Source: an uncultured Collinsella sp. (GTDB lineage: Bacteria > Actinomycetota > Coriobacteriia > Coriobacteriales > Coriobacteriaceae). From it: a DNA stretch of 48,079 nt. The notes beneath the pieces are model-generated. The model was not told where the DNA came from, did no database searches, and saw only the letters and a program-made list of their open reading frames with translations. This document shows, piece after piece, positions 1 to 48,079 of the stretch; the stretch's first letter is position 1; each line of letters opens with the position of its first letter. The DNA is taken from contig CAUCQW010000020.1 of assembly GCA_958445065.1 (NCBI GenBank), forward strand, positions 1 to 48,079. The letters run 5' to 3'. The translations under genes were made by a program, and so were the position numbers.

Positions 1-1
1 G

Positions 2-736
2 TTGAACGGAAGCGGGAGCTACATCGTCTCTCTGTGCGATGGTAAAAACACCGTCGAAACAATCCTTAATCGGATGTGCGACAAGTTTCCAGACGCCAAT
101 CCGGACATGCTCAAATCTGACTTAGCCTCGGCAATGAGAGGTTTCAGCGTATCGAGACTAATAGGATGGGTCAAAACTCCGACCGAAAATGGCACACCCA
201 TTGCCGATGAGATTTGCGTGGACAATGGGACCCATATACGGCTTGCCCAAGAAAACGATATTCGCCTGATTTGCTCCCTGGCAAGCCAGGCGAGCTCATC
301 AGAACCAGAAAGTCCCACAATTGTCTACGGTTGGCCTCTTTCCGTCGAGCAGTATGAACGACCGCTAGAGGTGCGAAACGGATTGTTCAATCTGAGCAAG
401 GAATTTTTCATTGTATATGAGTCAGGGAGACCAACCGGTCTACTCGGCCTCGCCCCCTCCAGCAATCCCTTACTCAGATACGCAGACATCTGTCTTCTTT
501 TGTGCCCCGCAAGCATCGCCGTTCAATGTATTGCCGCTGCGGCCAGCTTCTATCGTCAAGAATTTTGCGATGTTCCCAATTTTTTCCACCTGAACCTAAC
601 CAGCAAGGAAATTGCATCAAACGAAGGAATTCGAAATCTTATCAATGAGCCAGAATTCACTTGCGCTGGCACTTTTCCAGGTGAGTGCAGCGACGGCGAC
701 TGCATGAATGTATACTGTTTTTCAGAAGTCTGTTAA
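2..736 (+). CDS. PqqD-like (RRE) domain fused to GNAT-like domain, 5' end cut by window
   Basis: The gene runs in from the window edge, so its true start is not visible; the first residues (LNGSGSYIVSLCDGKNTVE) already lie inside the domain. Residues 1-55 match the PqqD/RRE pattern (LN-x-G-x-x-I-x-x-L-x-DG-x-x-T-x-x-x-I, then a helix ending in a hydrophobic stretch), the fold that binds RiPP leader peptides for radical SAM enzymes. Residues 75-244 look like a GNAT acyltransferase: an IRLAQENDI start, a central beta pair (FFIVYESGRPTGLLGLAP) and a C-terminal strand pattern. I see no clear acetyl-CoA P-loop, so activity is uncertain. It ends 8 bases before the radical SAM gene, in operon arrangement. 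I infer leader recognition, with the GNAT part either modifying the product or giving self-protection. Confidence 0.6.
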   Translation: MNGSGSYIVSLCDGKNTVETILNRMCDKFPDANPDMLKSDLASAMRGFSVSRLIGWVKTPTENGTPIADEICVDNGTHIRLAQENDIRLICSLASQASSSEPESPTIVYGWPLSVEQYERPLEVRNGLFNLSKEFFIVYESGRPTGLLGLAPSSNPLLRYADICLLLCPASIAVQCIAAAASFYRQEFCDVPNFFHLNLTSKEIASNEGIRNLINEPEFTCAGTFPGECSDGDCMNVYCFSEVC

Positions 737-744
737 GAGGAACC

Positions 745-1833
745 ATGGGACGAGTTTCGGAAAACAAGTACACCAACGTTCTCAGAGCGCCACATCACGT
801 CGCCCTTGACATAACAAACAAGTGCAACTTGAGATGTCTGCACTGCTATAACAGCAGCGGCGAGAATGAGGTCATGCACGACGAGTTGACCTCAGATGAA
901 CTTTTTGTTTTCGCAAAGGAAATGGCAGACATGTCGCTTTACAGCATGTGTTTCTGTGGAGGAGAAACCTTGTTGCGCAGTAAAGATATCTTGCGCTGCC
1001 TTCCCATATTGCGAGATGGGAATGTTGCAGCGAGCCTGGTAACCAACGGGCTTCTCCTCACGGAATCCCTTCTCCGAGATTTAGAAGATTCCGGACTCAA
1101 AAGCATCCAATTTAGCCTAGACGGCATTGGGTCAGCTCACGATAGGCTGAGGGGACATGAGGGAGCCTTCGAAATCGTCGAAGAAGCAGTTGCCACCGTA
1201 CTCAACCATTCCGATTTGCACCTTGCTATCGCATTTACGCCCACGTCGTTCAACACCGAACAGTTTCCCGATGTCATCTCACTATTAGATGAGATTTTCA
1301 CCAAATCTAACAGGCCGAAGAGGACGCCGGGTGACTTTATCGAACTACGTGTCCAACCCCTCATGGTTTTGGGCCGTGCGCGAAAGAACACATTTATTAG
1401 ACCGGACTATTCCCAATACCGTACGTTGATTCACGCCATTCAAGAGGACGACTTCCTTCGGAAGCACCCGAATGTCCGACCGCAATGGGGCGACCCCGTC
1501 GACCATCTAATTCGCTTCTCTGATAACCGATATCTATTAGATCAGGTTTCAGTGCACGCAAACGGCGACATCGTCGTTTCTCCGTATATCCCGTTAGTGG
1601 TTGGCAACATCAGAAACCACCCTCTTGAGGATTACTGGAACAACGGACTTAGCTCAATTTGGTCCACAAAACTGGTTCAAGACCTCTGTAACCACATGTG
1701 GACCATTGACGACATGGAGCGTATGTCCGACACAATTTGCGATATAGATATGGGAGGTGATCTACACGTTGACCTGATTGATGATACCGCGGATGAACTG
1801 TTGAACTCATCGTTGAAGGAGATGTTGGGTTAA
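745..1833 (+). CDS. Radical SAM peptide-modifying enzyme with degenerate SPASM-like tail
   Basis: A 362-residue protein starting at the ATG at 745, which has an AAGAGG ribosome site just upstream; an earlier in-frame ATG at 685 lies inside the preceding gene. The radical SAM motif CNLRCLHC (CX3CX2C) is at residues 27-34, and CFCGGET is the usual glycine-rich SAM-binding strand. The C-terminal part (VHANGDIVVSPYIPLVVGNI, then a PLEDYWNNGL helix) follows the SPASM layout but lacks the cysteines that normally bind auxiliary iron-sulfur clusters; only two scattered cysteines follow. It sits between an RRE-containing protein and a short peptide whose ATG directly abuts its stop codon. The context suggests that it modifies that peptide. 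As the peptide has no cysteine, thioether chemistry is unlikely; carbon-carbon crosslinking or epimerisation are the alternatives. Confidence 0.85.
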   Translation: MGRVSENKYTNVLRAPHHVALDITNKCNLRCLHCYNSSGENEVMHDELTSDELFVFAKEMADMSLYSMCFCGGETLLRSKDILRCLPILRDGNVAASLVTNGLLLTESLLRDLEDSGLKSIQFSLDGIGSAHDRLRGHEGAFEIVEEAVATVLNHSDLHLAIAFTPTSFNTEQFPDVISLLDEIFTKSNRPKRTPGDFIELRVQPLMVLGRARKNTFIRPDYSQYRTLIHAIQEDDFLRKHPNVRPQWGDPVDHLIRFSDNRYLLDQVSVHANGDIVVSPYIPLVVGNIRNHPLEDYWNNGLSSIWSTKLVQDLCNHMWTIDDMERMSDTICDIDMGGDLHVDLIDDTADELLNSSLKEMLG

Positions 1834-2037
1834 ATGTACGAGAAGCCCGTAGTAGACAACATGAATCCGACCAGAGCATCGACTCTTGGAACGGAAACTT
1901 GGTTCGACATGTATTACATCGTGTGGGGAGCAAATGTGGCGGTCGGAGTCACCGCAGTTGGAGCCTATGAACTGGTCCTCATCACTTTTGCCGCAGCACT
2001 TCCCCTCAGCGAGCAAGGTGGCCAAGACGAGCAATGA
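1834..2037 (+). CDS. Candidate RiPP precursor peptide, cysteine-free
   Basis: A 67-residue peptide whose ATG immediately follows the stop codon of the radical SAM gene; an AAGGAG lies 12 bases upstream (1816-1821). It begins MYEKPVVDNM, like the YEKP-type openings seen in many short peptide precursors. Next comes an aromatic block (WFDMYYIVW, residues about 23-31), a small-residue Val/Ala/Gly/Thr stretch (ANVAVGVTAVGA), a hydrophobic stretch and a polar tail (SEQGGQDEQ). There is no cysteine. Its last bases overlap the next gene (ATGA). It could instead be a small single-pass membrane protein: residues 28-57 are hydrophobic enough. Position between the modifying enzyme and the membrane/export genes favours a precursor, but I recognise no named family. 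Confidence 0.55.
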   Translation: MYEKPVVDNMNPTRASTLGTETWFDMYYIVWGANVAVGVTAVGAYELVLITFAAALPLSEQGGQDEQ

Positions 2038-2375
2038 GTCCTGAAGCGCTAAGATCATCCATTGGCGGCATGGTAGGAGGAATCTGCTTTCTCGTTGTCG
2101 GGGTGTTAATGGTAAAGACCGGCAATCCCGGCCTGATTCACAGTTACCATATCGCTCATATTCCAAGCGAGAAGATTCCTCTTGTTGCCAGATTGGTCGG
2201 ACTCGGAATAGCGTTGACGGGAGCCGGTCTCGTTCTCGCGGGCATCATTGCCTTTGCGTCCCAAATCCCATTATCGGCATCGGCGGCTTTCATTCTGCCG
2301 CTCATCATAATCTTTGCCGGTCTTGGCGTCTCCTTGCTAACGATCGTAGTGTTCACATTTCGACCATGGTCATAA
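2034..2375 (+). CDS. Small three-helix membrane protein (DUF3784-like), possible immunity protein
   Basis: A 113-residue protein overlapping the precursor-like gene by four bases (ATGA), so translation is probably coupled. Three hydrophobic helices are evident (about residues 9-29, 52-76 and 83-108). The connecting segment HIPSEKIPLVARLVGLGIALTGAGLVLAGI resembles the layout of DUF3784/SdpI-type small membrane proteins, where a soluble loop with a Glu-Lys pair precedes the second helix. There is no signal peptide or enzymatic motif. SdpI-like proteins are known as immunity factors against membrane-active peptides, so self-immunity is a reasonable inference; a role in export or leader removal cannot be excluded. 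Confidence 0.5.
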   Translation: MSPEALRSSIGGMVGGICFLVVGVLMVKTGNPGLIHSYHIAHIPSEKIPLVARLVGLGIALTGAGLVLAGIIAFASQIPLSASAAFILPLIIIFAGLGVSLLTIVVFTFRPWS

Positions 2376-2440
2376 TGGATTTCCTATTGCATGAAACTTC
2401 AGGCGCATGCCCAACAAACAATGAAAAAATTTACAGCTTT

Positions 2441-2476
2441 AGTCGGACGGCTGTTTTATTTTTCAGCCGTCCGACT
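2441..2476. terminator. Perfect 13-bp stem hairpin, possible terminator
   Basis: AGTCGGACGGCTG at 2441-2453 pairs perfectly with CAGCCGTCCGACT at 2464-2476 around a T-rich 10-base loop. It follows the small membrane protein gene. No T-run follows the stem on the + strand, so it may be a weak terminator or an mRNA-end stabiliser that lets some transcription continue into the ABC transporter. Confidence 0.5.
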
Positions 2477-2608
2477 GCCGTGCGCGGCCTATTGATCGAA
2501 CATAAAATTCCCGTTTCTATGAGGATCCAGCTCGCAAAGACTCTCTATGGAAGCGCTCGTGCCGATTAGTCGCCGCTTCGTTTCCACCGAACCGCGGTGT
2601 AAGGTGTC

Positions 2609-2632
2609 ATCAGTTGGTATTTCATACCTGAT
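2609..2632. promoter_or_regulatory. Short imperfect inverted repeat upstream of ABC transporter
   Basis: ATCAG..GGTAT / ATACC..TGAT halves are centred about 15 bases upstream of the transporter start. It could be an operator or a leader hairpin; nothing else supports it. Confidence 0.2.
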
Positions 2633-2635
2633 AGA

Positions 2636-4285
2636 TTGGGGCCATTCTTGATTCGGTACGTCTTATCGAAGTTTAGTAAAACAAAGGGTGCTTTCACGTT
2701 CATTGCCATCACGACGATTGGAATCGCCCTTTCCTATGCCGCACCATATGTGAACGGAAAGTTCTTAGATTTCCTTCTTGCCAATCGCAGCGAGAAGGAT
2801 GCTGTGCTTTTTGCGCTCTTCGTAGCTTCAATAGGGGTCTTTTCTGCCTTATTTTCATATTTTGCAGGAACGTTATCTATCCGTATATCCACAAAGCTTT
2901 CTTTTGACCTACTCAGGGAAACCGTCTTGCGCTTTGAGCGAGTTAATTTTCTGACGAACCGAACAACCGACTCAGCCTATACGACGCAAAGGATTTTCAC
3001 TGACTCAGGTGTTGTTTCTTCTTTCGTTCTAACAAACTTTATCAGCGCTCCCCTGTCTGTTGTCGCCATTCCTTTCGTGTTGCTCGTCATATGGTCGGTT
3101 GATCCACTCCTCGCACTATTCTCCATCCTCCTTCTTGTGGCATATCTCTTCGTTATTACCGGATTGCGAAAGCTTCTATATAAAGTCATGTACGAGAAGA
3201 AGGAGGCAGATAGCGCTTTCTATGCCGTAATAGCATCGCAGTTGAATCAGATTCTCAACATTCAGTTAACGTCTTCATACAATAAAAGCGAGCTAGCACT
3301 TGACACCGGATTTGAAAAGTATTTTCCAAAGGTCTTGCACTCGGGAAAGCTCTCATTCTCACTAACATCGATTGACAGCCTTTTTGCTGCCGTGTTTCAA
3401 GCGATAATACTCATCGTATCCGGAGTGCGAATCATCAATGGAACCATGACGATAGGCGAATACACCATCGTCGGTGCATATTTTGCCGTCCAATTTAAAA
3501 CCTTGAAAAACACGATGAACCTGTTCAAGTCCTATCAGGATGCCAAGGCTTCGTGGGACAGGATGAGCGCCATGGGAAAGGTAGGACCGGAACCAGAGCA
3601 AGATCAGACAGGTTTAGTCAAGATTGACACAATAAATCGCATTTCTGTTTCCAAGTTGGATTTTACGGTACCCCTTCCAGACGGATCTCCCCGAAAGGTT
3701 CTTGACGGATTTTCCTTCGATTTCTCCGGCCCTGGAACATACTGCATAACCGGAGAAAATGGAAGAGGAAAAACGTCGCTCCTTTACCTGCTCCTTGGGC
3801 TGTATCCATCGGCAGGCAAAGTAACATACAACGACATGCCGATTGAAAAATGCAATTTGGATTACATACGTTCAGACACGATATCGTGCTGCCCCCAACC
3901 GTGCTTCGCTCCAGATGAGACGGTTCGGGACCTGTTGGATTATTTCAACACCCCATTTTTTACAAAGCACCAGCATATGAATGAGCTACCGTCGTTGACA
4001 ACCAGCATAGAGGGCTTGCTTGAGAAACGTTGTCCTGAACTTTCGGGTGGTGAGCTGCGCCGTGTATACTTGTGGTCGGCAATTTCCCGTAATCCATCAG
4101 TCTTGGTGCTCGATGAGCCTACAACTGGATTGGATGAAACAAGCCGAGCCGAACTCGCTTCGTATGTCAGAAACAACAAATTGAAACAGCTCATTATCAT
4201 TGTTTCACATGATAATGAGCTGGCAAATGCAGCGGAAACGATCGTCAGTCTAGATAACGCGTCACACCGTTGCGCAAATCGATAG
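2636..4285 (+). CDS. ABC exporter, fused membrane and ATPase domains
   Basis: A 549-residue half-transporter. Residues 1-300 form the membrane domain with about six hydrophobic helices. The ATPase domain has Walker A (GENGRGKT, about residue 372), a Q-loop (CCPQPCF), the LSGGE signature (about 468), Walker B with D-loop (VLVLDEPTTGLDE, about 490) and the H-loop (VSHD, about 523). There is no N-terminal C39 peptidase domain, so it cannot itself cut a double-glycine leader. The start is a TTG at 2636 with no good ribosome site; a TTG at 2648 has a GGGG upstream and is equally possible. It lies 260 bases downstream of the radical SAM peptide genes on the same strand and is the likely exporter of their product, probably as a homodimer. 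Confidence 0.85.
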   Translation: MGPFLIRYVLSKFSKTKGAFTFIAITTIGIALSYAAPYVNGKFLDFLLANRSEKDAVLFALFVASIGVFSALFSYFAGTLSIRISTKLSFDLLRETVLRFERVNFLTNRTTDSAYTTQRIFTDSGVVSSFVLTNFISAPLSVVAIPFVLLVIWSVDPLLALFSILLLVAYLFVITGLRKLLYKVMYEKKEADSAFYAVIASQLNQILNIQLTSSYNKSELALDTGFEKYFPKVLHSGKLSFSLTSIDSLFAAVFQAIILIVSGVRIINGTMTIGEYTIVGAYFAVQFKTLKNTMNLFKSYQDAKASWDRMSAMGKVGPEPEQDQTGLVKIDTINRISVSKLDFTVPLPDGSPRKVLDGFSFDFSGPGTYCITGENGRGKTSLLYLLLGLYPSAGKVTYNDMPIEKCNLDYIRSDTISCCPQPCFAPDETVRDLLDYFNTPFFTKHQHMNELPSLTTSIEGLLEKRCPELSGGELRRVYLWSAISRNPSVLVLDEPTTGLDETSRAELASYVRNNKLKQLIIIVSHDNELANAAETIVSLDNASHRCANR

Positions 4286-4321
4286 GACCGCATCGAGTCG
4301 CAGCAATTGCAGAAGGCTAAG

Positions 4322-4570
4322 CTATAATGATTGCCCTATACCCATGCGTATCTCAAGGCCTTCGATGATGATCCTTGATACCGTGGTGTTGTGTTCCGCC
4401 GCGTAGGTGCTCATCTCTTGCTTCTGCTCTTCCGTAACCCAAAAGGTGATGCACTCCCCTTTCTTGCGACTTGTCGAATCCCCTTTGTTTCGTGTGTCTT
4501 GATTACCCATGAGGGTCATGCTCGCCTCTCCAACGGGCATGACGCGGCGAGTTGGCTTCTTAATTGCCAC
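4322..4570 (-). CDS. Ribbon-helix-helix DNA-binding protein
   Basis: An 82-residue basic protein read from a GTG at 4570 with an AAGGAG seven bases upstream. The first 40 residues are polar and probably disordered. Residues 41-76 (ECITFWVTEEQKQEMSTYAAEHNTTVSRIIIEGLEIRM) follow the ribbon-helix-helix pattern of one beta strand and two helices found in plasmid mobilisation accessory proteins, MobC-like factors and some antitoxins. It points toward the ABC transporter and has no partner gene next to it, so toxin-antitoxin function is not supported. I regard it as a leftover of the mobile DNA in this block. Confidence 0.5.
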   Translation of the reverse strand: MAIKKPTRRVMPVGEASMTLMGNQDTRNKGDSTSRKKGECITFWVTEEQKQEMSTYAAEHNTTVSRIIIEGLEIRMGIGQSL

Positions 4571-4620
4571 CGTAAATCTCCTTATCCTCCTCGATGCCCT
4601 CCTTCACCTGTTTGAGTAAT

Positions 4621-4854
4621 TGTCCTCTTTGACACCGGCGATATTGCGCTTACACACCGTCCGCTCACATCCCGAATATTGCCGTTCGGCACCGCCGATA
4701 TTCCCGTCGGCACCGTCCCCCTGGTACGTTCCGGCTGTCCATGCAGCCGAGACCAAGGAGGTACAGCATGGCGAGAAGGATAAGGGCCAGGGAGGCCCTC
4801 AGGCTCCGTGCGTCCGGCCTGTCGCAGAACGCGATAGCCCGCGCGGCGCATTGA
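4621..4854 (+). mobile_element. Left end of an IS21-type insertion element (remnant)
   Basis: From TGTCCTCTTTGACACCGGCG onward there are three diverged direct repeats built around CACCGNCGATATTNCCGT, with their (G/A)ATATT cores at 4640, 4675 and 4697. They are followed by an AAGGAGGT ribosome site and the first 28 codons of an istA-like transposase. IS21 ends begin with TG and carry several such repeats, which fits. The rest of the element, including istB and the right end, is missing; the next sequence is an unrelated EcsC-type gene. Confidence 0.6.
4768..4854 (+). pseudogene. istA transposase fragment, IS21 family, N-terminus only
   Basis: Twenty-eight codons (MARRIRAREALRLRASGL and a QNAIARAAH tail) end at a TGA at 4852. 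The sequence is the N-terminal helix-turn-helix of IstA-like transposases, where L-S-x-x-x-I-A-R is the turn region. A perfect AAGGAGGT sits six bases upstream. A complete IstA has 400 or more residues, so only the first few percent remain and the protein cannot be active. Confidence 0.6.
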
Positions 4855-4866
4855 TTGGAAGGCTGT

Positions 4867-5905
4867 ATGGACGTCAGGCTGCTTGGAAAGAAAAACGAGG
4901 GCGAGGGCCTTGGGGTCGCTGTTCTCGTTGATTCGGCTTTTGCAGAGTTAAAAGACAAGAGCGATGAGCAGTTGGCGGAGGCCCAGAGATTTTTGATTGA
5001 CTTTATGAAAAAAGTTGCTCGGCTAAAGGGAGTGAGAATTGATCGGCCCCATTTCCTCCGCTCGGAGCTGAGGAGGAAGGGTGTCCATAAAGATGTCGGC
5101 GAGTTTGCCGTGGAAACGACCCCCGTTACCGCCGGAATCGATGTGGGCCTGATCGATAGAATTGCTAGAGAAGTAATTGATTATGAGGCAAAGAAGTCAA
5201 CCGCCTTTTCCTTTGCAGCGGGTCTTCCCGGAGGTGTCGCGATGGTGGGCACCATTCCTGCCGATATTACGTAATACTACGTGCACGCATTCAGGATTAT
5301 GCAGAAACTGGCATACCTGTATGGCTGGCAGACCTTTTTTGAAGAATGTGACGACGTTGATGACGAGACTCTCTACGAAATGGCAGTGTTGCTCGGTGTG
5401 ATGATGGGTGTAGGCAGCGCGAATTCGATGCTAACCGTAATCGCCAAAAACGCCCAAGAGGCGGTCGCGAAAAAGGTCGCTCGCCAGTCGCTAACCAAGA
5501 CCAGTTGGTATCCGATCCTGAAGAAGCTCTTGAGCTTCATGGGTATCAAGATAACAAAGCAGACGGTGGGGGATGCCGCTGGCAAGGTTGTTGTGGGCGT
5601 CGGTGGCGTAATCTCTGGTGCTATCACCTTTATGGGTCTTTCAAAGGGGTCGGCGCGCTTGTGTAGGCAGCTTAAGTGCTTGCCGCAGGCAAACGAGCGG
5701 ATTCCTGGCACTGGGTACTATGAAAAGGATGAGGCCGCGGTTGCCAAGAAGAGGATTGACGTAGCGGAACCCCTCTTTATCGAAAAGTTCGGATTTTACT
5801 CCCATATTCTACGGCTCTATTGTTGAATATGCTGACCGGCTGGAGGAGTCACTGGCGACTGGAGAAGCGAAGCTGGATGCATATAATCCGGACGTTCTTC
5901 TCTGA
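4867..5905 (+). pseudogene. EcsC-family protein, broken by a stop codon and a frameshift
   Basis: The reading frame gives residues resembling EcsC-type proteins (RIAREVIDYEAKKSTAF, AGLPGGVAMVGTIPADIT). It then meets TAA at 5272-5274 and continues in the same frame with YYVHAFRIMQKLAYLYGW, the usual continuation of this family after a Gln. A single C-to-T change (CAA to TAA) explains the stop. Near 5810 the frame ends in LRLYC-stop, while the neighbouring frame reads FYGSIVEYADRLEESL and on to a TGA at 5903, so a second, frameshifting lesion is likely. EcsC-family proteins are membrane-associated with poorly known function. The gene begins right after the IS21 stub (ATG 4867; a TTG at 4855 is also possible), so its own upstream region may have been lost. 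Confidence 0.65.
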
Positions 5906-6052
5906 TACTCAGCGGAATTAGGCTATGCGTAACAGGATTGTTGTTCGATCTAATGTGAACGTTGGATGATGCTAACTATTTATGGAAAACAGTTAAAAAA
6001 GTTTTTCACCCCTTTTTCACTCCTCGGAGAAGGAGGAAAGAGACGCGAAAAC

Positions 6053-6086
6053 AAAAAAGCTCAGAAGCAATTACGCTTCTGAGCTG
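6053..6086 (-). terminator. Intrinsic terminator of tRNA-Thr
   Basis: AGCTCAGAAGC (6058-6068) pairs perfectly with GCTTCTGAGCT (6075-6085); on the minus strand the stem is followed by six Ts. It lies 12 bases past the encoded CCA end of the tRNA. Confidence 0.9.
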
Positions 6087-6097
6087 CACTAATGCAA

Positions 6098-6173
6098 TGG
6101 AGCCAGCGACCGGGCTCGAACCGGTGACCCCCGCTTTACGAGAGCGGTGCTCTACCAACTGAGCTACGCTGGC
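6098..6173 (-). tRNA. tRNA-Thr (anticodon CGU)
   Basis: Read on the minus strand, the acceptor stem is GCCAGCG/CGCTGGC, the D loop has AGTTGGTAGA, and the anticodon stem CCGCT/AGCGG holds the loop CTCGTAA, so the anticodon is CGU (reads ACG). The T arm is ACCGG-TTCGAGC-CCGGT and CCA is encoded. The 3' end faces the accessory block at 1-6050, the orientation expected when islands use a tRNA gene as attachment site. I found no second copy of the tRNA 3' end within the window. Confidence 0.95.
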
Positions 6174-6212
6174 GGCCATATGATGACGCAACTGAGGCGT
6201 CAACGGCTGTCT

Positions 6213-6241
6213 ATGATACGGGACATCGCACATCCGCGCAA
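6213..6241 (-). promoter_or_regulatory. Promoter of tRNA-Thr
   Basis: On the minus strand TTGCGC (-35) is separated by 17 bases from TATCAT (-10), placing the transcript start about 35 bases upstream of the mature tRNA 5' end. Confidence 0.7.
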
Positions 6242-6380
6242 GTGTTCTGACGGCTTTTCTCACTTTAAATGCACTAATATTAGAGGCGTGATGTCTGCAG
6301 TGCCCATTTGTTACTTGACCTGCTGTTGAGTTGGTGGTCGACGTCCCGCTCGTATGGGTCTCAAACAGAATGGGGCAGCC

Positions 6381-6863
6381 ATGGCTCAACCCAAGATTCT
6401 TCTTACGCGTATCGATGACCGTTTCATTTACGGGCAAGACGTTGAGCTGTGGAACGAAGCCGTGGGTTCCAACCTTGTCCTAATCGTCAACGATGAGATC
6501 GCGGCGGATTCGCGCCAATGGGCACCAATGAGGGTGGCGGTGCCAGAAGGCGTTTGGACGCGGTTTTTCTCGGTGCAAAGGACTATCGACATCATTCATA
6601 CCGCAACGCCGCGTCAATGGATCTTGATCATAGTGGCCTCACCCGCCGATGCGCTCGCGCTGGTTAAGGGTGGTGTGCCAATAACCAAGATCAGCATTGG
6701 CCATATGCAGGCAGGGGAGGGCAAGCGCTCTGCAACGCCTACCATTGCCGTAGACGATACGGACATCGCCGCCTTCAAAGAGTTGCAAAAGCTCGGCATA
6801 GAGCTAGAAATCCGCTATCTCCCCAGTTCCGCCCCCGACCCCATTGGCAATCTGTTCAACTGA
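6381..6863 (+). CDS. PTS mannose/sorbose-type EIIB-like protein without the phosphorylated His
   Basis: A 160-residue protein starting MAQPKILLTRIDDRFIYGQD. The family (PTS IIB of the mannose/fructose/sorbose group) begins with the same RIDDRLIHGQ segment, in which the His is phosphorylated by EIIA and passes the phosphate to sugar. Here that position (residue 17) is Tyr. The rest keeps the family layout (LVLIVNDEIAAD, VPEGV, ISIGHM, ending in an EIRYLPS strand). An earlier ATG at 6354 would add nine residues, but the family normally starts just before ILLTR. No EIIA, EIIC or EIID gene is adjacent. It may therefore be a regulatory or sugar-phosphate sensing relative rather than a transporter component. 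Confidence 0.75.
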   Translation: MAQPKILLTRIDDRFIYGQDVELWNEAVGSNLVLIVNDEIAADSRQWAPMRVAVPEGVWTRFFSVQRTIDIIHTATPRQWILIIVASPADALALVKGGVPITKISIGHMQAGEGKRSATPTIAVDDTDIAAFKELQKLGIELEIRYLPSSAPDPIGNLFN

Positions 6864-6930
6864 TCCCTTGGGGACGGAGGAAAACGGATCATTTTGCCCT
6901 TGCGAGGGACGCGCGCGATACCGCCTGTCA

Positions 6931-7082
6931 AAAACTATGTCCATTTACTACGTTTGATCGGCTATCGCCGAGCATGTCGAATTTGAGAAAAACAAAACCG
7001 CAGGTATACTGCTCACAAATGTAACAAAAACCGGTGCATGGTCGAGCATCCCGGGCTAAACGTAGTAAATGGGCATAGTTTT
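6931..7082. repeat. Intergenic element bounded by 25-base inverted repeats
   Basis: AAAACTATGTCCATTTACTA... at 6931-6955 is matched in inverse orientation at 7058-7082 with one mismatch in 25. The 102-base centre has no open frame. It fills most of the 326-base gap between the EIIB-like gene and galM. The size and symmetry are like a MITE or a large RNA hairpin. Confidence 0.6.
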
Positions 7083-7127
7083 GATATGTCACTCATACAG
7101 TCACAGAAAAAACGAGCCTAAAAGATG

Positions 7128-7163
7128 AAAAAGCGCCCGCTGGCGGTGGTGCCGGCGGGCGCT
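7128..7163 (-). terminator. Terminator of galM
   Basis: AGCGCCCGCTGGC (7132-7144) pairs with GCCGGCGGGCGCT (7151-7163) with one G-T wobble; on the minus strand five Ts follow. Confidence 0.85.
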
Positions 7164-7189
7164 GCTGTGCGATATGTCGCGTTGCGGGC

Positions 7190-8242
7190 TTAGTGCCTCA
7201 TAAAGTGGTATTCGATCACATTGCTGTAGGGATGGCCCGGGCCCACAATGCCCTGCGGGAACAGAGGCTGGTGCGGCGTGTCGGGGTACATCTCGGCCTC
7301 GAGGGCAAAGCCGGCGCCCCAGCCATAGTTGGCATCGTCCTTGGCGTGCTCGTCGCCCAGCCAGTTGCCGGTGTAGAGCTGCACGCCCGGGGCAGTGGTG
7401 TAGTAGTCCATCTCACGACCGGTCCACATCTCCTCGACGTGCATCGCGCGGCGCAGGTTGCGGCCGTACTGATAGCCATCGATGCACAGGCAGTGATCGT
7501 AGCCACGGGCCTGCTTGATCTGCGGGTCGTCGGCCTCCATGCCGGGTGCGACGGGGCGAAGCTCGCGAAAGTCAAACGGTGTTCCCTCGACCGGAGCAAT
7601 CTCGCCGGTGGGGATGTTCTGCTCGTTAATGGGCAGGTAGTGGGCGGCGTTGGCGACAAAGAAATGTTCGCAGTCCATGTCGGCGTTATGGCCTGCAAGG
7701 TTAAAGTACGTGTGGTTGGTCATGGACACGTAGGTGGCGCGGTCGCTCTCGCAGCCATAATCGATGCGGAAGACGCCGGTGCGCGTAACGGTAAACACGG
7801 CCGTAAAGGTTCGGTTGCCGGGCAGGCCCAGCTCGCCATCCTTAAGCGAGGTGGTCATGCGCACGGCGTTATGGACCTCGTCGAGCTCAACATCCCACAC
7901 ACGTTTGTGCAGGCCGTGCTCAAGGTCGCTGTGCAGGTTGTTGGCGCCCTCGTTGGCGGGCATATGCCAGTCCGTGCCGTCGATGGCGATCGTGGCGCCA
8001 GCGGTGCGGTTTGCCACGGGGCCGATGGTCGCACCAAAGCAGGCGGGGTTGTCAAAGTAATCCTCGAGCTTATCAAAGCCCAGCACCACATCGCGTACGT
8101 TGCCGGGAATGTCGGGCACATCGATGCCCAGCACGGTGGCGCCATAGTCCATAATGCGAACGCAGATCTCGGGCCCGTTGAGGGTGTAGCGATGAACGGG
8201 GGTACCGCACGGCGCGGTGCCGAAAAGCTCGGAAGTGATCAT
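7190..8242 (-). CDS. galM: Aldose 1-epimerase (galactose mutarotase)
   Basis: A 350-residue cytoplasmic enzyme interconverting alpha- and beta-galactose, needed because galactokinase takes the alpha anomer while lactose cleavage gives beta. Family landmarks are GATIGPVANRTAG, NNLHSDLEHGLHKRVWDV, TNHTYFNLAGH with the catalytic His, and LEAEMYPDTPHQPLFP with the catalytic Glu near the C-terminus. The start at 8242 (MITSELFGT) has AGGAACC just upstream and fits the usual length; the frame stays open upstream to 8446, but that extension is low-complexity promoter sequence. It is transcribed away from the DeoR-type regulator, sharing a 205-base intergenic region that contains a lactose-regulator-like operator. 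It should feed galKT further along. Confidence 0.92.
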   Translation of the reverse strand: MITSELFGTAPCGTPVHRYTLNGPEICVRIMDYGATVLGIDVPDIPGNVRDVVLGFDKLEDYFDNPACFGATIGPVANRTAGATIAIDGTDWHMPANEGANNLHSDLEHGLHKRVWDVELDEVHNAVRMTTSLKDGELGLPGNRTFTAVFTVTRTGVFRIDYGCESDRATYVSMTNHTYFNLAGHNADMDCEHFFVANAAHYLPINEQNIPTGEIAPVEGTPFDFRELRPVAPGMEADDPQIKQARGYDHCLCIDGYQYGRNLRRAMHVEEMWTGREMDYYTTAPGVQLYTGNWLGDEHAKDDANYGWGAGFALEAEMYPDTPHQPLFPQGIVGPGHPYSNVIEYHFMRH

Positions 8243-8396
8243 TTGGTTCCTAACATCGAGGTATTCCGACAAACTGTAGCGCGAACAGGCGAGATTATCA
8301 CTACACCCCACTAAAGCTGGGGGTATTTTTCTCAAAAAAGTGATGATTGGAGCTGTGCGGGCGTTCATTTTTGACGCGTACGAGTCTGATACAATT

Positions 8397-8416
8397 TGTT
8401 CGTTACTGTTTGAATG
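8397..8416 (+). promoter_or_regulatory. LacR-type operator, TGTTC-N5-TGTTTGAATG
   Basis: TGTTC repeats ten bases apart directly upstream of the DeoR-type gene. The same spaced motif occurs upstream of lacF (28410 and 28491) and lacA (30416), which suggests autoregulation and a common regulator. Confidence 0.55.
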
Positions 8417-8447
8417 ATATGCGCGCAAAGAACGGCGAGGATTCATC

Positions 8448-9212
8448 GTGATTAAGGCAGAGCGACAGGATAAGGTTCGTCAGCTGCTCGAGGAGCAGGG
8501 CACGGTCTCGGTCAAAGAGATTTCGGATGCGTTGGGCGTTTCGGACATGACGATTCGCCGCGACCTTGAGGAACTTGCGAGCCTAGGCGAGATTGAGCGC
8601 GTGCACGGCGGAGCCCGCAGTGCACAGGGCCGTCCGCACGCTATGTTGCGCCATGAGTATTCGCACAGCGAAAAGCGCACTAAGCATGCCGAGGAAAAGC
8701 TGCAGATCGCGCGCCGCGCCGTTGAGCTCATCGAGGAGGGCTCGACCATCTTTTTGGGTACGGGCACCACGGTTGAGCAGATGGCCTCGATGCTGCCGGC
8801 GTTTCGCCTGCGCATCGTGACCAATTCGCTTTCGGTGTTTAACTTGCTTGAGGCGCGCGAAGACTGCGACCTGTGCCTCGTGGGCGGCATGTACCGTCGC
8901 CGTACCGCCGCTTTTGTGGGACCAACGGCCGAGGATACCCTGCGTGCGCTGGGTATCGACGCGGCGTTTATCGGCGCCAACGGCATTCTGGATGGCGACG
9001 TGTCTACGTCTAATATGGATGAGGGTCGTATCCAGCAGCTCGCCTTTAGCAAGGCCGACTCGCGCTATCTGATCGCCGACTCCAGTAAGATCGGCAAGCG
9101 CGACTTCTACACCTTCTGCCGTCTGGACAGCCTGGACGCCGTGGTGTGCGAGCCGGGCATCGCCGCCGAGGATCGCGCCGCCATCGAGGAGCACACGCAG
9201 GTCATCTGCTAG
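8448..9212 (+). CDS. lacR: DeoR-family repressor, probable lactose/tagatose regulator LacR
   Basis: A 254-residue protein from a GTG at 8448. The N-terminal winged helix-turn-helix (RQDKVRQLLEEQGTVSVKEI, VSDMTIRRDLEEL) is typical of DeoR/GlpR regulators. The C-terminal sugar-phosphate sensor has GTGTTVEQMA, VTNSLSVF, CLVGGMYRRRTAAFVGP and ADSSKIGKR. Streptococcal LacR binds tagatose-6-phosphate or tagatose-1,6-bisphosphate to induce the lac genes. The assignment here rests on the TGTTC-N5-TGTT operator-like repeats shared by its own promoter, lacF and lacAB, about 20 kb away. It is divergent from galM. The symbol is an inference; the family call is firm. Confidence 0.75.
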   Translation: MIKAERQDKVRQLLEEQGTVSVKEISDALGVSDMTIRRDLEELASLGEIERVHGGARSAQGRPHAMLRHEYSHSEKRTKHAEEKLQIARRAVELIEEGSTIFLGTGTTVEQMASMLPAFRLRIVTNSLSVFNLLEAREDCDLCLVGGMYRRRTAAFVGPTAEDTLRALGIDAAFIGANGILDGDVSTSNMDEGRIQQLAFSKADSRYLIADSSKIGKRDFYTFCRLDSLDAVVCEPGIAAEDRAAIEEHTQVIC

Positions 9213-9309
9213 CTAACGCTGCAGGCGATACTTCTGCCCCTGTCGACGCGGGGATTATCGCTTCACGTTGACACGCAAATGTGCTCGGGCCAAGTATTCA
9301 GCTTGTGGG

Positions 9310-9615
9310 TTAGACCAGGCGGGCGTAGTCCTGTGACCGATGAAAGGCGTGGGCGATATAGATCGTTTCGTGCTCAAACTTGTAAAGACACACGTAGTTG
9401 TTGACGGGAAACGATCGGTAATTACGTGCCGCCAGCTCTTGCATGCGCGAGAGGGGACGTAGGAGTGGCTGCTCGCGAAGCAGATCAAGCTGATATTCAA
9501 ACTCAGCGACAAAAATGCCTGCTGCGCGCGGATTCTTGAGGATCTGGGCAAGGTATCCGACAATACTCTCGTACTCATATCGCGCGCTTTTGAGTATGAC
9601 GACGTTATAGGTCAT
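9310..9615 (-). CDS. RelE/ParE-superfamily toxin
   Basis: A 101-residue protein (MTYNVVILKSARYEYESIVG, ...RNYRSFPVNNYVCLYKFEHETIYIAHAFHRSQDYARLV). The beta-sheet pattern, the R-S-F-x-V-x-N-Y-x-x-x-Y strand and the terminal I-A-H-A-F-H-x-x-x-D-Y-x-x-L segment are those of RelE/ParE toxins, which cleave mRNA at the ribosome or poison gyrase. Its start overlaps the antitoxin gene by 11 bases, the usual coupling. A basic/aromatic C-terminus (H, R, Y) fits a RelE-type active site; the target cannot be told from sequence. Confidence 0.8.
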   Translation of the reverse strand: MTYNVVILKSARYEYESIVGYLAQILKNPRAAGIFVAEFEYQLDLLREQPLLRPLSRMQELAARNYRSFPVNNYVCLYKFEHETIYIAHAFHRSQDYARLV

Positions 9616-9871
9616 ATTTGTCTCGTATCGAAGCCGCGAAGGATTCGTAATCGCTGTAGTCGCCTTGCGATATTTCGTCTTCTGCCAACATCATACGAGA
9701 CAGCAGTTTTGCCTTGGCGATTTCTTCTTGCATGAGGCGATACTGGTCGCTGCTGATGCAGTGCATGGCCTCGTAGCCGTTCTTAGTTACGGTGACGTCG
9801 CGCTCAGACTCAACAAGCGTAGTGAATGCAGCAGTGTCCTTCATATCTCGGACGGGCACACAGGTGGGCAT
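9605..9871 (-). CDS. Phd/YefM-family antitoxin
   Basis: An 88-residue protein beginning MPTCVPVRDMKDTAAFTTLV, with AGGAGGT a few bases upstream of the ATG at 9871. The motifs VPVRDMKDTAAF, RDVTVTKNGYEAMHCISSDQYRLM match the Phd/YefM N-terminal DNA-binding fold; the C-terminal half (YDSYESFAASIRDKYDL-like) is the toxin-wrapping tail. It precedes and overlaps the toxin gene. Like its relatives it should neutralise the toxin and repress the shared promoter; an ACAATTGT palindrome lies just upstream (about 9896). Confidence 0.82.
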   Translation of the reverse strand: MPTCVPVRDMKDTAAFTTLVESERDVTVTKNGYEAMHCISSDQYRLMQEEIAKAKLLSRMMLAEDEISQGDYSDYESFAASIRDKYDL

Positions 9872-9936
9872 AGGTACCTCCTTTGCGTTGGGACACAATT
9901 GTACCACGCCTTGACAAGAATTCGGTACCGTCAAAT

Positions 9937-9952
9937 TGTCTCAATCTGTAAC
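9937..9952 (+). repeat. Single half of the TGTAACA intergenic repeat
   Basis: TGTCTCAATCTGTAAC is one arm of the hairpin family found complete at 18615-18754 and 23418-23559. CTCAATCTGTAAC (9940-9952) is identical to bases 18615-18627. The partner arm is absent here. Confidence 0.5.
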
Positions 9953-9985
9953 GGGTGGGTGTGATCGGAGAGTCTGAGGGTCTTT

Positions 9986-10225
9986 ATGGGTGGAGCAAAC
10001 GGCGTGACATGCGCTGTTGAATCCGTACGCCCGCTTGCGTTTTCGAGTGAAGAGGCAGCAAAGTTGATTGGCGTAAGCGCGAAGACCCTTGCAAATTGGC
10101 GCTGTCCTAGTAAGGGGCCGGAGTACATTCGCCTCGGCAAATCCTCGCGATCCCATGTTCTTTATTGTTACGATGATCATGAGGCTTGGCTGCACTCTCT
10201 GCGCCAGCAGGCCAAGGTAAATTGA
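9986..10225 (+). CDS. Small AlpA/excisionase-type helix-turn-helix protein
   Basis: A 79-residue protein with FSSEEAAKLIGVSAKTLANWRCPSKGPEYIRLGKSSRSHVLY at residues 19-60, the winged-helix pattern of MerR-like excisionases and AlpA regulators (E-A-A-x-x-L-x-V-x-x-x-T-L-x-x-W, then GP-x-x-x-x-x-G-x-x-x-x-Y). Such proteins are typical first genes of integrated elements. No integrase accompanies it in the window. The start at 9986 lacks a strong ribosome site; the domain is intact whichever nearby start is used. Confidence 0.7.
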   Translation: MGGANGVTCAVESVRPLAFSSEEAAKLIGVSAKTLANWRCPSKGPEYIRLGKSSRSHVLYCYDDHEAWLHSLRQQAKVN

Positions 10226-10602
10226 TTGATAGCTGTTGGGCGCGGACAATATCGTTTGGACGGGTATAGCATGGTTCCATGCTCCGCGTTGCTAATTGCG
10301 CCGCTGCGTCATTTGTGAAATGGAATGATTGATGATGGAGAGGCGTGAGGTTCTCGGCTTGCCGCTTTTCACTTGGACTAATGACTGCGGCGGCAGAAAA
10401 ATGTCCTGGCGAACGACTATCGTATAGAACGCAGCGGTGGTTAGATGGGTCTTCGCGGTTTGAGTGGTACATGGATTGTCGGATGTGGGAGACGTGAGAA
10501 ACCCATGGTTTGGGGCAAGGTTGCTATTCTGACGAGTTTATCTCTTCATCCCTGTGGCAAAATGAGGACATATTGTCCTGTTATCTATCCAGAAGGTGCG
10601 TC
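10226..10602. other. 377-base gap with no convincing gene
   Basis: No frame here has coding character, a ribosome site or family resemblance. The only structure I see is the short palindrome at 10565-10579, listed separately. It may contain the promoter of the restriction-modification operon. Confidence 0.5.
10565..10579. promoter_or_regulatory. Palindrome AGGACA-TAT-TGTCCT upstream of the methyltransferase
   Basis: A perfect 6+3+6 inverted repeat centred about 30 bases before the methyltransferase ATG. Cytosine methyltransferases of the EcoRII/SsoII group carry an N-terminal HTH that can repress their own gene by binding a GGACA..TGTCC inverted repeat, as I recall for M.SsoII; this site has the same form. 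Confidence 0.5.
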
Positions 10603-11775
10603 ATGCAATTATCAGCAGATGAGGTAAAGGCCAAGAGACAGGAGCTCGGCTTGACTCAGAAGGAATTCGCCGCTGCCCTAGGCATGGGCCCCAACGGCGA
10701 GCGAACGGTGCGCCGCTGGGAGGCAGGCGAAACAAGGCCCACCGCAGCCGAGTCGAAGTACATCTCCACCCTCGGCCATCGCGCCCCCTTTGCACCCGCA
10801 GGGGAGGGGAAGCCTGCCTTCACCTTCATCGACCTGTTCGCGGGCATCGGCGGGATCCGCATGCCGTTCCAGGAGCTGGGCGGCAGGTGCGTCTTCTCCT
10901 GCGAGTGGGATAAGTTTGCGCAGAAGACCTACCGCATGAACTACGGCGAAACCCCGGCGGGGGACATCCGTGAGGTCGCCGCTTCAGACATCCCCGACTT
11001 CGACGTGCTGCTCGCTGGCTTTCCATGCCAGCCGTTCTCGCTTGCGGGTGTGTCCAAGAAGCGCTCCCTTGGTCGCGCTACGGGCTTCGAAGACAAGACG
11101 CAGGGCACGCTCTTCTTCGAGGTTGCACGCATCCTGAACGAGAAGCGCCCGAAGGCGTTCCTGCTCGAGAACGTGAAGAATCTGATCAGTCACGACAGGG
11201 GCAGAACGTTCGACGTCATCATGCAGGTCCTCCAGGACGAGCTCGGTTACCACGTTCACTACAAGGTTCTGGACTCCAAGGGTTGGACATGCCAGCACCG
11301 CGAGCGCATCTACATTGTTGGCTTTCGCGACGATGTGGAGTTCTCTTGGGACGACCTCGACTGCCCGAACAGTGGTCAGAAAGCCGCGGAGATTCTGGAG
11401 GAGGATGCGGACGCGAGGTACGTGCTCTCCGACAAGCTGTGGTCATATTTGAAAGCATACAAGGCCAAGCACGAGGCCGCCGGCAACGGGTTCGGCTACG
11501 GTCTTATCACTCCATCGGACACCACGAGGACGCTCTCCGCACGCTATCATAAGGACGGTAGTGAGATCTTGGTCTCGCGCGGCGAGGGCGAGAACCCCCG
11601 TAAGCTGACCCCTAGAGAGTGCGCGCGCTTGCAGGGATTTCCCGACCGGTTCATAATCCCGGTCTCCGACACACAGGCCTACCGCCAGTTCGGCAATTCG
11701 GTGACGGTCCCTGTAATACGGTCGGTGGCCAAGCTCATGATGGGAGCGTGTCAGGATGGATTACGGGGCGCTTAG
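10603..11775 (+). CDS. DNA (cytosine-5) methyltransferase, EcoRII/Dcm-like
   Basis: A 390-residue enzyme starting at the ATG at 10603 (AGAAGG upstream). Residues 3-55 form an XRE-type helix-turn-helix (VKAKRQELGLTQKEFAAALG). The catalytic domain starts at FIDLFAGIGGIRMPF (motif I); motif IV is GFPCQPFSLAGVSKK with the nucleophile Cys142; LLENVKNL and QHRERIYIVGF (motifs VI and VIII), LTPRECARLQGFP (IX) and QFGNSVTVPV (X) follow. The stretch TQGTLFFEVARILNEKRPKAFLLENVKNL closely resembles Dcm and M.EcoRII, so the target is probably CCWGG, methylated at the inner cytosine. It overlaps the nuclease gene by 20 bases. The HTH may autoregulate through the palindrome upstream. Confidence 0.93.
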   Translation: MQLSADEVKAKRQELGLTQKEFAAALGMGPNGERTVRRWEAGETRPTAAESKYISTLGHRAPFAPAGEGKPAFTFIDLFAGIGGIRMPFQELGGRCVFSCEWDKFAQKTYRMNYGETPAGDIREVAASDIPDFDVLLAGFPCQPFSLAGVSKKRSLGRATGFEDKTQGTLFFEVARILNEKRPKAFLLENVKNLISHDRGRTFDVIMQVLQDELGYHVHYKVLDSKGWTCQHRERIYIVGFRDDVEFSWDDLDCPNSGQKAAEILEEDADARYVLSDKLWSYLKAYKAKHEAAGNGFGYGLITPSDTTRTLSARYHKDGSEILVSRGEGENPRKLTPRECARLQGFPDRFIIPVSDTQAYRQFGNSVTVPVIRSVAKLMMGACQDGLRGA

Positions 11776-12973
11776 CAGCTACTTCGACGGCGCGGTCTCG
11801 AAGACCCTCGCGGACGTCGATATCGACGCAGGTAGGAGTAATCAGCACGAGTTCAACGGCACGCTGCCGCTGAGGTCGCTGTTCGGTGACGACGACATCC
11901 GCGACATCCGCACCACGTTCGCCTACATGTGCGACGAGGCGGAGCCGGAGATGTGCGACGGGACCGTGACTTGGTACGATGCGCGCCGCAAACATCCCAC
12001 GAGAACCGAGTACCGTCTCTACTACAAGGACAACCCCGCCATCAGGCAGGCATCCGCTGGCGACCTCATGGTGGTCGCCAACTCCGATGACCTCGGGCTG
12101 CTCATCATCTTCGCTAAAAAAGGCTCGACCATCGAGTCGCAGCTGAGGTGGCTGTTCGGCTTCGAGGAGCCCGACCGCTCGGGCTATGCCGTATCAAAGG
12201 GCGAGCGCAACCGTATCGGTGCGGTGGCCTCGCGCATCCTCGGCATGATTGGTATCGAGACGCGCGCTCCCTTGAGCGCGGATATCTACTTGGACGATAT
12301 GGTCAAGAGGTTTGGACATACGTTTCCGAAGGGCATCGACTTTACGGAGTACTCCATCTCAACCCTTGAAGGTCTCGACTGGGCGGATGACCCCGATCGA
12401 AGCCTGCTCGCGTGCTACGAGCGCGAGGAATTGCTGTTCAAGGTGTTTGAGCGCCATCTGCTTGAGAGAGACCTTGCGCCCTATTTGAACGGCCAGCTCG
12501 ACGTCGACGGCATTCTGAAGACCACCATGTCGACCTTCCAGCGCAGGAAGTCCCGCGCGGGCACAGCGTTCGAGCACCAGCTTGAGTTCCTGTTCAAGGG
12601 TAGGGGAATCCGATACTCCGCACAGCCCTACACCGAGGGAAAGTCGAAGCCGGACTTCATTTTTCCGTCAATCGAGTGCTACCGGGATGAGGGGTTCCCC
12701 TCCTCGAGCCTTACGATGCTCGGTGCGAAGACGACCATCAAGGAGCGCTGGAGGCAGGTGCTCGAGGAGGCGAACCGCATCGAGCGTAAGCACCTTATCA
12801 CGCTGGAGCCCGCCGTGAGCGTGGACTACACGAACGCCATGCGTGACAGCAAGCTCCAGCTCGTCATCCCCTCCCAGCTTTTCCCCACCTACACGCCTTC
12901 ACAGCAAGAATGGCTCATGGATGTGGGAGGCTTCTGCGAGATGGTCGAGGAGAGGCAACGGGTACTTGACTAG
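11756..12973 (+). CDS. EcoRII-type restriction endonuclease (type IIE)
   Basis: A 405-residue protein, almost exactly the length of EcoRII (404). The N-terminal half corresponds to the effector DNA-binding domain. The C-terminal half has the EcoRII catalytic core: FQRRKSRAGTAFEHQLEFLF, then KPDFIFP with Asp300, and LGAKTTIKERWRQVLEEANR with Lys325, matching the published catalytic Asp299 and Lys324 of EcoRII. HLITLEPAVS and LVIPSQLFPTY follow in the same order as in the family. Its ATG lies inside the end of the methyltransferase gene. EcoRII-type enzymes cut before CCWGG and need a second site as activator. Both key residues are present, so I expect it to be active. Confidence 0.9.
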   Translation: MDYGALSSYFDGAVSKTLADVDIDAGRSNQHEFNGTLPLRSLFGDDDIRDIRTTFAYMCDEAEPEMCDGTVTWYDARRKHPTRTEYRLYYKDNPAIRQASAGDLMVVANSDDLGLLIIFAKKGSTIESQLRWLFGFEEPDRSGYAVSKGERNRIGAVASRILGMIGIETRAPLSADIYLDDMVKRFGHTFPKGIDFTEYSISTLEGLDWADDPDRSLLACYEREELLFKVFERHLLERDLAPYLNGQLDVDGILKTTMSTFQRRKSRAGTAFEHQLEFLFKGRGIRYSAQPYTEGKSKPDFIFPSIECYRDEGFPSSSLTMLGAKTTIKERWRQVLEEANRIERKHLITLEPAVSVDYTNAMRDSKLQLVIPSQLFPTYTPSQQEWLMDVGGFCEMVEERQRVLD

Positions 12974-13011
12974 GCCGGGACAATAAGAGCGTTGAGGCGG
13001 CGCGCAAGCGC

Positions 13012-13317
13012 ATGACCATCCTGAAGGGCTCCGAAAAGATTGTGGCATCGCTCAATCAGTTCGGCGTTGTCCGGCGCGTGAGGCGGGGGCACTACGTGAT
13101 TGCAGAGCCCATCGAACTGAATGACGAGCTTACGCGGTTTTTGGTCTTTGCCGACATGCTGGTAAACCGGTCGAGTTACCGGACGTTCCTGGAACTGCAG
13201 GACGTGGCCGAGTTGTTTCCGTTCGCGTGCCGTGTGAGCAAGGAGGAACTTGTGGCTGACGAGCGGTTCGAGGTGAACAACTTCGGCGGGGAGTTCTCGG
13301 TGGGGGTACGGGAGTAG
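13012..13317 (+). CDS. Hypothetical protein downstream of the restriction gene
   Basis: A 101-residue frame (MTILKGSEKIVASLNQFGVV ... VNNFGGEFSVGVRE) 38 bases after the nuclease stop. It could be read a little further upstream (SVEAARKR) but meets a stop at 12967; there is no good ribosome site at 13012. The composition is mixed and soluble. I do not recognise a family. It may be the tail of a longer gene lost when the neighbouring ABC-3C operon was inserted, since that operon converges on it from the other strand. Confidence 0.4.
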   Translation: MTILKGSEKIVASLNQFGVVRRVRRGHYVIAEPIELNDELTRFLVFADMLVNRSSYRTFLELQDVAELFPFACRVSKEELVADERFEVNNFGGEFSVGVRE

Positions 13318-13334
13318 GAGAGTACAGGTCACTC

Positions 13335-15059
13335 CTACGACGCAACACCTTTGCCACGCGTGAAAAGCATATCGTCAATCGAAAGCTGCAGGATTTGCAG
13401 TTTACCCTGCTCCTCGGCTGGTATCAGCGACGAATCGAGCTTCTCCTTAAGGACTGCGACTATGTACTGGCAGTTGATTGTGCTGGCGCGTGCGATTATG
13501 TCACGCAACACCTTACCCTCGATGTTTTCAAGGACGTCATGCACTATGAAGCGCGGAGTCTTGATGCCCTTTGATTCTGCAAACTGCTGATACGCTAAAT
13601 CAAATGCGGCGATGAGTGACTTGCGTGTGCCCGTGCTGGAGCCAGCGGTATCACGTATTGCAACGGGGAACTTGTTCGACTCTTCATAGTAAACGAGCAG
13701 CGGCGATTCGTTGTTGAACTCCCTGGCAAGCGGAGTGAAGAATGCGTTAAACGCAAGCATCATTGCAGCAAAATCGTTGGATTGCGGCTCGTCGCCATCA
13801 TCAGACGAGCCAAGCGATGCGATTTTTCCCTCAATGCTGGTCTGTTCTACCTCAAAGCTGTTGAGCGTATCTATTACTTCTCGGCATTTGCCGATACTGC
13901 TCGAAAGCTCAACTAGGCGTGCCTGAAGCGACTCGTACTCATCGATGAGGTCTTGCTCCACCAATGACATGAATTGGCTGTTCTGCGATGACAGTTGGCT
14001 GATTTCACGTTGCACAGATGCACGCTCGGCCTTCAGTTTTTCTGCCACACTCGCGAAATAGGCAATCTTGTTGTCGCAGAGCTGGTTGTTGAATGCGACC
14101 ATCTCTTCGAAAGTTGCATTCACCATCGGGATCATCGAACAGACTTCCTCGAAAAACCGTCTGCTCAAATTAACGTCGGCTTGTCTACCGCGCTCTTGCA
14201 TAGCAGTCTGCAGGGCCTCTTCATTTCGTTGCAGCCTGTAGTCTATGTCTGAGAGTTGCAGTGTCAGAGATGCGTATCGGGTGCGTGTAGCCGCGATTTC
14301 ATCGCGGTTGGCCCTGTAGACATCGGCGTCGATGATGCTGTTGAGCTTGCACTGGACTTCTTCATGCTCGGCTTCGAGCCCTGCAAGTATCTGCTGCTGC
14401 TCGCTGACCGTATCGACGTTCTGGACTTTCTTATAGCGTTTGATGGACTCACGCGTCTTGTTCAAGTCCTTGTTGAGGTCGTCACGCTTTTTGTCGAGTG
14501 CCGGATCTGAGATGCCGAACAGAGCGTTGTAGACACTCCGGTAGATGGATGTGCTGCCGCTGGGAACGGTTTTGAGGAAGGAATTATCATCCCCGCCTAC
14601 GGACACGCGGACAAATGAATTGATCAATTGGCGAAACGTGGGCACATTCGCTTCGTTCCCGAAAAGCAAGACATTGAGTCGTTGCTGGTAAGCTTTCTGC
14701 CCCATCTTTTCGCCGTCTATGTAGTACCTTCCATTCGGGAAGAGGTCGATTGTGAGAATCACGTCATCGCCATCGGGAAAATCCGATGTCAGTGTCATGT
14801 CGACGGCGATCTTGTTTGTGACGATGAAATCGCGTAGCTCCTCGGTCACCGTGCCCGTGTCGGCGTCTGTGTAAATGAGCTTCCTGTCCTTGGCGCCCAT
14901 TGCGATATCAATGAGCTTGAGGAAGGTTGTTTTTCCAACGCGATTGTGCGATTCGGAGTCCTCGGTATCGACGATGAGGTTGGCACCCTTGTGGAATAAG
15001 ACCTCGCGAACTATTTCGTCAGTTGTTGTCTTGCGAATTCTAAGCGACTTGATGAACAT
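13335..15059 (-). CDS. ABC-3C system ATPase with DUF2326-like C-terminus (SMC/RecN-like)
   Basis: A 574-residue SMC-like ATPase. Near the N-terminus is RVGKTTFLKLID (Gly42-Lys43-Thr44), a Walker A without the usual first glycine, as in DUF2326 proteins. A long coiled coil covers about residues 185-410. The C-terminal part (NAFFTPLAREFNNESPLLVYYEESN, GTRKSLIAAFDLAYQQFAESKGIKTPRFIVHD, VLENIEGKVLRDII) follows the DUF2326 layout, with FIVHDVLENIE as the Walker B equivalent. GGAGGG precedes the ATG. It is the last gene of a four-gene minus-strand operon and overlaps the gene before it by 20 bases. The gene order (CTD, middle component, ATPase) identifies an ABC-three-component conflict system, predicted to act on invading DNA or as a guarded suicide device; the mechanism is not established. 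Confidence 0.82.
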   Translation of the reverse strand: MFIKSLRIRKTTTDEIVREVLFHKGANLIVDTEDSESHNRVGKTTFLKLIDIAMGAKDRKLIYTDADTGTVTEELRDFIVTNKIAVDMTLTSDFPDGDDVILTIDLFPNGRYYIDGEKMGQKAYQQRLNVLLFGNEANVPTFRQLINSFVRVSVGGDDNSFLKTVPSGSTSIYRSVYNALFGISDPALDKKRDDLNKDLNKTRESIKRYKKVQNVDTVSEQQQILAGLEAEHEEVQCKLNSIIDADVYRANRDEIAATRTRYASLTLQLSDIDYRLQRNEEALQTAMQERGRQADVNLSRRFFEEVCSMIPMVNATFEEMVAFNNQLCDNKIAYFASVAEKLKAERASVQREISQLSSQNSQFMSLVEQDLIDEYESLQARLVELSSSIGKCREVIDTLNSFEVEQTSIEGKIASLGSSDDGDEPQSNDFAAMMLAFNAFFTPLAREFNNESPLLVYYEESNKFPVAIRDTAGSSTGTRKSLIAAFDLAYQQFAESKGIKTPRFIVHDVLENIEGKVLRDIIARASTINCQYIVAVLKEKLDSSLIPAEEQGKLQILQLSIDDMLFTRGKGVAS

Positions 15060-15291
15060 GTAGCCCTCCCTTCTCGTCTATTGACACGCGTCCGAGGAGG
15101 AAGAGAAAGTCCAAAGCCATGACAAAGAAGTCGTAGCTCACTTCTTTCTTGACCAGAGTGTTCGCCGTTACCTCATAGAGTTGACCGGCGTCCAAGCCTG
15201 GGTTCTGGTCGATGTAGCCATCCAAGGCGGCAGCGATGTAATAGACCGTGCTCGTCGGCTCATTATTGCGATCAAGCAGCAGCATCGTCAT
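15040..15291 (-). CDS. ABC-3C middle component (MC)
   Basis: An 83-residue protein (MTMLLLDRNNEPTSTVYYIA ... LDFLFLLGRVSIDEKGGLHV). It has the size and pattern of ABC-3C middle components: a P-x-x-x-x-Y-x-x-A start, two helices, then an L-x-x-L-x-L-L-G-x-V winged-helix strand. It overlaps both neighbours (the CTD gene before it and the ATPase after it), which implies tight co-expression. A GTG one codon earlier (15294) is also possible. The family is thought to bridge the ATPase and the third component. Confidence 0.7.
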   Translation of the reverse strand: MTMLLLDRNNEPTSTVYYIAAALDGYIDQNPGLDAGQLYEVTANTLVKKEVSYDFFVMALDFLFLLGRVSIDEKGGLHVHQVA

Positions 15292-15877
15292 CACCTGGCC
15301 TCAGAAGGACTCTGCATTTTGCCACGGCAACGGCAATCAACGCAACGCAGAACTGGTTGATGATTTCTTCGGGGACCTCGTCAGCCTGAAAGCCTGCGTC
15401 ATTCACAATCATGTTATAGATCTCGTTCTCGATGAGCTTGAGCTGTGCATCGCCGTTTCCTACGCACAGCTTGCCGTCATCGCGAACGTCTGCCACATTG
15501 ACAAACATCTTGTTCAGCCTTTGGATGATGGCTTCGCTGTCGGGGAATTCCTTGATCACGCTGTCGAGACGAGCGTAGTTCTCAGAATACTCGTTGATGA
15601 TGTTTAGGTAACGCGGTGCGTGGTTGTAAATCAGCTTCTTCTCTATAGGAGGCGGAGGCGTAAGGGGGAAATCTTCGCCCGTTTGCTCAGTCGACGAAAT
15701 CATGATTTGCAGGAGTTTATACATGAGCGTCTTTGTAAGCGGCCGGTGCGGGCCAGACGAGACGGGCTGGTAGATGTTTATGTCATGTGAGTCATAGCTA
15801 TTGGAGTCGCCGGTTATGTTCGTGGCGACCTTTCCAATTGCGCTCTGGCTTGTCTGCGTTGGCTTATCGCGAAGCAT
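15272..15877 (-). CDS. ABC-3C third component
   Basis: A 201-residue protein. The N-terminal 40 residues carry TSQSAIGKVATNITGDSNSY followed by SHDINIYQP, a low-complexity Gly/Asn/Ser-rich stretch; the same motif appears in the small membrane protein encoded just before it. The remainder is helical (PIEKKLIYNHAPRYLNIINE, AIIQRLNKMFV, GVGNGDAQLKLIENEIYNMI-like) and matches the C-terminal component of ABC-3C systems, where K-x-x-Y-N and a long C-terminal helix are typical. No nuclease or protease motif is visible. It starts inside the end of the membrane protein gene and overlaps the middle component gene. Confidence 0.65.
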   Translation of the reverse strand: MLRDKPTQTSQSAIGKVATNITGDSNSYDSHDINIYQPVSSGPHRPLTKTLMYKLLQIMISSTEQTGEDFPLTPPPPIEKKLIYNHAPRYLNIINEYSENYARLDSVIKEFPDSEAIIQRLNKMFVNVADVRDDGKLCVGNGDAQLKLIENEIYNMIVNDAGFQADEVPEEIINQFCVALIAVAVAKCRVLLRPGDDDAAA

Positions 15878-16061
15878 GGATGTTCGCCGAGTTGTTGCTG
15901 CCTACGACGTTTGTGGCAACTTTACCTGTAGCGGTCTGCGAGTTGTCGCTTAGACTCTTTTTGATTGACTTGATCTCTTGCTTGTTTTGGAGCGAGATGA
16001 CGGCGGCGGCGATGGATGCGATAGACGCGATAATTCCAAGGATAAGGTTCACAGTCTCCAT
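15864..16061 (-). CDS. Small single-pass membrane protein of the ABC-3C operon
   Basis: A 65-residue protein starting at the ATG at 16061 (METVNLILGI), preceded by GGGAGG. Residues 4-25 (VNLILGIIASIASIAAAVIS) form one transmembrane helix. A basic amphipathic segment (NKQEIKSIKKSL) follows, then DNSQTATGKVATNVVGSNNS. That tail repeats the motif near the N-terminus of the next protein (SQSAIGKVATNITGDSNS). It is the first gene of the operon and overlaps the second by 14 bases. I infer that it tethers the complex to the membrane or acts as its effector; no family is recognised. Confidence 0.6.
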   Translation of the reverse strand: METVNLILGIIASIASIAAAVISLQNKQEIKSIKKSLSDNSQTATGKVATNVVGSNNSANIHASR

Positions 16062-16260
16062 CTTGCCTCCCAAATGTCAAGTCCAATATTCTAGACCATT
16101 ATCGAGCGTTCGCTCGTTGCGTTGCCTCTAATTCTTGCTAATGGTCACAAACTGCCGAACGGACTGGATGACCTCACTTTGTGACCGACCTTTAGCCTAT
16201 TTGCATGGTTAAGGGACGGTTCGTTTGTGCTGGCCTATGTCAATCGAAAGGCAGGCCGAC

Positions 16261-16927
16261 ATGGACGGAGACGACCATAGCATCGACGACGAGGAAGAGG
16301 TCGCAGCGCAGGCGGGCGGCCAAGAAGGGGTCGCGCAGGCGGAAGAGCCGCAGGCAGTGGACTCGGAGAGGGGCTACCAGGCGCTTCTCGCCAAGCAGGA
16401 GGCTCGCATCAAGGAGCTTGAGGGGCAAGTGGCCGAGGCTGCCAAGAGCGCCGAGGTGGCGGACGCCCTGCGCGGCGAAATCCAGCAGGTGAAGGCCAGG
16501 CGGCCGATGAGCGCATCGCCTTCGCGGCAGACATGGCGACGTTCGCAACCATGAACCTGACCCACCTCTTCTACTCATGCACGGCGCTGGAGGTGGTCTC
16601 CGGTTTGGGCAACCTCGCAGGTGTCAAGTCGTGCGGTTCGCGTTCGCTTCGCGCTCGTCGCCCGCCGAGCTGGACTTCCGAGGCTTCGACCCGTCTGCGC
16701 TCACCGACCTGACCTACTGCTTCTCGGGGTGCTCGTCGCTGGTGACGATCTACGCCGACGCCACCTGGGCGCTGCCTTCGAGCGGGGTTTCGGACTCGCA
16801 GTGCTTCTATAACTGCTACAAGCTGACGGGCGGCAACGGAACCACGTATGCAAGCAGCAGGACGGTTTATACCCACTTCCGTATCGATACGACGGCTACG
16901 CCTGGTTACCTGACTGTCTCTGCTTGA
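16261..16927 (+). pseudogene. Decayed phage tail-type gene with coiled coil and BspA/DUF285-like end
   Basis: Three pieces in different frames make one plausible ancestral protein. The first (from ATG 16261, acidic then a coiled coil YQALLAKQEARIKELEGQVA) ends in QVKA near 16497. The adjacent frame continues ADERIAFAADMATFATMNLT and LFYSCTALEVVSGLGNLAGV. A third frame from about 16655 gives LDFRGFDPSALTDLTYCFSG, CSSLVTIYADATW and GNGTTYASSRTVYTHFRIDT, the repeat style of BspA/DUF285 surface and phage tail proteins. At least two frameshifts separate the pieces. It runs into the 3' end of the convergent XRE gene (32-base overlap). Confidence 0.55.
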
Positions 16928-17807
16928 CATGCTCTTTGGCTACGGTATTTGCGTCAGTCTGGGTAATATCCGAGAACATTTCATCAACGATGCGGACATG
17001 GCATTCATAAGCTGCATACCTGCTGGACCTCACCGCATTTTCCGCTTCCTGCAGGCGTGTTGCAGCATCCCTGAATCGGGATTTTGCCGCCATTTGCCCC
17101 ATGATGGAGTCTGGGTGGTTGTCACTGAGTACGTCTGCGTCTCTCAGTTCTATTTCCGCACTTGCAATGCGTTCCATAAGCAGATTGTATTGGGCATCGC
17201 CGACCTCAGACAGGCAGAGCACAAGGTCTTTAAACGCTGCTGCGGTCAGCATTCGATTGAGCACTGCCCTGCAAGCTTCTGGCTCGGCATTCGCCTTCGC
17301 GACCATATCATTCACGAGGTATTTTTCCCATTCCTCATGGTCTCCGCCGTTGCCGCCAGACTGTTCCGGAAGCCACTCCGCACTAACTTTTCTCGTCATA
17401 CGCTCGATGGACAGAACAGCCTCGCCGCTGAGACCAAGGAAGTCAGCAATATCTTGGAGCTCGTACGTATCACAATCGGTCTCCCCGATGAGAAAACCTA
17501 CTGGCTTTCCGAATATGTCAGCCAGATCTACGAGGTCATCCCATTGAGGAAACTGATCTCCTTTTCGAAATCGGCTGATCTTTCTCGCAATCGCCTTGCG
17601 GCCGTTCTCCCTTTCCACTGCATAGCGGTCATCGGCTAGCGAGGCATCATCGGTACCGTTACGCTTTTGATAGAGCAGACGCGCAAGGCCGATATTGCTA
17701 ATGCCTCTGCGCCCCTTTTCTATTTCATAGCTTTCCATCAAACCGCTGAGTCTCTTTGGAAAAATGTCCTTAGGGCGATCTTTGCGGACGTACATTGTCT
17801 TAATCAT
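16896..17807 (-). CDS. XRE-family regulator with long C-terminal extension
   Basis: A 303-residue protein. Residues 15-110 contain an expanded lambda-repressor-type helix-turn-helix (FPKRLSGLMESYEIE, GLARLLYQ, KAIARKISRFRKGDQFPQWDDLVDLADIFGKPVGFLIGE), in which LVDLADIFG-x-PVGFLIGE is the usual last helix of XRE repressors. The C-terminal 190 residues are helical and unassigned. The start is an ATG at 17807 or 17795. A TATAAT box lies just upstream on the minus strand, embedded in ATAAGAC/GTCTTAT repeats likely to be its operator. It is divergent from a small membrane protein gene and probably controls it. Confidence 0.75.
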   Translation of the reverse strand: MIKTMYVRKDRPKDIFPKRLSGLMESYEIEKGRRGISNIGLARLLYQKRNGTDDASLADDRYAVERENGRKAIARKISRFRKGDQFPQWDDLVDLADIFGKPVGFLIGETDCDTYELQDIADFLGLSGEAVLSIERMTRKVSAEWLPEQSGGNGGDHEEWEKYLVNDMVAKANAEPEACRAVLNRMLTAAAFKDLVLCLSEVGDAQYNLLMERIASAEIELRDADVLSDNHPDSIMGQMAAKSRFRDAATRLQEAENAVRSSRYAAYECHVRIVDEMFSDITQTDANTVAKEHVKQRQSGNQA

Positions 17808-17823
17808 TCCTCATTAACAACAG

Positions 17824-17855
17824 ATAAGACAATTATAGGACATATACCGTCTTAT
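17824..17855. promoter_or_regulatory. Operator-promoter of the XRE gene
   Basis: ATAAGAC (17824-17830) and GTCTTAT (17849-17855) form an inverted repeat around a minus-strand TATAAT (17832-17837). A third copy, GTCTTAA, lies at 17797-17803 at the start of the XRE gene. Confidence 0.55.
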
Positions 17856-17937
17856 TTACCGATGGCATGATAGCACTGTCGAAAGTGAGCACCCCAGTGG
17901 AAGCGGTGCTGAAGTGAAAGAAAGTGAGGAAAAGGCA

Positions 17938-18282
17938 ATGACGACTTGGGACTATGCGCAATTGTCGCATCTGGCGAAAGAGCTCGGTGGGCCTCAGGCG
18001 CTGATCAGCAATATCAGAGCGGGCGGGATTTCCGTTGGAAGAATCCAGGGTGGAGTAATCGGTTCTGTAGCCACGCTAGTCGCAGGTGGAATCGGACTGT
18101 ATGCCTACGACAAGCACCAGAGGAAGATCGCTCTTGCTGAACAGAGTGCAACCATTCTCAAGGCGAACATCGAAGTATACGAAGAGGCACATTCGTCAAC
18201 AGAAGTTGATGAGGCTACGAGAGAGACGCAACATAGTGAGGAGGAAACGGTAACTGAATCCAGTGGCGGCGAAGAGGCCTAG
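17938..18282 (+). CDS. Small membrane protein of unknown function
   Basis: A 114-residue protein from the ATG at 17938, preceded by GAGGAAAAGG. The N-terminal half (LSHLAKELGGPQALISNIRA) is soluble and helical; residues about 33-57 (GRIQGGVIGSVATLVAGGIGLYAY) form one transmembrane helix, followed by KHQRKIALAEQSA and a very acidic tail (EEAHSSTEVDEATRETQHSE and EEETVTESSGGEEA). It is divergent from the XRE regulator, an arrangement common for regulated effectors of small mobile elements. No family recognised. Confidence 0.6.
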   Translation: MTTWDYAQLSHLAKELGGPQALISNIRAGGISVGRIQGGVIGSVATLVAGGIGLYAYDKHQRKIALAEQSATILKANIEVYEEAHSSTEVDEATRETQHSEEETVTESSGGEEA

Positions 18283-18314
18283 CCACCAGATTCATTAGAC
18301 AGCCACTACCACGA

Positions 18315-18340
18315 GGAGCCCCGGTATGTACCAGGGCTCC
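18315..18340 (+). terminator. Hairpin after the small membrane protein gene
   Basis: GGAGCCC (18315-18321) and GGGCTCC (18334-18340) form a stem 32 bases past the stop codon, followed by a loose T-rich stretch. Confidence 0.5.
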
Positions 18341-18369
18341 AATTCGTTCTTATACCTTGCAGCGGATAC

Positions 18370-18528
18370 TTAGATCTCTCGGGACTTGCAGTAGAGCGGG
18401 TCGCCCTCTCCGACCAGCACATCCCACCGCCATTGCGGGGTCTCGGTGCCGGACTGGCAGAGCGCATCGAGGGGCATGACTTTTTGCTCGGGCGAGCAGG
18501 GGCAAAGGTCTGCCTTGATGTGGGCCAT
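18370..18528 (-). CDS. Possible 52-residue cysteine-containing protein or fragment
   Basis: The minus-strand frame from the ATG at 18528 reads MAHIKADLCPCSPEQKVMPL, DALCQSGTETPQWRWDVLVG and EGDPLYCKSREI before TAA. Codon use is natural and the frame stays open upstream (IKKLAGQAED) to a stop near 18585 without another start, so it may be the end of a longer lost gene. The CPC...C...C spacing might bind a metal. No family recognised. Confidence 0.3.
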   Translation of the reverse strand: MAHIKADLCPCSPEQKVMPLDALCQSGTETPQWRWDVLVGEGDPLYCKSREI

Positions 18529-18607
18529 GTCTTCGGCCTGGCCGGCGAGCTTTTTTATCCGGGGACCATGCTTTCGGCACGCGATCCCCCATCCTCAACC
18601 TCCCAAA

Positions 18608-18754
18608 TCAAAAACTCAATCTGTAACACCTAGACTCGATTTGAGCAGATATCTGTTACAGATTGAGACGTTTCGGCAGAGTGATTCCCGTTTGTCTTGA
18701 TTTGTAACAGGTAGAGGCAAAAAACTCGACTTGATGTTACAGATTTAGACAAAC
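18608..18754. repeat. Pair of TGTAACA hairpins (BIME-like element, copy 1)
   Basis: Hairpin 1 has perfect 14-base arms CTCAATCTGTAACA (18615-18628) and TGTTACAGATTGAG (18654-18667). Hairpin 2 has arms at about 18690-18709 and 18735-18754 (GTTTGTCT...TTTGTAACA and its near-complement). The linker between them (TTTCGGCAGAGTGATTCCCG) corresponds to that of copy 2 at 23418-23559. The pair lies beyond the 3' end of the first lac cassette. Confidence 0.75.
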
Positions 18755-18771
18755 GGCTGCCGACCCGCGCG

Positions 18772-18818
18772 AAAACAAAAAGGCCGCATGCGAGCCCGTG
18801 GGGGATTCACATGCGGCC
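18772..18818 (-). terminator. Terminator of the first lac cassette
   Basis: GGCCGCATG (18782-18790) pairs with CATGCGGCC (18810-18818); on the minus strand a T-rich tract follows. It lies 20 bases past the stop codon of lacG copy 1. Confidence 0.8.
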
Positions 18819-18838
18819 GACAGGGTATGTGACTGAAA

Positions 18839-20260
18839 CTAGGCCATGAGCAGGCCGGTCTCCGCGACGTTCTTGTACCAGTACGCGCTCGCCTTGGGAT
18901 AGCGCTTCTGGGTCTCAAAGTCGATGTAGAACAGGCCGTAACGTTTGTTATAGCCGTTGGTCCAGGAGAACTGGTCCTGCAGCGACCACACAAAGTAACC
19001 GTCGACGTTTACGCCGCCGTCGATTGCCTTGAGGATCCACGCGAGATGCTGGCGCATGTAGTCGATACGAGGGGCGTCATCGATAAAGCCGTCCTCGAAG
19101 TCGTCCTTATAGCCCATGCCGTTCTCGGTAATGTAGATTTTCTTGTAGTTGGGGTAATCGTTCTTAATGCGGAGCAGCAGGTCGTACAGGCCCTCGGGAT
19201 AGATGATCCAGTCCCAATCGGTGGTGGGTACGCCTTCGCGCACGCATGACTCGCCCACGCCCTTGAGGAACCAGCGCGAGGAGCCCTTGTCGCCGGTGCC
19301 ATTGTGGTTGATGTCGTTTTCGCCTTCGGCGGCACGCAGGAACTGGCACTTGTAGGTGTTGACGCCCAGGCAATCGTTGTAGGGGAGCGCGGCGGTCAGC
19401 GCGGCGATGTCCTCGTCGCGGACGTCGAGCTCGCCGCCGGCGATATGGGCCAGCTTGGTCGCAGCCTCCATGGTGTCGGCTGCATAGTGGCCGCGGAAAG
19501 TGGCGTCGAGCACCCAGCGGTTGTTGATGACGTCGGCCATGCGGGCGGCCTCGCAGTCGGCAGCGCTGTTGGGATCGAGGGGATACTTGGGCTCCAGGTT
19601 CTGGACAATGCCGATCTCGCCCTCAAAGCCGCCCTCATGGAAGGCGACGACGGCCTTGGCGTGGGCCACCATCATGTTGTGCATGAGCTGGAAGGCCTTG
19701 TCCAGGCGGTACTTCTCGCCGTGCGGCCAGTTGCCGACGATAAAGCTGCCCTCGGCGGTTGCGGGAATCTCGTTAAACGTGAACCAGTGCTTGACCTCGG
19801 CGAACTCGGCAAAGCAGAACTTGGCGTACTCGACAAAGGCATCGATGGTCGTGCGCGTCAGGAAGCCCTCGCCGCCGTCCTGGTAGAAGGCCTCGGGCGT
19901 ATCGAAGTGATCGAGCGTGACATAGGGGATAACGCCAGCTTTGTTGCAGGTGGCAAAAAGCTCGTGATAGAAAGCGACGCCCTCGGGGTTAATCTCGCCA
20001 GTGCCACTGGGGAAGATACGGCTCCAAGCGATGGAGACACGAATGCCGTTAATGCCAAAACGCTGGCACAGGTCGATATCGACCGGATACTTGTTGTAGA
20101 AATCGCTTGCGGGGTCGGGGGAGAAACGACCTTGGGCTGCCAGGAAATCGTCCCAGGGCACTTTGCCCTTGCCGTGCGTGCGGGTCTCGCCCTCAACCTG
20201 GTAAGCGGCGGTGGCGCCGCCAAACACAAAGCCGTCGGGGAACTTCATGGGATTGGTCAT
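18839..20260 (-). CDS. lacG: 6-phospho-beta-galactosidase (GH1), copy 1
   Basis: A 473-residue cytoplasmic enzyme that splits lactose-6-phosphate into glucose and galactose-6-phosphate. It shows the GH1 acid/base in WFTFNEI (Glu164) and the nucleophile in YITENGMGY (Glu379). TFNEI instead of TFNEP, and SWTNGYNKRYGLFY with the Ser/Lys/Tyr phosphate-binding residues, mark the LacG type; TDWDWIIYPEGLYDLLLRIK is nearly identical to streptococcal LacG. AAAGGA precedes the ATG. It follows lacE copy 1 by 75 bases in one operon and ends in a strong terminator. It is about two-thirds identical in appearance to copy 2, suggesting duplication followed by specialisation. Confidence 0.93.
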   Translation of the reverse strand: MTNPMKFPDGFVFGGATAAYQVEGETRTHGKGKVPWDDFLAAQGRFSPDPASDFYNKYPVDIDLCQRFGINGIRVSIAWSRIFPSGTGEINPEGVAFYHELFATCNKAGVIPYVTLDHFDTPEAFYQDGGEGFLTRTTIDAFVEYAKFCFAEFAEVKHWFTFNEIPATAEGSFIVGNWPHGEKYRLDKAFQLMHNMMVAHAKAVVAFHEGGFEGEIGIVQNLEPKYPLDPNSAADCEAARMADVINNRWVLDATFRGHYAADTMEAATKLAHIAGGELDVRDEDIAALTAALPYNDCLGVNTYKCQFLRAAEGENDINHNGTGDKGSSRWFLKGVGESCVREGVPTTDWDWIIYPEGLYDLLLRIKNDYPNYKKIYITENGMGYKDDFEDGFIDDAPRIDYMRQHLAWILKAIDGGVNVDGYFVWSLQDQFSWTNGYNKRYGLFYIDFETQKRYPKASAYWYKNVAETGLLMA

Positions 20261-20335
20261 GAGTCATCCTTTCTGTGGGATACGAATAGGGAGAGGTGCC
20301 CGAACTGGGGATCCGGGCACCAACAGAGGGAGGAG

Positions 20336-22114
20336 CTAGTCGAGGTTCTCGCGGAGCCACTTGATGGCGCCAGCGGGGTCGCGGGTAAGGTCGATATATT
20401 CCTTGCCGCGCGGGGCGAGCAGCTTAATGCCCAGGCGATCGGTGTCGGCCTTCATGTCGTTGTAGTAGCTACGGACCTGCGGGGCAAGCACGATAACGTC
20501 GTACTGATCCATGATGGCAGTGTGCTGGCCATAGGCACCTGCGGAGGAAGCGATGTTCTCTCCGGTCTGCGCGGCACCTTCCTTGATGGCGTTGGCAAGC
20601 ATGGCGGAGGTGCCGGCGCCAGCGCACAGGACGAGGACCTTCAGACCGTCGACATCCTTCTTGGCGGATGCGCCGGCGGCGGGCTCGGGCTGATCGGCGA
20701 CAGGCTCGCTGTTGACGGCAGCGGCGGTCGGCTCGACGGAAGCGGTAGTCTGCTCGACAGCGGGCGCAGAGGCGTTGGCGGCGATGGTGACAGCGCCATC
20801 GGACTCGAGACCCAGCTCGGCGGCGCGCTCGGCTTCCTGGTCGCAGAGCAGCTTATCGTATGCCTTCAAGAACGGCAGGTAGATGATGGCGTCCAGCAAG
20901 ATGATGATCGCGACAAACACCAGGGCGATAAGCTGGAAGTTCGTGGTGATGAAAATGCCGATGGGGGCGGGGGTGGCCCAAGGCACCACGAAGGAGAAGC
21001 CGTTCATGCCCACGTTATCGATAAAGAACTTGGCAACACTTACGTTGACGCAGCCGGCGGCAACAAAGGGGATGAGCATGTAGGGGTTAAGGATCATCGG
21101 CGCGCCAAAGAGCAGCGGTTCGTTGACAGCGAAGGCCACAGGAACAATCGAGGCCTTGCCGACGGCTTTGAGCTGCTTGGACTTCATAAAGAGAATCAGC
21201 AGAAGCGGCACGATGAACGTGGCGCCGGTGCCGCCGAACTCACCCACGAGCGACATGTTAAAGGTGAGGGAATGGGCGGGGTGGCCGCCTGCCAGCAGAA
21301 CCTGCAGGTTCTCGGCCTGGTTGGCAAGACGGATGGGGTCGATGCCCGGCTGGACGATCGAGGGGCCGTGGACGCCGATGAACCAGAAGAACGCGGTGGC
21401 TGCCTGGATAAGGATAAGGCCAGGATAGGTTTCTGCAGCGGTGAAGAGCGGGGAGAGCAGTTTGATAAGCAGCTCGGAGAACGGAACGCCCATGAGGTTG
21501 CGCACGACGACATCGATGATGCCGCAGATGATGACGGCGCCGCCGAAGGGGATGATGTCGCGGAAGTTCTGAGCGATGGCGCCCGGGACCTCCTTGGGCA
21601 GCTTAATGGTCAGATCGCGCGAGACGCAGAATTTGTAGACCCACACGGTAATGAACGCGGCGATATAGGCCGAGAACAGGCCGCGCGTGCCCATGCTGGT
21701 GCAATCGAAGACCGAAAGTTCGGAGCCGTTGAACTTGGTGGTGAACTGCGTGACTGCGAGCAGCAGCATGCTGCACTGGGCGGCCACCATGGTGGAACCG
21801 TCGTTGAGCACTTTGCCGGCGGGCATACGACGGTTCATGGATGCCGTGAAGTTCTTGGCAGTGGTGCCGGCAACCATGATGCCCATGACGCCCATGGTGA
21901 AGTTGTAGAGCTTGTTGCACCAGTCGATGAGCGGCTGGGGCAGCGTGATGCCGACTACGCCGGGAAGGGTGGCAATGAGCAGAAAGATCGAAGAGGTGAG
22001 GACAATGGGCATGCACCCAAGGAATCCGTCCTTGATGGCCTGGAGGTATATGTTCCTCGAGATCTTCTCAAAGAACGGCTGATGCTTTTCGAGCATTTTT
22101 ACGATGGCGTCCAT
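20336..22114 (-). CDS. lacE: PTS lactose-type EIICB permease, copy 1
   Basis: A 592-residue membrane protein that imports and phosphorylates a beta-galactoside. Residues 1-430 are the lactose/cellobiose-family EIIC domain with about ten helices and the hallmark segments FFWFIGVHGPSIVQP and AFAVNEPLLFGAP, where the Glu of NEP binds sugar. An Ala/Pro/Thr-rich linker (about 440-485) leads to the EIIB domain with the phosphocysteine in VLVLCAGAGTSAML (Cys497). AAAGGAG precedes the ATG. It needs an EIIA partner, and the only one in the window is lacF at 28.6 kb. It is divergent from a LacI-type regulator with a perfect palindrome between them. Confidence 0.93.
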   Translation of the reverse strand: MDAIVKMLEKHQPFFEKISRNIYLQAIKDGFLGCMPIVLTSSIFLLIATLPGVVGITLPQPLIDWCNKLYNFTMGVMGIMVAGTTAKNFTASMNRRMPAGKVLNDGSTMVAAQCSMLLLAVTQFTTKFNGSELSVFDCTSMGTRGLFSAYIAAFITVWVYKFCVSRDLTIKLPKEVPGAIAQNFRDIIPFGGAVIICGIIDVVVRNLMGVPFSELLIKLLSPLFTAAETYPGLILIQAATAFFWFIGVHGPSIVQPGIDPIRLANQAENLQVLLAGGHPAHSLTFNMSLVGEFGGTGATFIVPLLLILFMKSKQLKAVGKASIVPVAFAVNEPLLFGAPMILNPYMLIPFVAAGCVNVSVAKFFIDNVGMNGFSFVVPWATPAPIGIFITTNFQLIALVFVAIIILLDAIIYLPFLKAYDKLLCDQEAERAAELGLESDGAVTIAANASAPAVEQTTASVEPTAAAVNSEPVADQPEPAAGASAKKDVDGLKVLVLCAGAGTSAMLANAIKEGAAQTGENIASSAGAYGQHTAIMDQYDVIVLAPQVRSYYNDMKADTDRLGIKLLAPRGKEYIDLTRDPAGAIKWLRENLD

Positions 22115-22215
22115 AGAGCTCCTTTACTACTTGATGCGCGATGCATGTGGATGGAACTGGTCGTCGATGGATGGTCAGGACTGCCCGGAAGCCTTCCTAC
22201 TTAAGGAAGGCATTG

Positions 22216-22260
22216 CGAAATGACAACGTTGTCATTTCGTTAATGACAACGTAAGACATT
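22216..22260. promoter_or_regulatory. LacI-type operator, perfect 24-bp palindrome plus a second half-site
   Basis: CG-AAATGACAACGTTGTCATTT-CG at 22216-22239 is perfectly symmetric. AATGACAACG repeats at 22242-22251 with a degenerate partner. It sits between divergent lacE copy 1 and its LacI-type regulator. The AATGNNAACGTTNNCATT core is shared with the operators of the second cassette. Confidence 0.85.
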
Positions 22261-22389
22261 ATTGGAAGAGCAACAAGGATATACGGGTGAGTGGTCGATA
22301 TTGTCCGGTAAACGGTTGATTTATCAGTCAGGCAGGTAGTGTATGCTAGAACGCAAAAAGCAAGCGATGCAAAACCGACTGGAGAAGCA

Positions 22390-23400
22390 GTGGCAACGAT
22401 GGACAAGAAAAACGTCTCGATGAACGATGTGGCGATTGCCGCGGGTGTTTCTCTCAAGACGGTTTCGCGTGTGATCAACGAGCCCGATAGCGTGCGAGAG
22501 TCGACACGCGATAAGGTCCATTCCGCAATGGAGGCACTCGGGTTTCGAACTAACTTTGCCGCGCGTTCGCTCAAGTTGGGCCGTTACGGGTGCATCGGCG
22601 TCGTGCTGTTTCACTTGTCGGGTGGTGCCGTGGACATGATTGACGGTATCGCCGATGCCGCCGAGGAACGCGGCTTTGCGCTCACGATGATTAAGAAGCG
22701 CGCAGGGGAGAAGATGACCCTTGCCGATGCGGCGCGCAGGATGTCGCAGCTGCCTGTTGATGGCATGATCTTCAACCTGCGTCAGATGGTCGATGACTTT
22801 GATACCTTTGAGGCACCGAAGGACCTCAAGACTGTGATTATCACACCGATGGAACATCCTACCTGCTCCACCGTCAGTGACGACCAAGAGGGCGGCGCGC
22901 GCATGGCGTGCGAGTACTTCTTGGATCATGGTCACAAGAACGTGTATTTCGTTTCGGGTAAGAAAGAGTCGCTGTCGAGCCAGTGCCGTATGAAAGGTTG
23001 GCGTGCGGCACTCGAGGCGCGTGGCATTGAGCCGCCCGAGCCTCTGCAAGGCGATTGGAATGCGGATAGTGGCTATGCCGCGGGCCTTGTGCTTGCCGAT
23101 AAGCCCGATTGCACGGCGGTCCTCGCCGCTAACGACTGCATGGCAAACGGCGTGATGATGGCTCTACGTGACAAAGGGCTCAGTGTGCCCGACGACGTGT
23201 CCGTGATCGGCTTCGACGATGAGCTCTACAAGACGATTCCCAACTCGATTCTGACGTCGGTGAAGTTTCGCCATCGCGAGCTGGGCATCCGTGCGCTTAA
23301 CGAGGTCGTCGCAGGTCTGGAAGCCCCGAGCTCCAGAAGCCGTACGCTCGTCTCGGGCGTGTTGGTCGAGCGCGCGAGCGTGCGGGATCTGCGGGCGTAG
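22390..23400 (+). CDS. LacI-family regulator of lac cassette 1
   Basis: A 336-residue repressor from a GTG at 22390 with GGAG five bases upstream. The HTH is SMNDVAIAAGVSLKTVSRVI with hinge helix FAARSLKLGR; the periplasmic-binding-protein-like sensor follows (GCIGVVLFHLSGG, LPVDGMIFNL, VLAANDCMANGVMMALRD, VSVIGFDDELYKTI). It is divergent from lacE copy 1 with the palindromic operator between, so it most likely represses both. The ligand is unknown. It is a paralogue of the regulators at 27374 and 37140; the recognition helices differ at two positions (SLKT, SEQT, SQQT). Confidence 0.9.
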   Translation: MATMDKKNVSMNDVAIAAGVSLKTVSRVINEPDSVRESTRDKVHSAMEALGFRTNFAARSLKLGRYGCIGVVLFHLSGGAVDMIDGIADAAEERGFALTMIKKRAGEKMTLADAARRMSQLPVDGMIFNLRQMVDDFDTFEAPKDLKTVIITPMEHPTCSTVSDDQEGGARMACEYFLDHGHKNVYFVSGKKESLSSQCRMKGWRAALEARGIEPPEPLQGDWNADSGYAAGLVLADKPDCTAVLAANDCMANGVMMALRDKGLSVPDDVSVIGFDDELYKTIPNSILTSVKFRHRELGIRALNEVVAGLEAPSSRSRTLVSGVLVERASVRDLRA

Positions 23401-23417
23401 ACGTGCTCGGCCTGTTC

Positions 23418-23559
23418 GTCTAAATCTGTAACAGGTGGGACCAAAAAACTCGACTAGGTGTTACAGATTTAGACAATTCGGTCCGGCTTATTCCGTTTGT
23501 CTCGATTTGTAACAACTAGACGGTCAAAAGTGGTCTAGATGTTACAGATCGAGACAAAC
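23418..23559. repeat. Pair of TGTAACA hairpins (BIME-like element, copy 2)
   Basis: The first hairpin has perfect 16-base arms GTCTAAATCTGTAACA (23418-23433) and its complement (23459-23474). The second has 20-base arms at 23495-23514 and 23540-23559 with one mismatch. The layout and linker match copy 1 at 18608-18754. It lies between the ends of convergent genes (the LacI-type gene and lacG copy 2). Confidence 0.8.
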
Positions 23560-23579
23560 GAACGCGGCCCAGCTCGCTC

Positions 23580-23642
23580 AAAAACAAAACGGCGGATACG
23601 ACCAAGGATGCTGAAGCATCCACCGGGAAGGTCGTATCCGCC
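23580..23642 (-). terminator. Terminator of the second lac cassette
   Basis: GGCGGATACGACC (23591-23603) pairs with GGTCGTATCCGCC (23630-23642), enclosing a second hairpin GGATGC-TGAA-GCATCC; on the minus strand a T-rich tract follows. Confidence 0.8.
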
Positions 23643-23734
23643 ACATGGAAAGAGGTGCATGGACGCAGCGCTCATGCGATCGGGAATGGTAAGGTGCACG
23701 GCAGCGTGATGGTCACGGCGGCCGATGGCGTTAG

Positions 23735-25174
23735 CTAGTCCAGACGACGGGTCTGCGCCACGTGCTTATACCAGTATGCGCTTGCCTTGGGCGTGCGCTT
23801 CTGGGTTTCAAAGTCAACGTAGAAGAAGCCGTAACGCTTGTTGTAGCCATTGGTCCAGGAGAACTGATCCTGCAGGCTCCATAGGAAGTAGCCGCCCACG
23901 TTGACACCCACCTCCATGGCCTTGAGCAGCCAGCGCAGGTGCTGCTCGATGTAGTCGATGCGCGGCTGGTCGTCCACAAAACCGTCCTTGTAGGGGTCCT
24001 TGTAGCCCATGCCGTTTTCGGTGATGAAGATCTGCTTGTAGTTGGGGTAGCGCTGCTTAATGTAGACGAGCAGATCGAACAGACCCTCGGGATAGATGAT
24101 CCAGTCCCAGTCGGTGGTGGGGATGCCGGGCTTGTTCACGTGCTCGCCAATGCCCTTGACGCGCCAGCGGCCGGTGCCCTTCTCGCCCGTACCGTTGTGG
24201 TGCAGGTCGTTCTTGCCATCGTAAGCCTTCAAAAAACGGCACTGGTAGTTGTTAACGCCCAGGTAGTCGTTGTAGAGCGCGGCCTCGCGCATGATTTCCA
24301 GATCCTCGTCTAGGATCTCGATGGTGCCACCCGAGACGGCGGCCAGGCGGTTGGCGCACTCGAGGGTGTCGGGCGCGTAGTCGCCGCGGAAGGTGGCGTC
24401 GAGCAAGAACTGGTTTTGCAGCACGTGCTCGTTGTTGGCGGCCTTGATATCGGCGGGGTCGTTCTCGTTGAGCGGGTACTTGAACTCCAGCGACTGAATG
24501 ACGCCGATCTTGCCCTTAAAACCGCCGTTGTGGAAGGCCAGCACGGCCTTGGCGTGGGCGAGCATCATGTTGTGCTCGCACTGGAAGGCCTCGGCAAGAT
24601 GCGCCTTGACGCCACCGGGGAAGGTGCCCTCGATGTAGGTGTTGGAGGCGTCGGCCCAGATCTCGTTAAAGGTGAACCAGTAGGTCACCTGGTCGGCGTA
24701 CTCCTTAAAGCAGAAGGTGGCAAAGTCCACAAAGGCGTCGATGGTCTCGCGGTTGAGGAAGTCGCCCTTCTCAAAGAGGGGAAGCGGCGTGTCAAAGTGA
24801 TGCAGCGTGACGAACGGCTCAACATGGTGCTTATGGCACTCGGCGAAGAGGTCGTGGTAGAACTGGACACCCTCGGGGTTGATCTCGCCGGTGCCGTTGG
24901 GGAAGATGCGGCTCCAGGCAATGGAGAGGCGAACGCCGTTGATGCCAAACTCCTCGCACAGCTCCAGATCGACGGGGTACTGGTTGTAGAAGTCCGAAGC
25001 GGGATCGGGGGAGAAGCGCCCCTGGGCCTCCAGGAAGTCGTCCCAGGCGACTTTGCCCTTACCGTGAGTGCGAGTCTCGCCCTCTACCTGGTAGGCAGCA
25101 GTGGCGCCGCCAAAGACAAAGTCCTCGGGAAACTGCGCGGGCGGGTTGGTGACGCTAGCAGGGTTAACGGACAT
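23735..25174 (-). CDS. lacG: 6-phospho-beta-galactosidase (GH1), copy 2
   Basis: A 479-residue LacG-type enzyme with acid/base Glu171 (WFTFNEI), nucleophile Glu386 (FITENGMGYKD) and phosphate-binding SWTNGYNKRYGFFY. It keeps the VTLHHFDTP loop of streptococcal LacG, where copy 1 has VTLDHFDTP. Compared with copy 1 it differs most around residues 170-200 (IWADASNTYIEGTFPGGV against IPATAEGSFIVGNWPHGE), which line the sugar site, so the aglycone preference may differ. It follows lacE copy 2 by 66 bases. Only a weak GGA ribosome site precedes the ATG. Confidence 0.92.
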   Translation of the reverse strand: MSVNPASVTNPPAQFPEDFVFGGATAAYQVEGETRTHGKGKVAWDDFLEAQGRFSPDPASDFYNQYPVDLELCEEFGINGVRLSIAWSRIFPNGTGEINPEGVQFYHDLFAECHKHHVEPFVTLHHFDTPLPLFEKGDFLNRETIDAFVDFATFCFKEYADQVTYWFTFNEIWADASNTYIEGTFPGGVKAHLAEAFQCEHNMMLAHAKAVLAFHNGGFKGKIGVIQSLEFKYPLNENDPADIKAANNEHVLQNQFLLDATFRGDYAPDTLECANRLAAVSGGTIEILDEDLEIMREAALYNDYLGVNNYQCRFLKAYDGKNDLHHNGTGEKGTGRWRVKGIGEHVNKPGIPTTDWDWIIYPEGLFDLLVYIKQRYPNYKQIFITENGMGYKDPYKDGFVDDQPRIDYIEQHLRWLLKAMEVGVNVGGYFLWSLQDQFSWTNGYNKRYGFFYVDFETQKRTPKASAYWYKHVAQTRRLD

Positions 25175-25240
25175 GATGATCCAATCGTCTAAATCGAAGG
25201 GCCAGCCGGTCTTGGATGGTCGGCTGGCCCTGAGCGTTAC

Positions 25241-27016
25241 TTACTTCGAGAGCTGCTCGGAGACGAAGGCGAGAGACTTATCGCCGTTCTGGGAGAGCTC
25301 GATGTATTGCTTGCCACGGCAGGCGACGCACTTGTTGCCCACGCGCTCGCAGTCCTTCTGCAGGTCGGCCAGGTAGCTGGCAGCCTGCGGGGCCAGGACG
25401 ACCAGGTCAAAGTCGGGGAGCATGTCCACGTGGTTGCCATATGCCTCGGCAGCGGTTTCAAGATTGATGCCGCGCTCCTTGGCAGCCTTGGCCAGCGCGT
25501 TGGCGAGCAGGCCCGAGGTACCGCCGCCCTGGCAGAGCACGAGCACGCGCTTGCCGTTGAGGTCGCTGGCGGTCGTTGCCTCGGCAGCGGGTGCTGCAGA
25601 AGCGGCGGGGGAGTCGGCCTTCACGGCCTCGGCAGCAGCGCCGGCGGCAACGCTCTTGGCGTCAGCCTTGCCCTGGAAGGCATCGTTGAGCTTGGCGGCC
25701 TTCTCGGCGTTCTTGGCGGCGAGCTCCTCCTTGGAAATTTCGGCCTCCTCGGCGCACTTCTGGGCGTCATAGGCACGGAAGAACGGGTAGTACAGAACGA
25801 AGTCGACGACCAGGATAAGGGCGAGCATCACAAAGGCGAGCGGCTGGAAGCCCAGGCCCATGATGGTGCCGATGGGCCCGGGGACGGTCCAAGGCAGGGT
25901 GTACATAAAGCCGTTCATGCCCAAGAAGTCGATAAAGATCTTGAGGATCCAGATGTTGGCGATCGGGGCAAAGACAAACGGGACAAAGAAGACGGGGTTG
26001 AGCACGATGGGTGCGGCGAACAGCAGCGGCTCGTTGACGGCAAAGCACACGGGGACGATGGCGGCCTTACCGACGGCGCGCATCTCCTGAGACTTGGCCA
26101 GGAAGCAGAACATAAAGACCAGGACAAGCGTGGCGCCGGTGCCGCCCATGCAGACGACGAAGTACTGGGCACCCTGGGTCAGGACAGCGGAAGCGTGCTG
26201 ACCGGCCTGGAACGCAGCCAGGTTGTCGGTCATATTGGCAACGAGAGCGGCGGCGATGGCGGGCTCGACGATCGAGGGGCCGTGGACGCCCACGAACCAG
26301 AAGAGGCTCATGGCGCCGTAGATCACAGCGAGGCCGATGTAGCCGTCGGCGGCGGTGAACAGGGGCTGGAACACCTGGATGACGCCCTGGGCAAAGCAGA
26401 AGCCAAAGGCGGCGCGGAAGACAATGTCAAAGACCCAAAAGACGGTGATGCAGACGGAGAAGGGGATGATGTCCTTAAAGGTCTGCGAGATGTTGGGCGG
26501 AACCTGCTCGGGCATCTTAACGGTGATGTTGCGCTTAATGAAGAACTTGTAGATGATGCCGGTCACAAACGCAGCGATAAAGGCGGTCAGCAGGCCCTTG
26601 GAACCAAGGTAGGTGGTGTTGAAGCCGCTGGCGGCGTCCGTGGCGATCGTGTCGCTCGAAAGGAGCAGAAAGCCGATGATGGCCGCGCACATGCACGAGA
26701 TGAAGTTGATCTGGTTGTTCTTGGGCAGGTCGCGGTTCTGAGCGTCGGCGAAGTGCTTGGCTGTGGTGGCGGCGCAGGCGATGGCCAGGATGCCCATGGA
26801 GTAGTTGTAACACTTCCACAGGGCGTTGTTGATGTCATCGGGCCAGTAGAAACCCCAGATGTTGGGGACCGAGGCTACCAGGCAGAAGATGGACGAGAAG
26901 ATGATGATGGGGATGACGGAGATAAAGCCGTCGCGGATTGCCTTGAGGTACTTGTTGCGGGCGATCGCGTTGAAAAAGGGCTGGCCCTTTTCGATGATGG
27001 CGATGAGTTGCTCCAT
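25241..27016 (-). CDS. lacE: PTS lactose-type EIICB permease, copy 2
   Basis: A 591-residue paralogue of copy 1. The EIIC landmarks are FWFVGVHGPSIVEP and CFAVNEPLLFAAP; the EIIB phosphocysteine is Cys495 in VLVLCQGGGTSGLLAN. The linker (about 440-490) is rich in Ala, Glu and Lys. GGAG precedes the ATG. Upstream lie two LacI-type operators and a divergent LacI-type regulator, the same architecture as cassette 1. The membrane domain has diverged widely from copy 1, which argues for different beta-galactoside specificities rather than recent duplication. Confidence 0.92.
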   Translation of the reverse strand: MEQLIAIIEKGQPFFNAIARNKYLKAIRDGFISVIPIIIFSSIFCLVASVPNIWGFYWPDDINNALWKCYNYSMGILAIACAATTAKHFADAQNRDLPKNNQINFISCMCAAIIGFLLLSSDTIATDAASGFNTTYLGSKGLLTAFIAAFVTGIIYKFFIKRNITVKMPEQVPPNISQTFKDIIPFSVCITVFWVFDIVFRAAFGFCFAQGVIQVFQPLFTAADGYIGLAVIYGAMSLFWFVGVHGPSIVEPAIAAALVANMTDNLAAFQAGQHASAVLTQGAQYFVVCMGGTGATLVLVFMFCFLAKSQEMRAVGKAAIVPVCFAVNEPLLFAAPIVLNPVFFVPFVFAPIANIWILKIFIDFLGMNGFMYTLPWTVPGPIGTIMGLGFQPLAFVMLALILVVDFVLYYPFFRAYDAQKCAEEAEISKEELAAKNAEKAAKLNDAFQGKADAKSVAAGAAAEAVKADSPAASAAPAAEATTASDLNGKRVLVLCQGGGTSGLLANALAKAAKERGINLETAAEAYGNHVDMLPDFDLVVLAPQAASYLADLQKDCERVGNKCVACRGKQYIELSQNGDKSLAFVSEQLSK

Positions 27017-27074
27017 GCAATGCTCCTAAGAGTCGGTGGGTTAGCAACGATGGTAGCTTTTGGCGTTCGGTTGC

Positions 27075-27098
27075 CAAAATGTTGACGTTGCCATTTTG
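27075..27098. promoter_or_regulatory. LacI-type operator near lacE copy 2
   Basis: AAAATGTTGACGTTGCCATT within an imperfect palindrome ending ATTTTG, 59 bases from the lacE start. It has the core AATGNNNACGTTNNCATT. Confidence 0.65.
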
Positions 27099-27193
27099 CG
27101 ACACAAAAAAAGACGCGAACCGGTGGTTCCTGTGCCTGCGAACCGTCGATTCCTTACGCGTAAACGTTTGAGCCGCCCGGTGGCTCTGTGTTT

Positions 27194-27220
27194 GCACAAT
27201 GGCAACGTTAACATTTGTGC
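27194..27220. promoter_or_regulatory. Second LacI-type operator of cassette 2
   Basis: GCACAATGGCAACGTTAACA continuing TTTGTGC is an imperfect palindrome with GCACAA/TTGTGC outer arms, centred about 120 bases from the first operator, a distance that could allow DNA looping. The rest of the 357-base gap shows no gene. Confidence 0.7.
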
Positions 27221-27373
27221 GACAAAAGCCGTTCGGGGAAGCAGGATTGTCGGTGAACGGTAGGTTTTGGGTGGTGAGCGTATTGCGGGGGAGGCGTTGG
27301 ATATACTTGGAGGCGTTAAAAATGACTGCGTAGGGTGCCGCCAATGGCATCGTCGACATAGAAAGATCGACCT

Positions 27374-28378
27374 ATGGCCGCTGTTAAAAAATCGGTTTCC
27401 GTTAAGGATGTGGCGCGTCTCGCGGGCGTCTCGGAGCAGACAGTTTCGCGTACGGTGCACGATTCGCCCAGCGTGCGCCCCGAGACCAAGGAGCGCGTGC
27501 GTGCCGCCATGCGCGAGCTGGGGTATCGCCCCAATTTTGCCGGTCGATCGCTGCGCCGCGGCAAGTTTAAGACCGTTGGTGTCGCCATGTTCAACATTAC
27601 CGGTACCGGTAACCTCGATCGTATGGAGGGCTTTGCCGCCGCGGCTGACAAACATGGCTATGCCATCACCCTTACTAAAGTAGACGGGCATCCGTATACC
27701 CTCGAGAGCGCATCGTCGCGTATGAGCGCACTGCCGGTGGACGGTATGGTTGTGATCATGAACCGCATGCCGGCGGACTTTGGCACCTTCGAGCCGCTGC
27801 CCGGCATGCAGACGGTGCTCGTTACGATGTTGGAGCACCCGCTCTGTTCTACGGTCGATAACGACCAGTTCGATTGTTCGCGCCAGGTGGTCGAGTACTT
27901 GCTGGGGCGGGGGCACAAAACCGTGCACTTTATCTCGTGTCCCGAGCGCTCGCTTTCGGGCATGCGGCGTGAGGAAGGCTGGCGCGAGACATTGCGCGCG
28001 CATGGCATTGAGCCACCGCAGCTCGTGCGCGGTGACTGGACGGCGCAGAGTGGATATGCTGCCGGCCAGGTGCTTGCGGATGATCCGACCTGCACGGCCA
28101 TTTATGCCTCCAACGACGCCATGGCCTACGGCTGCATCCGCGGGCTGGAGTCGCGCGGGAAGTGCGTGCCCCAGGACGTGAGCGTGGTGGGTGTTGACGA
28201 TAGTCTGGGCGATATCGTGCCCGATCGTCGCCTGACCACGGTGCGCTTTGACAACAAGCGCGTCGGCATGTGGGCGGTCGACAAGATTGCCGGCGCCGAG
28301 GGCGTTGAACCCGGTGTGGAGCACATGCTGTTTCCGGGCGTGCTCGTCGAGGGCGATACGGTGCGCGATGTACGCTAG
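27374..28378 (+). CDS. LacI-family regulator of lac cassette 2
   Basis: A 334-residue repressor. The HTH is SVKDVARLAGVSEQTVSRTV with hinge FAGRSLRRGK; the sensor domain has TVGVAMFNITGTG, LPVDGMVVIMNR, TAIYASNDAMAYGCIRGLE and VSVVGVDDSLGDIV. It is divergent from lacE copy 2 with two operator-like palindromes between them, so control of cassette 2 and autoregulation are likely. It reads toward lacF, 214 bases downstream, but lacF has its own LacR-type sites. Confidence 0.9.
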   Translation: MAAVKKSVSVKDVARLAGVSEQTVSRTVHDSPSVRPETKERVRAAMRELGYRPNFAGRSLRRGKFKTVGVAMFNITGTGNLDRMEGFAAAADKHGYAITLTKVDGHPYTLESASSRMSALPVDGMVVIMNRMPADFGTFEPLPGMQTVLVTMLEHPLCSTVDNDQFDCSRQVVEYLLGRGHKTVHFISCPERSLSGMRREEGWRETLRAHGIEPPQLVRGDWTAQSGYAAGQVLADDPTCTAIYASNDAMAYGCIRGLESRGKCVPQDVSVVGVDDSLGDIVPDRRLTTVRFDNKRVGMWAVDKIAGAEGVEPGVEHMLFPGVLVEGDTVRDVR

Positions 28379-28409
28379 GGCGCGGATCTGTTTGGGTTGC
28401 CGCTAATTG

Positions 28410-28429
28410 TGTTCGATATTGTTCAGATT
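28410..28429 (+). promoter_or_regulatory. LacR-type operator upstream of lacF, site 1
   Basis: TGTTC-GATAT-TGTTCAGATT, the ten-base-spaced TGTTC repeat also seen at 8397. Confidence 0.5.
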
Positions 28430-28490
28430 GGTTTAAAAACCGTTCACGGACGAAAAGTAACCGTTCATAGCTCGAAATTACGTTTTGTGC

Positions 28491-28510
28491 TGTTCTTTTT
28501 TGTTTGAATG
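28491..28510 (+). promoter_or_regulatory. LacR-type operator upstream of lacF, site 2
   Basis: TGTTC-N5-TGTTTGAATG, identical at all conserved bases to the site in front of the DeoR-type gene (8397-8416). Between sites 1 and 2 is a further direct repeat, CCGTTCA (28440 and 28461). Confidence 0.6.
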
Positions 28511-28592
28511 TTATTGTTTCTGTCATACACAACGCAGCGCGTATGCCCGGACGCGATGCTCTCCATTGGTTCATATGTGAAAGGAACGCAAC

Positions 28593-28931
28593 ATGGCAAC
28601 CAAAGAAGAAATCTCGATGGTTGGATTCGAGATTGTCGCATACGCAGGTGACGCCCAGACCGATCTGCTTGCAGCGCTCGATGCTGCTCGCGAGGGTGAC
28701 TTTGAGAAGGCCGAGCAGCTGCACAAGGATGCCAGCGATGCGCTCATCGGTGCCCACGACACGCAGACCAAGCTGCTTTCGCAGGAGGCCGGCGGTGGCG
28801 AGATGGAGATGACCTTCATCATGGCTCACGCTCAGGACACCCTCATGACCACTATGATCCTGGAGAAGCAGACCCGCTTTACCATCGATGCCTACAAGCG
28901 CATCGCCGAGCTCGAGGCCAAGCTCGCCTAA
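28593..28931 (+). CDS. lacF: PTS lactose-specific EIIA
   Basis: A 112-residue cytoplasmic phosphocarrier that passes phosphate from HPr to the EIIB domain. The active His is His79 in MAHAQDTLMTT (His78 in staphylococcal LacF), and the trimer-forming helices match the lactose/cellobiose EIIA family in length and pattern (FEIVAYAGDAQTDLLAAL, FEKAEQLHKDASDALIGAHD). AAAGGA precedes the ATG. It is the only EIIA in the window, so it probably serves both LacE copies; its separate promoter with LacR-type sites fits a shared component. A strong terminator follows. Confidence 0.95.
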   Translation: MATKEEISMVGFEIVAYAGDAQTDLLAALDAAREGDFEKAEQLHKDASDALIGAHDTQTKLLSQEAGGGEMEMTFIMAHAQDTLMTTMILEKQTRFTIDAYKRIAELEAKLA

Positions 28932-28962
28932 CGAGCCCGCACAACCAAGTCCCCTTCCAAAA

Positions 28963-28992
28963 GCTCTGCCGCTACCCGCGGCAGGGCTTTTT
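28963..28992 (+). terminator. Terminator of lacF
   Basis: GCTCTGCCGC (28963-28972) pairs with GCGGCAGGGC (28978-28987) with one wobble, then TTTTT. Confidence 0.9.
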
Positions 28993-29005
28993 CTGTCCTC
29001 CTCCA

Positions 29006-29072
29006 AGTTGCGGTGAAATAGGGACTGAATAGGGGCCGGCGGGCACAAAACAAACCCTATTCCACCGCAACT
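29006..29072. repeat. Intergenic inverted repeat, 18-base arms
   Basis: AGTTGCGGTGAAATAGGG (29006-29023) and CCCTATTCCACCGCAACT (29055-29072) are complementary but for one wobble. A second repeat, GTCATTGGGGACG (29084 on) with GTCGTTGGGGAC, follows and resembles 33818-33856. Confidence 0.6.
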
Positions 29073-29216
29073 CATCCCGAGACAGTCATTGGGGACGTTC
29101 TTAAACGACTAGTCGTTGGGGACAGTCTTGGAGCTTCTGCACGCCCTCCCGTTCGGTTTATCGATGGGTGGGTATACTTCCATCCGCAATACAGGCCGGA
29201 CTGAGGAGGTATCCAA

Positions 29217-30230
29217 ATGCCGGACAACGGATCGATTCAAAAGAGAGGCACGCACGAGATGGCTCATGGGCGTCCTGTCCAGATAACCGAGCATACGACG
29301 GTAACCGAGCTGCAGCCCAGCCTGTCCGATGTCGTGTGCGCAAACAAAAAGCTGCAGATTGGCTTTATCGTTGCGCTCGTGGTACTGGCGCTGCTGTCGG
29401 GCTTTGTAGCTCGTCCGCATTTCGCCGATACCAAAACTTGGGACTCCACCATCGAGGTCATCGATCAAAAGAAAGGTAACGTACTGGCGCTCACGACCTC
29501 GTGCGTGGCGCTGTCTGCGGGTATTACCGCGCTGCCGGGTGATACGGGTACGCCGGTCGCCGAGCAGCTAGCGGAGCTTTCAGGCAACCTTGGTATCGTG
29601 CTTGCCGTGCTATATCTAGAGAAGTATTTGCTCACGATTTTGTGGTCGGTTGGCTTGGGCATCTTGATCCCGTTTGCGCTGGTGCTCTTTGCGGCGTCGC
29701 TCGGCATTCACGGGCGCTGGAGTACGAGCTCCGTCCTGCGCCGCGTGGCGACGCGCGTGCTGGTGGTCGCCATGATCGGCATGGCGTTGGTGCCTGCAAG
29801 TGTATGGGTGTCGCAAAAGGTCGATGAAACATATCGAGTGAGCATTGAAGCGGCCGAGCAAAAGGCGGCCGACGCTGCGGGTGCGGCAGATAGCGACAGC
29901 TCCAAAGCAAGCAAGAAAAAGACCGAGTCCACGGAGTCCAAGAATGTGCTTGAGCAGCTTGCCGACGGCGCCTCGGGCCTCGTCACGTCGGTGACCAGCG
30001 GTGCCAAGCAGATGACCGATGAAATTGTGCAGCAGGTGACCGATCTGATCGAAGGCGTCATCGTGATGATCGTGACCTCGTGTGTTATCCCATTGCTGGT
30101 GCTCGCAGCGTTTCTGTGGCTGGGACACACGCTGCTGGGGATCGATATTTCCGGCCCGGCGAACTATTTAACGGGCCGCTTTCTGAGCGCTCCGTCCAAG
30201 CACACCAAAAAGGGTAGGCAGGCCGAGTAG
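29217..30230 (+). CDS. Multi-spanning membrane protein of unknown function
   Basis: A 337-residue protein with AGGAGG seven bases before the ATG. Hydrophobic helices lie at about residues 47-67, 92-108, 122-136, 141-162, 175-200 and 275-305. A soluble loop rich in Ala, Ser, Lys and Glu (about 205-245: AEQKAADAAGAADSDSSKAS, KKKTESTESK) is followed by an amphipathic stretch (LEQLADGASGLVTSVTSGAK, QMTDEIVQQVTDLIEG). The C-terminus is cytoplasmic-looking and basic (APSKHTKKGRQ). No family recognised. It is flanked by lacF and lacA but has its own terminator, so a link to lactose use is not shown. Confidence 0.7.
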   Translation: MPDNGSIQKRGTHEMAHGRPVQITEHTTVTELQPSLSDVVCANKKLQIGFIVALVVLALLSGFVARPHFADTKTWDSTIEVIDQKKGNVLALTTSCVALSAGITALPGDTGTPVAEQLAELSGNLGIVLAVLYLEKYLLTILWSVGLGILIPFALVLFAASLGIHGRWSTSSVLRRVATRVLVVAMIGMALVPASVWVSQKVDETYRVSIEAAEQKAADAAGAADSDSSKASKKKTESTESKNVLEQLADGASGLVTSVTSGAKQMTDEIVQQVTDLIEGVIVMIVTSCVIPLLVLAAFLWLGHTLLGIDISGPANYLTGRFLSAPSKHTKKGRQAE

Positions 30231-30262
30231 CTAAAACAGCTGTATTTGCTGGGGCATACCGC

Positions 30263-30300
30263 AAAGGGACGGCCGAGACTCGTTCTCGGCCGCCCCTTTT
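30263..30300 (+). terminator. Terminator after the membrane protein gene
   Basis: AAAGGG-A-CGGCCGAGA (30263-30278) pairs with TCTCGGCCG-C-CCCTTTT (from 30284), a long GC-rich stem ending in Ts. Confidence 0.85.
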
Positions 30301-30366
30301 GTTTGTTGAAGACGTGCCAGGACGAAGCTTTCACGATCCCAAACGGTCAACAGTCGTTCGCGAACG

Positions 30367-30392
30367 GTCTTTGTTCAAAAAAGAACAAAGAC
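30367..30392. promoter_or_regulatory. Inverted repeat upstream of lacA
   Basis: GTCTTTGTTC and GAACAAAGAC are perfect ten-base arms around AAAAAA. The TGTTC/GAACA halves resemble the LacR-type sites, and a CGTTCGCGAACG palindrome lies just before it. It could be an operator or, given the A/T content, an attenuator-like hairpin. Confidence 0.5.
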
Positions 30393-30415
30393 AAACAAAT
30401 AGTTGTTGCAGTCGA

Positions 30416-30435
30416 TGTTCGAATGTGTTCAAATA
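30416..30435 (+). promoter_or_regulatory. LacR-type operator upstream of lacA
   Basis: TGTTC-GAATG-TGTTCAAATA, the same spaced repeat as at 8397, 28410 and 28491. A GAACA in reverse follows at about 30441. Confidence 0.55.
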
Positions 30436-30539
30436 AACACGAACAGTGAAGAACCGCACATTCAGATGCCTGGACCTGATCGCGATTCAACACTTCCAAA
30501 CAGAAACTACGCGCCAGCGTATCTCTCAAGGAGGATGTC

Positions 30540-30968
30540 ATGAGGGTTGTAATCGCTTCCGATGCCGACGGTATGTCGATGAAGGAGTCCATCAAGGAGA
30601 TGCTCATCGCCGACGGTCACGAGGTCGTCGACTATTCCGAGACCCCTGCCGCGGACTTTGTCGATTCCGCGACCGCCGTTGCCAAGGACCTGCTGGAGCA
30701 CAAGGATTCCCAGGGCTTCGCATTCGATAAGTACGGCGTCGGCTCCTATATGGCCGCCGTCAAGATTAAGGGCATGGTCGTCGCCAACATTTCCGATGAG
30801 CGTTCCGCTTACATGACCCGCGAGCACAACGGCTCGCGCATGGTCACCATGGGCCCGGGCGTTGTGGGCACCGAGGTCGCCAAGAAGATCGCCCGCGAGT
30901 TCCTGCGTGCGCAGTACGCCGGCGGCCGTCACCAGATCCGTGTCGACATGCTCAACAAGATGGCCTAA
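30540..30968 (+). CDS. lacA: Galactose-6-phosphate isomerase subunit A
   Basis: A 142-residue subunit of the LacAB isomerase, which converts galactose-6-phosphate to tagatose-6-phosphate. It belongs to the RpiB/LacAB fold (VVIASDADGMSMKESIKEML, GHEVVDYSE, FDKYGVGSYMAAVKIKGMVVANISDERSAYMTREHNGSRMVTMG). The RpiB catalytic Cys is not present in LacA-type subunits; LacB supplies it. AAGGAGG precedes the ATG. LacB follows after 63 bases. LacR-type operators and an inverted repeat occupy the upstream region. Confidence 0.95.
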   Translation: MRVVIASDADGMSMKESIKEMLIADGHEVVDYSETPAADFVDSATAVAKDLLEHKDSQGFAFDKYGVGSYMAAVKIKGMVVANISDERSAYMTREHNGSRMVTMGPGVVGTEVAKKIAREFLRAQYAGGRHQIRVDMLNKMA

Positions 30969-31031
30969 CGAGAGCCACCGAGAACTCGAACTTCTACCTC
31001 AACTTGTGAATTCAGACGAAAGGACGTTCTG

Positions 31032-31556
31032 ATGAAGAAGACCATCGCAATCGGTTGCGACCATATCGTTACGGACGAGAAGATCTATCTGGCCGACCGC
31101 CTGGAGCAGGCTGGCTACAAGGTGCTCGACTGCGGCACCTACAGCCACACCCGTACGCACTATCCCATCTACGGTAAGGCCGTGGGCGAGGCTGTTGCCA
31201 GCGGCAAGGCCGACTTTGGCGTGGCCCTGTGCGGCACCGGCATCGGCATCACCAACGCCGTCAACAAGGTTCCCGGCGCCCGCTGCGCCCTGGTTCGCGA
31301 CATGACCTCTGCCCTCTATGCCCGTCGTGAGCTCAACGCCAACATCGTGGGCTTTGGCGGCAAGATCACCGGCGAGTTTCTGATGGCCGATATCATGCTT
31401 GCCTTCCTGGAGGAGCCCTACGAGAAGACCCCCGAGCACGATGCCCTGATTGCCAAGATCGATGCTTGCAATAAGGCCGACGCCGAGGCTCAGGCTGACC
31501 CGCACTTCTTTGACGAGTTCCTCGAGAAGTGGGACCGCGGCGAATACCATGATTAG
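31032..31556 (+). CDS. lacB: Galactose-6-phosphate isomerase subunit B
   Basis: A 174-residue partner of LacA. It opens with [20 protein letters not shown] and contains [26 protein letters not shown], the RpiB-type active-site loop with the catalytic Cys; [19 protein letters not shown] is the second conserved segment. AAAGGA precedes the ATG. It catalyses the first step of the tagatose-6-phosphate pathway together with LacA in the cytoplasm. A hairpin with a short T-run follows at 31589-31625. Confidence 0.95.
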
Positions 31557-31588
31557 CGGGTATCCGGCGTAATTAACTAGTCCGTTGA

Positions 31589-31625
31589 CGGCTCGCGTTT
31601 CTGTGAGGGGGCGCGGGCCGGTTTT
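31589..31625 (+). terminator. Terminator after lacB
   Basis: CGGCTCGCG (31589-31597) pairs with CGCGGGCCG (31612-31620) with one wobble, then GTTTT. Confidence 0.65.
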
Positions 31626-31759
31626 CTATCAGCCCAATTGGCCCAGCGGGCTGGACGTGCATTGTTCTTTTGTTTGCGGCGCTGCCTCATTACCTTTCTG
31701 CTAAAGGCACGACGTTCACAATGGATCGTGCGAGATGATATGTGAAGGAGAAGATTCCC

Positions 31760-32641
31760 ATGGAGTTTGTTCTTGATAACGGCTCTGTCCGCATTGCGTT
31801 GAGCACGGCTGGCGGATCGTTCACTTCTATTACGGCCAACGGCCGTGAGTACCTGTGGCAGGGTGACCCGGCGGTCTGGTCGGGCCAGGCACCCATTTGT
31901 TTCCCGATCTGCGGCGGCCTTCGTGACGGTCGCGCAATGACCATGGGCGGCCGCGAGGTCAAGCTTGCCCGTCACGGCTTTGCGCGCAAACAGGAGTGGA
32001 AGCTCGATGAGCAGGGCGACAACATGGTTGCGCTGAGCCTAAGCTCTGCCGACCATGCCGAGTTGCTCGAGCAGTACCCGTATCCGTTTAAGATCGTTGC
32101 TCGTTACACGATCGATGCGGAAAAGGTGGCCGTGTCGTACGAGGTGACCAATGAGGGCACCGAGGACATGCCGTTCTTTGTGGGCGGTCACCCTGGCTTT
32201 AAGTGCCCGCTTGATGAGGGCGAGTCCTATGACGACTACGAGCTCCGTTTTGAGCAGCGCGAGGCTGCCGAGCTCTGTACTGCCGTTCCCTCGACGGGCC
32301 TGATTGATGTTGAGCATCGCAGCAAGAACCCCATGATCGGCCAGAACCTGCCGCTTACCCACGAACTCTTCGACTTCGCGGAGACCATCTTTGACGTGCT
32401 CGAGAGCCGCGTGGTTACGTTGACCAAGAAAACCGAGGACAAGGGCGTGCGCCTGACGTTCCCCGATATGCCGTACCTGATTGTGTGGAGCAAGCCCGAG
32501 GGCGACTTTGTGGCTGTTGAACCGTGGGGTGGTCTGTCCACCTGCTCCGACGAGGACGATATTCTGGAGCACAAGCGTGGCTGCCTGGTGGCCAAGCCGG
32601 GAGAGACCGTCACTTGCGGCTTTGAGATCGAGATCCTTTAA
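31760..32641 (+). CDS. lacX: Aldose-epimerase-family protein, LacX-like
   Basis: A 293-residue protein from the ATG at 31760, with AAGGAGA nine bases upstream (a GTG at 31742 would be an alternative). It belongs to the galactose mutarotase-like fold: YLWQGDPAVWSGQAPICFPICGGLRDG, LARHGFARKQEW, FFVGGHPGFKCPL with the conserved His, and FVAVEPWGGLSTCSDE with the conserved Glu. This pattern matches LacX of lactococcal lac operons, whose physiological substrate is not well established. It lies between lacB and lacC. It differs clearly from GalM at 7190, which has the classical mutarotase motifs. Confidence 0.85.
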   Translation: MEFVLDNGSVRIALSTAGGSFTSITANGREYLWQGDPAVWSGQAPICFPICGGLRDGRAMTMGGREVKLARHGFARKQEWKLDEQGDNMVALSLSSADHAELLEQYPYPFKIVARYTIDAEKVAVSYEVTNEGTEDMPFFVGGHPGFKCPLDEGESYDDYELRFEQREAAELCTAVPSTGLIDVEHRSKNPMIGQNLPLTHELFDFAETIFDVLESRVVTLTKKTEDKGVRLTFPDMPYLIVWSKPEGDFVAVEPWGGLSTCSDEDDILEHKRGCLVAKPGETVTCGFEIEIL

Positions 32642-32697
32642 CGAGTTATCGTATGTTTGGGGCCGCGCGTGCCGTGCCCCGGAAACAGGAGTTCAAT

Positions 32698-33633
32698 ATG
32701 ATTCTGACCGTTACCATGAATCCGTCGATTGATACGCGCTATCAGCTCGACAAGCTGATCATCGACGATGTTAACCGTGTGACGCCCGAAAAGACCGCTG
32801 GCGGTAAGGGCCTCAACGTGAGCCGCGTGCTGCTGCAGTTGGGCGACGATGTGCTCGCGACCGGTCTGCTCGGCGGCCACATGGGTGCCTATATGGCCGA
32901 GCTTATGGATGCCGACGGCGTCAAGAACGACTTTGTGCCCATCGCCGGTGAGACGCGCATTTGCCTGAATATTCTGCACGAGGGCAATCAGACCGAGCTG
33001 CTGGAGAGCGGTCCGCAGATCGCCCCGGCCGAGCTCGAGGCCTTTACGGCCAAGTTCGCCGAGCTTGCAGCGAAGGCGGACGTTGTGACGCTTTCGGGCT
33101 CGCTGCCGCGTGGCGTCGATGCCGGCTACTATGCCGAGCTCGTCAAGATCGCCGAGGAGGCGGGCGCCAAGGTGCTGCTCGACACCTCGGGTGCATCGCT
33201 GGAGGCCGCGCTGGAGTCCGACGCTAAGCCCGAGCTCGTAAAGCCCAATCTGACCGAGATTAACGGCCTGCTGGGTACGTCCTTTACGACCGATGATGTC
33301 GATGCCCTGCGCGAGGCGCTCGCCGCCGATGACCGCTTTGCCGGCATTCCCTGGGTTGTCGTTTCGATGGGCGCTGCCGGTTCGGTTGGCTTCCATGAGG
33401 GTCGCGCGTTCCGCGCCAAGACGCCCGCGATTGCGGCTGTGAACGCGACGGGTTCCGGCGACTCGACCATCGCCGGCTTTGCGCATGCCATTGCTGCCGG
33501 CGCCGACGACGTCACGGTGCTCAAGACCGCCAATACCTGCGGCAAGCTCAACGCCATGGATCCCAAGACCGGCCACCTGGTCATGGACCGCTGGGACGAG
33601 GTCTACAACAGCGTTGTCGTGACTGAACTGTAG
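32698..33633 (+). CDS. lacC: Tagatose-6-phosphate kinase
   Basis: A 311-residue PfkB-family sugar kinase that forms tagatose-1,6-bisphosphate. The start at 32698 has CAGGAG upstream and gives the family opening MILTVTMNPSIDTRYQLDKL. GGKGLNVSRVLLQLG is the sugar-binding motif, LSGSLPRGVDAGYYAELV and KPNLTEINGLLG follow, and NATGSGDSTIAGFAHAI is the PfkB signature with the catalytic Asp. 1-phosphofructokinase is the closest alternative, but the location next to lacAB supports LacC. It should act after LacAB and before the aldolase at 40666. Confidence 0.9.
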   Translation: MILTVTMNPSIDTRYQLDKLIIDDVNRVTPEKTAGGKGLNVSRVLLQLGDDVLATGLLGGHMGAYMAELMDADGVKNDFVPIAGETRICLNILHEGNQTELLESGPQIAPAELEAFTAKFAELAAKADVVTLSGSLPRGVDAGYYAELVKIAEEAGAKVLLDTSGASLEAALESDAKPELVKPNLTEINGLLGTSFTTDDVDALREALAADDRFAGIPWVVVSMGAAGSVGFHEGRAFRAKTPAIAAVNATGSGDSTIAGFAHAIAAGADDVTVLKTANTCGKLNAMDPKTGHLVMDRWDEVYNSVVVTEL

Positions 33634-33634
33634 G

Positions 33635-33662
33635 GTTACGCGGTTTTACCAAACCGCGTAAC
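33635..33662 (+). terminator. Hairpin directly after lacC
   Basis: GTTACGCGGTTT (33635-33646) and AAACCGCGTAAC (33651-33662) form a perfect 12-bp stem two bases past the stop codon; no T-run follows. Confidence 0.55.
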
Positions 33663-33675
33663 GGCGCGACGCTGC

Positions 33676-33773
33676 AAACGCCCCTAAGCGGCAATCTGAC
33701 GTTCAATCGTCGGGCATGACCAAAAGGTCAATGCCCTCCTCTTTCACGTCACCTTGCTCGCTTAGGGGCGTTT
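33676..33773. repeat. Structured three-way-junction-like element
   Basis: Outer arms AAACGCCCCTAAGCG (33676-33690) and CGCTTAGGGGCGTTT (33759-33773) pair perfectly. Inside are two hairpins, CTGACG-TTCAAT-CGTCGG (33696-33713) and GGGCATGACC-AAAA-GGTCAATGCCC (33712-33736). A TTTT follows the outer stem on the + strand. It may be a terminator-like structure, a small RNA or a mobile hairpin element. Confidence 0.55.
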
Positions 33774-33814
33774 TCGCTGTCGTTGCCAAGACACCGGCGT
33801 TGCCTTGGTCGCAA

Positions 33815-33885
33815 GTAGTCATTGGGGACGCTCTTTAATGACTAGTCGTTTAAGAACGCCCCTTAAGAATGACCCCAATGACTAC
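33815..33885. repeat. Intergenic inverted repeat of the GTCATTGGGGAC family
   Basis: GTAGTCATTGGGG (33815-33827) and CCCCAATGACTAC (33873-33885) are perfect complements. The inner sequence (GGGGACGCTCTTTAATGACT) resembles 29084-29118. Confidence 0.55.
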
Positions 33886-33892
33886 ACTCAAA

Positions 33893-33930
33893 AACGGCGC
33901 CCGTCGGCGATGTTGCCGGCGGGCGCCGTT
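33893..33930 (-). terminator. Terminator of the galKT operon
   Basis: AACGGCGCCCGTCGGC (33893-33908) pairs with GCCGGCGGGCGCCGTT (33915-33930); on the minus strand a T-run follows. Confidence 0.85.
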
Positions 33931-33976
33931 GTCTTGAAGACGAAATGATCTGTTTTCCTCCGTCCCCAAGGGACCA

Positions 33977-35596
33977 TTACAGTGAGTCGATAAAGCGCTG
34001 CTGGGCGGCGCGGCCGGCTTCGTCCCACTTAAAGACGCCGGCGTTGTCGAGCACGTGGCCAAACACCACGCCGACCTCCTCGTGCAGGATGTCGATGGCG
34101 TTTTCGGCCGTAAGCTCGTCGGCGCGGCGGGCAAAGACGTCCTCGGCCCATGCGGCGTGGCTACGGCATAGATCATCGCCCTCGAGCGCACCGGCAAGGT
34201 CGTAGCTGGCATCGGCCTTGGCCGCTAGCAAGTGCTCGCGGACAGCGCCGAGCTCGGGAACCAGGCGCGGCGGAAGAATGGCCAGGCCCATGACCTCGAT
34301 CAGGCCGATGTTCTCCTTCTTAATATGGTGGTACTCGGCATGCGGGTGGAAAACGCCCAGCGGATGCTCGCCGGTCGTGATGTTGCAGCGAAGCGCCAGG
34401 TAGGCCTCGTAGATCTCGCCGCCGGCGTTGCCGCGGGAGTCGACGCGGCGGATGACGGGCGTCACGGTGTTGTGCGCTACGCCGTCGGCTGTGTGCGCGA
34501 TGACGCCCACCGACTCATCGGTCCACTCGCGCCAAGCGAGGATGATCTTCTCGGCGGCGTCGAGCAGCTGGGCGCGGTCGTGCGAGCGCAGTCGCAGCAC
34601 CGAAAGCGGCCACTGCAACACGGTACCGCTGACTTGGTCAAAGCCAGGCACGCTAAACTGCGAGACCTCGGTGGCATGCATCATTGGGAACTCGTGCGCG
34701 CCGCCCTGGAAGTGGTCGTGCGACAGAATCGAGCCGCCTACGATGGGCAGGTCGGCGTTGGAGCCAATAAAGTAGTGCGGGAACAGGTCGACAAAGTCGA
34801 GCAGGCAGGTCAGCCCCTTGCGGTCGACGTGCATCGGACGATGCTCAGAGCTCATGGCAATGCAGTGCTCGTTAAAGTACGCATACGGGCTGTACTGGAA
34901 GCCCCAGCGCTCGCCGTTGAGCTGAATGGGGATAACGCGCAGATTCTGGCGGGCGGGGTGAGCGCCGCCGTCGGCTGCGGCAGAGCGTCCGGGATAGCCC
35001 TCGTTTTCGATGCAGAGCTGGCAGGCGGGATACTTATCTCCCGTGTTCTTTGCAACGCCGGCCGCGGCAATGTCACGCGGGTCCTTCTCGGGCTTCGACA
35101 GGTTGATAGTGATCTCGAGGTCGCCCCAGTTGGTGGAGGTGCTCCATTTGATGTTGCGCGCGATGGCGGCGCGGCGCACGTAGCCGGCGTCGCAGCACAG
35201 GCCGTAGAACCAGTCGGTCGCGGCGCGGGGCTCGTCGACGCCCATGCGGCCGTTGAATTCCTCGTTTACAATCGAAGGCCTCGGCATCAGCACGCCCATG
35301 ATGCGCATGGCGATGCGGTCGCGGCCCGATGCCGTGTCCTCGGCGGCACCGTTGGCGACGGCGGCCTCGGAAAGCGCGGCAAGCGTGCCCTCCAGGTCAA
35401 AATCGGGGAGCGTATCGGGGTGCAAGAGCGAGAGCTTCTCGTTCTGCAACGCCCAGGTCATGTCGAGCGCGGGGCCCGTGGCGCCGATGCACTCCAGAAT
35501 GGTGTTGTAGGCCCAGATGCGGTCGTCCTGTCCGATCATCGATCGGTGGATAGCATACTCAGTCAGGCCCTGCGCAGCCTCGCGCACATCAGTCAT
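33977..35596 (-). CDS. galT: UDP-glucose-hexose-1-phosphate uridylyltransferase (GalT, class II)
   Basis: A 539-residue cytoplasmic enzyme exchanging galactose-1-phosphate for glucose on UDP-glucose. It has the long class II form found in Firmicutes and lactobacilli, recognisable from IVNEEFNGRMGVDEPRAATDWFYGL near residue 110, CQLCIENEGYPG, and ILSHDHFQGGAHEFPM, the HxHxxG-like segment. AEYHHIKKENIGLIEVMGLAILPPRL is another conserved block. Its ATG overlaps the galK stop by one base (TAATG), so translation is coupled. No galE is present in the window, so the epimerase must be elsewhere. Confidence 0.93.
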   Translation of the reverse strand: MTDVREAAQGLTEYAIHRSMIGQDDRIWAYNTILECIGATGPALDMTWALQNEKLSLLHPDTLPDFDLEGTLAALSEAAVANGAAEDTASGRDRIAMRIMGVLMPRPSIVNEEFNGRMGVDEPRAATDWFYGLCCDAGYVRRAAIARNIKWSTSTNWGDLEITINLSKPEKDPRDIAAAGVAKNTGDKYPACQLCIENEGYPGRSAAADGGAHPARQNLRVIPIQLNGERWGFQYSPYAYFNEHCIAMSSEHRPMHVDRKGLTCLLDFVDLFPHYFIGSNADLPIVGGSILSHDHFQGGAHEFPMMHATEVSQFSVPGFDQVSGTVLQWPLSVLRLRSHDRAQLLDAAEKIILAWREWTDESVGVIAHTADGVAHNTVTPVIRRVDSRGNAGGEIYEAYLALRCNITTGEHPLGVFHPHAEYHHIKKENIGLIEVMGLAILPPRLVPELGAVREHLLAAKADASYDLAGALEGDDLCRSHAAWAEDVFARRADELTAENAIDILHEEVGVVFGHVLDNAGVFKWDEAGRAAQQRFIDSL

Positions 35597-36801
35597 TACA
35601 GCCATGCCGCGTAAGCCCCCTTGTCAGAGATAGCGTAATGACGGGCAGAGCCCTCGCCCAGCCAGCCGTTCATCTTGGCGATGAAGGTGTCGACCAGGTC
35701 GAGCGGCACGAAGGCCTGGATGGTGCCACCAAAGCCGCCACCGTGGATACGGACGGCGCCTCGGCCGTCGAGGACATGCTCGGCCAGTGCCAAGGCGTAC
35801 ATGGAAGGCTGCTCGGAGCCCAGCTTGGCAACGACATTCTGCAGGTACATGGCAGAGCTGGCGCCGGACTCGCGCGTCAGGACCAGGAACTGGTCGATGT
35901 CGCCGGCGTTCAGGGCAGCCCAGCGCTTGTCGACTAGGCCGTTTTCGTACCAGTAGTGAACGGCGCGCAGGCAGGCACGGTCGCCCAGCTTGGCGCGCAG
36001 CTCGGGGAGTTTGGCGTCAAAGTCCGCCACGTTTACCTCGCACAGACGCGCCTTGCCAAACTCGGCGGCGACGTCCTGCATCTCGCGCGGAACGGCGGCG
36101 TAGTCGTCGGTAGCTGCCACATGGTCGGCACCGACCTTAACGAGCACGAGTGCATAGCCGTGATCCTCAAAGTTGAGTTCGAGCTTCTGGGTCTTGGGCT
36201 GGGCCTGATCCTCAAAGTCCATGTAGGCGAGTCCGCCCAAGCAAACGGCGGCCTGGTCCATCAGACCGCAGGGCTTGCCGTAGTAGTTGTTCTCGGTGCG
36301 CTGGCTCATCTGGGCGAGCGTGACGGGCTCAATGGCGGGCGCGCCCCAGAGCGTCTCCATGGCACGACCGTACGCTGCTTCGACGGCGGCAGAGCTGGAA
36401 AGGCCGCCGCCCGAGGGGACGGAGCAGGTAAAGGCAAAGTCGAAGCCTTTGGGCTCAACGCCAAGGGCTGCGACCTCGTGGGCCATACCGCGCACGAGGC
36501 TTGCGGACGTGCCCTTCTCGGACTCCTGAACGTCTAGCGTGTCGAGCGCGATCTCAAACGTGGGATAGCCCTCGTCGGCAACGCGAACCTTGTTGGAATC
36601 GGTTGCCACGGCGATGCCGTCGACGGCGACATCGAGCGAGCCGGCGATAACGTGGCCACCCTCGTGGTCGGTGTGGTTGCCGCTGATCTCGGAACGGCCG
36701 GGCGCGTGCACGTAGAGCACCTGGCGGTCGCCGATGGGGCCAAACTCCTCCTCGAACAGCTTGGTGAGCGTGGCGAATGTCTTTTCGTCGGGGGTGGTCA
36801 T
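35596..36801 (-). CDS. galK: Galactokinase
   Basis: A 401-residue GHMP kinase making galactose-1-phosphate. The start at 36801 (MTTPDEKTF) has AAGGAAAGGA upstream. The galactokinase signature is GRSEISGNHTDHEGGHVI, the ATP loop is VPSGGGLSSSAAVE, ENNYYGKPCGLMDQ and VRIHGGGFGGTIQAF complete the set. It is the first gene of galKT and is divergent from a LacI-type regulator; three copies of a GAGTACGTTAAC motif lie in the 338-base intergenic region. It uses free galactose, parallel to the phosphorylated route through LacABC. Confidence 0.95.
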   Translation of the reverse strand: MTTPDEKTFATLTKLFEEEFGPIGDRQVLYVHAPGRSEISGNHTDHEGGHVIAGSLDVAVDGIAVATDSNKVRVADEGYPTFEIALDTLDVQESEKGTSASLVRGMAHEVAALGVEPKGFDFAFTCSVPSGGGLSSSAAVEAAYGRAMETLWGAPAIEPVTLAQMSQRTENNYYGKPCGLMDQAAVCLGGLAYMDFEDQAQPKTQKLELNFEDHGYALVLVKVGADHVAATDDYAAVPREMQDVAAEFGKARLCEVNVADFDAKLPELRAKLGDRACLRAVHYWYENGLVDKRWAALNAGDIDQFLVLTRESGASSAMYLQNVVAKLGSEQPSMYALALAEHVLDGRGAVRIHGGGFGGTIQAFVPLDLVDTFIAKMNGWLGEGSARHYAISDKGAYAAWL

Positions 36802-36841
36802 GGGAGTCCTTTCCTTGGCGCGCACGGGTGGGTTTTGCGTC

Positions 36842-36927
36842 GTTATGAGTACGTTAACAACTTGAAGCGGCATGAACCAAGTGTTCACAATACCGCACGT
36901 TACGGGCTATGTTAACGTACTCATAAC
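36842..36927. promoter_or_regulatory. Paired operators in the galK-regulator intergenic region
   Basis: GTTATGAGTACGTTAAC (36842-36858) recurs as its exact reverse complement at 36911-36927, starts 69 bases apart. Each copy contains the near-symmetric core TACGTTAAC. The spacing would place two repressors on similar faces of the helix. Confidence 0.75.
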
Positions 36928-37033
36928 ACATCGCTTGTCACTTTTTGAGAATCTGGTAATCGGTAGAAATTCAGCCGTGAACGGTACTGCCGTATGGACT
37001 TATAAAGCAGAAGAGATGCAGATAGAAAAAGTA

Positions 37034-37045
37034 GAGTACGTTAAC
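37034..37045 (+). promoter_or_regulatory. Third gal operator copy
   Basis: GAGTACGTTAAC, the same core as the paired sites, 95 bases before the regulator start. It is suited to autoregulation. Confidence 0.6.
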
Positions 37046-37139
37046 ATGCGTCCGACGATAGCGGGCCTCGGCGCGGGATGTATTTCTGCCCGGGCCGGCA
37101 TTCACGCTATTCAGATCTCGCAAGGGTGAAGGTGATCCT

Positions 37140-38171
37140 GTGGCAAGGCGCCCGTCCAACGATACCAGTTCGCGTCCGGTCTCCATGGCCGACGTCGCCC
37201 GCGCTGCCGGCGTTTCGCAGCAGACGGTTTCGCGCGTCGCCAACGGCTTGCCTAACGTTAACGAGCAGACGCGCCAGCGCGTACAGGCCGCTATGCAAAA
37301 GCTCGGCTTTCGTCCGAGTTATGCCGGTCGCTCGCTGCGCGACGGCCGTTATCATTCGGTCGGCCTGTGCGTCAACGATGTCACCAAGTTCGGCAACCTC
37401 TCAATGATCGACGGCATCGCCAGCGCTGCTCGCGAGCATAATTGCGCCATCACGCTGGTCGAGATGTCCAAGACCGAGGAGTTTTCGCTTGCCGAGGCCA
37501 CGCGTCGTATGGCCGCATTGCCGGTGGACGGCATCATTATCGGCATGAGCCGTATGGCGCCCGATTTTGAGACGTTTGATCCACTGCCGGGCATTGGCAC
37601 GGTCATCGTTACCATGTACGCGCACCCGCGGGTGACCACGGTAGACTCCGATCATTACGGCTGCTCGCTCTTGCTTATGAATCACCTGTTTGAGCTGGGG
37701 CATGAGCAAATTCGCTATATTGGCGGCCCGTCGTTCTCGGTCGACGAGCAATTTCGTCGAGCCGGTTGGCAGGATGCGCTCGAGCGTAGGCACATTAAGC
37801 CGCAGACGCCGCTCGAGGGCGACTGGTCTGCCAACAGCGGTTACGAGGCCGGCAGATATCTGGCCGAGCACGACCGCACCATGACGGCGATTTACGCGGC
37901 AAACGACCAGATGGCAAACGGCGCAATTGCAGCGCTGCGCGATAGTGGCTTGCGCGTGCCCGAGGACGTGAGCGTGGTGGGCGTCGATGATTCGCTCGAT
38001 GATTTTGTGGCACACAACGAGCTCACGACCGTGCGATTTGATCTACATCAGCGCGGACGCGAGGTATTCGAGCATGCGGTTCCCGAGGCGGGTACGGCGG
38101 GCAAAACCGTTGCCATTCGTATTCCCGGCCAGCTCATTATTCGACATAGCACGGCGATACCGCGCGCATAG
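37140..38171 (+). CDS. LacI-family regulator of galKT
   Basis: A 343-residue repressor starting at a GTG preceded by AAGGTGAT. The HTH is SMADVARAAGVSQQTVSRVA with hinge YAGRSLRDGR; the sensor domain contains SVGLCVNDVTKFGN, LPVDGIIIGMSR, TAIYAANDQMANGAIAAL and VSVVGVDDSLDDFV. It is divergent from galK, and its own promoter and that of galK share GAGTACGTTAAC sites, so it is probably the galactose repressor. It is a paralogue of the two cassette regulators. Confidence 0.9.
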   Translation: MARRPSNDTSSRPVSMADVARAAGVSQQTVSRVANGLPNVNEQTRQRVQAAMQKLGFRPSYAGRSLRDGRYHSVGLCVNDVTKFGNLSMIDGIASAAREHNCAITLVEMSKTEEFSLAEATRRMAALPVDGIIIGMSRMAPDFETFDPLPGIGTVIVTMYAHPRVTTVDSDHYGCSLLLMNHLFELGHEQIRYIGGPSFSVDEQFRRAGWQDALERRHIKPQTPLEGDWSANSGYEAGRYLAEHDRTMTAIYAANDQMANGAIAALRDSGLRVPEDVSVVGVDDSLDDFVAHNELTTVRFDLHQRGREVFEHAVPEAGTAGKTVAIRIPGQLIIRHSTAIPRA

Positions 38172-38300
38172 TTTGCGCAGGTAAACGGCGATTTATCGTA
38201 TTTCAATAACAATCGGTATGGATGCCGGCAGATAACAGCTGGGATACTGCCGAGTGTTATGATAGACGGGTTCTTTTGTCTATCTAGGAGGCTTTGCCTG

Positions 38301-39461
38301 ATGGAGATCACCAAGGATATCCGCTACATCGGTGTCGACGATCACGACATTGACCTGTTCGAGGGCCAGTACGACGTGTCCGAGAACGGTATGGCATACA
38401 ACAGCTACGTTATCTTGGGCGAAAAGATCGCTGTCGCCGATTCAGTCGATGGCGGTTTTGTCGACGAATGGCTCGGCAACCTCGAGGCCGCGCTCGATGG
38501 CCGTACGCCCGACTACCTGGTCGTCCATCACATGGAGCCCGATCACTCCGCCGGTATCGCCGCCTTTATGGAGCGCTATCCCCAGGCACAGATTGTGGCC
38601 AGCATGGGCGCCTTCCGCATGATGGTCAACTACTTTGGCACCGACTACCCCGAGCGTAAGATAGTCGTCAAAGAGGGCGACGTGCTCGACCTGGGTGGCC
38701 ACAGCCTAACGTTTGTCTGCGCCCCCAACGTGCACTGGCCCGAGGTGATCTTCTCCTACGAGTCTACCGACAAGGTGCTCTTTAGTGCCGACGGCTTTGG
38801 CAAGTTCGGCGCCAACGACATCGAGGACCCGGAAGGCTGGGCCTGCGAGGCGCGCCGCTACTACTTTGGCATCGTCGGTAAGTTCGGCAAGTTCGTGCAG
38901 GCCGTGCTCAAGAAGGCCGCCGACCTGGACATTCAGATTATCTGTCCGCTCCACGGCCCCGTGCTGACCGAGAATCTGGGCTATTACCTCGACACCTACA
39001 ACACCTGGTCGAGCTATCAGCCCGAGGACGAGGGCATCACGATCGCCTATGTGAGCGTGTATGGCCATCTGAAGGCTGCTGTTGAGGAGCTCGCTTCTGC
39101 GCTCGAGGCTCGCGGCCAGAAGGTTTCCGTTTTTGACCTGGCACGCGACGATATGGCCGAGGCCGTTGAGGATGCGTTCCGCTATGACCGTCTGGTGCTC
39201 GCCTCCATCACCTATCAGGGCGAGATCTTCCCGTTCATGAGCACCTTTATCCATACGCTTGCCGAGCACGCCTATCAGAACCGTACGGTGGCACTCGTCG
39301 AGGCCGGCTCTTGGGCGCCCACCGCTGCCAAGGTTATGACCAAGGAGCTCGAGGGCATGAAGGACATCACCCTGGCGCAGAACAAGGTGACCGTGCTGGG
39401 CTCGCTCAACGACGCCTCGCGCGCTCAGATCGAGGTTCTCGCCGACGAGCTTTCCAAGTAG
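38301..39461 (+). CDS. Flavodiiron protein (FprA-family A-type flavoprotein)
   Basis: A 386-residue cytoplasmic oxygen- or nitric-oxide-reducing enzyme of anaerobes. The start at 38301 (MEITKDIRYI) has AGGAGG nine bases upstream. The N-terminal metallo-beta-lactamase-like half holds the diiron site: HHMEPDHSAG, APNVHWPEV, FSADGFGKFG and CPLHGPV. The C-terminal flavodoxin half (from about residue 250) begins IAYVSVYGHLKAAVE, the FMN phosphate loop, and continues with DRLVLASITYQGEIFPFM and ALVEAGSWAP. It is a single gene with its own terminator, functionally separate from sugar use; it probably protects oxygen-sensitive enzymes. Confidence 0.93.
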   Translation: MEITKDIRYIGVDDHDIDLFEGQYDVSENGMAYNSYVILGEKIAVADSVDGGFVDEWLGNLEAALDGRTPDYLVVHHMEPDHSAGIAAFMERYPQAQIVASMGAFRMMVNYFGTDYPERKIVVKEGDVLDLGGHSLTFVCAPNVHWPEVIFSYESTDKVLFSADGFGKFGANDIEDPEGWACEARRYYFGIVGKFGKFVQAVLKKAADLDIQIICPLHGPVLTENLGYYLDTYNTWSSYQPEDEGITIAYVSVYGHLKAAVEELASALEARGQKVSVFDLARDDMAEAVEDAFRYDRLVLASITYQGEIFPFMSTFIHTLAEHAYQNRTVALVEAGSWAPTAAKVMTKELEGMKDITLAQNKVTVLGSLNDASRAQIEVLADELSK

Positions 39462-39483
39462 CGATATATCGCTTTTAACGCTC

Positions 39484-39527
39484 AAACCACCACAAAGGGG
39501 ACAGGCACCTTTGTGGTGGTTTTTGTT
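39484..39527 (+). terminator. Terminator between convergent fprA-type and deoR-type genes
   Basis: AAACCACCACAAAGG (39484-39498) pairs perfectly with CCTTTGTGGTGGTTT (39508-39522), then more Ts. An A-run is absent on the left, so it works mainly on the + strand. Confidence 0.85.
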
Positions 39528-40330
39528 TAAGCGCCGGCGATGACGAGATTTGGGCGGGCGTCGTCGACGATATCGGCGATTGAGGTGGCTACGGTGTGAT
39601 CGGGGTCGCGGTCCATCACGATGGTGTCGACGTCGGTAAGCTCGGCAAAGCGGTACATGCCACGTCCGTTGACCTTGCTGGCATCCATGAGGGCGACGCT
39701 TTGACGGGCGGCACCGACCATAGCCGCTTTGGTCTCGGCCATCTGCGGAAAGTCGGTCGTAAAGCCGCAGCCGGGAACAAAAGCGCCGGGGCACATGACG
39801 GCAAGGTCGGCGTGGACCATTTGGAGCGCCTGCATGGTAAGTGGGCCGTACAGATAGCGATGACCTTTGCGCAGTGCCCCGCCCAGCATGACGACATCGA
39901 CCGAGGGCATGCTCTCGTCGATATAATCAGCGATGGTAATGTCGGCCGTGATAACGGTGATGCCGTCGCGCTGGTCGAGGAGCCGGACGAACTCAAGCGC
40001 CGTGGTGCCCGAATCGACGAGCAGCGTGTCGCCGTCATTGACAAGCTCGATGGCGCTTTGCGCGATGGCCTGCTTGGCAGCGACGTTGACATTGATGCGG
40101 CGATCCTGCGTGGAAACGGTCAGGCGTTTGTGGAGCGATACGGCACCACCATGTGTGCGGCGCAGCTTGCCTGCTTCGGCGAGCGCGTCCAGGTCGGCGC
40201 GGGCGGTGACGGAGGACACGCCAAAGGTCTGGGCGATTTCTGCTACCTGCACCGAGGCATTATGCTCGAGCATTTCCATAATGGCGGACCGACGCTCATC
40301 GGCGAAAGCTCGGGTTGTTGCATGGGCCAT
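39527..40330 (-). CDS. DeoR-family regulator next to the aldolase gene
   Basis: A 267-residue protein from the ATG at 40330 with GGAG five bases upstream. The winged HTH is RRSAIMEMLEHNASVQVAEI, FGVSSVTARADLDAL; the sugar-phosphate sensor has LLVDSGTTALEFVRLL, TVITADITIADYI, VVMLGGALRKGHRYLYGP and LMDASKVNGRGMYRF. It is divergent from the class II aldolase gene, and ten-base-spaced TTTTC repeats between them are plausible operators. The ligand may be a ketose phosphate of the tagatose pathway. It is distinct from the DeoR-type regulator at 8448. Confidence 0.88.
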   Translation of the reverse strand: MAHATTRAFADERRSAIMEMLEHNASVQVAEIAQTFGVSSVTARADLDALAEAGKLRRTHGGAVSLHKRLTVSTQDRRINVNVAAKQAIAQSAIELVNDGDTLLVDSGTTALEFVRLLDQRDGITVITADITIADYIDESMPSVDVVMLGGALRKGHRYLYGPLTMQALQMVHADLAVMCPGAFVPGCGFTTDFPQMAETKAAMVGAARQSVALMDASKVNGRGMYRFAELTDVDTIVMDRDPDHTVATSIADIVDDARPNLVIAGA

Positions 40331-40377
40331 ATCCGCTCCATCATCGTCTGAAATTTGCAGGAATTGTGTTGAGTCTA

Positions 40378-40450
40378 TTTTCGTTCATTTTCTTTTTAAG
40401 TAAGAAAACGCCTTTCGATTACTTACTTTTTCTATAAAAGAAAGATAATC
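40378..40450. promoter_or_regulatory. DeoR-type operator region, TTTTC repeats
   Basis: TTTTC-GTTCA-TTTTC-TTTTT at 40378-40397 repeats at ten bases. GATTACTTACTTTTTC...AAAGAAAGATAATC (about 40418-40450) forms an imperfect inverted repeat. It sits between the DeoR-type gene and the aldolase. Nothing else is seen in the 335-base gap apart from an open but poorly coding upstream extension of the aldolase frame. Confidence 0.5.
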
Positions 40451-40665
40451 AAGGCTCAAAACTCAATTTCGAACACGCGCGCTCGGGTTCGACCCCTTCC
40501 GTTTACTTTTCAAAAATGAAGGTTGGACCTCGCGCGATGACAATATCTCGCACATGCATACCCGCTGAATTTCATACAATGAGCGCAGCAAAACGCAAGG
40601 TAAAACGCCTTGTGAACAACTACGCCCGATGTCCAGATGCGGGCGAGGGAGAGGAGCAAACGCTC

Positions 40666-41523
40666 ATGGCACTTGTTACCACCGAAAAGATGCTCAAGGA
40701 CGCTCAGGCCGGCCACTACGCTGTTGGCGCTTTCAACGTCGAGAACCTCGAGTTTGTTATGGCCGTTCTGGCCGCTGCCGAGGAGACCAAGTCCCCAGTC
40801 ATCATGCAGACCACCCCGGGCACCATCAAGACCGCTGGCCTGGATTACTTCTACGGCATGGTCAAGGCCGCTGCCGAGCGCGCTTCCGTACCCGTCGCCC
40901 TGCACCTCGATCACGGCGATGGCTATGACCGCTGCATGCAGGCTTTCCGCACGGGCTACACCTCCGTTATGATCGACGGCTCGCACGAGTCCTTCGAGGA
41001 CAACATCGCCCTGACCAAGTCCGTCGCCGACGCTGGCCGCGCCATGGGCGTGCCCGTCGAGGCTGAGCTCGGTAAGGTTGGCGGCAAGGAGGACGACGGT
41101 CCCGCGGTTGAGGGCGAGAGCCCCTACACCGATCCGGCCGAGGCCAAGGAGTTCGTCGAGCGTACCGGCTGCACCTCCCTCGCAATTGGCGTTGGCACCA
41201 GCCACGGTGTGTACACGAGCGATCCGCACATCGAGCAGTCCGTGGTCAAGGCCATCCGCGACGCCGTCGACGTGCCGCTGGTCCTGCACGGCACCTCCGG
41301 TGTGCCCGATGAGCAGGTCGCCGAGGCTGTGAAGAACGGCATCTGCAAGGTTAACTACGCCACCGAGCTGCGTCAGGCCTACACCAAGGGCTTCATGGCC
41401 TACATGGCCGAGAACCCCGCCTGCTTCGATCCCAAGAAGCCGGCCAAGGAGGGCATGCGTGAGATCACCGAGCTGGTTAAGATCCGCATGACCAACCTCA
41501 ACTCTGTGGGCAAAGCAGAGTAA
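40666..41523 (+). CDS. Class II ketose-1,6-bisphosphate aldolase, probably tagatose-bisphosphate type
   Basis: A 285-residue zinc aldolase starting at the ATG at 40666 (MALVTTEKML) behind GGGAGAGGAG; this gives the length of GatY/KbaY. HLDHGDGYDRCMQAFRTGYTSVMIDGSH holds the catalytic Asp and a zinc His; AIGVGTSHGVY and VLHGTSGVP supply the other two zinc ligands; CKVNYATELR follows. It could cleave tagatose- or fructose-1,6-bisphosphate. Because LacA, LacB and LacC are present and no class I LacD is seen, I infer that it finishes the tagatose pathway to dihydroxyacetone phosphate and glyceraldehyde-3-phosphate. A divergent DeoR-type regulator is adjacent. Confidence 0.88.
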   Translation: MALVTTEKMLKDAQAGHYAVGAFNVENLEFVMAVLAAAEETKSPVIMQTTPGTIKTAGLDYFYGMVKAAAERASVPVALHLDHGDGYDRCMQAFRTGYTSVMIDGSHESFEDNIALTKSVADAGRAMGVPVEAELGKVGGKEDDGPAVEGESPYTDPAEAKEFVERTGCTSLAIGVGTSHGVYTSDPHIEQSVVKAIRDAVDVPLVLHGTSGVPDEQVAEAVKNGICKVNYATELRQAYTKGFMAYMAENPACFDPKKPAKEGMREITELVKIRMTNLNSVGKAE

Positions 41524-41547
41524 CAACAAGGGTACTCTGATCCCACC

Positions 41548-41698
41548 GGACGGTTTGGGCGGGTCCCGTACTTAGTTTCCAAAACGTCCTCGCGCATGAA
41601 GGCCCCCGTTGTCTCGCTTCTTCGAAGCGTTGACAACGGGGGCCTTCGCGCTGCGGAATGATTTTGGAAACTAAGTACGGGACCCGCCCAAACCGTCC
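41548..41698. repeat. Nested 37-base perfect inverted repeat around a terminator
   Basis: Bases 41548-41584 (starting GGACGGTTTGGGCGGGTCCC) are the exact reverse complement of 41662-41698. Inside, GAAGGCCCCCGTTGTC (41598-41613) pairs with GACAACGGGGGCCTTC (41632-41647), and CGCTTC/GAAGCG forms the tip. The inner stem is a likely terminator of the aldolase gene; the outer arms look like an element end. Confidence 0.85.
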
Positions 41699-41747
41699 TG
41701 CTCAATCGCCCTTGTGGCGTTGGGGCTGAAAGGGTGGGACGCGTGGG

Positions 41748-42371
41748 TTATTTGGTTGTTAGGGTTAGTAGGTCGTTGGGGGTTTTGAGGTTGTAGGTGG
41801 CGTTTGGGATATCTTGGTGTGATCCCCATGCTGCTCGGGCAAAACTGACCCCTGCCGAAGTTGCGCATTGTTCGTCGTAGACGGTGTCGCCAACGTAGAC
41901 GACGTTGCCAGGATTCGCGCCCGTACGCCGGAGATATTCGAGCATGGGAGCGGGTGCGGGTTTATGTTCGGTTGTGTCTTCGACAAGGATGATGTGCTCA
42001 AAATACTTATCGAAGCCAAGGGGTGCAATTTCTTCTGCGTATTCGTCGCGCGCACGTGAGGAGACGATGCCAAGTTTGCAGCCATTGTCGGAGAGTGTTG
42101 CGATAACTTGGTGCAAGCCGGGAAACACGCTGATGGTGCTTTTAAAGCTGGCGGCAACTTGGCACCAGCGATCCAGCGTTGCCTGTGAGTAGATCCCAAG
42201 TTTCTCAAGGGCGTTCTTGCCGGGTATGCCGAGGGCAAATTCAAGCTCGTGTCGGGGGAGCGTTTTGCCGGTTTCTTCTTGGACAATCTGGCCAAGCGAT
42301 GACAGCACGCTTTCTTCTGTATCTGCCAATGTCCCATCAACGTCAAACACGATATGGTCAAAGTGCTTCAT
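41748..42371 (-). CDS. HAD-superfamily phosphatase, phosphoglycolate-phosphatase-like
   Basis: A 207-residue cytoplasmic hydrolase. FDVDGTLADTEESV holds the nucleophile Asp10 and acid/base Asp12; IVSSRARDEY is motif II, HKPAPAPMLEYLRRTG carries the motif III Lys, and VVYVGDTVYDEQCA is motif IV. A helical cap of subclass I lies between. GAGAGGAG precedes the ATG. The substrate cannot be told; related proteins act on phosphoglycolate, beta-phosphoglucomutase-like substrates or sugar phosphates. It is downstream of the AraC-type gene on the same strand, 56 bases away. Confidence 0.88.
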   Translation of the reverse strand: MKHFDHIVFDVDGTLADTEESVLSSLGQIVQEETGKTLPRHELEFALGIPGKNALEKLGIYSQATLDRWCQVAASFKSTISVFPGLHQVIATLSDNGCKLGIVSSRARDEYAEEIAPLGFDKYFEHIILVEDTTEHKPAPAPMLEYLRRTGANPGNVVYVGDTVYDEQCATSAGVSFARAAWGSHQDIPNATYNLKTPNDLLTLTTK

Positions 42372-42427
42372 ATGATTGCTCCTCTCTGTTGTTTGCCTGC
42401 AAGTTTGATGCAGTGACAGAAAAAGGG

Positions 42428-43366
42428 CTAGCGGGATTTCTGCCTGGTACTATCGAAATTCTGCCTCGCTGCTCGATAGCTCGAAGGAGTGCATCCCATT
42501 TGTTCTTTAAATACCTGGCCAAGATGGCTTGCTGTCGCAAAGCCGCATTGGCGCGCGACTGTCTGGACCGTTCGCGTGGTGTGTGCCAAAAGTTCGCAAG
42601 CACGGTTTACGCGGTATGCGCGCAGATATGCCGCCGGGGTCGTTCCTGCGCAAGCTTCGATAATGCGGTAACACTCTCTTTCGCTTACGCCGGATGCAGA
42701 TGCCATCTGGGGCACATCTATAGCGGCTGCATAGTTTGCGCGGATATAGTCCAGGATTGCCTTGAACTGTACGTCGCGGTTGGTCATCCAAGAGGTGTTG
42801 TCGGAGGAAAAGAGCGGTTCGGCCTTGGCGTAAATCTGAATCCAGAGCTCTGACAAACTATTTCGAAGCGCCATCTCGTTCTGCGGCCGTTGAAGGTCGT
42901 GGTTAAAGGAACTCTTTAGCAAATCGATAAAGGGCATATCGTCGGGGTTGGTGGGCGACCATTTGAGCACATCGACGCCTCGACATTGCAGCAAAGGATT
43001 GATATAGCGCTTTTGAAGGCGTCCCGCGGGATCGCCGAGCATCGACGGCTGAAAGATATGCAACATTTGAATGGCTGGTGCCGAATTGGGTGATTGCAGC
43101 GTGCTGTGCAAAACGCCGCCGTTGATAAAGCCGGCGGACCCTTCCTCAAAGCGTACGTGCTCATGAGCCGCGCGCGTTCGATAGTCAATCGCTCCCTGCT
43201 CCATGTAGAAAAGCTCAACTTCGGAATGCCAGTGCCAGGGGACGGAATTGCCCGGATAGCGAGCGAATTCTGCGCGTTCGGCAATATAGGGCCAGTCTTC
43301 GCCGGTCTCGGGAAACGCTTCCTCGCGTCCTCCGCGGTGCAATTCTATGTGATCCATGTTTCGCAT
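42428..43366 (-). CDS. AraC-family regulator with cupin sensor
   Basis: A 312-residue protein. The N-terminal cupin (FARYPGNSVPWHWHSEVELFYMEQG, EEGSAGFINGGVLHS) binds a small molecule, often a sugar. The C-terminal residues 215-312 carry two helix-turn-helix units (AAAIDVPQMASASGVSERECYRIIE and RTVQTVARQCGFATASHLGQVFKEQMGCTPSSYRA). A TATACT box ends six bases before the first ATG (43366) on the minus strand and no ribosome site is visible, so the transcript may be leaderless; the ATG at 43357 is the alternative. The HAD gene follows and may be a target. Confidence 0.88.
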   Translation of the reverse strand: MRNMDHIELHRGGREEAFPETGEDWPYIAERAEFARYPGNSVPWHWHSEVELFYMEQGAIDYRTRAAHEHVRFEEGSAGFINGGVLHSTLQSPNSAPAIQMLHIFQPSMLGDPAGRLQKRYINPLLQCRGVDVLKWSPTNPDDMPFIDLLKSSFNHDLQRPQNEMALRNSLSELWIQIYAKAEPLFSSDNTSWMTNRDVQFKAILDYIRANYAAAIDVPQMASASGVSERECYRIIEACAGTTPAAYLRAYRVNRACELLAHTTRTVQTVARQCGFATASHLGQVFKEQMGCTPSSYRAARQNFDSTRQKSR

Positions 43367-43391
43367 GGCATCAGTATAAAGCGCGATGGGC

Positions 43392-43601
43392 TTAGATTGC
43401 TCTTGCCTGTTCGGGGAACGCCTTGTCTAGGGATGCTTGGAGCTTTTCGAACGATGCTCGCAAGTTGTGGCTCTGGTCGGTTGAGCGTTTGGCTTTTGTG
43501 GTGGGGGAGTCGAGGAAGCCGTTTCTCTGTGTCGGGGGGAAGGAGAAAAGGTTCGCATGATTTAGGGATGGCTGCTGTGCTGCGTCATTGGAAGAATGCA
43601 T
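43392..43601 (-). CDS. Small hypothetical protein
   Basis: A 69-residue frame (MHSSNDAAQQPSLNHANLFS ... LRASFEKLQASLDKAFPEQA) with GGAGG about ten bases before the ATG. It is polar, without membrane helices or cysteines; the C-terminal third is amphipathic and helical. It lies just upstream of the AraC-type gene on the same strand. No family recognised. The rest of the interval up to 43855 shows no convincing gene. Confidence 0.35.
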   Translation of the reverse strand: MHSSNDAAQQPSLNHANLFSFPPTQRNGFLDSPTTKAKRSTDQSHNLRASFEKLQASLDKAFPEQARAI

Positions 43602-43855
43602 GCTTATGCGGCCTCCTCGATGTCCACCAAAAGTTTGCGCACGGGGTGTGCTGCTAGATCCCGTGCGTTGGCAGTATTATGCCGCGGACGTCGCAAAGAA
43701 GCGCTAAAGAAAGGCTTAACCTGGTTTGGTGTTACGATGAAACCGCAGGTAAAAACTATCGAGTAACACTCTTGAAAGGTTTTGGGCTTAAGAGCTTTCT
43801 AAGGTTTGTGACGTGGATGTGGCGCGGACGTGCGGGGCGTGTGGACGGCTCGTTC

Positions 43856-44842
43856 CTAGCGCTGCAGCTCTGCGGTGCGCACCTGCTCGATGACCTTTTC
43901 CATCGTGGCGTCGATGCGGTCCTTTTTGAGCTCACATTCCCAGATGGTTATGGGTGTCCAGCCCATTTGAGTGAGTGCTGCCACGGCGGCTCGGTCGCGC
44001 TCGACGTTGCGGCGGAACTTTGCCTCCCAAAACTCAACATTGCGCTTGGGCTGACTTGGGTTGCATTTGGGGCAGCGATGCCAAAAGCAGCCGTTGACGA
44101 AGATGGCGATCTTGCGCCCGGGAAAGGCGATGTCGGGTTTTCCGGGCACCTTCCATTCCAGACGGTATCCCGTAAGGCCTGCGGCGCGCAGGCGCTGGCG
44201 AACGAGCAGCTCAGGTTTGGTGTTCGCACGCTTGTTGCCCTTCATGGACTTTTTTATAGCGGCGCGACGGCGCACGAGCTCACGCTCGTCGGCAGAAAGG
44301 TCCGAGGTATCGATGCCGTCCAGCAGGCCGGGCTTGGGGCGCTTTTTGCTACGGCGCTTAGGTGCGCGCTTGGGTTTGGCGGCAGACTCGTCGGCCATGG
44401 CGGCCTCGGCGTCATCGGCGGCGCTTGCCTCAAGCCGGTCTTCCTTCAGCTCAATTAGGGCATCAATGAGCCCCTTGTCGGCGGGCATCCATTCCACCGT
44501 GGCAAGCGAGGTGCGCGGAATCCAGCGGATATCGAGCTGACGGTCGTGCTTCTGAGGCTCATCGGATTCATCGGCGAGCGAGCAGTAGTAGCACTCCATG
44601 GAGAGATGGAAATCGGGGTAGTCGTACTCAACGGTATAGAAATTGCGCAGGTTGGTGACTTTGACCTGCAGCTCTTCCATGAGCTCGCGGCGTACGGCGT
44701 CCTCGGGCGTCTCGCCGCGCATGAGCTTGCCACCGGGGAACTCCCAAAGTCCCTGCATGTCGCCATAGCCGCGCTGCACGGCAAGCAGCTCGTCAGATCC
44801 TTCCTTGCGAATGATCCCAGCGGCAACATGAACGGTCTTCAA
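43856..44842 (-). CDS. MutT-type Nudix hydrolase fused to Vsr mismatch endonuclease
   Basis: A 328-residue two-domain DNA-protection protein starting at a TTG at 44842 (read MKTVHVAAGIIRKEG) with AGAGG seven bases upstream; the frame is open further upstream to 45427 only by crossing the divergent transporter gene. Residues 1-130 are a Nudix domain, with the box G38-x5-E44-x7-REL-x-EE at residues 38-60 (Gln59 in place of the usual Gly), of the 8-oxo-dGTP-cleaning MutT type. A basic linker (KPKRAPKRRSKKRPKPG) leads to a Vsr domain (residues 200-325): NTKPELLVRQRLRAAGLTGY, VPGKPDIAFPGRKIAIFVNG, CFWHRCPKCNPSQPKRNVEFW. The catalytic Asp and zinc/catalytic His and Cys residues are present. Vsr nicks T:G mismatches produced by deamination of 5-methylcytosine. 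Confidence 0.9.
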   Translation of the reverse strand: MKTVHVAAGIIRKEGSDELLAVQRGYGDMQGLWEFPGGKLMRGETPEDAVRRELMEELQVKVTNLRNFYTVEYDYPDFHLSMECYYCSLADESDEPQKHDRQLDIRWIPRTSLATVEWMPADKGLIDALIELKEDRLEASAADDAEAAMADESAAKPKRAPKRRSKKRPKPGLLDGIDTSDLSADERELVRRRAAIKKSMKGNKRANTKPELLVRQRLRAAGLTGYRLEWKVPGKPDIAFPGRKIAIFVNGCFWHRCPKCNPSQPKRNVEFWEAKFRRNVERDRAAVAALTQMGWTPITIWECELKKDRIDATMEKVIEQVRTAELQR

Positions 44843-44990
44843 CAGGAGTCCTCTCTCAATATCAACACGTGGCAGGCTAGCTACCCGTACCTTACACAAC
44901 GGTAAGGCAAGCGTAAGCCATATCGATGGTAGCCGACTCGGCTTCTTGCGACTATAGATGCCGTAGACTAATCGCAAGAAAGGACTCGGT

Positions 44991-45776
44991 ATGCAAACCA
45001 CGCACATGGCGACCCCGGTACTGGAGGTCGCGCATCTCGAAAAGGTATACGGAGCGCTGGGCAACGTGACCCGCGCGCTCAACGACGTCAGCTTTACCGT
45101 CAACCGCGGTGAATTTGTTGGCATCATGGGCGCTTCGGGCTCGGGCAAGTCGACGTTGCTCAACTGCGTGTCGACCATCGATAGCGCCACGAGCGGCACG
45201 ATCCGCATTAACGGCCAGGACGTGACGCGCATGAAGCAGGCCAAACTCTCGCAGTTCCGCCGCGAGGAGCTCGGCTTTATCTTCCAGGACTCCAACCTGC
45301 TCGATACGCTCACGGCACGCGAGAACATCGCTCTGCCGCTCACCATCGCCCGCACAAACTCGGCAGAGATCTCGACTCGCGTGCAGGATGTGGCAGCGCG
45401 CCTGTCCATCAGCCAGGTGCTCGACAAGTATCCCTACCAGATGTCCGGCGGTCAGCAGCAGCGCGTTGCCGCGGCTCGCGCGCTCGTCACCGACCCCACC
45501 ATGATCATGGCCGACGAGCCTACCGGCGCCCTCGACTCCAAAAGCGCCCGCCTGTTGCTCGAGAGCCTAGAGGCCCTTAACCGCCGCCTACGCGCCACCG
45601 TGCTCATGGTCACGCACGACAGCTTTGCCGCCAGCTACACGAGCCGTGTGCTGTTTATTCGCGACGGCAAGATCTTCACCGAGCTGCGCCGCGGCGACAT
45701 CGACCGCCGAGAGTTCTTCGACCGCATTATGGAGGTCGTTGCCATGATGGGCGGTGAGGGCTCCGATGCTCTGTAA
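44991..45776 (+). CDS. ABC transporter ATPase, BceA-like
   Basis: A 261-residue ATPase of the MacB/LolD/BceA group. Walker A is GASGSGKST, the Q-loop is FIFQDSNLLDTLTARENIALPL (typical of BceA), the signature MSGGQQQR, Walker B IMADEPTGALD and the H-loop VTHD. AAAGGA precedes the ATG. Its stop lies inside the start of the permease gene. With the next gene it forms a BceAB-type pair, which confers resistance to bacitracin or other cell-wall-active peptides. No BceRS-type two-component genes are in the window. Confidence 0.93.
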   Translation: MQTTHMATPVLEVAHLEKVYGALGNVTRALNDVSFTVNRGEFVGIMGASGSGKSTLLNCVSTIDSATSGTIRINGQDVTRMKQAKLSQFRREELGFIFQDSNLLDTLTARENIALPLTIARTNSAEISTRVQDVAARLSISQVLDKYPYQMSGGQQQRVAAARALVTDPTMIMADEPTGALDSKSARLLLESLEALNRRLRATVLMVTHDSFAASYTSRVLFIRDGKIFTELRRGDIDRREFFDRIMEVVAMMGGEGSDAL

Positions 45777-47988
45777 ACTCGCTTGGGGCAACGTCCGCCG
45801 CGCCGGCCGCGACTACCTCGTCTACTTGCTGACGCTCACCCTGGGCGTCACGGTCTTCTATGCCTTTAACACCATCTCGATGCAGGTCGACATCGCCGGC
45901 ATCGATGAAGAGGGCTTGGCGCAGGTTATGGGCAGCATACTCGGCGACCTAACGTACTTTTTGGCCGGTGTCATGGCCTTTTTGATGGTGTATGCCAATA
46001 ACTTCATCATGAAACGCCGCAAGAAGGAGTTTGGCCTGTACCAGGTGCTCGGCATGGGGCGCGGGCGCGTCGCCACGATCATGGCGCTCGAGACCGTGAT
46101 AGTATCGGTCGTGGCCTTTGTCGCCGGCATTGTGCTGGGTGTGGGACTCTCCCAGCTCATGACGTTCTTTACGGCCTCGCTCTTTAAGACACAGATCGCC
46201 AATTTCCACTTCTTTTTCTCGATGCATGCGTTCAATCTGACCCTTGCCTGCATGCTCGTAATGTTTGTGCTCACGCTACTGCTGAACCTTCGCGCCGTGC
46301 GTCGCACCAAACTCATCGAGCTTATGGGTGCCGAGCGTCGCAACGAGAGCATCAAGACGCGCAACCCCTGGATTGCGATTGCCATCTTTGCCGTGGGCGT
46401 GGTGCTTGTGGGCGTGGCCTATTACCGTCTGCTACGTGATGGGTTCCCGCTAACCGCGACGGACAGCAAGCTGCAAGAGGCCATGAACCAGTTTGGCATT
46501 ACGACCGCTATGGTTACAGTGGGCACCTTTGCCCTGTTCTGGGGACTCTCGGGCATGCTCATCAAGCTGCTGCAGAGCCTGCGCGGCGTGTATTGGCGCG
46601 GCCTCAACATGTTTACCGTGCGCCAGCTTGCGGCCAAGGTCAACACGGTGTGCTTTTCGATGGGCGTCATCGCGATGCTCCTGTTTTTGGCCATCACCTC
46701 GGTGACGTGCGGTATGTCGATTGCCAATGTGATGAACGAAAACCTGGAGCGCTATAACCCTGTTGACGTGTCACAGACGTATGTCTATTACACGCCCGAT
46801 ACGCTCGACTACTACAAAGAGTACATCAATCCGTCTGAAGCCGATCGCATGGTGCTGGCCGATAGTACGGTCGATTTGTACTCCGCATGGCACGGCGATC
46901 CATGGCACGGCGATCGTAAGGGCAAGTCGGCGGACAACAACGACGAGACCGGCAAGAAGGTCAATATTGCCGATGTTGCCGGTGAGCATGTGCAGATCGA
47001 TTCGTATCTGAGTTACCCGCTTGGCGGTTCGGATCCTTCGGTGACTCCAAGTGAAATGTGCAAGGCCATGGGCGAAAAGCTTCCCAAGGCGTTCGGGGGT
47101 AGCAATGCCGATACGATGGGTCTGTTTGTGACGCCGGCGAGCCAGTACAACAAACTGCGTCAGATGATGGGCGAGGAGCCGGTGCACATCGGTCACGACC
47201 AGTATCTGCTCACGTGTGATATGGGCGGCGAGCTGGTCGACCTGTACACCAAGTATATGGCTGGCGGCCATGCCCTTACCTTGGGCGGGCATACGCTCAA
47301 GCCCGCAACCGATAAGTCGGACGAAGATGCGGCGGCCATCGCCAACTCGGCGATGGGCAGTAATCCGGGTACCGTCGTCGTTGCCGACGAGCTGTTGTCC
47401 CAACTTAATCTGCAGCCGTATTCCAGTAGCCTGCTCGTTAACTACAAACAGGGGATGGATACGACCGAGGCAGACGAGAGTATTAAATACACTGTGCTCG
47501 ACAATCTGCTCGTTGACGGCAAGGAGCCGGGGTCGTGGGGAACCTTCATCACACGCTCCGAGATGTACGCGCAAGCAGCGCAAATGAACGGTCTTATTAG
47601 CTACCTAGCCATCTACATCGGCTTTGTATTGGTCGTTGCATGCGCGGCGATTCTGTCGATCCAGCAACTCTCCAACGTGGCCGACGGCAGCCGCAGCTAT
47701 CGTGTGCTGGCACAGATCGGCTGTGAGGACCGCCAGATTCGCCATTCGGTGATGGCGCAGCAAGCAGTGTTCTTCCTGTTCCCTCTGGCAGTGGGCCTGG
47801 CGCACTCCTTTGTGGCACTTAAGGTGATCATCGAGCTGGTGAGCATATTCGGAAATATGAGCATCGGCGGCACCGTGGGCCTCACCTGTGCAATCTTCCT
47901 GGCAGCCTATGGCGGATACTTCCTGGTGACCTACCTCATGAGCGCCGGAATGGTGCAAGCTGCCATAGCCACCCGCTACAGCGAGTAG
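45766..47988 (+). CDS. ABC transporter permease, BceB/FtsX-like
   Basis: A 740-residue membrane protein from the ATG at 45766 (GAGGG upstream; a GTG at 45754 is possible). The N-terminal four helices include an FtsX-type segment (NFIMKRRKKEFGLYQVLGMG), more helices follow to about residue 320, then a 270-residue extracellular domain (about 325-610), and finally three helices with SYRVLAQIGCEDRQIRHSVM. Ten helices with a large domain between helices 7 and 8 is the BceB layout for sensing antimicrobial peptides. It overlaps the ATPase gene by 11 bases. Confidence 0.92.
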   Translation: MLCKLAWGNVRRAGRDYLVYLLTLTLGVTVFYAFNTISMQVDIAGIDEEGLAQVMGSILGDLTYFLAGVMAFLMVYANNFIMKRRKKEFGLYQVLGMGRGRVATIMALETVIVSVVAFVAGIVLGVGLSQLMTFFTASLFKTQIANFHFFFSMHAFNLTLACMLVMFVLTLLLNLRAVRRTKLIELMGAERRNESIKTRNPWIAIAIFAVGVVLVGVAYYRLLRDGFPLTATDSKLQEAMNQFGITTAMVTVGTFALFWGLSGMLIKLLQSLRGVYWRGLNMFTVRQLAAKVNTVCFSMGVIAMLLFLAITSVTCGMSIANVMNENLERYNPVDVSQTYVYYTPDTLDYYKEYINPSEADRMVLADSTVDLYSAWHGDPWHGDRKGKSADNNDETGKKVNIADVAGEHVQIDSYLSYPLGGSDPSVTPSEMCKAMGEKLPKAFGGSNADTMGLFVTPASQYNKLRQMMGEEPVHIGHDQYLLTCDMGGELVDLYTKYMAGGHALTLGGHTLKPATDKSDEDAAAIANSAMGSNPGTVVVADELLSQLNLQPYSSSLLVNYKQGMDTTEADESIKYTVLDNLLVDGKEPGSWGTFITRSEMYAQAAQMNGLISYLAIYIGFVLVVACAAILSIQQLSNVADGSRSYRVLAQIGCEDRQIRHSVMAQQAVFFLFPLAVGLAHSFVALKVIIELVSIFGNMSIGGTVGLTCAIFLAAYGGYFLVTYLMSAGMVQAAIATRYSE

Positions 47989-48034
47989 CTCGTTCAGCTC
48001 GGATTTATCGTAGGTTGAGCATAAGTCAGACACT

Positions 48035-48079
48035 ATGACCCAATCCAGGGGCACGGAAACGACAGGAGCCCCCGCTCGT
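48035..48079 (+). CDS. Possible start of a further gene, cut by the window end
   Basis: An ATG at 48035 opens a frame (MTQSRGTETTGAPAR) to the window end, 46 bases after the permease stop. No clear ribosome site precedes it, so this is only a possibility. Confidence 0.2.
   Translation, partial: MTQSRGTETTGAPAR

Follow-up and report, generated by a model that had tools for sequence, protein, structure and literature searches.

Genes of the locus

The window, i.e. the whole 48,079-nucleotide stretch of uncultured Collinsella sp. DNA that was analysed, begins with a run of five genes (positions 2..4285), followed by the right end of a mobile element. All five ORFs of the original prediction, which had proposed a candidate radical-SAM peptide cluster, are present at or near the positions given there:

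2..736, + strand: PqqD-type RRE protein encoded by a 3' gene fragment, with no fold assigned to the C-terminal half (PF05402, 28.5 bits)
745..1833, + strand: radical SAM enzyme, 362 aa, with CX3CX2C at C27-C34 and CxCGGE at C69-E74 (PF04055, 63.2 bits)
1834..2037, + strand: 67-aa precursor peptide with a presumed leader (residues 1-20) and a presumed core (about 21-58) (homologues, alignment, shuffle test)
2034..2375, + strand: membrane protein, 113 aa, weakly DUF3784-like, presumed immunity protein (PF12650, 13.9 bits; cut-off 28.1)
2441..2476, unstranded: inverted repeat with perfect 13-bp arms (2441-2453/2464-2476) and a 10-nt loop, between the membrane-protein and exporter genes
2636..4285, + strand: ABC exporter, transmembrane and ATPase domains (PF00664, 52.7 bits; PF00005, 67.4 bits)
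4322..4570, - strand: small protein resembling NikA, from the mobile element (PF21983, 17.6 bits, below the cut-off of 27)
6093..6142, unstranded: right attachment repeat, covering the 3' part of tRNA-Thr; second copy elsewhere in genomes G026 and G024
6098..6173, - strand: tRNA-Thr (cgt), integration site (from the tRNA-gene position)

The first ORF is cut at its 5' side by the window edge; the complete gene codes for 286 aa, and in an intact copy (L004:5132-5992) its ATG stands 8 nt behind AAGGAGG. Its product had been described as an RRE-like/GNAT fusion, and the RRE part of that description stands, the N-terminal half matching PqqD above the Pfam cut-off of 23.4 even when truncated and at 35.5 bits when whole. 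For the GNAT part no support was found: no GNAT model of Pfam matched at E<=10 in five such RRE proteins, the acetyl-CoA loop [QR]xxGx[GA] is absent from their five C-terminal sequences, and hhalign of the C-terminal half found no match in a GNAT set that was itself contaminated with wrong-frame ORFs. The AlphaFold model of the protein (pLDDT 36.9) was unusable. PqqD sits in this separate gene, and Pfam matched no PqqD domain inside the radical SAM enzyme.

The enzyme, whose start is placed at ATG 745 rather than at GTG 685 of a longer ORF, is confirmed as a CX3CX2C radical SAM protein by its Pfam match. As had been noted from the sequence, the 67-residue peptide is devoid of Cys, its ATG directly abuts the TAA of the enzyme gene, and the coupled membrane-protein gene shares 4 nt with the end of the peptide gene. 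The exporter assignment is likewise supported, by both transporter and ATPase domains; its gene, with an uncertain TTG start, lies 260 nt downstream of the membrane-protein gene, past the inverted repeat. Pfam reported no peptidase domain in the ABC protein, and no protease was recognised among the genes of the operon.

Recurrence and conservation of enzyme and precursor

Is this layout more than a chance neighbourhood? Ten enzyme loci were found in 9 of 396 Coriobacteriia genomes, and all ten carry a precursor gene within the gene run of the enzyme, together with an RRE gene linked to the enzyme, as the RiPP reading had foreseen. The precursors form four diverged types, lying 0, 6 and 12 nt downstream of the enzyme gene in types 1, 4 and 2, respectively, and about 1.3 kb downstream in type 3. 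Each of the four types also includes the RRE gene, whose PqqD score passes the cut-off in types 1 and 2 but not in types 3 and 4. The cluster exceeds chance because the set of enzyme, RRE, peptide and small membrane protein recurs, diverged, in other genomes, and because the type 2 peptide gene favours synonymous changes (6, 7 and 9, against 3, 3 and 4 non-synonymous, in three distinct comparisons among five genomes). The type 1 peptide gene is identical in the window and three genomes, so these four copies are uninformative on selection. The gene cluster is real and most likely a radical-SAM RiPP pathway.

Homologues of the peptide without the enzyme, named in the original prediction as contrary evidence, do occur, at 3 of 13 peptide loci, two of them visibly broken: in G084 an in-frame stop separates leader from core, and G029 has lost the N-terminal part. 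In G105 the stop falls just past the common stretch, and the product may be a whole short peptide. We read these enzyme-less loci as decay, of which G105 is no proof. The membrane gene is whole at two of the three and truncated at the third, which is no more than suggestive of orphan immunity. Pfam gave no clear hit of the peptide to a plain membrane-protein family, the other contrary outcome named, and the 67-aa precursor matches neither Pfam nor NCBIfam.

Enzyme neighbourhoods were covered in the Coriobacteriia genomes and in two Bacillota regions of a plasmid collection, a minority of the 274 enzymes described below. In that collection, only the Collinsella record was found at E<=1e-20 and 1e-30; at E<=1e-6, 60 of the 260 records were listed, and the two Bacillota regions opened hold no like cluster. 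IMG/VR gave 31 pattern matches, none of them a relative, and a phage collection gave no match.

The similarity of the precursors is graded. Types 1 and 4 have a common core, V-x-G-x-N-x3-GVTA, whose score is reached by 0 of 1000 shuffles; type 3 fits this core weakly, and type 2 resembles the others by its leader only. Types 1 and 2 both show the common leader pattern, approximately [YF]-x-x-P-x-[VI] (T1b against T2 over full length: 6 of 1000 shuffles). The homologue search for the peptide covered 82 of 402 candidates, two of the 82 at E above 0.1. The core is conserved within each type, judged from 27 peptides picked as intact (8, 9 and 10 of types 1-3), contrary to the variable core that had been expected. 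The aromatic block, proposed as part of the modified core, was rejected as a conserved core: where the window has MYYIVW, P0020 (71% identical) has MCNAVL and P0018 has MYNVLW. What persists in all four types is an aromatic-D/E pair close to the core start (WFD/WFE, VYD). The presumed core consists to 60-73% of V, A, G, T, I and L, and the highest hydropathy over 19 residues (1.67-2.02 across the five peptides tested) is in the membrane-helix range. There is no conserved Cys among the precursors; single relatives carry one (P0020, P0168, P0174, P0204). As a separate observation, precursor genes are often frameshifted in metagenomes, a frequency not to be weighed against that of other genes, as clustering at 90% affects short proteins differently from long ones.

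The 4-nt overlap of membrane gene and peptide stop is seen in types 1 and 4. Against PF12650 (DUF3784), the membrane proteins of types 2 and 3 score 24.5 and 23.5 bits and that of type 4 gives no match, so that all, the window protein included, stay below the cut-off; no paper on DUF3784 was found in the literature.

Relatives of the enzyme number 274 proteins at E<=1e-30 and range from Collinsella to Lachnospiraceae and Paenibacillus. In an alignment of 113 rows, comprising the window enzyme and 112 of the best 120 homologues (P0030, P0031, P0048, P0073, P0079, P0084, P0095 and P0107 left out), only five Cys are invariant, C27, C31, C34, C69 and C71, each in 113/113 rows. No auxiliary-cluster Cys ligands are conserved in these rows: the best Cys column past residue 200 reaches 33/113, 15 rows lack Cys altogether beyond that residue, and the SPASM match (17.5 bits) is below its cut-off of 21.5. 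Judged from these sequences, the enzyme probably holds a single [4Fe-4S] cluster. Its structure model is confident (pLDDT 93.3), but the fold names no reaction because the best PDB matches span different radical SAM enzymes (SkfB, SuiB, viperins, AnSME, ChlB, EpeE and others), and naming the chemistry from the fold was rejected. The positions of C69/C71 are occupied by T/T in SkfB, R/T in MoaA and BlsE, and D/F in 5wgg. Among the best 25 of 80 NCBIfam matches no model names the enzyme family, and no PqqE or MftC model of NCBIfam reaches its cut-off. The literature search found no description of the family and no report joining radical SAM, Collinsella, precursor peptide and RiPP. The kind of pathway is already known; the enzyme family is large and so far unnamed.

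Proposed pathway and its alternatives

In the pathway that we propose, the N-terminal leader of the 67-aa precursor would be bound by the PqqD-type RRE protein and so brought to the radical SAM enzyme, which would abstract hydrogen from residues in the aliphatic C-terminal core. The outcome could be L-to-D epimerisation, with the invariant C69 or C71 as hydrogen donor. The ABC protein would export the hydrophobic product, which would probably act on the membranes of competing bacteria, while the coupled DUF3784-like protein would protect the producer. We regard this reading as a whole, an RRE-guided, single-cluster enzyme modifying an aliphatic, probably membrane-active peptide with ABC export and DUF3784-like immunity, as reasonably likely.

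The choice of chemistry is more tentative. The Val/Ala/Gly/Asn-rich core resembles that of polytheonamide, which is rich in the same residues. Epimerisation would be our first, if by no means secure, choice because proteusin epimerases such as PoyD, OspD and AvpD have the radical SAM cluster only and use one strictly conserved Cys (PMC8326336, in part), and the Cys pattern here, with C69/C71 invariant, would fit theirs. There, however, the RRE forms the C-terminus of the enzyme itself and a long, nitrile-hydratase-like leader is used (sections of PMC8326336), whereas here the RRE has a gene of its own and about 20 residues make up the presumed leader. EpeE/YydG differ in having two [4Fe-4S] clusters (PMC8326336, in part), as opposed to no conserved second-cluster ligands here; the best EpeE/YydG profile match covers profile residues about 14-109 only. 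The exclusion of sactipeptide and ranthipeptide chemistry in the original prediction is supported to the extent that thioether formation is unlikely because the precursors lack a conserved Cys and the enzyme lacks conserved auxiliary-cluster ligands, in contrast to SkfB and other SPASM/twitch sactisynthases, which join a Cys sulphur to a backbone carbon.

It is conceivable, if on the unlikely side, that the same pathway makes some other aliphatic change, i.e. a cyclopropane on Val/Ile, a desaturation or an aliphatic carbon-carbon crosslink. TvgB, which forms poly-cyclopropylglycine, is likewise a radical SAM enzyme that modifies an aliphatic core, but it has at least two [4Fe-4S] clusters and acts on a TVGG-repeat substrate (PMC9062424, in part); here the conserved second-cluster ligands are absent and no repeated short motif of that kind occurs in the core. 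The crosslinking of aromatic or acidic residues, cyclophane- or PQQ-like, as suggested in the original prediction, is improbable. The aromatic-D/E pair shared by all four types would suit it, and so would the separate RRE. MftC and MftB are such a pair of radical SAM enzyme and separate PqqD-like RRE, with MftC chemistry at a C-terminal Val-Tyr. The precursor has no motif matching this Val-Tyr or the Glu-Tyr of PqqE, and the MYYIVW block is not conserved. PqqE with its separate PqqD shows the same pairing of enzyme and RRE (PMC8326336). The crosslinking enzymes treated in the consulted sections of that review carry auxiliary clusters, which are absent here by ligand count.

Could the 67-aa product instead be no RiPP at all but a plain single-pass membrane peptide partnering the small membrane protein, the enzyme having another substrate? 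Hydropathy in the membrane-helix range in 5/5 peptides and the presence of peptide and membrane gene without the enzyme in G084, G105 and G029 would fit, yet each of the four types has the RRE gene next to the enzyme and the peptide, the leader pattern recurs between types 1 and 2, and G084 and G029 are visibly broken, making this quite improbable. A splicease-like enzyme excising a tyramine unit was considered on account of the NYG kept in type 3 cores and of a 67.5-bit match of the enzyme to TIGR04103, which we take to be the family that includes PlpX. Spliceotides follow an X-Y-G rule, with a Tyr-Gly motif in the core. That motif is absent from the window peptide and from the examined cores of types 1, 2 and 4. 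The match falls far short of the TIGR04103 cut-off of 725 bits, and numerous other radical SAM models give higher scores; this candidate is very improbable and was rejected.

Returning to the RRE-guided modification of an aliphatic core: if the single cluster, separate RRE and CxCGGE site hold, the locus would offer a compact system for studying how enzymes of this kind select and modify aliphatic residues, and the cluster is a lead to new peptide chemistry. More speculatively, and doubtful as a whole, it may represent a new RiPP class of the gut microbiota. In this class, CxCGGE single-cluster enzymes, aided by an RRE acting in trans, would convert short Val/Ala/Gly/Asn peptides into membrane-active helices with some D-residues, comparable to a compact polytheonamide, and an integrative element that also carries the immunity gene would have spread the system among species.

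Carriage on mobile DNA

The operon is carried by an integrative, apparently mobilisable element, and this gut Collinsella cluster on mobile DNA probably serves to produce a short hydrophobic peptide, to modify it chemically and to export it. Since the element resides in common human gut bacteria, the product may shape competition between strains. The window contains the right end only; in G026 the operon lies between 50-bp direct repeats at tRNA-Thr, together with a tyrosine integrase (68.7 bits), NikA/MobC, a coupling protein and a relaxase-like protein. The distance to the second repeat copy is 15.9 kb in G026 and 16.8 kb in G024. Homology of the window to three other genomes begins at 6093, and the operon is 98.8-99.7% identical to those of three other species, with 91-94% identity in the flank.

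Enzyme and precursor peptides

The candidate cluster spans 2–4285 of the window; its genes, and a repeat beyond them, are as follows:

2 onward: PqqD-type RRE gene (RiPP recognition element), 3' part only
745–1833: radical SAM enzyme, 362 aa
1834–2037: precursor peptide, 67 aa
2034–2375: membrane protein, 113 aa
2636–4285: ABC exporter
6093–6142: 50-bp repeat, 3' part of tRNA-Thr

The whole RRE gene is found in Collinsella sp. BG-O-102 (L004:5132–5992, 286 aa, with AAGGAGG 8 nt before its ATG), and because the enzymes of this record and of a C. aerofaciens record (L005) have a rounded 100% identity to that of the window, the window most probably comes from a Collinsella. A 349-aa gene, undivided in L005 (10113–11162), appears here as two ORFs (4855–5274 and 5281–5826); no Pfam family scored over the cut-off on 4855–5826.

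Among 396 Coriobacteriia genomes the enzyme is present in nine, eight of them of one genus, and at all ten of its loci a peptide lies in the same gene run. Three precursor types besides that of the window (type 1) were found by reading the DNA adjoining the enzyme in other genomes. The peptide gene stands directly 3' of the enzyme gene in types 1, 2 and 4; in type 3 the RRE gene and one other gene lie between the two. Types 1 and 4 also share a 4-nt overlap of the membrane gene with the peptide stop. In type 2, seen in one annotated record, the exporter and membrane genes are upstream and on the opposite strand, the type 3 exporter is preceded by what we read as a methyltransferase-like gene, and no exporter was seen adjoining the type 4 cluster in the ORF list. 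One genome, G004, holds two clusters, of types 1 and 2 (contigs C14 and C11). Two metagenome proteins (P0095 and P0107) fuse the start of a P0005-like exporter to a piece of the enzyme; these are probably assembly joins, and hint that the exporter adjoins the enzyme in unseen genomes too.

The window's peptide has 24 direct homologues, several frameshifted, and a profile built from seven peptides listed 82 of 402 candidates. The core is kept within each type; the aromatic block WFDMYYIVW, which the original prediction had placed in the modified core, is not kept among the homologues and was rejected as the conserved part. V-x-G-x-N-x3-GVTA-x2-A is common to types 1 and 4, at a score reached in 0/1000 shuffles, and types 3 and 4 gave 8/1000 (cores) and 29/1000 (full length). 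Types 1 and 3 did not align over chance (245/1000 and 390/1000; 90/1000 and 133/1000 with P0020, a type 1 relative 71% identical to the window's peptide, standing for type 1). The type 2 core aligned with neither type 1 nor type 4 (919/1000 and 339/1000) and type 2 aligned weakly with type 3 (core 108/1000, full length 46/1000); it is tied to type 1 through the leader, the full-length comparison giving 6/1000 for P0020 and 62/1000 for the window's peptide. Many metagenome relatives (P0011–P0028, P0154–P0200) carry frameshifts or small in-frame core deletions at differing points, which could mean that a costly product is being lost, or could be artefacts of clustering and assembly.

Proposed chemistry and its rivals

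In the pathway that we propose, the RRE protein would probably bind the precursor leader, the radical SAM enzyme would probably change the aliphatic core, and the ABC protein, as predicted from the genes, would probably export the product; the membrane protein, DUF3784-like at a score under the cut-off, would probably protect the producer. What, then, might the enzyme do? By analogy, epimerisation would be our first choice, because the peptide is without thiol, Val, Ala and Gly abound in its core, and proteusin epimerases hold only the radical SAM cluster and need one strictly conserved Cys (PMC8326336). Against it, and unlike in those enzymes, the RRE is separate and the leader short, and the fold is closer to that of SkfB. 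Some other aliphatic chemistry is a tentative alternative, nearly as likely as epimerisation, and aromatic or acidic crosslinks are given a small chance because all four types contain an aromatic residue with Asp or Glu as the next residue. A plain membrane peptide would also fit the hydrophobic stretch of membrane-helix strength (1.67–2.02) present in all five peptides tested.

A probable integrated element and damaged cluster loci

A second copy of the repeat lies 15.9 kb off in G026 (49/50 identical) and 16.8 kb off in G024 (50/50), and homology to the window's flank starts exactly at 6093 in 3/3 genomes (G001, G003, G008). Between the G026 repeats, a tyrosine integrase (68.7 bits) and mobilisation genes, for a relaxase-like protein (30.7 bits; cut-off 24.6), a NikA/MobC-like protein and a coupling protein, are followed by the operon. 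On the right, identity drops 0.15–0.7 kb beyond the repeat and not at it, since it holds up to 6844 against G026 (98.8%, then 92.4%) and up to 6296 against G024 (99.7%, then 91.2%) and G004 (99.1%, then 93.8%). On the left, 98.3% identity between G026 and G024 continues about 10.8 kb outside the repeat (G026:C43) before falling to 94.3%, which we take as a larger or adjoining shared segment. From these alignments we still read the pattern as that of an integrated element which has spread recently, with flanking DNA perhaps exchanged later.

Some cluster loci are damaged: the enzyme is truncated in G031, and G006 and G024 have broken RRE genes. In G024 (L016) the RRE gene, which immediately precedes the type 1 enzyme gene, is split directly before its KNTVETIL stretch by a 420-aa transposase-like ORF, presumably IS30-like. 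In three more genomes the peptide has a match but the enzyme is missing: the enzyme profile gave no match in G105 and no more than weak ones in the other two, G084 and G029 (best E values 1.5e-28 and 5.8e-18, in no stated order). The G084 peptide has an in-frame stop between leader and core, beside an exporter split into two fragments; that of G029 lacks its N-terminal part; that of G105 stops directly past the shared stretch, which may be where it naturally ends. The membrane gene is whole in G084 and G105 and truncated in G029.

A second candidate peptide system

About 2.6 kb past the type 2 enzyme in L018, and also in L019 and L021, lies a gene whose 246-aa product contains a stretch of Asn-Ala repeats (VLNANAVTNANIILNANGMANANANAQNNAN). 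Immediately 3' of it comes another radical SAM-like gene, different from that of the type 2 cluster; together the two genes look like another modified-peptide system. It recurs in L035 (NZ_OY725717.1; 12618–14419), where the 246-aa protein is annotated as DUF5969 family. This 900-kb record is labelled plasmid 6 of C. aerofaciens but carries rplS, ppdK and glyS, and is therefore probably chromosome.
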